Positions 1 through 43,698 of a stretch of 43,698 nt of DNA are shown piece after piece; positions within the stretch are counted from its first letter, which is position 1; every line of letters starts with the position of its first letter. Source of the stretch: Kiritimatiellia bacterium (GTDB lineage: Bacteria; Verrucomicrobiota; Kiritimatiellia; JAAZAB01); NCBI GenBank assembly GCA_028715905.1, contig JAQUQV010000016.1, forward strand, positions 1-43,698. Reading direction: 5' to 3'. The position numbers and the translations under genes are program-made. The notes under the pieces are model-generated. The model was not told the origin of the DNA, made no database searches, and worked only from the letters and a program-made list of their open reading frames with translations.

Positions 1-74
1 GGGCCCGTAGCTCAGTTGGTCAGAGCAGGGGACTCATAATCCTCTGGTCGTAGGTTCAAATCCTACCGGGCCCA
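1..74 (+). tRNA. tRNA with CAT anticodon (elongator Met or Ile2)
   Basis: A full cloverleaf can be folded. The acceptor stem is 1-7 with 67-73 (seven G-C pairs), and the D arm is GCTC/GAGC. The anticodon stem is 28-32 with 40-44, closing the loop CTCATAA with anticodon CAT at 35-37. The T arm is 50-54 with 62-66, and the discriminator is A74. The following bases read CCCC, so CCA is not encoded. CAT can be elongator Met or, after lysidine modification, Ile2 (AUA). The strong G-C acceptor stem does not decide between them. The gene lies at the window edge, so upstream neighbours are unseen. Confidence 0.95.
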
Positions 75-778
75 CCCCAATATTTACACGCCAAATACGC
101 ATAAAACCCTTATTTATCAATACTACATTAATTTTGCGTTGCGTCAGTTTGGCGCAGATGCAAGGCGGCAAGGGCGCCGGTGTATTAAACCGTTCCATTT
201 AAACATGATACACTTTTGCGTAGAAGTTTAAATAGGACCGGCGGATCGCCAGCAGGGAAAGTTTTGGATGGCGGCACTGCCGCCTTAGCATACTCCAAAC
301 CCTTGCCAACACAGCAGATGCGCCAAAATGACGCAACCACTTGCTCTGGCGAACATAAGTTGTTTTGCTTTTGGTATTCATAACCTGTTGGGTTAAAAAC
401 AAACATGATGCGAAAAATTGTTTGCACGTTGCAGGCATTGAAAAAAATTATTTTAACGCTTATGTTCGCGCAAAATTAAGGTAATAAGAAGGGGGGCACA
501 TACCAAAGTGTCCGGCATTTTTTTCCGGAATTACCGGTGTGGCCGAACGATTTGCCTGATTTTCGCGCCCCGGATTTGATTGCTGCCTTTTTTTTATCTT
601 CCCGCCCGTATTCCGCTGATATTATTGGCCAATTCCAATTTTATTCGCCCCGCTCTTTGAGTTCAAAGAATTCTGAAGCGTTGATCCCGGTTTTCTAATA
701 TTGCTATTCCTAATCGGGTGTGATAGTGTTTTTGGCAAGAATCAAAATGCTATTTTGAAAAGTATAGGAAAGTTAATC
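75..778. other. AT-richer stretch without a convincing gene
   Basis: About 700 bases lie between the tRNA and the first supported gene. The short minus-strand frames at 185-438 have no recognisable domain and no good ribosome site. The stretch holds an imperfect inverted repeat (138-174 against 300-337) with a smaller GC hairpin inside it (270-284). A frame open from 677 spells a hydrophobic run ending in LFLIGC, which resembles a lipobox, but it has no suitable start and only a very short leader. I see no second tRNA or other RNA gene. Confidence 0.5.
138..337. repeat. Large imperfect inverted repeat
   Basis: Positions 138-156 match the reverse complement of 319-337 at 18 of 19 bases. Positions 167-174 match the reverse complement of 300-307 exactly, with 10 and 11 unmatched bases between the blocks. 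The roughly 200-base unit could be a degenerate MITE-like element or a structured RNA. A perfect small hairpin, GGCGGCA / TGCCGCC, sits at 270-284 inside it. No transposase or target duplication was recognised. Confidence 0.5.
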
Positions 779-1093
779 ATGAATGATGAAGGAATCAAGG
801 TAAAATGTATTTATGCTGGCAATAAATCAGATTGTAACGCCTGTAGTCACGCTGTTACTCATGTAAAAAGCATAAATTGCAGCGTGCCGAGCGACGCTTG
901 CGCGGAGGTCGGCCAAAAACATGTCAAAACAATGGTTGTTTGTAAAAACGCGATGTCAAAACAAGAATGCAATCAATGCGCTCATGCAAAACCGCATTTG
1001 ATGCATTGCGGCTGTCATGTCGTTACTCAATCCTGTAATACAATCTGCGCGGAAGAAGGTAAACAGAAAAGCGGAAGCGAGAATTGTCCATGA
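779..1093 (+). CDS. Small Cys/His-rich protein with two internal repeats
   Basis: The family is not recognised. The 104-residue product consists of two tandem units, each with the pattern C-x7-C-x2-C-x-H-A-x2-H followed by further Cys residues (SDCNACSHAVTH in the first, QECNQCAHAKPH in the second). Each unit ends in CAEVG or CAEEG. The spacing of Cys and His suggests metal (zinc) binding, which is an inference. The ATG at 779 is chosen because AGGAAAG lies six bases upstream. The frame also extends back to a TTG at 701, giving a MLFLIGC start that would look like a stub lipobox. The gene overlaps the next one by ATGA and so is probably co-translated with the ankyrin and DnaJ-zinc proteins. 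Base composition is more AT-rich than the rest of the window, hinting at transfer. Confidence 0.72.
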   Translation: MNDEGIKVKCIYAGNKSDCNACSHAVTHVKSINCSVPSDACAEVGQKHVKTMVVCKNAMSKQECNQCAHAKPHLMHCGCHVVTQSCNTICAEEGKQKSGSENCP

Positions 1094-2988
1094 ATGAGAC
1101 AACAGCGCAAAACGAAAAGGAACTCTGGTATTTTACCAGAGGCGGGCACGATCACGGGCCATTTACGAGCGACGAATTGATGGATGCCGCCAATAACGGC
1201 CATATTTTTCCAACTGATGAAGTGTGGAACGATGAGATGGACTATAAAGTGAAAGCTTCGGAGGTGGAAGGTTTATTCAAAAGCACGGCCGCCCGAGACG
1301 AACTCCATCAGCGCATCCTGCAGGCCGAACATAAAATTATGCGCGAGTTAAGGAAATCCGGGTTGGATAAAGCCTTTTCCAGCTCGCGCGCCGCACCGCA
1401 CCGGGTTCCATTCGTGGATACGCTCATATCATTGCCGGGTCGTATTCCCGCCTCCCAACGTCGGATCAATGTTAAACGGATTTTGATCATCGGGGTTGTT
1501 ATGGCTTTTGTTGCCATTGCGGTTTTTGTCATTACCAGGCGTTCAGCCCTGTTGCCTTATTCCATAATAGGAGGCAAAGATGTTGTCTGCCTATCTCTGT
1601 TTGAGGCCGTTACGCGCGGCAACTTTAACCAGGTTAAAGCGAATCTGGCATTGCCGGAAAATAATGTAAACGTTAAAAACTCAGACGGCTGGACGCCGCT
1701 GCATTTGGCCATTATGTTCAATCGTTTGGAAATCTCCGGGTTGTTGTTATCGCATGGAGCTGATATTCAGCCCGCAGATATGGTCCATGGGTTGACTCCT
1801 TTACACTTGGCCAGTTATCAAGGGCAGACGGAAATTGTTGACATCTTGTTGGCGCGCGGGGCGGATGTTAACGCCCGGGATGCGAGTCAGGCAACCCCGT
1901 TGCATAAAGCGGCGCTGAACGGTCACGCTGAAACTCTGCGCCGGTTGCTGGCCAAGGGCGCCGACATCAACGCCGCGCAGTCTGATGGCTGTTCGGTATT
2001 ACATTTGGCCGTCGGTATGAGGCATAAGGATGCAGTCGCGGCGCTATTGGAAAAAGGGGCCATGCCTGATACGTTCAACCGTGGCGATCAAACGCCGCTT
2101 CAGACCGCCGCGATTTTTGGTTACAAGGAGATTGCCGAGCTGCTCATCGCCAAGGGTGCCAACACGCATGCCATGCAAAAAACAACATGGGCTACCCCGC
2201 TACATCTTGCGGCAGCCCATGGACAGCGGGATGTCTGCGATCTTTTATTGGCCAAAGGCGTTGAAATCAACGCAAAAACACGCCAAGATGCCACGCCGCT
2301 TCTGCTGGCCATCGTAAACGGCTCCGAGGCGGTTGCCGGCCTGTTGATTGAACGGGGCGCGGATGTCAAGCTTGGAGACAAGGCCAGCCGATTTCCGTTG
2401 TTGGAGGCCGCAAAAAAAACATCATGTTTACTTGTGCAACAGTTGCTTGACCGCGGAGCCGACCCAAATGTTAAAGATGACCTCGGCTGGACGCCGTTGC
2501 ATATTGCCGCCGACGGCAACAATCTGGAATTGGCTGGATTATTGGCTGCCCGCGGTGCGGATTTAAACGTTATGATGGCCTATCATTGGACCCCATTGCG
2601 CTTGGCGGTAGAACGCGGTCAGACTGAAATAATGGTCTGGCTGATAAACAAAGGAGCAGACGGCAATATAGGTGATTATTCAAAGCTGATTCCGTTGAAC
2701 GCGGCCGTGTCTGCGGGCAAAAAGAATATCGTGGAAATTCTCTTGTCCCGCGCGACCAATATCAACGTAAACGCGGTGACAACGGAAGGGCAAAGCTCAT
2801 TACATGCGGCGGCGGCGAGCGGTAATCAGGAGATGGCCGTTTTGCTTATTGCCGGAGGAGCTAATCTTTATCTCAAGGATAGCGCCGGGCGGACGCCCTC
2901 CGACCTGGCCCGGGCCAATGGCTATCCGGCGTTGGCTGAGCTTTTGGAACCGAAGACTATGAAAAAACAAAACGGCAACGCGTTATGA
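1090..2988 (+). CDS. GYF-domain, single-TM, ankyrin-repeat protein
   Basis: The protein has 632 residues. Residues about 10-63 form a GYF_2-type domain (WYF, GPF, DELMDAANNGHI, VWND), a fold that usually binds proline-rich peptides. A charged linker leads to one membrane segment at about 131-148 (ILIIGVVMAFVAIAVFVI) followed by TRR. The rest is about 14 ankyrin repeats with the usual TPLHLA, A..G and LLL..GAD/N signatures; the first and last are degenerate. The topology (GYF side versus ankyrin side) cannot be settled; the positive TRR after the helix suggests the ankyrin side may be cytoplasmic. The start ATG at 1090 overlaps the upstream stop by ATGA. The role is unknown. The architecture suggests a membrane-anchored scaffold working with its co-translated neighbours. 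Confidence 0.9.
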   Translation: MNETTAQNEKELWYFTRGGHDHGPFTSDELMDAANNGHIFPTDEVWNDEMDYKVKASEVEGLFKSTAARDELHQRILQAEHKIMRELRKSGLDKAFSSSRAAPHRVPFVDTLISLPGRIPASQRRINVKRILIIGVVMAFVAIAVFVITRRSALLPYSIIGGKDVVCLSLFEAVTRGNFNQVKANLALPENNVNVKNSDGWTPLHLAIMFNRLEISGLLLSHGADIQPADMVHGLTPLHLASYQGQTEIVDILLARGADVNARDASQATPLHKAALNGHAETLRRLLAKGADINAAQSDGCSVLHLAVGMRHKDAVAALLEKGAMPDTFNRGDQTPLQTAAIFGYKEIAELLIAKGANTHAMQKTTWATPLHLAAAHGQRDVCDLLLAKGVEINAKTRQDATPLLLAIVNGSEAVAGLLIERGADVKLGDKASRFPLLEAAKKTSCLLVQQLLDRGADPNVKDDLGWTPLHIAADGNNLELAGLLAARGADLNVMMAYHWTPLRLAVERGQTEIMVWLINKGADGNIGDYSKLIPLNAAVSAGKKNIVEILLSRATNINVNAVTTEGQSSLHAAAASGNQEMAVLLIAGGANLYLKDSAGRTPSDLARANGYPALAELLEPKTMKKQNGNAL

Positions 2989-4010
2989 AATATCTTACAA
3001 CAATTGTCAGCATTAGTTTGATGTTTAGTACCGTATCCCGGGTTTATTCTGAGCCGGCTCCGGCCAGTAATGCCGCTCCAGTAATTGCTTTTGAGTTTTA
3101 TAATTCGTATTGCTGGCCAAAGGCTTTGGAATTGTTTTCCGAGTATAAAAACAATTTGCGGCAAGGCCGGTTTGACAAGGCCGCTGCGACGCAGGCTCTG
3201 ATTTATTCGTTACTTGCTACCAACGAAGAACAGACGCGGTTTTGGCAAAAAGTTATTCCAGACGGTCAGCGCCAAGTTCTGGAAATCTATCAGATTTGTC
3301 CTGACTGCAAAAACGGCCATTGTCCGGCCTGCAACGGAAAAGGGGGTTGTCCTCTGTGCCAGGGAAAAAAATATTGTTTGGAATGCCAGGGCAAAGGATC
3401 GTTTTCTAAAAAATGTACTGCCTGTCAGTGCCGGCGTTGCGGGGCCAGCGGCGTCTGTCAGATCTGTTGGGGATATAAAATTCTCAAATGTCCCGCTTGC
3501 AAAGGCACCGGTATGGCCAATCGGGAGTTGGGTCAAAAATGTCCCCAATGCGGCGGTAAGGGACGCGTTAATTGCACTGAGTGCGGTGGCAGTGGTAAAT
3601 GTCCGGTTTGTGCCGGTAAAGGCCGAGTTAGAAACTGTCCCCAATGCGGCGGCAAAGGCGTGGTCATTACAAGCTGTCTTGCCTGCAGCGGCACCGGCCA
3701 ATGTCTTTGCTGTCAGAATTCTGGCGTCTGCCCGGTATGTAAAGGTTCCGGCGTCTGTCCGCGTTGCGGCCAAAAAGGTATTATTATGCGTTATCGTTTT
3801 CCGGTTCAAAACGACTGGACGCGCGTATCGCCGGGGATCATTCTGCGCCGCGAACAGCCGGTCGCCACCAATCAGATATTCAAAAACACGGGCGCCGTTA
3901 ATATTGCCGTCGGTTCGCATAACTTGAATCTCAATATTCAACCCGACGAGATATTCTGCATATCAGATACGGAACGGTTTGACTGGATCAAAAATCAGGT
4001 ATTACAGTAA
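2985..4010 (+). CDS. Exported DnaJ-type zinc-finger (CxxCxGxG) repeat protein
   Basis: The 341-residue product begins with a signal peptide (MKYLTTIVSISLMFSTVSRVYS, likely cut before EPAP). After a helical section of about 80 residues comes a long Cys-rich block, roughly residues 105-265. It has about 16 CxxC pairs, many in the form CPxCxGxG (CPACNGKGG, CPACKGTG, CPQCGGKG, CPVCKGSG). This is the DnaJ central zinc-finger pattern, far expanded over the usual four motifs, with no J domain. The C-terminal 70 residues form a separate small domain. The start overlaps the ankyrin gene by ATGA. A periplasmic zinc-binding or substrate-binding role is inferred from the signal peptide. The repeated DNA is coding and not CRISPR. 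Confidence 0.88.
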   Translation: MKYLTTIVSISLMFSTVSRVYSEPAPASNAAPVIAFEFYNSYCWPKALELFSEYKNNLRQGRFDKAAATQALIYSLLATNEEQTRFWQKVIPDGQRQVLEIYQICPDCKNGHCPACNGKGGCPLCQGKKYCLECQGKGSFSKKCTACQCRRCGASGVCQICWGYKILKCPACKGTGMANRELGQKCPQCGGKGRVNCTECGGSGKCPVCAGKGRVRNCPQCGGKGVVITSCLACSGTGQCLCCQNSGVCPVCKGSGVCPRCGQKGIIMRYRFPVQNDWTRVSPGIILRREQPVATNQIFKNTGAVNIAVGSHNLNLNIQPDEIFCISDTERFDWIKNQVLQ

Positions 4011-4033
4011 TTTTGCAAGAAGGAATAATTGCC

Positions 4034-5629
4034 ATGGTGTCCTCTAATTCCACCGATGAGCCGCGCATTTCTGACCCTGAACGCGAAGTGCTGGCCGCGG
4101 ATGGCACGCAGGAGACGATTACGGAGATTGTGCCCGAAATGCTGAATCCCGAGCTGGTGGCCGAACTCCCGCTTGAATGGGCGGAGACGCACCTTATATT
4201 GCCGATCCTGTATCACGGAAAAATTCGCGTATTAATGGCCAATCCCAAGGATGTTGCCGGATTGAATCATCTGGCTTCTCTTCTTGGTATTCAACCCAAT
4301 CCCGTACTGGCACCACCCGATGTTGTGACTCATGCCATCCAACAAACTTACACCGCTTTACAAGAGTTGCCGCATTCTTTTCTGGGTAAGCTCGATAAAA
4401 AGGGATTATCCATTCCGAAAAAGACGGCTTCTGACGAGGTGGCGGATCTTCTGCAAACGGCCGAAAGCTCTCCTGTTATCCAGCTTGTGAACCTGATCCT
4501 GCTGGAAGCTGTCAAATCAGGCGCCTCAGATATTCATGTGGAACCATTTGAATCCCGGCTGCGCGTGCGTTATCGGATTGACGGCTTGCTCTATGAACTG
4601 GCTAAACCGCCAAAGGATGTTGAGGCGGCCTTAATTTCCCGTTTTAAAATCATGGCGCGTATGGATATTTCCGAACGACGCCTTCCACAGGATGGCGTTA
4701 CGCGCATCCGGATTGGCGATCGGGAAATTGATATCCGGGTTTCCTCGGTGCCGGTGGCCGAAGGCGAACGGGTCGTTTTGCGTATTCTCAACCGCGATTC
4801 CACACTTCTCTCGCTGGCGGAACTTGGCATGTCGGATGATATTTTCAAACAATGGCAAGCTCTGATCCGGCAGCCCAACGGAATTATTCTTGTCTGTGGT
4901 CCGACCGGTTCCGGCAAGACAACCACGCTCTACAGCAGTATCCAATTGCTTGATTATAATACCACCAATATTCTTACCATTGAAGACCCGATTGAATATC
5001 AATTGCCGAATATTAACCAGATACAGGTGCGGCCCAAGATTGGTCTGACCTTTGCCAACGGTCTGCGGCATATCTTGCGCCAGGACCCCGATGTTATTCT
5101 GGTCGGCGAAATCCGCGACTTTGAAACCGCCCAGATTGCCGTGCAGTCCTCGCTTACAGGACATCTCGTTTTCAGCACATTGCATACCAACGATACTTCC
5201 AGTGCCGTGATCCGCATCATGGATATGGGGGTGGAACCGTATCTATTAGCAGCTTCTCTGCGCGGCGTAATGGCTCAGCGGTTGGCCCGCCGCCTATGTC
5301 CTCAATGCCGGACTCCGGCCGCGTTGACCGCCAATGAACAGGAGATATTGGCGCCGTGGAAAGATAAAATAGATCTGGAGAAAATGTTAGCTCCCGCCGG
5401 TTGTGAGTCTTGCCTGGCGGGATATCGCGGCCGGGTGGGATTGTATGAGCTTATGATCGTGGATGCGGATATTTTTGAAAAACTCCGGGCGCGCCAGAGC
5501 AGCTGCCGTGAAATCCGTGAATTATCAATTCGCAACGGCATGCGTTCCATGTGGGAAGACGGCCTTAATAAAATGGCTCAAGGGATAACCAGCTTGAATG
5601 AAATCATACGCACTATAGGGGTTACATAG
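4034..5629 (+). CDS. gspE: Type II secretion / type IV pilus ATPase GspE/PilB
   Basis: This is a hexameric AAA-like ATPase that powers assembly of pseudopili in type II secretion. The start at 4034 is supported by AGAAGGA nine bases upstream and gives 531 residues, normal for GspE. An N-terminal MshEN-like domain (residues about 20-110) precedes the core. The Walker A is GPTGSGKTTT at about 289-298, followed by the Asp box, Walker B (DPDVILVGEIRD) and His box (STLHTND). The C-terminal tetracysteine zinc motif is present (CPQC and CESC). No other gsp or pil genes lie in the window, so the gene is detached from its machine. It follows the Cys-rich/ankyrin/DnaJ-zinc trio by 23 bases and may share its transcript. 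PilB is the alternative name; the zinc motif and length favour GspE. Confidence 0.93.
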   Translation: MVSSNSTDEPRISDPEREVLAADGTQETITEIVPEMLNPELVAELPLEWAETHLILPILYHGKIRVLMANPKDVAGLNHLASLLGIQPNPVLAPPDVVTHAIQQTYTALQELPHSFLGKLDKKGLSIPKKTASDEVADLLQTAESSPVIQLVNLILLEAVKSGASDIHVEPFESRLRVRYRIDGLLYELAKPPKDVEAALISRFKIMARMDISERRLPQDGVTRIRIGDREIDIRVSSVPVAEGERVVLRILNRDSTLLSLAELGMSDDIFKQWQALIRQPNGIILVCGPTGSGKTTTLYSSIQLLDYNTTNILTIEDPIEYQLPNINQIQVRPKIGLTFANGLRHILRQDPDVILVGEIRDFETAQIAVQSSLTGHLVFSTLHTNDTSSAVIRIMDMGVEPYLLAASLRGVMAQRLARRLCPQCRTPAALTANEQEILAPWKDKIDLEKMLAPAGCESCLAGYRGRVGLYELMIVDADIFEKLRARQSSCREIRELSIRNGMRSMWEDGLNKMAQGITSLNEIIRTIGVT

Positions 5630-5694
5630 GGCTTGTTAATCAGCGAGACGGAGGACGCGTCCATAACATTTCATTGCATCCGATCTTTTTTTAG

Positions 5695-5820
5695 TTTTTT
5701 GCGCATCCTACCATCGAAGCCGAAACTCATATCCGCGAAGGAGTGCCCGTTCGGATCACCAATCCTGCCAAAACCGTGGTTGATCGTTTCAAGCATCGGA
5801 ACAAAAATCGGAAGGTTGTG
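5695..5820 (+). pseudogene. Remnant of an AbiEi-type antitoxin (type IV TA)
   Basis: The frame starting at 5701 translates to a piece with the core EGVPVRITNPAKTVVDRFKHRNK. This matches the conserved middle of AbiEi-family antitoxins (typically EGVPVRVxxPAKTVADCFKxRNKIG). The frame is closed upstream by a TAG at 5692. It is broken downstream by one extra A in the run at 5803-5807: the expected KIG continues only after a one-base shift and then meets a TGA. No start, HTH domain or AbiEii toxin partner is present. The piece is a relic squeezed between gspE and the convergent MBL gene. Confidence 0.7.
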
Positions 5821-5821
5821 A

Positions 5822-6553
5822 TTATCGCAGAAAGCGGTTGGATTCCAGTTCGCGGGCAATGGTCGTTTCCGGGCCATGGCCGGGATAAATTTTTGTCTGC
5901 GGCGGCAGGGCGGCGATGATTTTCAGGGATGAGGCCAATTGTTCCATGCTGCCCCCCGGCAAATCGGTCCGGCCGACGCTATCCCGGAAAAGGGTATCGC
6001 CGGAAAACAGAATGTGGTCATCCGGGAAATAAAAACAGACGCCCCCCGGAGAGTGGCCCGGGGTATGGATGACGCGAAAGGAGAAATCTTCCGCATGCCG
6101 GAGTTGTAATTTTCCGCTTGATGAAGGGCGGCTACCCCTTTGTCCGGCGGCGGCCGGCCCGCCCTTTGGTCCGGCCGGATCCAGCGCGGCGGATTTCATG
6201 CCCCCAAATATTTCGCCGCCCTTCAGGAGGCATTCAATCCGTCCCGGTTTTTGCGGAACTGAACAGTAAGGCGGCAATTGGTTGCTTTCCGTGAATGCCC
6301 ATTTGAGGTCGGCGCCGTGCATGGCGATGGGAGCCGGAATATGTTCCTGAAGCGCCGCCAGGGCTCCGACGTGGTCGGTATGGCCGTGGGTTATCAAATA
6401 ACCTTTAACCGTCAGGCGGCAATGAGCGATGGTTTTCGCGATTGCGCCGGCATCCGCGCCCGGATCAACAATCAGCGTCTCAAGCGCGCCGTTCCGGACG
6501 ATGTAACAGTTGACGGACAGGTTCCCGACAACGATTTTGGCAATGGTCAGCAT
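5822..6553 (-). CDS. MBL-fold metallo-hydrolase (glyoxalase II-like)
   Basis: The product has 243 residues. Metal ligands are visible: THGHTDH at residues 55-61, the His of HTPGHSPGG, the Asp of FSGDTLF, and the His of YPGHGPET near the end. This is the GloB/YcbL-like branch that hydrolyses thioesters such as S-lactoylglutathione; the exact substrate is unknown. Residues about 119-153 are an unusual Gly/Pro/Ala/Ser-rich insertion (PAGPKGGPAAAGQRGSRP), encoded by very GC-rich partly palindromic DNA, just before the strand leading to the HTPGHS motif. Close relatives normally have a short loop there. No clear ribosome site precedes the ATG. The gene is divergent from the HU gene. Confidence 0.88.
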   Translation of the reverse strand: MLTIAKIVVGNLSVNCYIVRNGALETLIVDPGADAGAIAKTIAHCRLTVKGYLITHGHTDHVGALAALQEHIPAPIAMHGADLKWAFTESNQLPPYCSVPQKPGRIECLLKGGEIFGGMKSAALDPAGPKGGPAAAGQRGSRPSSSGKLQLRHAEDFSFRVIHTPGHSPGGVCFYFPDDHILFSGDTLFRDSVGRTDLPGGSMEQLASSLKIIAALPPQTKIYPGHGPETTIARELESNRFLR

Positions 6554-6599
6554 CTGGCATCATGAATAAACCGTGCCGCTGTGTAAAAAAATGATTTTT

Positions 6600-6627
6600 T
6601 TGCTTGCAATAGGCATAAATATATGAT
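6600..6627 (+). promoter_or_regulatory. Possible sigma-70 promoter of the HU gene
   Basis: TTGCTT at 6600-6605 and TATGAT at 6622-6627 are separated by 16 bases. The -10 is good and the -35 is weak. It would give a leader of about 95 bases before the HU start. This is read by eye only. Confidence 0.35.
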
Positions 6628-6727
6628 TTTCTCTATCGCAGAACAATGCCAAAACTTCAATATTGACGATTTTTAAGTCATCCATTGATGCGCTTGGCAA
6701 ACAACAATAAACAGAGGAGGAGTTCAA

Positions 6728-7006
6728 ATGGCAAAGTCCATGACAAAAAGCGATATTATCAAGGGTATTGCTGAAAAAGCGGAGATCAGCAAGAAACAAG
6801 CCGTAGCCGCCCTGGACGCGCTTGTCGCCATGGCCTATAAAGGCGCGGTAAACGGCTTCCCGATTCCCGGACTTGGCAAATTGGTTTTGGTCAATCGCAA
6901 AGCCCGCAAAGGCCGCAATCCCGCCACTGGTGAAATTATTGATATCCCGGCCAAGAAAGTCGTCAAGTTCAGGGTCGCGAAAGCCGCCAAAGAAGCGATT
7001 TTATAA
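6728..7006 (+). CDS. HU/IHF-family histone-like DNA-binding protein
   Basis: The 92-residue protein has the HU fold signature: an N-terminal helix pair (MTKSDIIKGIAEKAEISKKQAVAALDAL), a G-x-G-KL strand (IPGLGKLVLVNRKAR), the DNA-binding arm with GRNPATGE-I-IPA, and a basic C-terminal helix. It binds and bends DNA non-specifically and organises the nucleoid. A strong Shine-Dalgarno GAGGAGG lies seven bases before the ATG at 6728. It is a single-gene unit closed by a clear intrinsic terminator at 7033-7067. The symbol (hup or ihf) cannot be fixed from sequence alone. Confidence 0.95.
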   Translation: MAKSMTKSDIIKGIAEKAEISKKQAVAALDALVAMAYKGAVNGFPIPGLGKLVLVNRKARKGRNPATGEIIDIPAKKVVKFRVAKAAKEAIL

Positions 7007-7032
7007 AGCATATTTTCAAGCAAGTTTAAAAA

Positions 7033-7067
7033 AAGGCCGGGGGAAAACTTACCCGGCCTTTTTTTTT
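7033..7067 (+). terminator. Rho-independent terminator after the HU gene
   Basis: The stem AAGGCCGGG (7033-7041) pairs with CCCGGCCTT (7052-7060) around a 10-base loop. It is followed directly by seven more T. dapF starts only six bases further, so dapF is probably expressed by readthrough or by a promoter overlapping this structure. Confidence 0.9.
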
Positions 7068-7072
7068 GTCCG

Positions 7073-7900
7073 ATGAAAATCAAATTCCGGAAAATGCACG
7101 GCGCCGGCAATGATTTCATTCTCGTTGACGACCGCGCCGGAAGTTTTCCGGCCGCGGACCGCCGCTGGATCCGGCATATCTGTTCTTCCCATGACGGGAT
7201 CGGGGCCGAAGGCCTGATTCTGTTGCAAACCTCGGAAGAGGCTTCTTTTTGCATGCGGTTTTTTAATCCGGACGGTTCCGAGGCCGGCATGTGCGGAAAC
7301 GGCGCCCGCTGTGCGGCGCGGGCTGCCTGCGATCTTGGAATCGCGCGCAAAACGATGACCATCCAGACCGAGGCCGGCATCCTGAAAGCCACCGTGGTTA
7401 AAAAAGGCGCGCAGGTTGCCATGCCGCCCGCTTCCGGAATCCGGCTGAATTTTCCGGTGCGTGCCGGCCGCCGGGCCGTCATTTGCAGCTTTGTCAATAC
7501 GGGCGTGCCGCACGTTGTCGTGGAAACAAAAAACATTGAAAACGTTGATTTGGAACGCTGGGGGCCTCTCCTGCGCCGGCACAGGGATTTCGCCCCGCAT
7601 GGGGCGAACATTGATTTCATGCAGATTACCGGCAAACGCTCGTTGCGCGTGCGAACTTACGAAAGGGGCGTTGAGGCGGAGACCCCCGCCTGCGGCACCG
7701 GCATCACGGCCTGCGCGGTCGTTGCCGCTCTGAACAATAAGGTCAAACCGCCGGTGCGGGTAATATGCCGGCACGGCGACGCGTTGCAGGTTGATTTCAG
7801 GCGAAGCGGGGAAGACATGGAAGGCATCACGCTTTCGGGGCCGGCGGAATTTGTGTTTCATGGGGAAATTTCATACCCCGGGCGCCGGAATTCAAAGTGA
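7073..7900 (+). CDS. dapF: Diaminopimelate epimerase DapF
   Basis: DapF interconverts LL- and meso-diaminopimelate, the last step before lysine and the source of meso-DAP for peptidoglycan. The 275-residue length is typical. The two catalytic Cys motifs are intact: GMCGNGARC in the N half and ACGTGITAC in the C half. The N terminus KMHGAGNDFILVDD is diagnostic. The ATG at 7073 follows the HU terminator within six bases. The last 74 bases overlap the 3' end of larC on the other strand, so the two genes converge and share antisense ends. No other lysine-pathway gene is adjacent. Confidence 0.96.
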   Translation: MKIKFRKMHGAGNDFILVDDRAGSFPAADRRWIRHICSSHDGIGAEGLILLQTSEEASFCMRFFNPDGSEAGMCGNGARCAARAACDLGIARKTMTIQTEAGILKATVVKKGAQVAMPPASGIRLNFPVRAGRRAVICSFVNTGVPHVVVETKNIENVDLERWGPLLRRHRDFAPHGANIDFMQITGKRSLRVRTYERGVEAETPACGTGITACAVVAALNNKVKPPVRVICRHGDALQVDFRRSGEDMEGITLSGPAEFVFHGEISYPGRRNSK

Positions 7901-9170
7901 AGCGTCCCGCGGCCGCTTCATAAATTTTGCGCAGGGGCGCGCCGGTTTTTGCCGCCAGCTTGCGGCAGTCATCGTATTCCGGCGCGCGGGTGATTCTTCG
8001 GCCCCGCCATGATCCGATTTTCACGCGCACTTTGCCGTAGGGCGTTTTGACTGTCTCTGAACACCGCGGCAGAACCGTCCGCCGGACATCATATTCCCGC
8101 ACGCCGAATGTCGTACTTTCACGAAAGATAATGTCCAGCATTTCGTTCCTCTGCTCTCCGGCGCAGAGAACGGTCAGCATCGCGCCGGGCCGGTTTTTTT
8201 TCATCTGAACCGGAGTAATGAAGACATCCAGGGCGCCCCGCTCCAGGAGCCGGTTGAAAAGATGGCCGGTAAGTTCCGGCGACATATCATCCAAATTGCA
8301 TTCCAGCACGAGGCATTTTTCATGGCCGGCTTCCGTGGATAGAGCGGAACGGCCCTCTCCCGCCGTTTTTCCGGCATTATTTCGGCCGCCCAGCTTATGC
8401 GGCCCCGCCTCTTTCAAATTGCCGGTTTCCAGCAAAACCGCCCTCAGGAGATTGGGGCGGTTGTTGAGTTGAAAATGCCCGAACCCGCCGCCGGCGCGCA
8501 ATATTGTTGCCCCGGCCGGCGCCCGGTCTATATTTTTCCAGCTTGTCAGAAGGGCGGCGCCGGTCGGCGTAACCAATTCAAAGGGTTCCTCCGTCTGCTC
8601 AACCGCGAACCCCTTCAGCAATTCCACCGTGGCCGGGGCGGGCGAGGGCAGAATGCCGTGCGCGCATTTTATCGTTCCGCATCCAAGCGGCAGGCGGCCG
8701 AGCGCCACTTGGTCGGCGCCGAGCTGTTCAAGCGCGATACAGGAGCCGACAATATCAACGATTGAATCCAGGGCGCCGACTTCATGAAAATGGATTTCCG
8801 AAAGCCGCGCGCCGTGCGCTTTGGCCTCGGCCCGCGCCAGCCGGCGGAACACGCCGCGCGCCTGTTCTTTAACGCGGGGTGAAAGCCGGCTTTTGTCAAT
8901 GAGCTTTTCAATATCATTCAGATTGCGATGCTGATGCTCATGGCCGTGCCTGCCGTGCCGGTAAATATCAACCTTGACGCGCGTGCCCCGCAGGCCGTTT
9001 TGCCGGACTGGCCGGGGTTTAATGTCAAAGCGGTCCTTGACCATTGTTTTCAGTCCGGCCCGGATTGCCTGCAAGTCGGCGCCCAGGTCCAGGAGGCAGG
9101 CCAGGATCATATCGCCGCTGGCCCCGCCCACGCTGTCAAAACAAATAATTTTATTCCGCCGGGCCTTCAT
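7827..9170 (-). CDS. larC: Nickel-pincer cofactor biosynthesis protein LarC
   Basis: LarC is the CTP-dependent nickel insertase that completes the nickel-pincer nucleotide cofactor of lactate racemase LarA and relatives. The 447-residue product carries the family start CFDSVGGASGDMILACLLDLG and the motif HFHEVGALDSIVDIVG. It also carries the C-terminal domain (ECNLDDMSPELTGHL, RRTVLPR). In some bacteria larC is split or needs a programmed frameshift; here it is one continuous frame. The ATG overlaps the larB stop (ATGA), so the two are co-translated. The 3' end overlaps dapF antisense by 74 bases. Confidence 0.95.
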   Translation of the reverse strand: MKARRNKIICFDSVGGASGDMILACLLDLGADLQAIRAGLKTMVKDRFDIKPRPVRQNGLRGTRVKVDIYRHGRHGHEHQHRNLNDIEKLIDKSRLSPRVKEQARGVFRRLARAEAKAHGARLSEIHFHEVGALDSIVDIVGSCIALEQLGADQVALGRLPLGCGTIKCAHGILPSPAPATVELLKGFAVEQTEEPFELVTPTGAALLTSWKNIDRAPAGATILRAGGGFGHFQLNNRPNLLRAVLLETGNLKEAGPHKLGGRNNAGKTAGEGRSALSTEAGHEKCLVLECNLDDMSPELTGHLFNRLLERGALDVFITPVQMKKNRPGAMLTVLCAGEQRNEMLDIIFRESTTFGVREYDVRRTVLPRCSETVKTPYGKVRVKIGSWRGRRITRAPEYDDCRKLAAKTGAPLRKIYEAAAGRFTLNSGARGMKFPHETQIPPAPKA

Positions 9171-9967
9171 CGTTTTGCGCTTTCCCCGGCGATCATCGCG
9201 GCCGCCACGCCCGCGCTGAATCCGTTGTCAATATTGACGACGGTGATCCCCGGGACACAGGAGTTAAGCATGGCCAGCAGGGCGGAAAATCCTTTCAGGT
9301 TGGCGCCGTAGCCGACGCTGGTCGGGACGGCAATGATCGGGCGGTTAATCAAACCGCCGACCACGGAAGGCAGGGCGCCTTCCATGCCGGCCGCGACCAC
9401 CAGGGCGCGCGTTTCCCGCAAAACCGGCAAATGTTTGACAAGGCGATGTAAGCCGGCCACGCCGGCGTCATAAATGCGCACAACCCGCGCGCCCATGAAT
9501 TCGGCGGTTAGCGCCGCCTCTTCCGCCACGGGGATGTCGGAAGTGCCCGCGCAAATGACCGCAATCTTTCCGGCAATTTCCGGGGGACGCTTGCTGATCA
9601 GCGTGATTATCCCGGCCTGCTCGTGATAAACGGCCCGCCGGCATTTTCTGCGCACGACCGTATACTGTTCGGGCACGGCCCTGGTCGCCAGGATGTTTTG
9701 CCCTGTTTTGAGCATGGCGGCCATGATTTCGGCAATCTGGCGGCCTGTTTTTCCGGGGCAGTAAATCACTTCCGGCAATCCGCAGCGTTTATGGCGGTCA
9801 ACGTCAATTCTGGCAAAACCGAGGTCGCGCTCGTACTTTTGACTGATGAGCCTGGCGGCGCGTCCGGCGGACAATTTTCCGCTTTCAATGCTTTTAAGCA
9901 AATCGTCCAGGACGGCGGCGCCCTCCGAAATTTGCGGTTGGCGGTTCGTTTTTGAAGTTTTACGCAT
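9167..9967 (-). CDS. larB: Nickel-pincer cofactor biosynthesis protein LarB
   Basis: LarB is a PurE-like carboxylase/hydrolase that converts nicotinic acid adenine dinucleotide to pyridinium-3,5-biscarboxylate mononucleotide, the first step of nickel-pincer synthesis. The 266-residue length fits. Visible features are the N-terminal helix region and FARIDVDRHKRCGLPEVIYCPGKT. The PurE-type core follows (ICAGTSDIPVAEEAALTAEFMGA, YDAGVAGLHRL, VAAGMEGALPSVVGGL, VPTSVGYGANLKG), with a final NIDNGFSAGVAAA. It leads the larBC pair. LarE (sulfur transfer) and any LarA-like racemase are absent from the window, so the user enzyme must be encoded elsewhere. Confidence 0.95.
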   Translation of the reverse strand: MRKTSKTNRQPQISEGAAVLDDLLKSIESGKLSAGRAARLISQKYERDLGFARIDVDRHKRCGLPEVIYCPGKTGRQIAEIMAAMLKTGQNILATRAVPEQYTVVRRKCRRAVYHEQAGIITLISKRPPEIAGKIAVICAGTSDIPVAEEAALTAEFMGARVVRIYDAGVAGLHRLVKHLPVLRETRALVVAAGMEGALPSVVGGLINRPIIAVPTSVGYGANLKGFSALLAMLNSCVPGITVVNIDNGFSAGVAAAMIAGESAKR

Positions 9968-9980
9968 TGAATTCTATGCT

Positions 9981-10880
9981 TTAAAGCGTTTCCACTCCGG
10001 CCGCTCTTCCGGTTTCAACTGCTTTGCGGGCCGCGCACATCATGGCCAGGCCCTCAAAGGTGGTTTCCATGCGCACCGGCGGCTCTGCGCCGAGGAAAAA
10101 GGCTTTTATCAGCCGGAGAATATTGCGGTAACTGAACGATGGGTTCAGCACGAAAGGGAGGGCCTTTTTCTGTTCGTTGGCCGTTCCCCAGACAAAACCG
10201 CCGTAAATCCAGGTTCCCGGCGTCAGTTCAACGACGCCTTCGCGGCCGTCCTTGAATTCCACCGCCGTAACGATGGCCGCGGGCGACTCAAAAGCGCGCA
10301 CTTGCGCGGCGCCCGGTCCCATGATCCGCTGGAGCGTTTCAAACGAATGCACGCCGTACCAAATAAGGGAATCGCCAGCCGGCGCGCGCCCGAGCGCTCC
10401 GAAGACATGCGCGCGCTGAACGTTGCCCGAGTTTTTTATGACTTTTTCCAGCGGCGGGCAGAACGGGATGCTGGAGCCGCACCAGACGCGCGTGTTGTGT
10501 TTTTTGGCCAGCTCAAGAATAGCCCGGCCGTCGGCCAGCGTCATGGCGAGGGGCTTATCCAGAAAAACGGGCTTGCCGAGCGCGGCAACCTTTCGGAAAT
10601 ATTCCAGGTGAAAACTGCCGTCGTTAATTTCCAACATGACGGCGTCGCATCCTGCCAGGGCTTCATCAATATTTTCAGTAACTTTAACGCCCCATTGCTC
10701 AAGCTGGCGCTGGCGTTTGTCCAGGCCTTCCTTGTTCTGGTAGGGGGTTTCAAACCTGAGACAGGAAACGGCCCTCATGCCCGAAACACGCTGGTTTTTC
10801 GGAGAGTCCGGCGCCTGCATACGCCTTGGAAATTCAATGCTGTGGCTTGTATCTAAACCAATGATGGCTATCTTGATCAT
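9981..10880 (-). CDS. Gfo/Idh/MocA-family oxidoreductase (short type)
   Basis: The 299-residue protein has an N-terminal Rossmann fold (KIAIIGLDTSHSIEF) and the family motif around the catalytic lysine (GKPVFLDKPLA). A C-terminal alpha/beta domain with IWYGVHSFETLQRIMGPG provides the substrate side. Such enzymes oxidise or reduce sugars, inositols or similar polyols with NAD(P); the substrate cannot be read here. The length is normal for this short subgroup. Its ATG overlaps the stop of the upstream truncated Gfo gene (ATGA), so translation is coupled to a partner that now lacks its C-terminal domain. Confidence 0.9.
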   Translation of the reverse strand: MIKIAIIGLDTSHSIEFPRRMQAPDSPKNQRVSGMRAVSCLRFETPYQNKEGLDKRQRQLEQWGVKVTENIDEALAGCDAVMLEINDGSFHLEYFRKVAALGKPVFLDKPLAMTLADGRAILELAKKHNTRVWCGSSIPFCPPLEKVIKNSGNVQRAHVFGALGRAPAGDSLIWYGVHSFETLQRIMGPGAAQVRAFESPAAIVTAVEFKDGREGVVELTPGTWIYGGFVWGTANEQKKALPFVLNPSFSYRNILRLIKAFFLGAEPPVRMETTFEGLAMMCAARKAVETGRAAGVETL

Positions 10881-11485
10881 TTTTTACCCTTCATATTGTC
10901 CAATTTATCCTGTTTTTTGTTCTTCAGATTTCTTGCGCATCCCCGTCTCTTTGCGGCTGGCCTGACGTTTTTTATAAAACCGGCCAGACTCTTTTCCCGG
11001 CCGGCGGCAATGTGCTCCGCCGAACCGACGGCGCCATCCCTGATCAGCCGGCGCGCCTGAACGCACAAGGGCGAGACGCGCAGCGGGAAACTGACCGCCA
11101 CCGGCGGAGATTTCGCGCGCGAGTAAGCATTCTCAAGATCAAGGGCCTGGCGCATGCTGACGGCCACCGGTTTTTCAAGAAAAACCGGAATATCGTATCG
11201 GGCGGCCTGGATTGCGTAAAACGCATGCAAATTGCACCGCGTGCCGATCAGCAAGCCGTCCAGCCTGGCGCGGCGCGCCATTTCATCAAGGCTTTTATAA
11301 AAAACAACATCTTTGCGGTCGCATTCATCAAGCCGCGCGCGGGCGCCGGCCTCGTCCGGATCAACAATGCCGGCCACGCGGATTTCCGCCTGAAACGCCG
11401 CCGGCTCAGCCTTGCGCAACACGGCCCCGATAAAAGAGCTTATCCGATGTCCATACCCCGCCACTCCCAGACGAATGACTTTCAC
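10877..11485 (-). pseudogene. Truncated Gfo/Idh/MocA oxidoreductase (Rossmann part only)
   Basis: The N-terminal nucleotide-binding fold is intact (RLGVAGYGHRISSFIG, DGLLIGTRCNLHAFYA, IPVFLEKPVAVSMRQA). The product stops at 202 residues, just after the entry into the substrate domain (VGSAEHIAA). The last 40 residues are a basic, low-complexity tail unlike the family, which normally continues for another 150-200 residues. A deletion that joined the frame to the next gene is the simplest reading. The start is GTG at 11485 with GAGGAG nine bases upstream. The ATGA overlap with the next gene could keep the stub translated for coupling, so it may still be expressed. Confidence 0.7.
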
Positions 11486-11860
11486 GATTTTGTTCTCCTC
11501 GTTGTTAAGTTCGTTCTTTTGCGCGATGTCATAATGCTCTTTTGTAAATGGTTACAAGACTATAATGATTCAGGCAAACTTCAATCAAAATATGCTCCCG
11601 CGAATTGCGCTTAATTTAATGCATAGGAATTTCAAACTTGCCGCAAAAGAGCGCAAAATCGTGGGTAGGAGCCGAACCCCTGTTCGGCGATGCATCTGGT
11701 GTTTGGAATCGCCGCATGGGGATGCGGTTCGTCCGGAATCGCCGCATGGGGATGCGGCTCCTACGTCTATTAAATACGGTTGCCGCTTTTGGCGGGAGCG
11801 AATGGTCATTCCCGCCCGGGCTGTTGACCGTCAAAAGTTGTTCCGCGCGGCTCGGCGGGG
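11486..11860. other. Intergenic stretch carrying a REPIN-like element
   Basis: This stretch lies between the end of the Ehr operon and the truncated Gfo gene. It holds the triple REP-like hairpin array at 11665-11764 within a longer conserved element (about 11618-11790). Frames in it on both strands are by-products of the hairpins. No gene is supported. Confidence 0.7.
11618..11790 (+). repeat. REPIN-like dispersed element, copy A (three hairpins)
   Basis: The core runs from GTAGGAGCCG at 11665 to CGGCTCCTAC at 11764, and these two ends are reverse complements. Between them are hairpin GCCGAAC-ccct-GTTCGGC (11671-11688) and two copies of GCCGCAT-gggg-ATGCGG (11711 and 11741). Flanks shared with the other copies are GCATAGGAATTTC and CTTGCCGCAAAA on the left and AAATACGGTTGCCGC on the right. 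The GTAGGAG head plus hairpin is the layout of REP sequences mobilised by RAYT transposases. No RAYT gene is in the window. Confidence 0.8.
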
Positions 11861-12616
11861 TTATAGCTTCCCAAGCAGCCGCAAAAGCCCGTCCATGATT
11901 GTCCAGGGGTGGGGCGGGCAGCCGGGGATGAGCAAATCCGTTTTGAGCAGACTGTCGGCGCCGCGGCATGTTTCCTTATGGCCGGCAAATATCCCGCCTG
12001 AAATCGCGCAGGCTCCCGCGGCGATTACAATTTTCGGCTCGGGAACTGCGGCGTAAGTCTTCTGGAGGGCGAGTTCCATGTTTTTGGTAACCGGGCCCGT
12101 GATCAGCAATCCGTCGGCATGGCGGGGCGAGGCGACGAACTGGATGCCGAAGCGGCCCAGGTCAAAGGCGGGCGTATTCAACACGTTGACGTCAGCCTCG
12201 CAGGCGTTGCATCCGCCCGCGCTTACCTGGCGGAGTTTGAGCGAACGGCCGAACAATCTCAGGGTGTTTTTTTCAAGCGCATCCGCCAGCTTCTGCTCTT
12301 TCCCGGCCAGAACCAGGTCTGCGCGCCGCCGCGCGGCGAGCGAATGTTCGCGCGAGAATTTAATTCCCTGGCCCGAACATGCTTTCTCGCATTGCCCGCA
12401 GAAAATACAGAGTCCCATGTCCAGCCGCGGCGTTTTGTCTTTTCCGGCGGACAGCGCTCCGGTCGGGCAGGATTGCACAACCCGGCCGGCATCCTTCAAC
12501 GGTTGCCCGTCCAAAACCGGTCTGCCGCGGAACATTTCCGGCAAAACCGGCTCCAGGCGGGGATAGTCATAGGTTCTGTATTTTTGCCTTGTCCTTGCCT
12601 TGAAAATGTTCCACAT
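11861..12616 (-). CDS. Ehr/hydrogenase-4-like small subunit (NuoB/HyfI type, with ferredoxin part)
   Basis: The 251-residue protein joins a short ferredoxin-like part to a complex-I 20 kDa (NuoB/HyfI) domain. The N part has SCPTGAL and CIFCGQCEKAC, enough for one 4Fe-4S cluster. The C part carries the N2-type cluster ligands GGCNACE, GACAISGG and PGCPPHP. In the complex it would pass electrons to the NuoD-like large subunit. It is the last gene of the minus-strand operon, 11 bases after the large subunit. Symbols such as hyfI or ehrS would fit; I leave it unnamed because the catalytic identity is uncertain. Confidence 0.9.
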   Translation of the reverse strand: MWNIFKARTRQKYRTYDYPRLEPVLPEMFRGRPVLDGQPLKDAGRVVQSCPTGALSAGKDKTPRLDMGLCIFCGQCEKACSGQGIKFSREHSLAARRRADLVLAGKEQKLADALEKNTLRLFGRSLKLRQVSAGGCNACEADVNVLNTPAFDLGRFGIQFVASPRHADGLLITGPVTKNMELALQKTYAAVPEPKIVIAAGACAISGGIFAGHKETCRGADSLLKTDLLIPGCPPHPWTIMDGLLRLLGKL

Positions 12617-12627
12617 GGCGCGTTCCT

Positions 12628-14142
12628 TTACAAATCATGTCCGCAATAAGAAAGATTGAAGCTTTTATTGCACAGCGGGAAGTCGGAAATCTGTTCCCGG
12701 CGCATGGCGAGGGCCAGCCCGAACCAATTATGGAACGAGGGGTCTACGATTTTATAATGCTCAAAACATCCCTCTGAATCCGTGAGGGCCACGTGGCAGA
12801 TTTCCCCGCGCCAGCCTTCAACGAGGGCCGCGGTTATGGCGTCAGGCCGGAGAGGAGCCATGACCGCGCTGTTTTTGACGCCGCCACCGAGCATCGGCAG
12901 TTGTTCGCGGATGAAGGCGATGGAACGTTGAATTTCCAGCCAGCGCACGAAGGCGCGCGCAAACACGTCCCCGCTCTGCCAGGTGGAAACCGGTATTTGC
13001 GCGTAGCGGAAAATCCCGGAAGGAAAATCCTGGCGGACGTCGCGCGTTATGCCGCAAGCGCGGGCGGGCGGCCCCACCAGGCCGAGGGCCGCGGCCTCGT
13101 GGGCGTTCAAGACGCCGGTTTCTTCAAAGCGGGCCATGACCGATCCGCTCTGCCACAGCAGTTCAACCGCGCCGGCCGTGTCGCGTTCGGCGGCGTCAAG
13201 TTTTGATTTCAGTTCCGTTATGACGGCATCCCCCAGGGCATAGTCCGCGCCGCCCGGGCGGATTAAACCGCGGCCGAAGCGGTTGCCGCAGAGCATGGCG
13301 GTCATATTGAGCCAGTCGCCCCGGATCCGGCCGCAATAGGCGGCGGTCGGCAGGAATCCCACATCGCCGGCCATGGCTCCGAGATCGCCGGCGTGGTTTG
13401 CCAGGCGTTCCAATTCAAGGGCGATGGCGCGCACGATCTGGACGGCGGCGGTCAGACGCGCGGAACTCAAGGATTCCAGAACATTACAATAGGCCGTGGC
13501 ATGGGCGACGGTGCTGTCGCCGGCGGCGGTTTCAATGTAATGAATGGTTTTTTTGTCCGGAGCCTTCCGGAGCCGCCTTTCAATGCCGCGGTGCTGGTAA
13601 CCGAGCTCAATTTCAAGATGGAGAACATTTTCGCCGTGGCATTGGAAACGGAAATGACCGGGCTCAATAATACCGGCGTGAACCGGCCCGACGGCGACCT
13701 CATGGACCTCTTCGCCTTCCACTTGAAAGTAATCCGCCAGACCCGGCCCGGCCAACGGGAAGCAGGGCTTGCGTCCGGCGGAATAAGGGGCATGAAAGCG
13801 AATCGGTTTCAGCCAGGGATGGCCGGTCGGCGTGATGGCCCATTGTTCCGCGATCTCCCGTTCAAACCAGTGCGCTTGCGGACAATCCGGGGTAAGCGCG
13901 GGATAAGTTTCGGCGGCCAGCGCGGAGGTTGTTGCCAGGGCGCCGCGCGCGTCGTCCGCCAGCACCGCGATCAATTCCACAAGGTTGTTTTCCGCGGGAT
14001 GGCCGAAAAAGGCCGCAATCCGGTTGCCGCGGCTGACGGCTTCAATGACCGCCGCCCGGAAAGAGGGCACGGTCAGCCTGGGTATGGCCGCGCGTTGAAC
14101 GCTTTCGCCGTGGACGAGCGGAAGAAATGATTTTTCGTTCAT
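12628..14142 (-). CDS. Ehr-type large subunit (NuoC-NuoD/HyfG-like) lacking NiFe ligands
   Basis: The 504-residue protein fuses a 30 kDa NuoC-like part to a 49 kDa NuoD/NiFe-hydrogenase-large-subunit fold (ELGYQHRGIERRL, LELERLANHAGDLGAMAGDVGF). True hydrogenases bind NiFe with one CxxC pair after the RGIE region and one near the C terminus (DPCxxC). Here the first site reads ETAAGDSTVAHA and the C terminus reads DPSFHNWFGLAL...CNKSFNLSYCGHDL, so neither CxxC pair exists. It therefore cannot be a normal hydrogenase and matches the Ehr class of complex-I relatives. The ATG at 14142 overlaps the HyfF-like stop (ATGA); the longer upstream start is less likely. Confidence 0.9.
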   Translation of the reverse strand: MNEKSFLPLVHGESVQRAAIPRLTVPSFRAAVIEAVSRGNRIAAFFGHPAENNLVELIAVLADDARGALATTSALAAETYPALTPDCPQAHWFEREIAEQWAITPTGHPWLKPIRFHAPYSAGRKPCFPLAGPGLADYFQVEGEEVHEVAVGPVHAGIIEPGHFRFQCHGENVLHLEIELGYQHRGIERRLRKAPDKKTIHYIETAAGDSTVAHATAYCNVLESLSSARLTAAVQIVRAIALELERLANHAGDLGAMAGDVGFLPTAAYCGRIRGDWLNMTAMLCGNRFGRGLIRPGGADYALGDAVITELKSKLDAAERDTAGAVELLWQSGSVMARFEETGVLNAHEAAALGLVGPPARACGITRDVRQDFPSGIFRYAQIPVSTWQSGDVFARAFVRWLEIQRSIAFIREQLPMLGGGVKNSAVMAPLRPDAITAALVEGWRGEICHVALTDSEGCFEHYKIVDPSFHNWFGLALAMRREQISDFPLCNKSFNLSYCGHDL

Positions 14143-15623
14143 GGCCGGCCTCCGGTTACTATGGCGGCGGCCAGCTCCAGGGCGTTCCGGAAACAAGCGG
14201 GCATCCAGACCCCGATCAACAGCAGGGCGGCCAGGGGCAGGATAACGATCAGCCGCTCAATCAAACGGCTGGAGGGTGCGGCAACCCCCTCCGGTTTATT
14301 GCCCCAGGCCATGTCAATGGCGTGCCGCAGGGCGCCCACAAACACAATGCCGGCCCCGGCCAGGAACAGAATGATGGCATAATATTGCCGCGCGTCCGCG
14401 GCGGCCTTGAGAATGATAAGCTCGCTCATGAAAACGGCGAACGGCGCCACGCCGATGAGGGCGAGCAGGCTTCCGAACAGTCCGCCGCCCCAGAGCGGAT
14501 CAACCCGCAGGGTGCCCTTGATGGAGCGCATGTCGTGCGAGCCGTAGATCTGGCCGATGCGGCCGGCGCTGAAAAAGCCGAGCGTCTTGCAGAGGGAATG
14601 GTTCAGCGTGTGGAAGAGCGCGGCAAAGACGCCCAGCGGCCCCAGGCCGAGCCCGAGCGCGATGATGCCGATGTGTTCAACGCTGTGGTAGGCCAGCAGC
14701 CGCTTTAAATCGTGCTGGGAAAGGATGAAAACCGCCGCAATCAGAATGGAGGCGAGCCCGAAAAAAACAAGGAGATTGTTCGCCCAGAGCGAGTTGCCCT
14801 GCGCCCGGGCGGCGATCGGCAGATGGCGCATGATGCAGTAGAGGGCCATGTTAAGCATAAAGCCGGAAAATATCGCTGAAACCGGCGCCGGGGCCTGGCT
14901 GTGGGCATCGGGCAGCCAGCTGTGCATCGGCGCCAGTCCGGCCTTGGTCCCGTATCCGACGAGCAGGAATATGAAGGAGAGTTTTACCAGGCGCGGGTCC
15001 AGCGTTGCGGATATGGACTGCAGATGCGTCCACTGCAAAATGGTTGAGCCGGCCGCAAGGTTTCCGGTTGAAGCGGCGAGGAGAAGCACCCCCATGAAGG
15101 CGAAAGCCACGCCGACGGAACATACGATCAGATATTTCCAGGTTGCCTCAAGCGAGACGGCGGATATATGCAGGCATATCAGGAAGGCCGTCAGGAGGGT
15201 CGTGGCTTCCACCCCGACCCACATGACGCCGATGTTGTTTGAAATCAGCACCAGGGTCATGGCGGCCAGGGCGCCGTGCCAGATCGCCGAGAATTTCCGC
15301 GCCAGAAAATGATTCAGACGCAATGCGGCCGGTTCATTGCGGAAGTAGGAACAGGCGTAAAACGAGCTCATCAGAAAGACTATCATCATTACCGCGAGGT
15401 GATAGGCCGAAAGCGCGTCAAGCCGGAACCAGGCGTTGTTTGAGGATATTGTTCCTTTCAGGAAAACGCGGGCGACAACCCATAAATCAATGCCGGTGAT
15501 AACCAGCATGCCGGCGGCGATTGAAGCCAGGACCCGCCGCGGCGAGGGCATCAGGAGGCTGATCATTCCGCTGAAAACAGGCAGAACCGCCAGCAGCCAG
15601 ATCGCATTTTCAAACAAGCTCAT
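14139..15623 (-). CDS. Proton-conducting membrane subunit (HyfF/NuoN-like)
   Basis: The 494-residue, strongly hydrophobic protein has about 14 membrane segments. It belongs to the Mrp-antiporter/NuoLMN family (Proton_antipo_M). Visible signatures are YGTKAGLAPMHSWLPDAHSQAPAPVSA and DLKRLLAYHSVEHIGIIALG, which include the conserved Lys and His residues of the ion path. It is one of two antiporter-like subunits in the operon and shares the DLKRLLAYHSVE block with the HyfB-like subunit. It overlaps the large-subunit gene by ATGA and follows the HyfE-like gene by four bases. Confidence 0.93.
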   Translation of the reverse strand: MSLFENAIWLLAVLPVFSGMISLLMPSPRRVLASIAAGMLVITGIDLWVVARVFLKGTISSNNAWFRLDALSAYHLAVMMIVFLMSSFYACSYFRNEPAALRLNHFLARKFSAIWHGALAAMTLVLISNNIGVMWVGVEATTLLTAFLICLHISAVSLEATWKYLIVCSVGVAFAFMGVLLLAASTGNLAAGSTILQWTHLQSISATLDPRLVKLSFIFLLVGYGTKAGLAPMHSWLPDAHSQAPAPVSAIFSGFMLNMALYCIMRHLPIAARAQGNSLWANNLLVFFGLASILIAAVFILSQHDLKRLLAYHSVEHIGIIALGLGLGPLGVFAALFHTLNHSLCKTLGFFSAGRIGQIYGSHDMRSIKGTLRVDPLWGGGLFGSLLALIGVAPFAVFMSELIILKAAADARQYYAIILFLAGAGIVFVGALRHAIDMAWGNKPEGVAAPSSRLIERLIVILPLAALLLIGVWMPACFRNALELAAAIVTGGRP

Positions 15624-15627
15624 TACA

Positions 15628-16272
15628 TCAGCCTTTCAAGGCGCTCAATTGATCAACGTCAATATGCTCAAACTCGCGGCTGATATGATAAATCATGATC
15701 GCCATGACAAATATCGCCACGAAAGTGTCCAGGAGTATGCCGAGTTCTATCAAAAGGGGTATTTCCGAAACAACCGCCAATCCGAAGGCGGCAATTCCGT
15801 TTTCCATTACCAGGTACCCCAGGACCTGCGTTACCGCTTTTCGGCGGCTTACAATCATGAAAAGTCCGGTGAAAATTGTCCCGATTGCGCCGGGCAGGAC
15901 AAGGCTCATGCCGCTTGGGGACAAAGAAAGGGGCAGTTTGGTTCCCAGCCAGAAGGCAATTACGGTCAGGGCGGTGCCGATCATGAGCGAAAATCCATAG
16001 CCCACAAACGGCTCCACCTCCCGCCGGACGGCGGCGTCGCGAACGGTATTGATCAGAAGGCGCGGGAAAACAATGCCTTTCAGAATGACCACAAAGGCGG
16101 CCAGCAGGAATCCCCGCAAAGTCAATCCTTCCTGGGCAAAGAGAGGCAGAAGTCCGATCGCGATGCCTTGCACGGCAACCAGATTTATGCAGCCCCCCAG
16201 ACGGCTGCTCGCCGTCAGGGCGAGGTTGATCAGGATGAGCACCGCCATAATGTTTTCGGTCATGCCTTGCAT
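15628..16272 (-). CDS. HyfE/NuoK-like membrane subunit
   Basis: This is a membrane protein of about 214 residues with roughly six segments, of the hydrogenase-4 HyfE family (related to NuoK/MrpC). It begins MQGMTENIMAVLILINLALTASSRLGGCINLVAVQG. An earlier GTG at 16278 overlaps the HyfC-like stop (GTGA). The ATG at 16272 has GAGGTGA at proper spacing and is preferred, but the difference is only two residues. It would form part of the membrane arm between the HyfC-like subunit and the antiporter-like subunits. Confidence 0.9.
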   Translation of the reverse strand: MQGMTENIMAVLILINLALTASSRLGGCINLVAVQGIAIGLLPLFAQEGLTLRGFLLAAFVVILKGIVFPRLLINTVRDAAVRREVEPFVGYGFSLMIGTALTVIAFWLGTKLPLSLSPSGMSLVLPGAIGTIFTGLFMIVSRRKAVTQVLGYLVMENGIAAFGLAVVSEIPLLIELGILLDTFVAIFVMAIMIYHISREFEHIDVDQLSALKG

Positions 16273-16274
16273 TG

Positions 16275-17186
16275 TCACCTCAGCACGAGAACGAGCGCGA
16301 GAATTGAAAAGGCGCAGGCCGCGATGAGCAGCTGCGGCGCGCGCAGAAGCCGCAGGCGCGCTTTGGTTGACTCAATTATTCCGACGGCCGCTGCCAGCAG
16401 CAACATGCCGGCGCCGAACATGCCCAGGTCAAGGAGCGGATTGCCGGTGTGAGCGGGGATAAGCAGGTTGACCAGCAGAGCGCCGATCAGCCACATCTTG
16501 AGGGCCGCTCCGTAGAGGATGAACGCCAAATCGGGGCCGCCGTGGTCCAGCGCCATAACCTCATGAATCATGGTCAATTCCAGATGGGTGTTGGGATCGT
16601 CAAAAGGGATGCGGGCGTTTTCAACGAGGAAGACTATGAACCAGGCCATCAGCAGGAGAATGATTATCGGGCTTGAGGCCGCCGTCAGGCCGAATGAGAA
16701 TGACTGCAGGCCATCGGCCAGCGCGAGCTGTCCGGTCATGCGGATGATCACCGCCATGCCGAGCAAAAGCGCCGGTTCGGCTAGCGCGGCAAACTGTACT
16801 TCGCGGCTGGCGCCCATGCCTTCAAAGCTAGAGCCGGTATCCAGCGCGGCAAGAACCGTGCCGAAACGCATGACGCCGAGGAGATAAGCCACGAGCAGAA
16901 AATCGCCGTTGAATGAAAAAATGGAGCCGATCCCTCCAAACGGCATGAAGGTCAGCGCCAGCATGACTGCGGCCAAACCAACCAGCGGACCGGCTTTGAA
17001 TACGTAACCGGTGGCGCCGCTGTAAACCGCGCTTTTCCGCAGGAGCTTGAAAAGGTCATGGTAAGCCTGCAAAACCGGCGGCCCCCGCCGGCCGGCGAAG
17101 AAAGCCTTGACGCGATTTATCACCCCGAGCAGAATCGGCGCCGCAATCAGGGCCAGAACGTATCCGCAGACGCTTTCCAGTTTCAT
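16275..17186 (-). CDS. HyfC/NuoH-like membrane subunit
   Basis: The 303-residue protein has about eight membrane segments and belongs to the complex-I subunit 1 (NuoH/HycD/HyfC) family. The signature GRRGPPVLQAYHDLFKLLRK near the N terminus matches the quinone/interface loop of this family. FDDPNTHLELTMIHEVMALDH is the conserved acidic loop found in HyfC and HycD. It anchors the soluble subunits to the membrane arm. TAGGAATA lies close before the ATG at 17186. It overlaps the start region of the HyfE-like gene. Confidence 0.93.
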   Translation of the reverse strand: MKLESVCGYVLALIAAPILLGVINRVKAFFAGRRGPPVLQAYHDLFKLLRKSAVYSGATGYVFKAGPLVGLAAVMLALTFMPFGGIGSIFSFNGDFLLVAYLLGVMRFGTVLAALDTGSSFEGMGASREVQFAALAEPALLLGMAVIIRMTGQLALADGLQSFSFGLTAASSPIIILLLMAWFIVFLVENARIPFDDPNTHLELTMIHEVMALDHGGPDLAFILYGAALKMWLIGALLVNLLIPAHTGNPLLDLGMFGAGMLLLAAAVGIIESTKARLRLLRAPQLLIAACAFSILALVLVLR

Positions 17187-17195
17187 CAGTTATTC

Positions 17196-19187
17196 CTATA
17201 ACGCGAAAAGCAGCAAAATCAAAAGAATCACGTTGATATAAAGCACATATATCTGAACCCGGCCTTCCTGGATCCAGCGCAGACAGGCCAGAGCCCGGTC
17301 AACGGCCCGGAAAACAGGGGCGAATAAATAACGGTGCGCCGTGTCGTCGGCATGGGCGCTGAACGAGGCGTTTCCGGGAAAAAATTCTTCGGGCAGAATG
17401 CCGCTGGTTTTGATATCCAGCGCGCGGCGGAACATATTGGTAATCGGCTGGGCGAATGACGAGGCGGTGTATTGCATTCGGGGGGAAGGTTGCGCAAAAC
17501 CGCAGTCCCAGGTACCCGTCTTTGCCGTTGAGCGGCCGCGAAACAGACAAATTCTTAAAATGGCCAGCAGAAGCAATAGGAAAATTAACAGCAAAGAAGC
17601 CGCGCTGATCCAAAACGTAACCGTTTTCAGCATAAGCGCGGCGCCGCCGTTTGGATTCACCGGTATTCCGGCGATGTTTCCCGTTGCCGCGCAGAGCGCC
17701 GGCACGAGAAACGGCGCCGCGAGAGCCATAACCAGACAGGCCGCGGAGAGAATGAGCATGGGCAGCCGCATGGCCAGGCCGCATTCATGAGCGTTTTGCA
17801 TTTCCGGGCTGCGCGGTTCTCCGAGAAAGACCACCCCGCATGCCTTTGCAAAACAAGCCGCCGCCAGCCCGCCGATTAAAGCCAGCGAGCCGATTACGGC
17901 TATGCCGGGGATGAGCACGCCGGTTTGGTTGTGCAGGACGCATAATAATGCCGCCGTATAAATAAGAAATTCGCTGACAAACCCGTTCAGGGGCGGCAGA
18001 CCGGATATTGCGGCGGAACCGGCCAGAAAAGCCGCGCCGGTTACCGGCATAACTTTCAAGAGACCGCCCATTTTTTCCATGTTGCGGCAATTGACCGCAT
18101 GCAGAACGGAGCCGGCCGACAGGAAAAGCAGGCCTTTGAAAATCGCGTGATTGGCGACGTGCAGCAGGCTTCCGGCAAACCCGGCCAGCATTATGAAACG
18201 GCTGCCGCAGCTCCAGCCGATTAGTCCCAGTCCGAATCCCAGGGCGATGATGCCGATATTTTCAACGCTGTGATAGGCCAGCAGCCGCTTTAAATCGTGC
18301 TGGGCGAGCGCGAATACAACGCCGAGTATGCCTGAAACCGCTCCGGTTAACACGAGCAGCCAGCCCCACCAGGCCGGCGGCGGCCCGGAAATGGCAACGA
18401 ACCGGATCATGGCGTAAATGCCGGTTTTTATCATTACCCCCGACATTAAGGCCGACACATGGCTCGGGGCCGCGGGATGAGCTTCCGGCAGCCAGACATG
18501 CAGGGGATAGAACCCGGCCTTCGTGCCGAATCCGATCAGCGCCAAAATGAAAAGCAAGTTGAGAAAAGCGGCGTTTTTACCCTGGATTGCGGCAAAAGCG
18601 GCAAAATCAAACGAACCGGCGGCGGCGCCCATGAGAACAAACATGGCCAGCAGAAACGCCGTGCCGAGATGGGTGGCCACCAGATAGGTCCAGGCGGCGC
18701 GCCGCACTTTTTCCCGGCCGTTTTCAAAGGCAACCAGGAAAAAAGAGGAGAGCGACATGAGCTCCCATGCCAGCAGGAATAAAACGGCGTTCCGCGCAAC
18801 CACGACGAGCGCCATGCCGGCCGCCAGCAGGCTGAGCCAGAGCCAGGCGGAACGGTCGCCGGGATTCTTTCCGGTAGCCGCATTGTAACCCCACCCGTAT
18901 AAAGCGCAAAGGATTGTCATGGAAAAAATCACACAGAGAAAAAAGCCGGAGAGCGAGTCAATCTCAACCGCAAACGAACCCAGCGGCAGGGGCCAGGCCG
19001 GCCGCAGCGCCAGCGCGCGGCCGTTTATCAACGGCCGTATCGCCACGGTCAACGCGCCGAGCGAGCCGAGGATAAGGCCGGCCGCGCCGCTGAAGGCGGA
19101 TAACTTTCGGCGGCGGCCGGTGAAGGCGGATATAATGCCGCCGGTGATCATGAGCAGGAGATAAGCAAGAAATGCGTTCATCATCAT
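17196..19187 (-). CDS. Proton-conducting membrane subunit (HyfB/NuoL-like)
   Basis: The antiporter-like subunit of about 663 residues has 14 or more membrane segments and a C-terminal extension (residues about 540-663) ending in a further membrane helix. Key motifs are GFGTKAGFYPLHVWLPEAHPAAPSHVSALMSG and DLKRLLAYHSVENIGIIALGFG. The start is set at the first of three consecutive ATG codons (19187), which overlaps the stop of the HTH-EIIA gene. The in-frame ATG at 19238 would overlap that gene by 55 bases and adds an unlikely soluble leader. It opens the structural part of the Ehr-like operon. Confidence 0.92.
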   Translation of the reverse strand: MMMNAFLAYLLLMITGGIISAFTGRRRKLSAFSGAAGLILGSLGALTVAIRPLINGRALALRPAWPLPLGSFAVEIDSLSGFFLCVIFSMTILCALYGWGYNAATGKNPGDRSAWLWLSLLAAGMALVVVARNAVLFLLAWELMSLSSFFLVAFENGREKVRRAAWTYLVATHLGTAFLLAMFVLMGAAAGSFDFAAFAAIQGKNAAFLNLLFILALIGFGTKAGFYPLHVWLPEAHPAAPSHVSALMSGVMIKTGIYAMIRFVAISGPPPAWWGWLLVLTGAVSGILGVVFALAQHDLKRLLAYHSVENIGIIALGFGLGLIGWSCGSRFIMLAGFAGSLLHVANHAIFKGLLFLSAGSVLHAVNCRNMEKMGGLLKVMPVTGAAFLAGSAAISGLPPLNGFVSEFLIYTAALLCVLHNQTGVLIPGIAVIGSLALIGGLAAACFAKACGVVFLGEPRSPEMQNAHECGLAMRLPMLILSAACLVMALAAPFLVPALCAATGNIAGIPVNPNGGAALMLKTVTFWISAASLLLIFLLLLLAILRICLFRGRSTAKTGTWDCGFAQPSPRMQYTASSFAQPITNMFRRALDIKTSGILPEEFFPGNASFSAHADDTAHRYLFAPVFRAVDRALACLRWIQEGRVQIYVLYINVILLILLLFAL

Positions 19188-19882
19188 GTTTTGCCTGTGG
19201 CCGGCGCGAAGGATGCTTCCACCCTGGCCAGGCCGCATATGATTTGAGCGCTCTCGGCCTGCCGCATGATAAGCTCGCGGAAGCCATTGTCCTGAAGGGC
19301 GAACGCCAGGCGCGAGAGGAAATGCAGATGCATCCGGACCGCGGGCGTGATTATGGAAAACAACGCGAAAACCGGTTTGCCGTCAAGCGCCTGAAAATCA
19401 ACCGGAGTCTGCAGAAAGCCGATGGTAACCTGCGGCTCCGCGACTTGCAAGACGAGCGGATTGCGCGCGTGCGGCACGGCGATTCCTTCCCCGATGGACG
19501 TGGAGGCCATTTCCTCGCGCGCCAGGAGCATTTTAAGAAGCAGTTCGCGGTCGGCGCCATGGGGCAGCCGCAGGGCGGCGACCAGCGAGCGCAAGGCGGA
19601 TTTTTTATCCGTCCCTTCCAAACCGTAAAAAACACCGCCTGATTTCAGGGCTTCCGAAAGCAGGGGCATGCGCGCGGCGGATGCCGCTTTTTCGTCGTTT
19701 TTGACAAATTCACGGGAAATGGCCTTATGATGCTTAATGGCCCATTCCAGCAATTCGGTCCGGTTGAAACGGTATTGGTCATGGACCTTGCGGGCCGGAA
19801 TTTCGCCGTGCCGTATCATCCGGTAAAGCGTTTTTTCGGAGATATTTAGAAACCGCGCAACGTCGTTGATTGTAAGCTGCAT
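19184..19882 (-). CDS. HTH (excisionase-type) - PTS EIIA fusion, operon leader
   Basis: The protein has 232 residues in two parts. Residues 1-52 are a MerR/excisionase-type winged HTH (TINDVARFLNISEKTLYRMIRHGEIPARKV...YRFNRTELLEWA). Residues about 80-225 are a PTS EIIA type 2 (fructose/PtsN) domain with the phospho-acceptor His at 138 in GEGIAVPHARN. The domain pair suggests a DNA-binding protein whose activity follows PTS phosphorylation state. That is an inference; no EIIB or EIIC domains or other PTS genes are in the window. It is the first gene of the Ehr-like operon and overlaps the next gene through ATGATGATG, so it is tied to the membrane complex. Confidence 0.9.
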   Translation of the reverse strand: MQLTINDVARFLNISEKTLYRMIRHGEIPARKVHDQYRFNRTELLEWAIKHHKAISREFVKNDEKAASAARMPLLSEALKSGGVFYGLEGTDKKSALRSLVAALRLPHGADRELLLKMLLAREEMASTSIGEGIAVPHARNPLVLQVAEPQVTIGFLQTPVDFQALDGKPVFALFSIITPAVRMHLHFLSRLAFALQDNGFRELIMRQAESAQIICGLARVEASFAPATGKT

Positions 19883-20190
19883 TTTTTTCCTTCAGAGGGG
19901 GGACAATAATAGCTTTGCGGTTTATGTCAATAGGTCCCTTCGGCGGACGCGGCCGGGCCGGGGGGGGGGGGCATATCACTTCCGGGTTGGGGCGAAAAAG
20001 CGGGCAGTTATCTCCATCGGCCGACATGCAAATTCTATTTGCCTTGATTTTCACAGTTTGTCAGCTAATGTTTTTTGTATAAGTGTAATTACGCAAACTT
20101 AATGACACAAGCCGAAGCCATGCCGGTTGTCAAGGCGTCAAGCCTGATCAAAAATGCGGCGATATGGCAATTTGTTGCCGACTATTTTGT
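19883..20190. other. Intergenic stretch with a 12-G homopolymer
   Basis: This is the upstream region of the Ehr-like operon and must hold its promoter on the minus strand. It contains a run of 12 G at 19960-19971 preceded by GGCCGGGCC. No gene is supported here; the short frames have no recognisable content. Confidence 0.6.
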
Positions 20191-20821
20191 GGAAGTTCTG
20201 GAAAAACATTGTTTGGGACAAGCCCTATGTATGAATTTGATCCGGCGGCGGCACGTTTTCGCGGGCTTGGTTACGGCAGGGTGAGCGAAAAGTTTGAAAT
20301 CAAGATACATCGTTCCCTGCATCTTATGCGGGACGGACAACCTATTTCGTTATGATCCTGACAAGGATGAAATTCACTATTACAGGCATGCTCTTCCCAA
20401 GACTAAAGAGTCCTGTAATCTCATGTATCCGGGGGCAGGCCCCGTTGATTCCATGGTCAATGGCGGCGACGGGTATCTTTATATCGGCGAGGCTTTCGGC
20501 AACCTTGACCGGCTTGATCCCCTTACCGGCGCGGTAACGGAATTGGGCAAACCCACAAAGCATACCCGCCTGGCCGCCCTTGAAAAAGGGCCGGACGGGC
20601 GTTTGTACGGCATCGCCGGTTTTCTCGGCAATTGCCACCTTTTTGCTTATGACACGCAACGGAATGCGTTTGAAACGTTCGGCCGTATTGTTGATTCGTT
20701 GACCGGAGAGCCGCTGTTCATCGGGCATGACATGTGTTTTACGGAACCGGACACCATCATGCTGGGCGAGACGGACACCGCGCATCGCGCCGGGTATCTC
20801 TGGGAATGCAAGCTCAATTAA
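20191..20821 (+). pseudogene. Broken beta-propeller (SMP-30/Vgb-like) protein
   Basis: Two frames together give pieces of one repeat protein. From 20191 the frame reads a GTSPMYEFDPAAARFRGLGYG segment and runs to a stop at 20355. From about 20335 another frame reads NLFRYDPDKDEI, then DGYLYIGEAFGNLDRLDPLTG, GPDGRLYGIAGFLGNCHLFAYD and a final GYLWECKLN. The YxFDP / GxLYG / LFxYD pattern is that of propeller blades. The N-terminal blades are missing and the frames are separated by a shift near 20330-20345. The broken glycosidase-like fragment follows by 19 bases, so both may come from one decayed polysaccharide-use operon. Confidence 0.65.
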
Positions 20822-20839
20822 GGAAAGAAATAAGCAAAT

Positions 20840-21193
20840 ATGAACAAGATATTGCCGACTCCGCAATGGGCGTTGCCGGGCAACGCCCGGTGGGCATGGT
20901 GGTGCTGGGAACCCATTGATCATTACCGCCGTTCGGGGTTGCAATACGCGCCGAACGGATCCGAATGGCTGGAAGACTGGTATCAAAGGATTCATGACAA
21001 AAACACCGTGAAAATGATGGCTGACCTGGGCGTTAATATCGCCGTCACCCACTATTTTAAGGGGATGGGAATTGACTTTGAAAAGCCCGAAATGGAAAGA
21101 ACGGCAAAACTGGCGGAGATATGTCATAAATATGGCATAAGGGTGATCGGTTATACTGCCCCGGATCGGACAGCAAAAAGATCAATCTTTTAA
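20840..21193 (+). pseudogene. N-terminal fragment of a glycoside-hydrolase-like protein
   Basis: The 117-residue frame begins well: AGGAAAG upstream, then NKILPTPQWALPGNARWAWWCWEPIDHYRRSG, LEDWYQRIHDKNTVKMMADLGVNIAVTHYFKGMG and EICHKYGIRVIGYT. This resembles the first beta-strands and helices of a TIM-barrel hydrolase, of a kind usually 600 residues or more. It breaks off after GYTA and ends in an unrelated tail. The family assignment is by pattern only. Sequence immediately after belongs to a different gene fragment (GNAT), which suggests a deletion junction near 21160. Confidence 0.6.
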
Positions 21194-21336
21194 AAAAGGA
21201 GGGATTCCGCGAAGCGGCGCGCTTGAAGGATTATTCCTCCCGCGATGGGAAACCTTTTGACATGGCGATCCTCCGCGCGGAAAAAAAAAGAGTCATCAGA
21301 ATACGCGGGGAACATCCGAGAAAGACCGGGGTATAG
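21172..21336 (+). pseudogene. C-terminal fragment of a GNAT acetyltransferase
   Basis: The frame from 21172 reads KINLLKKEGFREAARLKDY followed by RDGKPFDMAILRAEKKR. This matches the last strands of GNAT-family N-acetyltransferases (typically LLEKxGFxxEGxLRDYxxxxGxxxDxxxY). There is no start and the acetyl-CoA loop (RxxGxG) is absent, so only the tail of the gene remains. It sits in the junction between the truncated glycosidase-like fragment and unidentified sequence. Confidence 0.5.
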
Positions 21337-21569
21337 CCGGCCTTTTCAGCCTGATCGTGGGCGGGGCGGCCGCTGGAGTTTTAGCGCCGGAAATGTCAAA
21401 AACCGTGATGAAAAGCAAGAAAATAATGCTGGGTAAGGATGATGTGGGTATGAAATATATGCGCGCCGCGGATTATTTCGCGCCGCATCGGCAAGACGGC
21501 ATCAATAACATTGAGCCGCGGGTATGGTCCGCTTTGGGGCAGACGTATCCCGTGAAATCCTTTTAAGGA
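21337..21569 (+). other. Unidentified coding-like fragment
   Basis: A plus frame open from about 21337 to the TAA at 21564-21566 reads FSLIVGGAAAGVLAPEMSK and, further on, DYFAPHRQDGINNIEPRVW. The composition is protein-like, but I do not recognise the family. There is no convincing start with a ribosome site. It follows other gene fragments and is probably another relic. Confidence 0.35.
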
Positions 21570-21613
21570 AAGAGGCCTTGCCGCAGCCGCCCGCAGCGAA
21601 TGCGTGGGCAGGG

Positions 21614-22312
21614 TCAGTGTTTTTTTCCGAAGAGGGCGAAAAAGCGATCCTCGTATTCTTCAAACAACCCGAACTTGTGAAGTTTGTTTCCGAGGGGGGA
21701 GATCATGGATTTATCGCGGCTGGCGATGAGAAAGCCGCGCTCTATCTCATCGCGAACGGCGCGCGGGGTTCCGTTGATGTTTTCCAGGAGGCGGCTGCGC
21801 CCCAATTCGTTGAAATTATGCGGGGCCGAGCTGCGGATGACGTCCACCATGAATTTCAACAAACAGACGTCCCACGGATCGTCCACGCCGTGAATAAGAG
21901 CGGCCATCGGGTCGTTTTTTCCGGCAAGCCGTTTTTTAACCTGCTCAATTATTTCCTTCACGTTGCCGGAAACAATCTGTTCGCTGGTTTCCGTCTTCTG
22001 GATCTTGAAGCCGTATTGCAGTATGCGCAAATCCTTGGCGTGCTCCTTGAGCCAGTCAATGTACTGGTTGGCCTCGCTGCCGAAGCCCTCCAGCATTTCG
22101 CTGGCATAATAAGTCGGGGTGATAATCTGCGGCCGTTGCGACTGGATGGCGCCTTCGCGGATGCGGATGCGGTTCACCGTATCCATCAACTCGCTGACTA
22201 TGTGGTAATGGAGGCGGGTTGCGCCGAAAGTTTCCAAATGATTTTTCGGCATAACGACCACTTCGGTGTTATTGACCGCGTACCAGAAACTGTCGCTCTT
22301 GATTTTACCCAT
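21614..22312 (-). CDS. Conserved hypothetical protein
   Basis: This is a soluble protein of about 232 residues with no signal peptide or membrane segment. It begins GKIKSDSFWYAVNNTEVVVMPKNHLETFG and contains RLHYHIVSELMDTVNRIRIREG, GFGSEANQYIDWLKEHAKDLRILQYGF and NDPMAALIHGVDDPWDVCLLKFMVDVI. The balanced composition suggests a real folded protein. I cannot name the family or function. The ATG at 22312 is preferred over the one at 22348 because the extra residues look non-coding; neither has a strong ribosome site. It stands alone between the decay zone and the zinc-ribbon gene. Confidence 0.75.
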   Translation of the reverse strand: MGKIKSDSFWYAVNNTEVVVMPKNHLETFGATRLHYHIVSELMDTVNRIRIREGAIQSQRPQIITPTYYASEMLEGFGSEANQYIDWLKEHAKDLRILQYGFKIQKTETSEQIVSGNVKEIIEQVKKRLAGKNDPMAALIHGVDDPWDVCLLKFMVDVIRSSAPHNFNELGRSRLLENINGTPRAVRDEIERGFLIASRDKSMISPLGNKLHKFGLFEEYEDRFFALFGKKH

Positions 22313-22508
22313 GTTTGTTTTTTTAACAGGCCCATCCCGGCATGTCAAGACGGGAATACGCTCTGATAAAGTTAATTATAACGACAAAAAACAAGAAAAT
22401 TACAAAGACAAGCAATATGCATATTCTCACAGAGCGCCCAGAGAACACAGAGAAAGCAGGTTTTTTTTATTCCGCGGCGGAATAAACATAGAGGTCTTCG
22501 CCATAACC

Positions 22509-22760
22509 TTAATAAATTTTTTCGTATTCGCCGCGGCTGATTTTTTTGAGCTTGTGAAATCCAGCCTGTTTCGCCCGCGCGTCGGCGTTTGACTGCGAAG
22601 CGCCGACGTTTGGAGCGGAGATCAGGCGGACAATTTTCGCACCGCATTGCGGGCATTTTAAGACAACCGGGCCGCTCCCGCGCTCAAACCGCTCAAAACC
22701 GTTCCGGCAGAAGGCGCATCCCCCGGCCGGATCGCCGGCCTGGTATTCCCGAATAGGCAT
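22509..22760 (-). CDS. FmdB-type zinc-ribbon protein
   Basis: The 83-residue protein starts MPIREYQAGDPAGGCAFCRNGFE. It has two CxxC pairs (CAFC and CPQC) followed by GAKIVRLISAP, the layout of the FmdB/CxxC_CxxC_SSSS zinc-ribbon family. The C terminus FHKLKKISRGEYEKIY is typical of one branch. Family members were first noted as regulators near formamidase or amidase genes; most have no proven role. The gene is monocistronic on the minus strand and divergent from the D,D-carboxypeptidase gene, 93 bases away. Confidence 0.85.
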   Translation of the reverse strand: MPIREYQAGDPAGGCAFCRNGFERFERGSGPVVLKCPQCGAKIVRLISAPNVGASQSNADARAKQAGFHKLKKISRGEYEKIY

Positions 22761-22853
22761 CGCATCCCCCTTTGCTTGTCTTTTCTGCTTGACTAGACGG
22801 CAAGGCCGTCTTAGCTTTGAAACCGATTAATTATAATGGAAAGGAGCGGATAA

Positions 22854-23858
22854 TTGAAGATTAAAATCATTTCATTCCTTGGCGGCCTCGCCTGGATTCT
22901 TACCCTAACCTCCCCCTCCCCGGCCGCCATGGAATCAAGGGCGGCCGATCCCTATCTGGGCGCAATCGTGATTGACGCCGGCAGCGGCCAGGTGCTGGTC
23001 GCGGACCATGCCGACGAAAAAGGCTGCCTGGCCAGCGTTTTGAAGCTCATGAATTTGCTGGTTGTTCTGGAGCATGTCCAAGCGGGCGCCCTGCGCCTTG
23101 ACGACAAAGTAATCATATCGGCCGAAGCGGCTAAAATCGGCGGATCCCAGGTTTATCTGAAAGAAAACGAGGTTTTCACGGTGGATGAATTGCTTTACGC
23201 GCTCATGGTGCAATCGGCCAATGACGCGGCCACCGCGCTGGCGGTTCGGACCGCGGGCAGCAAGGAAGGATTTGTCGCGCTCATGAATCAACGCGCCCTG
23301 GCGCTGGGCATGAAATCAACCGTATTTTATTCGGTCCACGGTCTGCCGCCGGATGGCGCCCAACTCCCCGATACAACCACCGCGCGCGATATCGCCCGCC
23401 TTTCCAGGGAACTGCTCAAGCATTCCGACTGTCTCCGTTACACTGCGTGCCGCGAACACGGATTCCGCAACGATCAATTCATCATGCGCAATCACAACCG
23501 GCTTTTGGCTTCATTCCCCGGTTGCGACGGGCTGAAGACCGGCTATTTCCGCAAGGCCGGCTATTCCATCGCGGCCACGGCCAAACGCGGCGATGAACGC
23601 ATAATAGCGGTTGTTCTCGGGAGCAAGTCCAGAATAACCCGCGATAAAACGGCGGCGGAATTGCTGGCCAGGGGATTTGCGATCATGGCTCAAAAACGGT
23701 CGTTTGCGCCGCGCGCCGCGCCTTTGCCGGATGAGCCGCCGCCGCCCGAAAAGGAAACGCCGCGCGCCCGGCGCGGTCTTCTACTGGTTATTCCGCTGGT
23801 TGTCCTGGCGGCCGGCGCGATTACCTTTTACTGGCATTTCTTTCGTCCGCGGAAATGA
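22854..23858 (+). CDS. D-alanyl-D-alanine carboxypeptidase (PBP5/6 family)
   Basis: This is a serine peptidase (S11) that trims the terminal D-Ala of peptidoglycan stem peptides. The 334-residue product has an N-terminal signal peptide (about 1-25). All three active-site motifs are present: SVLK at 61-64, SAN at 121-123 and KTG at 228-230. A proline-rich linker (PPPPEKETPRARR) leads to a C-terminal membrane helix at about 309-327, which anchors it. The PBP5 C-terminal beta domain is lacking. The start is TTG at 22854, supported by AAGGAG eight bases upstream. The gene converges on kdsD, with a REPIN-like element between them. Confidence 0.93.
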   Translation: MKIKIISFLGGLAWILTLTSPSPAAMESRAADPYLGAIVIDAGSGQVLVADHADEKGCLASVLKLMNLLVVLEHVQAGALRLDDKVIISAEAAKIGGSQVYLKENEVFTVDELLYALMVQSANDAATALAVRTAGSKEGFVALMNQRALALGMKSTVFYSVHGLPPDGAQLPDTTTARDIARLSRELLKHSDCLRYTACREHGFRNDQFIMRNHNRLLASFPGCDGLKTGYFRKAGYSIAATAKRGDERIIAVVLGSKSRITRDKTAAELLARGFAIMAQKRSFAPRAAPLPDEPPPPEKETPRARRGLLLVIPLVVLAAGAITFYWHFFRPRK

Positions 23859-23916
23859 TGATTCGCGGGGAAGGGTTTAAACCGACTTTCTTGAGCTTGA
23901 TTCAGGTTAATATTTA

Positions 23917-24035
23917 ATCATGGAAGGCGCCGCATCCCCATGCGGCGATCCCGAACGGCACATCGCCGAACAGGGGTTCGGCTCCTTCCTTAATTTTGTG
24001 TTTTTTGCGGCAAGATTGGAATTCCCATGCCTTAA
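23917..24035 (-). repeat. REPIN-like dispersed element, copy C
   Basis: On the minus strand it reads like copy A. The flank GGAATTCCAATCTTGCCGCAAAAAA is followed by GGAGCCGAACCCCTGTTCGG with hairpin GCCGAAC/GTTCGGC (23965-23982). The inverted partner with GCCGCAT-cccc-ATGCGGC follows at 23929-23946. The outer GTAGGAG heads are degenerate (GGAAGGAG and GGCGCCTTCC). It lies between the convergent carboxypeptidase and kdsD genes and slightly overlaps the kdsD stop. Confidence 0.75.
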
Positions 24036-25003
24036 AGTATCTTGAACTTGGGCAGGTCCTGAATATCCACCATGCCCACCAGCCGTTGGGCGGAGTCAAT
24101 TACCAGCAGATCGTCTATATCGCGCTCTTCATATATTTTCAGCGCGTCAATCGCGAGCGCGTTTTCCCGGATGGTAACGGGGTGCGGCGTCATGACCGAC
24201 CGGACCGGCCATTCGGGGATATTGCGTTTCCGGGAGATCATCCGGCGCAAATCGCCGTCGGTGAAAATACCGGCGATTCTGCCCATCTTGTTGACAACAC
24301 CCACCGAGCCGGACCGCGCGCTGGTCATTGCCAGGATGGCGTCCTTGACTTTGGCGTTGACGGGCACGCTGGCAAGCCGGTCGCCCTGGCGCATGATATC
24401 GGCAACTTTCAGGAGCAGGGTGCGGCCGATCGCCCCGCCGGGATGCAGTTTGGCGTAATCCTCCTTTTTGAATCCGCGCGCTTCCAAAAGCACGATCGCG
24501 AGAGCGTCGCCCACTGCCAGGGCGGCGGTAGTGCTGGCGGTGGGGGCCAGGTTGAAGGGACAGGCCTCGCGCGCGACGGGCGTATGGATGATTTCATCCC
24601 CGGCCAGAGCGGCCGCGCTTTTCTCCACGCCGGTCATGACGATGATTTTTGCCCCCTGGCGGCGCGCGGCCGGAATGATCGCGAGCAGTTCGTCCGATTC
24701 GCCGCTGTAGCTCAGGGCCAGCAGGACGTCGGCTTTGCCGATGATGCCCAGGTCACCGTGCATGGCCTGCGAGGGATGCAGAACAACGCTGGGCGAACCG
24801 GTGCTGGAGAGCGTGGCCGAAATCTTCTGGCCGATATAATAACTCTTGCCCACGCCGGTTACGACGATTTTGCCGCCCTGCTTCAGGCTTTCCAGGATCA
24901 GCCGCGTTGCCCGGCTGAACCGCTTGTCAAGACTGCGTTTGACCCGGTTGATTTCCAGGATCTCAACCGCAAGCACCTCGCGCGCGCGTTTGATTGCTTT
25001 CAT
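24032..25003 (-). CDS. kdsD: Arabinose-5-phosphate isomerase KdsD (KpsF/GutQ family)
   Basis: KdsD converts D-ribulose 5-phosphate to D-arabinose 5-phosphate, the entry to Kdo and thus to LPS inner core. The 323-residue product (start ATG 25003) has a SIS domain (KIVVTGVGKSYYIGQKISATLSSTGSPS, ALSYSGESDELL, HPGGAIGR) followed by two CBS domains (MTSARSGSVGVVNKMGRIAGIFTDGDLRR and EERDIDDLLVIDSAQRLVGMVDIQDL). Length and order match the family. The longer in-frame start at 25063 would run into the end of cstA and adds unrelated residues. It lies 47 bases downstream of cstA on the same strand. Confidence 0.94.
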   Translation of the reverse strand: MKAIKRAREVLAVEILEINRVKRSLDKRFSRATRLILESLKQGGKIVVTGVGKSYYIGQKISATLSSTGSPSVVLHPSQAMHGDLGIIGKADVLLALSYSGESDELLAIIPAARRQGAKIIVMTGVEKSAAALAGDEIIHTPVAREACPFNLAPTASTTAALAVGDALAIVLLEARGFKKEDYAKLHPGGAIGRTLLLKVADIMRQGDRLASVPVNAKVKDAILAMTSARSGSVGVVNKMGRIAGIFTDGDLRRMISRKRNIPEWPVRSVMTPHPVTIRENALAIDALKIYEERDIDDLLVIDSAQRLVGMVDIQDLPKFKIL

Positions 25004-25050
25004 AACTTTTTTTCCGAAACTACAATATTTGCATAAGACCGCCCCCGGAG

Positions 25051-26715
25051 TCAAGAACGGCAAACCGGTTGTCCGGCGCGGCCGGCCGGCGTATTTTTCA
25101 ACAACAGCACCCGCGCGCCCTCAATAACCAGCAAAAGCGCCAGCAGGAGCAGGAACGCGGCAATGATCCCGATCAGCGTCAATTTGTATTGGCCAATTAA
25201 AAGAAAGAGAGCCCAGACCGTCATAACCACCATAAATATCATCGGCAGAAAGATAAACGCTGTCCTTTTTCCGTTACTTTTCAGCCAGACCATCACCACC
25301 AGCAGGGCCAGCCCGGCCAGGAGCTGATTGGTTGCCCCGAAAACCGGCCAAACCGCTTTCCAGGCCGGCAGGGGATTGCCTTGCGCATCCTTTATGGTCA
25401 TCAGCACAAAAAGAAGCGGCAGAACCAGCGTGGCGGCCGTTGAAAAGTAACGGGAAACAGCGCCGCGGATATTGAAAAACTCCTCAAAAATATAACGGCT
25501 TAACCTGGTGGCGGTGTCAAGCGTGGTAAGTATGAAAGTTGAGAGGGCCAGCAGACCAAAGGCGGAACCAATACGTATCGGCACGCCGAATACGCCCAGG
25601 AATTTTGCCATGCCGTTGCTGTAAATCGCCAGGGGCGCTTTTTTTACAAACTCGCTCTCCAGCGGCAGCATGGCCACCACCAGCAGGGCCATAACGGCCA
25701 CCACCCCTTCCACCAGCATCCCCCCGTAGCCGATTTTTAAAGCGTCCCTTTCGCGGTCTATCTGCTTGGAGGTGGTGCCCGAGGCCACCAGCGAATGAAA
25801 ACCGGAACAAGCCCCGCAGGCAATCGTGATGAAAATAATCGGGGCCAGGTGGCCGAGCTGGTGATCGTGCCAGGATTTAAACGCCGGATAGGAAAGCGTG
25901 AAGCCCCCCATGAGAATTCCCAGGAACCCGCCGATCACGGAAACATACAGCAGGTAGGAAGAAAGATAATCGCGCGGCTGAAGCAGCATCCAGACAGGAA
26001 CGGTTGAGGCAACAAAGCAGTAAATAATCAGAATAACGCACCAGGCTTTTTTAGGGTCCATCCCCGTCCATTCCCGGAGCACGGTTTCCGGTATGGGCGC
26101 AAGCTGGCCGAGCCATACGAACAGGAACACGAGGGGCACAAAAAGCAGCGACATCAGGCGGATGGAAAACTTGAAACGATAAATGCAAACGCCAAAACCC
26201 AGGGCCAGCAGGATAAAGCCCATTGAAGAGGAAGCAACCCCGCCGTCGTTCACGAAAGTTTCCGCCGTCAAATCGGTAAAAACGGTCAACACATAGACCA
26301 GCGCCAGCCAGATAAATACGAGCAACAGCCTGAAAGCCAACGGTGACATTGACGCGCGGGCAATCTGCGCCAGCGAGCGGCCGCCGTGCCTGATTGAGGC
26401 GAATAATGCCGCAAAATCCTGCACCCCCCCGATGAAAACCGCGCCGATCAGCACCCAGAGCAAGGCCGGCAGCCAGCCGAAGGCCAGCGAGGCAATGATC
26501 GGCCCGACAATCGGCCCCGCGCCGGCGATTGAAGAAAAATGGTGCCCGAACAAAACCGCCGGCCGGGCGGGAACCCAGTCAAAACCGTCGTAATGCGCAT
26601 GGGCAGGGGTCGGCCGCGCGTCGTTTACGCCGAGCCGTTTCTCCAGAAAACGCCCGTAAAAAAAATAAGCGGCGATAAAAAACAGAATTGCGGCAATAAA
26701 GATAATGGTCAACAT
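25051..26715 (-). CDS. cstA: Carbon starvation protein CstA (peptide/pyruvate transporter)
   Basis: This is an inner-membrane transporter of the CstA family, known for peptide or pyruvate uptake. The 554-residue length belongs to the short branch. The N-terminal signature YGRFLEKRLGV...FDWVPARPAVLFGHHFSSIAGAGPIVGPIIA is diagnostic. It is followed by GGVQDFAALFASIRHGGRSLAQIA and about 14-16 membrane segments, including CGACSGFHSLVASGTTSKQ. It is upstream of kdsD with a short gap; co-transcription is possible but there is no functional tie. A GCAGAG-type repeat relic lies just upstream of its start. Confidence 0.95.
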   Translation of the reverse strand: MLTIIFIAAILFFIAAYFFYGRFLEKRLGVNDARPTPAHAHYDGFDWVPARPAVLFGHHFSSIAGAGPIVGPIIASLAFGWLPALLWVLIGAVFIGGVQDFAALFASIRHGGRSLAQIARASMSPLAFRLLLVFIWLALVYVLTVFTDLTAETFVNDGGVASSSMGFILLALGFGVCIYRFKFSIRLMSLLFVPLVFLFVWLGQLAPIPETVLREWTGMDPKKAWCVILIIYCFVASTVPVWMLLQPRDYLSSYLLYVSVIGGFLGILMGGFTLSYPAFKSWHDHQLGHLAPIIFITIACGACSGFHSLVASGTTSKQIDRERDALKIGYGGMLVEGVVAVMALLVVAMLPLESEFVKKAPLAIYSNGMAKFLGVFGVPIRIGSAFGLLALSTFILTTLDTATRLSRYIFEEFFNIRGAVSRYFSTAATLVLPLLFVLMTIKDAQGNPLPAWKAVWPVFGATNQLLAGLALLVVMVWLKSNGKRTAFIFLPMIFMVVMTVWALFLLIGQYKLTLIGIIAAFLLLLALLLVIEGARVLLLKNTPAGRAGQPVCRS

Positions 26716-26727
26716 GATTCTTTACCG

Positions 26728-26755
26728 CCGAGACGCAGAGAACGCAGAGGGTTGA
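26728..26755. repeat. GCAGAG-type intergenic repeat relic
   Basis: The sequence around CCGAGACGCAGAGAACGCAG matches a short motif type that recurs in the window between genes: 22425-22460 (CACAGAG...CAGAGAAAGCAG), about 30265-30300 (degenerate) and 31566-31612 (inverted pair). Such GCAGAGAACGCAGAG strings occur in many bacterial genomes as degenerate intergenic repeats. Confidence 0.5.
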
Positions 26756-26814
26756 ATATCCTGAAAATATTACTCGTCAGCCCCCGCGCCTGCGGTGAAT
26801 TTTTTTGTGGTTCC

Positions 26815-28140
26815 TTATTCAGGCATCGGCGGCAGTTTCGGCTTCGGCAGGCCTTTGACCAAAAGGTCAATCCTGACCGGTTTGTCCGTCCGCATGCTTA
26901 TATTGGCGGCGGCGCCGATGAGAATGCTCATCGCGCCGCTGGCGTAATCCGCCGCCCGCATAAGTTTATCCCCGGCCGGCTGCGCTGAAAAGAGGTCTTT
27001 CATCAATGCGTCATCGCCGCCGCCGTGGCTGCCCTTGCCGAATTTTGTCGGAATGTTCATGGCCGGCTTGAAATGCGGATACAGCCGGATGTGTTCGCCG
27101 GCCTTGACGGAATCCGGCAGTTTTTTGCCGCCGCGGATCGGAAAACCGATATTGTCAAATTCCAACCGCCCTTTGGTGCCGTTAAAGGCGAAGTGAAAAC
27201 CTTCCCACGGCGTAAAGGCGTTCAGGGAATACGAAAGGAATGCGCCCGAATCGTAACGGACCGCAAGGTTCATGGTGTCCTCAATATCAATGCCCTTGCC
27301 GAACACGCAGCGGTCGCGGACGTAACGGTCGTATTTTTCACATGCCAGGTACATTGCTTTCGCGTCCTCACTGCCCTTGAGATCAAAAAAGAACGGGCAT
27401 TTTTTCTGATGACGGCATTCCAGACAGCGCTGGGCATGGCCCTTTAAGCCCAGCCGCTCCGCCGTGCCGCTCTGGTCTCCGTAAAAACTGCGCGCGCCCA
27501 TGGCAAAAACCTCCACGGGATTGGCGGAAAGGAACCAGTTGACCAGGTCAAAATGATGCGATGCCTTGTGAAGCAGCAGGCCGCCGGAGGATTTTTTTTC
27601 GGCATGCCAGCGCCGGAAATATGAAGCGCCGTGGTTGACATCCAGCATCCAGCGCAGGTCAACCGAAAGAATCCGGCCGATGACCCCGCTCATGAGAAGC
27701 TCTTTGACCCGCATCATCGGCGGCATGTAACGGCAATTAAAGGTTATCATGAGCCGCCGGCCGGTTTGTTTGACCGCCTTCACGATCCGCCGGCATTTCT
27801 TTTCATCAATCGTCATCGGCTTTTCGCAAACCACGTCGCAACCGAGATTCATGGCCCTGACGATGTACTGGTCGTGGGTGGAATCCTTGGAGGTAATCAC
27901 CGCCACGTCCGGTTTTTGCTCCCGGATCATACTGTCAAACTGCGTGTCAAGATAAACCGGAACAGGTCGGCTTTTCAATTCAGCAACGATGCGGCGGTTG
28001 CGCAAATCAAGCCGGCCGCGGTTGTTGTCGCAGAGCCCGACCAACTCGCACTCGGCGCGCATCGTTTTCCCCAGCGCCGCCGTGTAAGGCCAGGAGCGGC
28101 CGCCGACGCCGACCTGGACATATTTTTTCCGTCTTCTCAT
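26815..28140 (-). CDS. Gfo/Idh/MocA-family oxidoreductase (Cys-cluster type)
   Basis: The 441-residue protein begins with a Rossmann fold (VQVGVGGRSWPYTAAL, LVGLCDNNRGRLD). It carries the catalytic-lysine motif (DVVCEKPMTIDEKKCRR) and the substrate-domain helix (HKASHHFDLVNWFL). A Cys-rich insert at about residues 240-290 (CLECRHQKKCPFFFD, ACEKYDRYVRDRC) could bind a metal; it is typical of one large-size subgroup. The substrate is unknown. The ATG follows GGAGGACAAAA, a good ribosome site. It is divergent from the PfpI gene across a REPIN-like element. Confidence 0.93.
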   Translation of the reverse strand: MRRRKKYVQVGVGGRSWPYTAALGKTMRAECELVGLCDNNRGRLDLRNRRIVAELKSRPVPVYLDTQFDSMIREQKPDVAVITSKDSTHDQYIVRAMNLGCDVVCEKPMTIDEKKCRRIVKAVKQTGRRLMITFNCRYMPPMMRVKELLMSGVIGRILSVDLRWMLDVNHGASYFRRWHAEKKSSGGLLLHKASHHFDLVNWFLSANPVEVFAMGARSFYGDQSGTAERLGLKGHAQRCLECRHQKKCPFFFDLKGSEDAKAMYLACEKYDRYVRDRCVFGKGIDIEDTMNLAVRYDSGAFLSYSLNAFTPWEGFHFAFNGTKGRLEFDNIGFPIRGGKKLPDSVKAGEHIRLYPHFKPAMNIPTKFGKGSHGGGDDALMKDLFSAQPAGDKLMRAADYASGAMSILIGAAANISMRTDKPVRIDLLVKGLPKPKLPPMPE

Positions 28141-28455
28141 TTTTGTCCTCCAGAAATAAAGACCGCCAAAGGCGGCAACCGTATTTGATCAAGGTAGGAG
28201 CCGCATCCCTATGCGGCGATTCCGGACGACCAAACATACATCGCCGAACAGGGGTTCAGCTTCTGCCTTGATTTTGCGCTTTTTTACGGCAAGATTGTCC
28301 TCCGTAGGCGGATCCGCCTCAGGCGGAAAATTCCTATGCCATAAATCACTATTGCAAAAACCGCATCGCCGCATAATATAACTCTCGCGTTCAAGGTCAA
28401 GCGGAAATCCTTTTGTTGCAAACGCGTTCGCCGGCAGACGAAGGGGTCGCAATTC
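28141..28455. other. Intergenic stretch carrying a REPIN-like element and a small palindrome
   Basis: This is the region between the divergent Gfo and PfpI genes. It contains REPIN-like copy B and a palindrome AGGCGGATCCGCCT within 28300-28330. The latter interrupts the otherwise shared flank TTGCCG...GGAATT of the element. Promoters for both genes must lie here, but I cannot place them with confidence. Confidence 0.55.
28175..28340 (-). repeat. REPIN-like dispersed element, copy B
   Basis: The plus strand shows GTAGGAGCC at 28194-28202, with hairpin GCCGCAT-ccct-ATGCGGC at 28200-28217. The opposite unit with GCCGAAC...GTTCAGC lies at 28243-28260. The flanks are shared with copy A in inverted orientation: GGCGGCAACCGTATTTGAT on one side and GCAAGATTG...AATTCCTATGCC on the other. 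A short extra palindrome near 28300-28330 is unique to this copy. Confidence 0.78.
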
Positions 28456-29052
28456 ATGCGCGCGTTCATCGCTATTGTTTTAACCGCCCTTGCGGGTGGA
28501 ACATCCGTTTACGGAGAGGAGGCATTCATGGCGGGAAATCTGGAAGGCAGGAAGGTGTTGATCATTATAGGGGCGGAAGGTTTTCAGGACGAGGAGTTCG
28601 GCCAGCCGTTCGCTCTGCTGAAAAAACTCGGGGCAACGGTGAAAACAGCCTGCTCGTGCAAAGACCGGGCTTTGGGAAAATTCGGCCGGCAGGTGACTCC
28701 GGATTTCACGCTGGACGAATGCCGGGCTGGCGATTACGACGCCGTCGTTTTTATCGGCGGCCCCGGCGCCTCCGAATATTTCACTGACGCCCGGGCCCAT
28801 GCCCTGGCGCGCGGCGCCGCCGCCGGAAACAAGGTGCTTGGCGCAATTTGCATCGCGCCCGTTATCCTGGCCAACGCCGGAATATTGAAAGACAAAGAAG
28901 CGACCGTTTTCCCTTCCGGAGAGGATGTGCTTGTCCGCGCTGGCGCGCGGTTGAGCAGAAAAGACGTGGTAATTGACGGCAAAATCGTGACCGCCCGCGG
29001 CCCCCAGGCGGCGCGTGAATTCGCCGAAACCCTGGCGCGCCTGATGCGATGA
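28456..29052 (+). CDS. DJ-1/PfpI-family protein (class I glutamine amidotransferase-like)
   Basis: The 198-residue protein has the DJ-1/PfpI fold: VLIIIGAEGFQDEEFGQPFALL, YDAVVFIGGPGASEYF and the nucleophile elbow LGAICIAPVILANAG with the reactive Cys, ending in VTARGPQAAREFAETLARLM. Family members act as deglycases, chaperones or proteases; the activity is not fixed. Starting at 28456 gives a plausible signal peptide (MRAFIAIVLTALAGGTSVYG), implying export. A second in-frame ATG at 28528 has a much better ribosome site (GGAGG five bases upstream) and would give a cytoplasmic protein. Either or both may be used. Confidence 0.88.
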   Translation: MRAFIAIVLTALAGGTSVYGEEAFMAGNLEGRKVLIIIGAEGFQDEEFGQPFALLKKLGATVKTACSCKDRALGKFGRQVTPDFTLDECRAGDYDAVVFIGGPGASEYFTDARAHALARGAAAGNKVLGAICIAPVILANAGILKDKEATVFPSGEDVLVRAGARLSRKDVVIDGKIVTARGPQAAREFAETLARLMR

Positions 29053-29140
29053 CGGCCCGCAGCATCCAAAAAACTTCCGCGGCCGCGATTGCAAACCGCT
29101 GAATGCGTTATCATGCGCGCCCCGCCGGGAAACCCGGGTT

Positions 29141-29182
29141 AAAACAAAACTCCCCGCGCTAAAGGCGCGGGGAGTTTTCGTT
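29141..29182. terminator. Bidirectional Rho-independent terminator
   Basis: The 14-base arms AAAACTCCCCGCGC (29146-29159) and GCGCGGGGAGTTTT (29165-29178) enclose a five-base loop, with T-rich runs on both strands. It sits between the convergent PfpI gene and the micro-protein gene and would stop both. Confidence 0.92.
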
Positions 29183-29200
29183 TTAAGCGAAGGATTGGTT

Positions 29201-29287
29201 TTATTTCTTCCGGCCCTTGGCTTTGGCTTTCTTGGCGGAACTCTTTTTTGCCGGCCGGCACGGTTTGCATCCACAGGTTTTACACAT
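29201..29287 (-). CDS. Cys/Lys-rich micro-protein, 28 residues
   Basis: The frame begins MCKTCGCKPCRPAKK and ends in a Lys/Ala/Gly-rich tail (KAKAKGRKK). Four Cys in the first ten residues form a C-x2-C-x-C-x2-C pattern, which would suit a metal site, and the tail is strongly basic. Support for a real gene comes from a purine-rich GGGGGTGA ribosome site shortly before the ATG, a clean TAA, and a strong terminator 23 bases after the stop. No family name is known to me and no function is claimed; nucleic-acid or metal binding is a guess from composition. It is too short for routine gene callers. Confidence 0.68.
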   Translation of the reverse strand: MCKTCGCKPCRPAKKSSAKKAKAKGRKK

Positions 29288-29400
29288 GCTTTCACCCCCT
29301 TTATTTACATTCTACACCCGGCATCCGGCCATGACCAGAAAAAAGCTTTATTTTTTTGCGGAATTTGCTATTCCTAAACATGACGTAAAAATTACAAATT

Positions 29401-30282
29401 ATGAAAATAGCATGGATAGGCGCGGGCGTGATGGGCCAGGCCATGGCCAACCGGATTTTATCGGCCGGCCATGACCTGGCGGTTTTTTCAAGGACGAAAA
29501 AAAAGGCCGCCGGCCTGATGGCGCGGGGCGCGCGTTGGGCCGGCAGTCCCGGCGAAACGACCGTTGGCGCGGAATTTGTCTGTTCAATGGTCGGTTATCC
29601 CTCCGACGTGGAGGAAGTTTGCCTGGGACCGCGCGGCGCCCTGCGCCGCATGCCGCCCGGAACGGTTTATATTGATTTTACAACCAGCAGTCCCGCGCTG
29701 GCCATGGAAATATTTGAAACGGCCAAAAAACGCGGCGTGGCCGCGCTGGATGCCCCGGTTTCGGGCGGAGACGTCGGCGCACGGGAAGGGAAACTTTCCA
29801 TCATGGTCGGCGGCGCGCGGGCGGCATTTGAAAGAGCCATGCCTCTTTTCAAATGCCTCGGCAAAACAATCGTGTTCCAAGGGGGAAAAGGCTCCGGCCA
29901 GCATGCCAAAATGGTCAATCAGATCATGATTGCCGGGACAATGATGGGGATGTGCGAAGGACTGCTTTACGCAAAAAGGGCGAAATTGAATCCGGAAACC
30001 GTCATGGCAAGCATCGGCGCCGGCGCGGCGGGCTCGTGGAGCCTTGCGAATCTTTATCCGCGCATTATCAGGCGGGATTTCGGCCCCGGGTTTTATGTTG
30101 AGCATTTCCTCAAAGACTTGCGCATCGCCTTGCGCGAGGCCCGGCGCATGAAACTTGATTTGCCGGCGCTCAAGCTGGCCGAGAAATTATACGCCCGGCT
30201 TAAAACCACCGGCGGCGCGCGCCGCGGCACGCAGGCGCTGATCAAGGAACTGGAAAGGAGGCCGAGGCGCAAAGACACATAG
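29401..30282 (+). CDS. NAD(P)-dependent beta-hydroxyacid dehydrogenase (3-hydroxyisobutyrate dehydrogenase family)
   Basis: The 293-residue enzyme has the NAD-binding GAGVMGQAMANRIL at the N terminus and the substrate motif DAPVSGGDVGAREGKLSIMVGG. The catalytic-lysine motif GSGQHAKMVNQIM lies near residue 170. This family oxidises 3-hydroxy acids such as 3-hydroxyisobutyrate or tartronate semialdehyde; the exact substrate cannot be told. The ATG at 29401 lacks a strong ribosome site. pdxB follows after about 70 bases on the same strand. Confidence 0.92.
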   Translation: MKIAWIGAGVMGQAMANRILSAGHDLAVFSRTKKKAAGLMARGARWAGSPGETTVGAEFVCSMVGYPSDVEEVCLGPRGALRRMPPGTVYIDFTTSSPALAMEIFETAKKRGVAALDAPVSGGDVGAREGKLSIMVGGARAAFERAMPLFKCLGKTIVFQGGKGSGQHAKMVNQIMIAGTMMGMCEGLLYAKRAKLNPETVMASIGAGAAGSWSLANLYPRIIRRDFGPGFYVEHFLKDLRIALREARRMKLDLPALKLAEKLYARLKTTGGARRGTQALIKELERRPRRKDT

Positions 30283-30352
30283 GCAGAAGGCACAAAGTTG
30301 AGATGATCTTTTATCCTATATGCCTGTGCTGTTCTGTGCCTCACTTGCACAC

Positions 30353-31507
30353 ATGAAAATAATATGCACAACCAGCATTCCTTTCGCCCGGGAGGTTTTC
30401 GGACCGCTGGGCGAGCTTGAAATCATTGAGCCGCGCCGGATTTCGCCGGCCGCGGTCAAGGACGCGGAGATCTTAATCTGCCGCTCAACCCTGAAGGTTG
30501 GCGGCGGACTGCTTGCAAACAGCCGCGTAAAATTCGTCGGCACCTGCACCATCGGGCACGACCATCTTGACGCCGATTACCTGGAAAAAAACGGCATAAC
30601 CTGGACCGCGGCGCCCGGCTGCAACGCCAACAGCGTCGCCGAATACGTTACGACCGCCCTCCTTTACCTCGCCCGGCGCCACGGCTTTCAATTGCGCGAT
30701 AAGACCATCGGCATTATCGGCGTGGGCAATGTCGGCCGGCTCGTGCTCAAAAAGGCCAAAGCGCTCGGCATGCGCGCCCTCCTGAACGATCCCCCGCTCT
30801 ACGATCAGACCGGCGAGCCGGCCTACCGCCCGCTGGACGAAGCGCTTTCCTCCGCCGATATCGTTACCCTGCACGTGCCTTTGACAACATCGGGAAAATA
30901 CCCTACTTTTCATCTTGCCGGCCGCGATTTTTTCAGCCGGGCGGGAAAAGGTCGTATTTTTATCAACGCCGCGCGCGGCGCCGTTCTGGATTCGGATTGT
31001 TTTCTTGAAGCCGTCCGCGGCGGCATTGTTGCGCACGCCGTAATTGACTGCTGGGAAAATGAGCCGGCTTTCCGGCTTGACGTCATGGAAGCGGCCGACG
31101 TCGCCACGCCCCATATTGCCGGTTACTCGCTTGAGGGCCGGGTCATGGGAACGGTGCTGGTTTACCGCAAGCTGTGTAAATTCCTCGGGAGGGAGCCGGC
31201 TTTATCGCTGGAAAACCTTTTGCCGCCGCCGGTCGTGCCGGAAATCCGTCTGGATGCTTCCGCGCTGTTGGATGAAGAGGCGCTTGCCAGTGTTGCCGGC
31301 CGGATTTACGATGTTGCCGCCGATGACCGCCGTCTGCGGGAAAACGCTCCGGAGGACGCCGCCGTGCGGAGCATAAATTTTGAACTGTTGCGCAAACATT
31401 ATCCGGTGCGCCGCGAATTCCGCTACAGCCGGGTCGTTTTGCAAAACGGCGGCGAATCCCTGGCCGAGCGCCTCCGCAAACTGGAGTTTCAAGTTGCTTC
31501 CGGATAA
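30353..31507 (+). CDS. pdxB: 4-phosphoerythronate dehydrogenase PdxB
   Basis: PdxB oxidises 4-phospho-D-erythronate in the DXP-dependent branch of pyridoxal-phosphate synthesis. The start ATG at 30353 gives 384 residues, close to the usual 380. The D-2-hydroxyacid dehydrogenase fold shows GTCTIGHDHLD, APGCNANSVAEYV, the NAD motif IGVGNVGRLV and the catalytic INAARGAVLD. It continues with DCWENEP and ATPHIAGYSLEGR, the last three being typical of PdxB. A C-terminal dimerisation part of about 100 residues follows. An upstream in-frame start at 30320 adds 11 unlikely residues. No other PLP gene is nearby. Confidence 0.92.
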   Translation: MKIICTTSIPFAREVFGPLGELEIIEPRRISPAAVKDAEILICRSTLKVGGGLLANSRVKFVGTCTIGHDHLDADYLEKNGITWTAAPGCNANSVAEYVTTALLYLARRHGFQLRDKTIGIIGVGNVGRLVLKKAKALGMRALLNDPPLYDQTGEPAYRPLDEALSSADIVTLHVPLTTSGKYPTFHLAGRDFFSRAGKGRIFINAARGAVLDSDCFLEAVRGGIVAHAVIDCWENEPAFRLDVMEAADVATPHIAGYSLEGRVMGTVLVYRKLCKFLGREPALSLENLLPPPVVPEIRLDASALLDEEALASVAGRIYDVAADDRRLRENAPEDAAVRSINFELLRKHYPVRREFRYSRVVLQNGGESLAERLRKLEFQVASG

Positions 31508-31559
31508 TGTTCACCGCCCGCTTCGCCCTGAAGTTAAACGAAGCGCATGCTTCAGGGAT

Positions 31560-31615
31560 TCGCTTGACGCAGAGTTCGCAGAGGTAATCCATTTTCTCTG
31601 CGTTCTCTGCAGTAA
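31560..31615. repeat. Inverted GCAGAG-type repeat between pdxB and rlmN
   Basis: CGCAGAG...CGCAGAGG at about 31566-31585 is answered by TCTCTGCGTTCTCTGCAG at about 31597-31614 and can form a stem. It belongs to the same motif type as 26728-26755. Just upstream, CGCTTCGCCCTGAAG and CTTCAGGG...GCG form another imperfect hairpin. Confidence 0.5.
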
Positions 31616-31626
31616 AAAAACATATT

Positions 31627-32655
31627 TTGAAAAATTTAATCCACAGTTTGAACCTGGATGAGATCACGCAATTTTGCGCCAGCCGCAGCCAGCCGCAATA
31701 CCGCGCGCGCCAGATATGGCAATGGCTCTATTGCCGTTACGCGGAAAGCTGGCCGGAAATGAAAAATCTTCCCGGGCCGTTCCGGGATGAACTGGCCGGC
31801 CGTTTTTCGGTTGCGCCGCCGGAAATCGCGAAAATGCGCAGCGAAAGCGGACCCGGCTCCACCGCCAAGGCCTTGCTGCGTATGTCCGACGGCGAATTGA
31901 TAGAAATGGTGTTTATCCCCGCCAAGGGCCGGACCACGCTGTGCGTTTCCAGCCAGGCGGGGTGTAAATACAAATGCGCTTTCTGCGCCAGCGGCCAAAA
32001 CGGATTCCGGCGCAGCCTGTCCGCCGGCGAAATAGTCGGCGAGGTGGTCCTGGCGGCGCAACAGCTCGGCGGACCTCCGGGCCATGTGGTCTTCATGGGG
32101 ATGGGCGAACCATTTGACAATTATGAGAACGTGTTGAAAGCTGTCAGGATTATAAACGATCCCGAGGGCTTGAGCATCGGCGCCCGCAAAATCACCATCA
32201 GCACCTGCGGGGTTATCCCGGGTATTGAGCGTTTGGCCGGCGAAGGTTTGCAGGTGGAACTATCCGTCTCGCTCCACGCCGCCGATGACGCGCTCCGCTC
32301 GCGCTTGATGCCGGTGAATAAAATTTATCCGCTGGCGGATTTGCTGGCGGCCTGCCGGAAATATGCGGAGATAACGGGACGGATAATCACGTTTGAGTGG
32401 ACCCTGATTAAAAATGTCAATGATTCGCGCGAGCAGGCGCGGGCGCTGGCGCGGGCGTTGGATAAAATCCATTGCCGCGTCAACCTGATCATGTTCAGCC
32501 CGGTGGAAGAATTTGAAGGACGCGCGCCGCCGCCTGAAACGGCCGGGATGTTTGTGAACACGCTGGAACGCGCGCGGATCAACGCCACCATCCGCGCTTC
32601 CAAGGGCAAAAACATTGATGCCGCCTGCGGACAACTGCGCCAAGCGGCATTATAA
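31627..32655 (+). CDS. rlmN: 23S rRNA (adenine2503-C2)/tRNA methyltransferase RlmN
   Basis: This radical-SAM enzyme methylates C2 of A2503 in 23S rRNA and A37 in some tRNAs. The 342-residue protein has the radical-SAM cluster motif CKYKCAFC (Cys 113, 117, 120). The two mechanistic cysteines are in place: Cys106 in TTLCVSSQAG and Cys334 in AACGQLRQ. Other family motifs are MGMGEPFDNYENV and SVSLHAADDALR. The start is TTG at 31627 and no strong ribosome site is seen. The next gene starts 19 bases after its stop. Confidence 0.96.
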   Translation: MKNLIHSLNLDEITQFCASRSQPQYRARQIWQWLYCRYAESWPEMKNLPGPFRDELAGRFSVAPPEIAKMRSESGPGSTAKALLRMSDGELIEMVFIPAKGRTTLCVSSQAGCKYKCAFCASGQNGFRRSLSAGEIVGEVVLAAQQLGGPPGHVVFMGMGEPFDNYENVLKAVRIINDPEGLSIGARKITISTCGVIPGIERLAGEGLQVELSVSLHAADDALRSRLMPVNKIYPLADLLAACRKYAEITGRIITFEWTLIKNVNDSREQARALARALDKIHCRVNLIMFSPVEEFEGRAPPPETAGMFVNTLERARINATIRASKGKNIDAACGQLRQAAL

Positions 32656-32674
32656 CCGGCAAAAAGGAGAAACC

Positions 32675-33340
32675 GTGCCGAAACAATGGCTGCGGACATT
32701 GCAAAAACTCGTCAGGGAACCGGTTGCTTTTGACCCCTCGCGGTTTGAAGACCCGCTCGCCGCCCGGACGGCCTGGACGCCGTTAAAGAGGGGTGGCGCA
32801 AGTTTTTGCACCCGCAAACTTGTCAGGATCAAAAACTACCGGATTGAATTCCACGCGGCGCCGCAGGCCGTCTTGTTTTATTCTTTGTTTCTGGCGGGCG
32901 GCCTGGCGGCCATGCTTGGTATAACTTACGTTAATTTCACCGATGGCGCGCTGGGGCTGAACGCCAACACAATAATACCGATCGGGTTAGGCGCCGTATT
33001 TGCCGCCGCCGGCGGGGCCATGCTTTATTTTGGAACGATTCCGGCGGTCTTTGACAAAATGCGCGGTTGTTTCTGGCGCGGCCGGTCGGCGCCGGCCGGC
33101 GCGCGCGGCGCGGACATGACCGGAACTTATACCGAATTCAGCCGGATTCATGCGCTCCAGATTATCGCCGAGCTTTGCCGCGGGAAAAACAGTTCCTATT
33201 ACAGTTATGAATTGAACCTGGTCCTGGATGACGGCCGAAGAATCAATGTGGCCGATCACGGCAATCTTAAGAAAATCCGTGCGGATGCCGTCGCGCTCGC
33301 GGAATTTCTCGGCAAACCTCTCTGGGACGCCGCGGGCTGA
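32675..33340 (+). CDS. Hypothetical membrane protein with two TM segments
   Basis: The family is not recognised. The 221-residue product starts at GTG 32675, eight bases after an AAAGGAG ribosome site. A cytoplasmic-looking N part (about 70 residues) leads to two close membrane helices (AVLFYSLFLAGGLAAMLGITYV and IIPIGLGAVFAAAGGAMLYFG). A soluble C part follows, with VFDKMRGCFWRGR, IHALQIIAELC, YYSYELNLVLDDGRRINVADHG and a final AVALAEFLGKPLWDA. The two-helix hairpin followed by a beta-rich tail resembles bacterial DUF-type PH-like membrane proteins, by analogy only. It is convergent with the Gfo gene; the stops are four bases apart. Confidence 0.8.
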   Translation: MPKQWLRTLQKLVREPVAFDPSRFEDPLAARTAWTPLKRGGASFCTRKLVRIKNYRIEFHAAPQAVLFYSLFLAGGLAAMLGITYVNFTDGALGLNANTIIPIGLGAVFAAAGGAMLYFGTIPAVFDKMRGCFWRGRSAPAGARGADMTGTYTEFSRIHALQIIAELCRGKNSSYYSYELNLVLDDGRRINVADHGNLKKIRADAVALAEFLGKPLWDAAG

Positions 33341-33344
33341 GGAA

Positions 33345-34391
33345 TTATGCCCGGCTCATTTTCACCGGAGCGTTCTTTTTCGCGCTCAGGTAAATCGCGT
33401 CCAATAGTTTCATCACGGTCAAGCCCTCCTCCCCGGTCGCAATGTGCGGTGTCCCGTTTAAAATGCATTCCACGAAGTGGTGCATGGCGCTTTTGGCGGC
33501 CGGCCCCGGGGGATGGAGTTTCATATCAAACTGGCATCCCGCCCGCTCCATAAAAATCTCGGCCTCAAATTTATAACCCTCGCCGATATTACGCTGGACC
33601 AACCCGCCTTTTGTGCCGTACAAACGGGTCTCTATGAATTCCTGCTCGGCGATATTGGCCGCCCAGCTTGCTTCAACCTCCAGCGAAGCGCCGTTTTTGA
33701 ATTTGATAAAGCCGGCCGCAAAATCCTCCACGTCAAATTTTTTCTTTTCCTTTCTTGCCAGCGGGCCCGCGATTTTATTCCAGGCGTCGCCCATTACCCA
33801 TTCCGGCCTTGGATAGTTCATCAGCCAGAGCGCCAGGTCAAGCCGGTGGACACCGAGGTCAATCAACGGGCCCCCGCCGGCCAGCGCCTTTTGGCCGAAC
33901 CAGCCGCCGAACCGGGGCATACCCCGGCGCCGGTGCCAGACCGTACGCGCAAAATAGACATCGCCCAGGATGCCGCTTTCAACCTGCTTTTTCAATGCCC
34001 GGGATTGTTCCGTGAAACGGTATGAAAAATTGATCATAAGGCGTTTCCCGGACTTTTTTGCGGCCATGATCATTTCCCGCGCTTCGGCGGCGTTCATGGC
34101 CAGTGGTTTTTCGCAAAGAACATGGCAGCCGGCGCTGAACGCGGCCAGAACCAGCGGCTTATGGAATTTGTTCGGAACGGCCACGCTGATTATGTCCAGT
34201 TTTTCCTTGTTCAGCATGGCCTCCGCCGATTCGTACCGGCCGGCGATTTTGTATTCCGCGCCGATTTTAGCCAGACGTTCCTTGTCCGGATCGGCCACGG
34301 CCGCCACTTCCGCGGCCGGGTGACTCTGATATCCGGCGATATGAGCGCGACCCATGCCGAGCCCGATAACTCCAACACGTATTTTTTTCAT
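33345..34391 (-). CDS. Gfo/Idh/MocA-family oxidoreductase paired with ThuA
   Basis: The 348-residue enzyme starts at ATG 34391 (AAGGAAAAC just upstream) with KKIRVGVIGLGMGRAHIAGY. Other family motifs are ISVAVPNKFHKPLVLAA, HVLCEKPLAMNAAEA and GGPLIDLGVHRLDLALWLM. An NAD(P)-linked oxidation or reduction of a sugar is expected; the substrate is unknown. The longer in-frame start at 34544 lies inside the ThuA gene. The gene follows thuA by seven bases, so the two form an operon. ThuA-Gfo pairs are common in sugar catabolism (trehalose/disaccharide keto-sugar routes). Confidence 0.93.
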   Translation of the reverse strand: MKKIRVGVIGLGMGRAHIAGYQSHPAAEVAAVADPDKERLAKIGAEYKIAGRYESAEAMLNKEKLDIISVAVPNKFHKPLVLAAFSAGCHVLCEKPLAMNAAEAREMIMAAKKSGKRLMINFSYRFTEQSRALKKQVESGILGDVYFARTVWHRRRGMPRFGGWFGQKALAGGGPLIDLGVHRLDLALWLMNYPRPEWVMGDAWNKIAGPLARKEKKKFDVEDFAAGFIKFKNGASLEVEASWAANIAEQEFIETRLYGTKGGLVQRNIGEGYKFEAEIFMERAGCQFDMKLHPPGPAAKSAMHHFVECILNGTPHIATGEEGLTVMKLLDAIYLSAKKNAPVKMSRA

Positions 34392-34398
34392 GTTTTCC

Positions 34399-35193
34399 TT
34401 ATTTTTTTTCTTCCGCGCTTTGCACATCCTGCACGACGCCGGTATGGTCATATTGGACTTTTCCGGGATGGATTTTTTCAAGCGGCTTGACGTTCGGACA
34501 GGTCTGGGAAAGATTAATCCGCGGCGCCGCCCAGCGCACGGCATTGGCGATCACCCGCATGATCTGCGGATTATAAAAAGTGGGGTAACTTTCGTGGCCG
34601 GGCTGGAAATAGAATACGCGGCCATGGCCGCGTTCCCAACAGCAGCCGCTGCGGAAAACCTCCCCGCCCTCAAACCATGAAATAAAAACGACTTTATCGG
34701 GCGGCGGAATGTCAAATCGTTCGCCGTACATTTCCTCGCAGGGCAGTTCAATGTATTCGCCGATTCCAGCGGTAATGGGATGTCCGGGCTCAATGTTCCA
34801 GAGGCGTTCTTTTTCGTCCGCCTCGCGCCATTTCAGGGCGCCGGTGGTGCCCATGAGCGCCCTGAAGATTTTGGAAAAGTGTCCCGAGTGCAGCACGATC
34901 AGGCCCATGCCTTCCAGAACCCGTTTTTGGACGCGCGCAACCACTTCGTCGTCAACCTTGGCATGGGCAATATGGCCCCACCAGGTCAGGACGTCGGTTT
35001 GCGCCAGGACCTCCTCGGTCAGGCCGTGTTCGGGTTCGTCCAGGGTGGCGGTGCGCGTTTCCAGACCGGGATATCCAGAGAGATTTTGCGCGAGGGCGCC
35101 GTGGATGCCTTGCGGATAAATTTTTCTCACGGCCTCGTGTGTTTTTTCGTGGATGCCTTCATTCCAGACGGTTACCTTTATTTTAGTGTTCAT
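34399..35193 (-). CDS. ThuA domain-containing protein
   Basis: The 264-residue protein has the ThuA (trehalose utilisation) class I glutamine-amidotransferase-like fold. Visible motifs are [79 protein letters not shown] and [25 protein letters not shown]. ThuA takes part in conversion of trehalose and related disaccharides to 3-keto forms in rhizobia; the role here is inferred. CAGGAGAAAAAG precedes the ATG. It leads an operon with the Gfo gene and is divergent from an AraC regulator, which probably controls it. Confidence 0.92.
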
Positions 35194-35272
35194 GTCTTTT
35201 TCTCCTGTGCGGTGTTTTTTTTTGGCAACTCCGGCTTTTAGCAGCCGCGTTGCGGCCTACGCCGCTCACGAT

Positions 35273-35290
35273 TTTCGTGCAATATTCGGG
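35273..35290 (+). repeat. 18-base repeat shared with the palindrome at 42.1 kb
   Basis: TTTCGTGCAATATTCGGG occurs here between the divergent thuA and araC genes and again as the right half of the palindrome at 42075-42109. Here only one half is present. Confidence 0.6.
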
Positions 35291-35326
35291 TAGTAAAAAG
35301 GTAGGATAATTACGCTTATTTTCAAC

Positions 35327-35353
35327 TTGATTTATTGGAAGAAAACTTATATT
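35327..35353 (+). promoter_or_regulatory. Possible promoter of the AraC-type regulator
   Basis: TTGATT (35327-35332) and TATATT (35348-35353) lie 15 bases apart, just upstream of the araC-type start. The spacing is short, so this is weak. Confidence 0.3.
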
Positions 35354-35378
35354 TTTAGGATAAAACATAGTAAAAACC

Positions 35379-36275
35379 ATGCCTTCTTCCGATACCCTCC
35401 GTCTCTACCGTGAAACCTTGCAGGCCCAGCTCCATTGCCTTCAAGGGGGGTGTTTTAAGTTTCATTTGCCGCGTCCTTTGGGAAAGATGGCAAGAATTGC
35501 CGGGACGCATTTTCATTTTGACCCCGAACTTTTCATCCAGATCGGCGGGTTGACCGATTTCACTTTTCCGGAGGAAAAGACGCGGCTAATGGCGGGCGAA
35601 AATCTTTTGGTCCCGCGCAGGCTGCCGCACAGCGAGATTGCGCGGGATTACAAAGGGAATTTTCTGAACATGGTGGTCATGTTTCCGCGCGAAGGCGTCA
35701 GCATCCATGCCGCCGCCAGGAATAAACAGGGGCATCCCCAATCCTATGGCTTGGAATATTTCCGGACAACACAAGGGCTCCGGATTGAACAGTATCTTGA
35801 TGATATTGCGGATTTCTATCATTCCGGCGGGGATGAAAAAAAAGACCCGGAAGTTGAAAAGGCCGTCCGGGGGCTTTTCCAGGCGGCTTTTGCCGCGCTG
35901 CTCCTCATCGTCAACCGGAACGGGGCGCCCGCCCGGACCGGAGAACATCCGAAGATTGAGGCATGCCGGAAATTAATCATCAGCCGCATTTACGATTCAT
36001 CGCTTTCGGTCCAAAAACTGGCCGGACAAATCCATTGTTCCCCGGATTATCTTTCCCATCTTTTCGCAACGGAAACGGGCGAGCGCCTCGTTGATTTCAT
36101 CCATCAAGAACGGATTGCGCTGGCCAAACGGCATCTGCGCAATCCGGCTCTGAGCATCAAGGAAATTGCCTGGGCCTGCGGTTTTGCCGACCAGGGTTAT
36201 TTCACGCGCCTGTTCAGGCGTCTGGCGGGCGAAACGCCGAAAGTTTTCCGTAAAAAATGCGGAGAATCCCCCTGA
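35379..36275 (+). CDS. AraC-family transcriptional regulator
   Basis: The 298-residue protein has a cupin-like N-terminal sensor (residues about 20-110, with HFHFDPELFIQIGG and VPRRLPHSEIARDYKG). A C-terminal double HTH of AraC type covers residues about 195-295. In it, LSVQKLAGQIHCSPDYLSHLFATETGERLVDFIHQERI and IKEIAWACGFADQGYFTRLFRRLAGETP are canonical. It is divergent from thuA-gfo across 185 bases, so it probably senses a sugar or derivative and activates that pair; this is inferred from layout. Confidence 0.93.
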   Translation: MPSSDTLRLYRETLQAQLHCLQGGCFKFHLPRPLGKMARIAGTHFHFDPELFIQIGGLTDFTFPEEKTRLMAGENLLVPRRLPHSEIARDYKGNFLNMVVMFPREGVSIHAAARNKQGHPQSYGLEYFRTTQGLRIEQYLDDIADFYHSGGDEKKDPEVEKAVRGLFQAAFAALLLIVNRNGAPARTGEHPKIEACRKLIISRIYDSSLSVQKLAGQIHCSPDYLSHLFATETGERLVDFIHQERIALAKRHLRNPALSIKEIAWACGFADQGYFTRLFRRLAGETPKVFRKKCGESP

Positions 36276-36453
36276 TGCGATAACGCGAAACGCATTGACA
36301 GATCACAGGCGGGAAATTAACTTGATACGCATCATTATTTTTCTTATTTTTCCCGTCAAAACAACTGGGATGAACGCCGGCCGGGAAGGGCGGCGTTGCC
36401 CGGCGTGACGCCCGCAGATCCGCCCGGACCGCGGCGCGCCCGGAATTAATAAA

Positions 36454-38085
36454 ATGAAGTGCCGTCTTGAGAGCCGCAAAATTCCGGAGAAAGAGGTTCT
36501 TCCGCAGGAGAAAAACCCCGCCGATGCGGTGGCCTACCTTTCCGATGAATCGCGTTTGCCGGGCCGCGCCGAAAAAATATTTTTTCCGCAGTCCGAAGGC
36601 GGCATTGCCGCCATTTTACATGCGGCCAAAACCGGGGGCAAATCCGTAACCGTTTCCGGCGGACGCACCGGCATTGCCGGCGGAGCCGTGCCCGGCGGCG
36701 GCTGGCTCATGAGCGTTGAAAAAATGAACCGCGTGCTCGGATTGCGATTTGATGAAAAACGCGATTGCTTCTTCCTGCGCTGCCAGCCTGGAACAATCCT
36801 TGAAGCCCTGAACAGGATGATTGCCGAAAAACATTTTGAATCCGAAGACAGCTGGCCGCCGGAATCAAAGGCGGCTCTTGAATTGTTCAGGAAACCGGGA
36901 AAATGGCGCTTTGCGCCGGATCCGACCGAAGGCTCGGCCGCCATCGGCGGCATGATCGCCTGCAACGCTTCCGGCGCGCGCACTTTTCACTACGGCCCCA
37001 CCCGCGCTTACGTGGAGGCCCTGCGGCTGGTTCTGGCCGAAGGCGTCCTGCTGGATATCCGGCGCAACCAAAGCTTTGCCGCGCCGGACGGCTCCTTCAC
37101 GCTCGTGCTCCCGGACGGCCGGGAACGCCCCGGGAAAATTCCATCTTACCGGATGCCGGCGGTAAAAAACGCGGCCGGTTATTTTGCGAAGCCGGGCATG
37201 GACCTGCTGGATTTGTTTGTCGGCTCGGAAGGCACCCTGGGAATCGTGACCGAAGCCGAGCTCATGCTCGTCAAGGAGCCGGAAATGATCCTGGGGGTGA
37301 TCGGCTTTTTCCCCTCGGAAGAAAACGCGCTTGATTTCGTCCGGGCGGCCCGCGGCGAAAAACTTTCCGGCCATCTCCCGCTTTTGGGCGCCCGTCCGCT
37401 GGCCATTGAATATTTTGATTATCGCGCCCTCAATTTGCTGCGCGAACAAAAGCTTAAACTCGGGTCTTCGGCTGAAATTCCAACCCTGCCGGAAAAGGCG
37501 CACACAGCCGTTTACATTGAATTGCCGGCCACGGAGGAAGAAATGGAAAACCGGGCCGAGGAGCTGATGGCTTTGCTGGAAGCCTGCGGCAGCAGCGCGG
37601 ACACGGCCTGGACCGCCTTGACGCCGGAAGAAACCGAAAGATTGAAAAAATTCAGGCATGCCCTGCCCGAAGCCGTCAACCAGCGCATCGGCGAACGCGC
37701 TGCCGCGTGTCCCGGCCTGACCAAGCTCGGCACTGATTTTGCCGCGCCGGACGCATTCCTCGCGGAAATGTTCCGCTTTTACCGCCGGACCCTTGACGAG
37801 GCAAAACTGGAATATGTGATTTTCGGGCACGTCGGCAACAACCATGTCCATATCAATATCCTGCCGGGGGACACGGATGAATACCGGCGCGGAAAGGAGC
37901 TTTACCTGTGGCTGGCGCGGACAATCCTAAAATGGGGCGGCACGGTTTCCGCCGAGCACGGCATCGGCAAGCTGAAAAAACCTTTTCTGGCCCTGATGTT
38001 CGGCGAAGAGGGCATTGCGGAAATGCGCCGGGTTAAAAAAACGTTTGACCCCGAAGACCGCATAAATCCCGGCAATATGTTTTAA
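36454..38085 (+). CDS. FAD-linked oxidase (D-lactate dehydrogenase/glycolate oxidase GlcD type)
   Basis: The 543-residue flavoenzyme has a FAD_binding_4 (PCMH) domain in its first half: VTVSGGRTGIAGGAVPGGGW, FAPDPTEGSAAIGGMIACNASGARTFHYGPTRAYVEAL and GSEGTLGIVTEAELML. The FAD-oxidase_C domain follows, with FGHVGNNHVHINILPGD, VSAEHGIGKLKKPFL and FDPEDRINPGNMF. Such enzymes oxidise D-2-hydroxy acids (D-lactate, glycolate, 2-hydroxyglutarate); the substrate is not decided. No Fe-S partner (GlcF/CCG) or Etf genes are next to it. D-lactate use would fit with the nickel-pincer (lactate racemase) genes at 7.8-10 kb, but these are far apart. Confidence 0.93.
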   Translation: MKCRLESRKIPEKEVLPQEKNPADAVAYLSDESRLPGRAEKIFFPQSEGGIAAILHAAKTGGKSVTVSGGRTGIAGGAVPGGGWLMSVEKMNRVLGLRFDEKRDCFFLRCQPGTILEALNRMIAEKHFESEDSWPPESKAALELFRKPGKWRFAPDPTEGSAAIGGMIACNASGARTFHYGPTRAYVEALRLVLAEGVLLDIRRNQSFAAPDGSFTLVLPDGRERPGKIPSYRMPAVKNAAGYFAKPGMDLLDLFVGSEGTLGIVTEAELMLVKEPEMILGVIGFFPSEENALDFVRAARGEKLSGHLPLLGARPLAIEYFDYRALNLLREQKLKLGSSAEIPTLPEKAHTAVYIELPATEEEMENRAEELMALLEACGSSADTAWTALTPEETERLKKFRHALPEAVNQRIGERAAACPGLTKLGTDFAAPDAFLAEMFRFYRRTLDEAKLEYVIFGHVGNNHVHINILPGDTDEYRRGKELYLWLARTILKWGGTVSAEHGIGKLKKPFLALMFGEEGIAEMRRVKKTFDPEDRINPGNMF

Positions 38086-38220
38086 TGCGGCAGCGCCGTT
38101 ATCCAAAACTTTCCCGGCCGGAGGCGCGAAATCAAGTGTTTAAAACATATTTTTTGCATTTCGCGGATTTTTTTGTTAAATTACACCCCTTAATACCCAA
38201 AAGGAAAGGAAACAAAAAAA

Positions 38221-39438
38221 ATGAGTGCGCTTAAAGGAAACATGCTGATCGCCCAGAGCGGCGGTCCCTCAATGGTTATCAATCAAAGCCTGGTCGGCGC
38301 CGTGATTGAGGCCAAAAAACACAAACAGATAAAAAATATTTACGGAGCCCTGCACGGCATCAAGGGCGTGCTGGAGGAAAAAATGATTGATCTTCGCCGG
38401 GAAAGCCCCGCCGCGCTGGAAGCCGTGGCGCAGACTCCCTCCTCGGCCCTGGGCAGCGTCCGCAAAAAACCGACCGCCGACGAATGCGTCAAAATATTCG
38501 CGATCCTGCGCAAATACAACATTCGCTATTTCTTTTATATCGGCGGCAACGACTCGGCCGAAACTGCCAATATTATCCACGAGGAATCCAGGAAGGAAAA
38601 TTACGACCTGTGTTGTTTCCATATTCCCAAGACAATTGACAACGATCTGCTGGAGAATGACCACACCCCCGGCTTTGCCAGCGCCGCCCGGTTCGTGGCG
38701 CATGCCCTCATGGGCGACAACCTTGATAACCGCGCCCTGAAGGGCGTCAAGATTGACGTCGTCATGGGCCGGCACGCCGGTTTTCTGACGGCGGCCTCGG
38801 CCCTGGCGAAAAACTATCCCGATGACGGTCCGCACCTGATTTACATTCCGGAGCGGCCTTTCTCCATGGAAAAATTCTGCGAGGACGTCAAAAAAGTTTA
38901 CGACCGGCTCGGCCGGTGCGTCGTGGCGGTTTCGGAAGGCATCTCCGATGAATACGGGATCGCCATCGCCACCAAGTTCATCAAGGAAACCGATTCGCAC
39001 GGCAATGTACAGCTCAGCGGCACGGGCGCCCTGGGCGACCTGCTGGTAAATGAAATCAAAACCAGGCTCCAGATCAAACGCGTCCGGGCCGACACTTTCG
39101 GCTACCTGCAGCGTTCATTCCCGGGCATGACATCCAATGTTGACGCCCGCGAGGCGCGGGCCGTCGGCATTGAAGCGGTCAAAACGGCGGCCGGCGGAGA
39201 ATTGCAGGGCTCAATCGCCATTCGCCGCAAACCGGGCAAAAAATACCAGGCCTATTTTGAGCTGGTTCCCCTGCAGAGCGTGGCGCGCAACGCGCGCCCT
39301 ATGCCCGATGAATTCATCAACGCCGCGGGAAACAATGTAACTGAAAAATTCCTCGCCTACGCCCGCCCGCTGCTCGGCGACCTGCCGAAAATCGGGCGAT
39401 TCAAGGGCGTAGCTGTCAAAAAAACGGCGGGAAAATAA
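38221..39438 (+). CDS. pfp: Phosphofructokinase, PPi-dependent type
   Basis: The 405-residue protein is in the phosphofructokinase superfamily. It begins KGNMLIAQSGGPSMVINQSLVG. The donor-site motif is YIGGNDSAETA, with Asp where ATP enzymes have Gly (GGDGS). The catalytic loop is PKTIDNDL, followed by VVMGRHAGFLTAASALA and PERPF. Asp at that position is the known mark of pyrophosphate-dependent enzymes (EC 2.7.1.90), which work reversibly in glycolysis and gluconeogenesis. AAAGGAAAGG lies upstream of the ATG. It converges on a second phosphofructokinase of ATP type. PPi use is inferred from the motif and is not proven. Confidence 0.92.
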   Translation: MSALKGNMLIAQSGGPSMVINQSLVGAVIEAKKHKQIKNIYGALHGIKGVLEEKMIDLRRESPAALEAVAQTPSSALGSVRKKPTADECVKIFAILRKYNIRYFFYIGGNDSAETANIIHEESRKENYDLCCFHIPKTIDNDLLENDHTPGFASAARFVAHALMGDNLDNRALKGVKIDVVMGRHAGFLTAASALAKNYPDDGPHLIYIPERPFSMEKFCEDVKKVYDRLGRCVVAVSEGISDEYGIAIATKFIKETDSHGNVQLSGTGALGDLLVNEIKTRLQIKRVRADTFGYLQRSFPGMTSNVDAREARAVGIEAVKTAAGGELQGSIAIRRKPGKKYQAYFELVPLQSVARNARPMPDEFINAAGNNVTEKFLAYARPLLGDLPKIGRFKGVAVKKTAGK

Positions 39439-39519
39439 GCGGCTATTGCCGGAAGGTTTTAAAGAGGTCATGTTGAAAGTGGACTGAGCGCGGAAATCTT
39501 ATCGCGTTCCGGTTCTCGT

Positions 39520-40827
39520 TCAACAGAGCACCGGCGGCTGGTTGGTCGCCGCCAGCACGCTCAGCCATAAATCGCCCTCGGGATAAACGCGCTTCTTGTT
39601 CCGGACGACGGTCGCGATCGGGACATGGACGCGGATGTTGTTGGTAAGCCCGATCAGCATGCCGGTTTTGCCCGCCATGCCGGCGTGCACCGCCAACCGG
39701 GCCAGCTGGTCGCAGAGAATGCTGTCGGCGCAATCCGCGGGCACACTGCGGATAAAATAAGAAGGGTCAAAATATTTTATCCTGACCGGCATGTTCTCCG
39801 CCTTGAAATAGGCGGTTATCTTCTGCCTGAGAAATTCGCCGATGTCATTCAAAAGCACGTTGCCGGAAGCGTCCATTTCTGTGCGCAACTCTCCCATCAG
39901 TTCCTGGCCGGCCCCTTCGGCCACGACAATGACCGCGTGATGCCGCGCCAGCAGACGCTTGCGCAAGGCCTCCAGGAACCCGTTTCTGCCTTCCAGCTTG
40001 AACGGCGCTTCGGGGATAAGCGTAAAATTGACGTTTTGGCTGGCGAGCGTCGCGCCGCAGGCGATGAAACCGGCGTGCCGTCCCATTAATTTCACAAGGC
40101 CGATGCCGTTAAAGACGCTGGTGGCCTCGGTATGGGCGCAGTCCAGGATTTCCTGCGCTTTCTGGATTGCGGTGGTGAAACCGAACGATCTGGAAACAAA
40201 AGAAATGTCGTTGTCAATCGTTTTGGGAATTCCAACGATGGCGATCGGAAGTTTGCGGCGCTGTGTTTCGCGGAATATTTCCAGAGCGCCGCGCTGGGTG
40301 CCGTCGCCGCCCACGCAGAGCAGGAGGTTGATTTTTTCCTTCTTCAGGAAATCAACCATGACCCCGGTTTCCACTTTCCCGCGCGACGTGCCCAGAAACG
40401 TGCCGCCGTCTTCCTGGACGCCTTTAACCGTATCCATGTCAAGCGTCATCGGCGGATCGCCGACCGTCGGGTTGAGCCCCTGATAGCCGTAACGGATGCC
40501 CAGGACCTCACGCACGTCATAATTCACGGTCAACTCGTGCACCGCCGATCGGATCACGTTGTTGAGTCCCGGCGAGACGCCGCCGCAGGTTACAATGGCC
40601 GCCTTCGTTTCCCGGGGGTTGAAAAAAATCATCTCGCGCGGGCCGGCGATTTCAAAAAAAACGTCGGCCGGACGCTCGCGGGTTACGCCGATTTCCGCCT
40701 GGTAACGGGCTTTGGCCCGGTCGGTGATAAAAGGCGTGCCGCCCGCGCTCCACTCCTTTTCCCTCAGCGGCGACGGATATTTTGCCTCGCCTAAAACGGC
40801 AATTCGGGTGTCTTGCGGTGTGATCAT
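39520..40827 (-). CDS. 6-phosphofructokinase, ATP-type motif (TP0108-like group)
   Basis: The 435-residue protein starts at ATG 40827 with GGAGGAG upstream. The long N-terminal extension before the core (about residues 1-75, including PREMIFFNPRETKAAIVTCGGVSPGLNNVI) is typical of the TP0108/plant-like PFK group. Donor-site VGGDGTQRGA has Gly where PPi enzymes have Asp, so ATP is the expected donor. PKTIDNDI, KLMGRHAGFIACGA and PEAPF complete the site. It would catalyse the committed glycolytic step. The in-frame upstream start at 41001 adds unlikely residues. It converges on the PPi-type gene with 81 bases between the stops. Confidence 0.93.
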   Translation of the reverse strand: MITPQDTRIAVLGEAKYPSPLREKEWSAGGTPFITDRAKARYQAEIGVTRERPADVFFEIAGPREMIFFNPRETKAAIVTCGGVSPGLNNVIRSAVHELTVNYDVREVLGIRYGYQGLNPTVGDPPMTLDMDTVKGVQEDGGTFLGTSRGKVETGVMVDFLKKEKINLLLCVGGDGTQRGALEIFRETQRRKLPIAIVGIPKTIDNDISFVSRSFGFTTAIQKAQEILDCAHTEATSVFNGIGLVKLMGRHAGFIACGATLASQNVNFTLIPEAPFKLEGRNGFLEALRKRLLARHHAVIVVAEGAGQELMGELRTEMDASGNVLLNDIGEFLRQKITAYFKAENMPVRIKYFDPSYFIRSVPADCADSILCDQLARLAVHAGMAGKTGMLIGLTNNIRVHVPIATVVRNKKRVYPEGDLWLSVLAATNQPPVLC

Positions 40828-41312
40828 TTGTCGCTCCTCCAAAGGTAACCTTGCCCCTGAACAATTAGTGGAAATTAACACAGCTTCCTGATAACATAAA
40901 GAATATACTGCCGGATTTTCAAGAGCGGGAAAGAAGGGGTTATGGCGGAAACAATTTTCATGCTGGATCAAAGCTTTATGCCTGGTTATAGCTTGAAACA
41001 TGCCGGCAATCCGCGTAAACGCATGCCGTCATTCTTTCCTGTCAATATCAATCGGCCGCGCTTGCCGTTTTGGTTTTTCGTGATGTTCCATGGACGGCGC
41101 GGCGGCTTTCCCTCGGCAATGTCCCGCCCGGAAAACATTCTAACATTCTGCAGAATGTTGGAATGTTTTTTTCGGGGGATGAGACGACCGCCCGTCAAAT
41201 GAGACGCGTTTCCAATCTCCTGGCCGGCGGACTTTAAATCCGGAAAGCCGATTGTGTAAATTCCTATATTTTTACGTTGACTTACTTTTAGTTATACGCT
41301 TTACTTGAGGGC
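40828..41312. other. Intergenic stretch between the ATP-PFK gene and vapBC
   Basis: About 485 bases contain no supported gene. The plus frame at 40942-41202 has unusual composition and no ribosome site. The notable content is the 38-base palindrome at 41132-41169. Promoters for the two divergent genes must be here but are not clear. Confidence 0.55.
41132..41172. repeat. Long near-perfect palindrome (AACATTC type)
   Basis: AAAACATTC-T-AACATTCTG at 41132-41150 is mirrored by CAGAATGTT-G-GAATGTTTT at 41151-41169, with one mismatched pair (41141/41160) and no loop. Each half holds two direct copies of ACATTC. A T-run follows on the plus strand. It could be an intrinsic terminator, a dimeric operator or a mobile-element scar. 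Confidence 0.75.
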
Positions 41313-41558
41313 ATGAAAACAACAGTAAGAACGGATGACGTTTATTTCTCCACCAAGGGCCAGGTGGTCATCCCGCGCTGGCTGCGCAGGGAATACCAGA
41401 TTGAAGAAGGAACGCGCGCAGTTGTCTATCCGGAAGGCGACCATATCATTGTGAAACCTGTTACCGGGCGGTTCATTCGCGGACTGCGGGGGTCGTTGAA
41501 AGGGACGAAGGCAATGGCGGTGTTGCAGGAAGAACGTCGGCGCGAGAGGGAGTTGTAA
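41313..41558 (+). CDS. vapB: AbrB/MazE-type antitoxin (VapB)
   Basis: The 81-residue protein has the swapped-hairpin AbrB fold: DVYFSTKGQVVIPRWLRREYQIEEGTRAVVYPEGDHIIVKPV. A C-terminal helical tail (RFIRGLRGSLKGTKAMAVLQEERRRERE) would cover the toxin. It should neutralise VapC and repress its own promoter as a complex. The stop is followed after one base by the vapC start. GAGG lies just before the ATG. The low-GC upstream stretch contrasts with the gene. Confidence 0.9.
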   Translation: MKTTVRTDDVYFSTKGQVVIPRWLRREYQIEEGTRAVVYPEGDHIIVKPVTGRFIRGLRGSLKGTKAMAVLQEERRREREL

Positions 41559-41559
41559 C

Positions 41560-41967
41560 ATGGCAACCTGTGTTCTGGACAGCTGGGCGCTGATGGCTTT
41601 TTTCCAGGATGAACCGGCGGCAGAACGGGTGGAACGCTTGTTGGAACAGGCGGCCGCGGGCCGCGGCAAACTACTGCTCTCGGTTATTAACTGGGGGGAA
41701 ATATATTACTCAATTCTGCGGACGGCAGGCGAAGCAATGGTGGAACAAAAAGCGCGGGAAATTACCGCATTGCCGATTGAAATTGTCCCCGTGGAATCCG
41801 ACCTTGCCCTGGTGCGCCAGGCCGCCAGCTACAAGGCCGCAAAAAAGATGTCTTACGCCGACTGTTTTGCCGCAGCCCTGGCAAAAATCAAAAAAGCCGA
41901 ACTTATCACCGGCGATCCGGAATTCAAGCAGGTTGCAAATGAAATCAAAATTGGCTGGCTGAAATGA
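41560..41967 (+). CDS. vapC: PIN-domain ribonuclease toxin (VapC)
   Basis: The 135-residue PIN-domain protein has the acidic metal-binding residues in place: Asp7 (CVLDSWALMAFF), Glu47 (VINWGEIYYSI), Asp101 (MSYADCFAAALA) and Asp119 (LITGDPEFK). Length and motif spacing match VapC toxins, which cut tRNA or rRNA and halt translation. It is co-transcribed with vapB (one-base gap). The pair sits beside an IS91-type element, a usual place for acquired TA modules. Confidence 0.93.
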   Translation: MATCVLDSWALMAFFQDEPAAERVERLLEQAAAGRGKLLLSVINWGEIYYSILRTAGEAMVEQKAREITALPIEIVPVESDLALVRQAASYKAAKKMSYADCFAAALAKIKKAELITGDPEFKQVANEIKIGWLK

Positions 41968-42074
41968 CAAGGAAGTTCGATTTTCGCCACGTTTTATACG
42001 TGAAGATACGCGCAACAATTCTCATTATGGCGGGGATCGTGATGGGCAGAAGCGGTTGGGGTGGTTTGGTATGA

Positions 42075-42109
42075 CCCGAATATTGCACGAATTTCGTGCA
42101 ATATTCGGG
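42075..42109. repeat. Perfect 35-base palindrome next to the IS91-type element
   Basis: CCCGAATATTGCACGAA (42075-42091) and TTCGTGCAATATTCGGG (42093-42109) are exact reverse complements around a single T. It lies downstream of the transposase gene set, so it may be part of the element's origin end or a bidirectional stop between vapC and the element. Half of it recurs at 35273-35290. Confidence 0.75.
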
Positions 42110-42139
42110 AATTAATTTGATGTATAGGAATTTCAATGT

Positions 42140-42430
42140 TCATTTTTCGAATTCAAAAGAAAAGGTTGTGTGGGTGGCGTGGTCAATAAAGATGCGTTTT
42201 TTGATTTGATCGAGCATAAAGCGGTTTCCCTGGTCATCGGTGTAATCGACCGGAGCCAAGAAACCAGTTTTGCAAGCAGGGCAGGGGATCAAAAATGGGC
42301 AAATGGGGTTCTGATGGCAGAGTTTGGCAACCAGCCGGAGTTGCCGGCGTGTGAGAGTTTTCTCGTCATGGCATTCGGAGCAACGGAAGAGGATCGGGGG
42401 ATGTTTTTTAAAGAAGTTGAAAATGGCCAT
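42140..42430 (-). CDS. Small zinc-ribbon protein of the IS91-type element
   Basis: The 96-residue protein starts at ATG 42430 with TCAGGAGAT as ribosome site, inside the last 23 bases of the transposase gene but in another frame. It reads AIFNFFKKHPPILFRCSECHDEKTLTRR...CPACKTGFLAPVDYTDD...DQIKKRIFIDHATHTT. The two CxxC pairs (CSEC and CPAC) suggest one zinc site. No family is known to me. Translational coupling to the transposase suggests a passenger or accessory function in transposition. The longer frame reaching 42781 is only a shadow of the transposase upstream of this start. Confidence 0.72.
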   Translation of the reverse strand: MAIFNFFKKHPPILFRCSECHDEKTLTRRQLRLVAKLCHQNPICPFLIPCPACKTGFLAPVDYTDDQGNRFMLDQIKKRIFIDHATHTTFSFEFEK

Positions 42431-43610
42431 GCGCGATCTCCTGATAAAAAGGGTTGAGAGAGCGAGCAGGAAGGACGAGATACGAGAAACGGAGCTGGGT
42501 GTTACAGCTCGGACAGCGGAGCGGATCGGCGCCAAAAGATGAGATAAGCATTTGCCGCCAGCGGCAGAAAACGGAACGAGCGTAGTTTTGGGACTGTTTA
42601 AGAAGCTTATAGACGACAGGAAGGAGTTTGCCGCGAACGCGATTGGCCAGAAAGCCGTAGTAGCGGATGTTGCGGAAATAGCGGTCTGGGATATGAGCGA
42701 TGAGTTTTGCGAGGAAGTCGCGGGCGGCAAGAGAGACGGTTTGGGTGGTGTTGGTATAATGATCAAGGTATTCAAAGACAACTTGTTTGCCGTCGTAAGA
42801 TTTAAGGCGTGATTCGCCGAGCGGCGGGCGTTTGAGATATTTGCCGAGATATTCTATGGTGGCTTTGCGATTATTGGACTGTTTATTGAGATGGACGACC
42901 CAGGTTTTTTGATAGAGGAAATTGAGCCAGGAATTGAAGGCGGAATAGGAATTAAGGTGCTTGAGCTGATGCGGGAGTTTAAGGCGGCCGGCCTTGAATT
43001 CGGAGCGGAAGAGGGCGATAACAGCATAACGCCAGATGGATTTGAGGACAGCATGATGAAAATAAGCGTTTCCAATCCAGCTTTTATAATCCAGCGCCAA
43101 GCCGCCGGCTGTAGTGGAAAGATGAATATGGAAATTACGTTTGAGATCGCGGCCGAAAGTATGATTGGCAGAGTAGATGCCCGGGATGAAATGCTGTTGG
43201 GCGGCAAGGTCTTTAATGATGTTGGCCGGGATAGGACTAAGTTTATTGAAAAGGCGACGGTTGAGCCAGAGGAAAGGCTGAAGATGATCCGGCAGGGTAA
43301 ACGTGATGTGTTGCCAAAGGGTGTCAGGGAGGATATTAAAAGCGGTTTTGATCCAATTATCAGTGTTCTTTTTGCCGCAGGAGGAACAGAAACGGGATTT
43401 ACAGGAATGAGGCGCCTTGATCGAATGGAAGCATTTTGGGCAGACAAAAACATGCCAGCCAAGCAGAGAAGTCCGGCAGGAAAGCATTTTGAAAACATTA
43501 ACGATAATGGCCTTGCGCATCAACTCGCGGTGGGCGAGAAAAAGTTTCCACCAGTTGCCGTTATCAATGAAGATATCCCGGATTTTAATTTGACCGCTGA
43601 CGAATTCCAT
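42408..43610 (-). CDS. IS91-family (Y2, rolling-circle) transposase
   Basis: The 400-residue transposase has the N-terminal zinc-binding part with Cys 57, 60, 70, 75 and 78 (CPKC...CKSRFCSSCGKK). The HUH motif is FHIHLS (His161, His163). The two-tyrosine motif is YLGKY (Tyr254, Tyr258), as in IS91 (Y-x3-Y). A C-terminal CPSC zinc pair is also visible. Such enzymes move by rolling-circle transposition without target duplication. The frame is intact, so the element may be active. The ATG lacks a good ribosome site. It overlaps the small zinc-ribbon gene by 23 bases. Confidence 0.95.
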   Translation of the reverse strand: MEFVSGQIKIRDIFIDNGNWWKLFLAHRELMRKAIIVNVFKMLSCRTSLLGWHVFVCPKCFHSIKAPHSCKSRFCSSCGKKNTDNWIKTAFNILPDTLWQHITFTLPDHLQPFLWLNRRLFNKLSPIPANIIKDLAAQQHFIPGIYSANHTFGRDLKRNFHIHLSTTAGGLALDYKSWIGNAYFHHAVLKSIWRYAVIALFRSEFKAGRLKLPHQLKHLNSYSAFNSWLNFLYQKTWVVHLNKQSNNRKATIEYLGKYLKRPPLGESRLKSYDGKQVVFEYLDHYTNTTQTVSLAARDFLAKLIAHIPDRYFRNIRYYGFLANRVRGKLLPVVYKLLKQSQNYARSVFCRWRQMLISSFGADPLRCPSCNTQLRFSYLVLPARSLNPFYQEIAHGHFQLL

Positions 43611-43653
43611 AAAGGTAATATAGCAAATTAAAACGTTGATAAAAGATAAAGTT

Positions 43654-43688
43654 GCCCTCCCGATCGCGCTTCGCGCATCGGGATGGGC
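43654..43688. repeat. Stem-loop upstream of the IS91-type transposase
   Basis: GCCC-T-CCCGAT-C-GCGC pairs with GCGC-ATCGGG-AT-GGGC around a TTC loop, with small bulges. Its place 44 bases before the transposase start suits the terminus hairpin of IS91-like elements. It is also a possible operator. Confidence 0.55.
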
Positions 43689-43698
43689 CTAATTCAAT

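Follow-up and report, generated by a model that had tools for sequence, protein, structure and literature searches.

The three genes that precede a gspE-like gene at the start of the window (the whole stretch of DNA analysed here, 43,698 nucleotides, corresponding to contig C16 of a 2.67-Mb assembly of 141 contigs that is 96% complete) form an operon that is real and unusual, and that is found whole in one genome only. It contains a well-supported pairing of an ankyrin protein with a DnaJ-type zinc-repeat protein, and its link to type IV filament systems is suggestive.

The window opens with a tRNA gene, after which the operon lies on the forward strand. P1 (779-1093, ATG 779 to TGA 1093) encodes a Cys/His-rich protein of 104 aa, P2 (1090-2988, ATG 1090 to TGA 2988) a protein of 632 aa composed of a GYF_2 domain, a transmembrane (TM) segment and ankyrin repeats, and P3 (2985-4010, ATG 2985 to TAA 4010) a CxxCxGxG-repeat protein of 341 aa; the gspE paralogue (4034-5629, starting at ATG 4034), which encodes a GspE/PilB-type ATPase, follows on the same strand after a gap of 23 nt. 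The P2 start lies in the P1 stop and the P3 start in the P2 stop, each through an ATGA overlap (1090-1093 and 2985-2988, respectively). A check of the open reading frames thus reproduces exactly the anatomy given in a preliminary description of this DNA, namely three reading frames, two ATGA overlaps and a gspE 23 nt further on. A Shine-Dalgarno-like AGGAA is present upstream of both P1 and gspE, and the P3 start has no such sequence, as expected from its translational coupling. Beyond this operon, an MBL-fold-like hydrolase recognised by eye (5822-6553, reverse strand) carries a Pro/Gly/Ser-rich insertion of ~35 aa around GGMKSAALDPAGPKGGPAAAGQRGSRPSSSGKLQL.

P2 had been described as a GYF domain, a membrane segment and 14 ankyrin repeats, and both a Pfam scan and a reading of the repeats agree with this. 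The GYF_2 domain (PF14237, aa 13-62) reaches 36.3 bits (cut-off 25.8), the single, strongly hydrophobic TM segment lies near aa 125-150, with its core at about aa 131-149, and the 14 repeats of 33-34 aa (about aa 166-627) give an ankyrin match of E 1e-76 or better. PADLOC matches to P2 were set aside, since only the ankyrin repeats were matched. More positive charge lies on the N-terminal side of the TM segment (RRINVKR) than after it, which suggests an N-in, C-out topology; the ankyrin side would then be outside the membrane, where P3 is predicted to be exported. Like P2, bacterial GYF_2 membrane proteins have an N-terminal GYF_2 domain of cytoplasmic type followed by a TM segment, but P2 differs from them in its C-terminal part, which is made of the 14 ankyrin repeats. 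Among the matches of relatives, those GYF_2 proteins that were read have several TM segments or other domains, without ankyrin.

P3 contains 35 Cys and 16 CxxC pairs, nine of which are of the CxxCxGxG form, between a helical N-domain (about aa 43-104) and a C-terminal domain (about aa 262-341), and its N-terminus, read by eye, resembles a signal peptide (MKYLTTIVSISLMFSTVSRVYS, with the break placed before EP). It has neither a J domain nor a Pfam match above cut-off. The earlier reading of a signal-peptide protein with about 16 CxxC pairs and no J domain is therefore retained, export being predicted from the sequence. P3 cannot be placed among the type I DnaJ/Hsp40 proteins, as it lacks the J domain and its HPD motif and is not matched by DnaJ_CXXCXGXG, which reaches 27-28 bits in its relatives against a Pfam cut-off of 32.7; it has the tandem CxxCxGxG repeats, without J or G/F domain, of the J-less DnaJ-type zinc-finger class. 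A profile search of 346 genomes of the class, seeded with members from a first search of relatives, finds full-length members of the P3 family in six of them (G002, G028, G034, G331, G338 and the genome of the window); the P3 profile matches class members only among 388 sampled genomes of the phylum, and no close relative of P3 is found in GTDB 220. The homology is not confined to the Cys repeats: an HMM of five relatives matches the N-domain of P3 at E 1e-12 and its C-domain at E 1e-9, the best of 2000 shuffles reaching 0.008 and 0.19, respectively. The N-termini of the family members, judged by eye, are signal-peptide, lipobox-like or TM sequences. On these features, P3 is assigned to a new, class-restricted family of predicted exported or membrane proteins, marked by its own N- and C-terminal domains. 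AlphaFold models built from single sequences reach pLDDT values of 51 and 35 and are uninformative. In G338, the P3-family gene is preceded at a distance of ~5 kb by a gene for a GYF_2-DUF2569 membrane protein (L146, 2953-3729, forward strand).

The P1-P2-P3 gene set is found together in one genome only among the relatives, the 346 class genomes and the 388 phylum genomes. As none of the five other P3-family members lies beside an ankyrin or a P1 gene, the cassette does not qualify as a conserved system; homologues are scattered, and the expectation that the three genes would travel together elsewhere is abandoned by the preliminary description's own standard. What does recur is the pairing of ankyrin with CxxCxGxG repeats. 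Both are encoded in one protein by two genomes from the taxonomic family to which the window belongs: the fusion of G002 (contig C62; L051, 76-1683, reverse strand) is composed of a TM segment, ankyrin repeats and then zinc repeats, and that of G004 (contig C139; L053, 4158-5603, forward strand), an ORF with an ambiguous N-terminal part, of ankyrin and CxxCxGxG repeats. In a single-sequence search with P3, only the true P3 family scores better than these two. Like P2 and P3 taken together, both fusions join ankyrin repeats to DnaJ-type zinc repeats, and in that of G002 the TM segment precedes the ankyrins, as in P2, with the zinc part on the ankyrin side of the membrane. They differ from the window in being single polypeptides, without P1 and without a neighbouring gspE, and the G002 fusion also lacks a GYF domain. 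Since two genomes of the same family fuse the two kinds of repeat, the P2-P3 pairing is probably functional; no other independent evidence speaks as strongly for a partnership of the two proteins. The proposal of a single complex, in which two zinc proteins bracket a membrane scaffold, is thus strengthened for P2 and P3 but not for P1, which is found in one genome and has no relative in the collections searched. Separate ankyrin genes of relatives lack a CxxC gene in the flanking ~1.5 kb, and our literature search found no paper joining CXXCXGXG with ankyrin in bacteria. The joining of a solenoid to zinc repeats is also seen outside the ankyrin fusions, as a protein of 767 aa in G214 (L148, 6627-8930, reverse strand) has seven Sel1 repeats and after them CxxCxGxG repeats of the DnaJ type, along with a hydrophobic segment.

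The gspE of the window is an extra, diverged and faster-evolving paralogue, and not the canonical gspE of a type II secretion system (T2SS). Its product has, like GspE/EpsE and PilB, a T2SSE domain, MshEN, Walker motifs (A and B) and the tetracysteine zinc site, all of them intact together with the Asp and His boxes, and it scores 601 against TIGR02533, whose cut-off is 630. Nine T2SSE-family ATPase matches are found in the genome, two of which are GspE-like and fall in one clade (family clade support 98/99): the window copy, with a branch of 0.80, and a copy with a branch of 0.44 on contig C7 (G000:C7:12316-13842), which belongs to a canonical set of gspD-gspE with gspF nearby. In contrast to the latter, the window copy is a diverged second copy that lies 3' of P1-P3 and away from gspD and gspF, neither of which is found beside it, so that no genetic link to these genes is seen. 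In the relatives that were read, gspE is accompanied by gspD and gspF, often after lpxA, and P1-P3 are absent; a conserved neighbourhood of gspE and P1-P3 was rejected on the ground that these orthologues sit with gspD and gspF. The gene within 23 bases of P3 is thus confirmed as a gspE homologue, but it had been taken as a plain gspE, which is the role of the C7 copy. As the ATPase and tetracysteine motifs are intact, and as the tetracysteine site of EpsE binds zinc and is essential (PMC5061722), the window GspE is probably a working second motor, distinct from the canonical one.

A class-wide profile search gave 17 loci encoding CxxCxGxG proteins without a J domain, and five of them have a T2SSE or TadE gene no further than 3-5 kb away, when 0.27-0.39 would be expected from genome coverage; this count is post hoc, having been designed once the neighbours were known, and the lineages share one family and are not independent, so that the association with filament genes is suggestive and operates by analogy. 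Four of these five loci (in G029, G140, G144 and G096) belong to a second exported family, of about 400 aa, with a zinc ribbon, 15-16 CxxC pairs and no J domain, and further members in G041 and G012 are also found beside Tad genes. The linkage of this family to TadE/TadG genes, usually in divergent orientation, spans the taxonomic families f4, f6 and f12 of the class (L147 7903-9093, L152 5142-6353 and L149 1272-2477, reverse strand; L151 6295-7572, L244 15978-17258 and L245 9872-11254, forward strand), and its product is a possible accessory zinc protein of Tad pili. Common ancestry of P3 and this Tad-linked family was considered and rejected, as their N-terminal domains are dissimilar and no homology is found outside the Cys repeats. 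In G097, a membrane-type CxxCxGxG protein (L153, 7116-8192, reverse strand) is encoded divergently from a T2SSG pseudopilin (8294-9115, forward strand), ~100 bp away, and in G078 a CxxCxGxG protein adjoins a PilM gene. None of the five other P3-family members has a gspE alongside, the nearest gene of this kind being a PilT-like gene ~6 kb away in G034; the link between the P3 family and gspE thus consists of one case and of analogy. The suggestion of the preliminary description that the cassette might be connected with secretion therefore finds support, by analogy, in the class-wide proximity of CxxCxGxG proteins to filament genes, through an unrelated family, but not by the neighbours of the other P3-family genes.

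The explanation that we put first, although we regard it only as possible and open to serious doubt, is that the operon is a lineage-specific envelope module, in which P3 would act as a zinc chaperone or redox protein on the P2 scaffold and serve a T2SS-like machine powered by the GspE paralogue. P3, as a predicted exported protein with many DnaJ-type zinc modules and no J domain, could be a periplasmic holdase or thiol/zinc chaperone, by analogy with the thylakoid protein ZnJ6, a J-less DnaJ-type zinc protein that binds zinc and has holdase and oxidising activity (PMC7865324). P2 would be a single-pass scaffold, whose ankyrin solenoid, on the outside, could hold P3 or its clients and whose GYF domain could bind, on the cytoplasmic side, a partner rich in proline. 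The GspE paralogue, taken to be co-transcribed, would power a T2SS-like or pseudopilus machine as its ATPase in the cytoplasm; the module would be accessory to this machine, guarding or sorting its substrates or pilin-like subunits, and would be regulated by P1, a presumed small zinc protein of the cytoplasm. Gene order, overlaps, domains, P3-family homology, the fusions of relatives, the intact ATPase motifs and the paralogue status of gspE are read directly from the sequences, and the binding of zinc, export, topology, contacts between the proteins, chaperone activity, the T2SS link and the role of P1 are proposals.

Alternatively, and with a credible though less than even chance, P2 and P3 could form an envelope complex of scaffold and zinc-repeat protein unrelated to secretion, acting for example in metal or redox buffering or in general protein quality control; gspE would then be no more than the gene that follows, a divergent duplicate that came to lie 3' of them. 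This would account for the lack of an adjacent filament gene at five of the six P3-family loci and alongside the G002 and G004 fusions, as well as for the long branch of the window gspE in a genome that keeps canonical gspD-gspE and gspF on C7. It is less easily reconciled with the 23-nt spacing, the common strand and the intact ATPase motifs, which favour co-expression and function of gspE, or with the exported zinc-repeat proteins encoded, in other genomes of the class, next to Tad, T2SSG and PilM genes.

P1 contains 13 Cys and 7 His in its 104 aa and has no signal peptide. Its two repeat units (800-928 and 935-1072) align with a score of 74, whereas shuffled sequences have a mean of 29 and a maximum of 67, none of 5000 reaching it; the two-unit Cys/His repeat noticed earlier is therefore genuine. 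The Cys and His of both units align, with a spacing of the C-x8-C-x2-C-x-H-x3-H type kept between them, which speaks for translation of the frame and for selection at the protein level. No relative of P1 is found in 58 related genomes by single-sequence search (the matches had stops or were noise), in the 346 class genomes with a profile of the two units (nothing above noise), or in GTDB 220, viral contigs, plasmids or phages, and there is no match in Pfam, NCBIfam, PHROGs, PADLOC or PDB. Across 288 class genomes, a CxxCxHxxPH DNA pattern occurs at about twice the frequency of the reversed-pattern control, and the candidates read are not Cys-rich small proteins. P1 is thus an orphan, and the idea that its homologues would adjoin GYF-ankyrin and CxxCxGxG genes finds no case among the 346 class genomes. 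Third-position GC is 0.38 in P1, compared to 0.55-0.68 in neighbouring genes (those measured lie 3' of P3), and that of P3 is likewise below its neighbours; with no homologue and such a low value, P1 may be of recent origin and matter little.

These properties would suit a young cassette, specific to the lineage, in which unrelated genes (an orphan, one for an ankyrin protein and one for a Cys-repeat protein) have come together without joint function, as would the presence of the cassette in a single genome, but we consider this explanation unlikely: it is opposed by the two tight translational overlaps, by the protein-level selection that the Cys/His spacing of the P1 units suggests, and by the ankyrin-CxxCxGxG fusions of two genomes of the same family. 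Finally, P2 and P3 are very improbable as surface or secreted factors of host or prey contact exported by a dedicated GspE machine, on the model of the ankyrin-rich repertoires of amoeba-associated bacteria such as Babela massiliensis, which has ankyrin-rich secreted proteins and a T2SS as its only secretion system (PMC4378268), because the genome holds one ankyrin protein of P2's strength only and P2 is predicted to be membrane-anchored, with its GYF domain on the opposite side.

P3 can be compared to the DnaJE type (BSD2, PSA2 and ZnJ6 of chloroplasts), which likewise has CxxCxGxG repeats without J and G/F domains and of which some members are membrane-associated or lumenal. P3 differs from these chloroplast proteins in being bacterial and, as predicted, exported, in its 16 CxxC pairs compared to their four motifs, and in having its own conserved N- and C-terminal domains; the P3-family members scanned have no BSD2_CRD match, and DnaJ_CXXCXGXG stays below cut-off. 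The most thorough studies of J-less DnaJ-type zinc proteins concern chloroplasts, in which they assist the assembly of membrane complexes. A broader conjecture, to which we give little credence at present, is that type IV filament machines of the class (Tad pili, T2SS) have periplasmic chaperones dedicated to them, namely the exported DnaJ-type zinc-repeat proteins. The window would then show the most elaborate form, combining in a single operon an ankyrin membrane scaffold, a zinc chaperone and a GspE motor of its own. An exported bacterial family such as that of P3, with repeats that are fused to ankyrin in relatives, together with the unrelated family kept beside Tad genes, would suggest that bacteria also use such zinc chaperones for the assembly of envelope machines.
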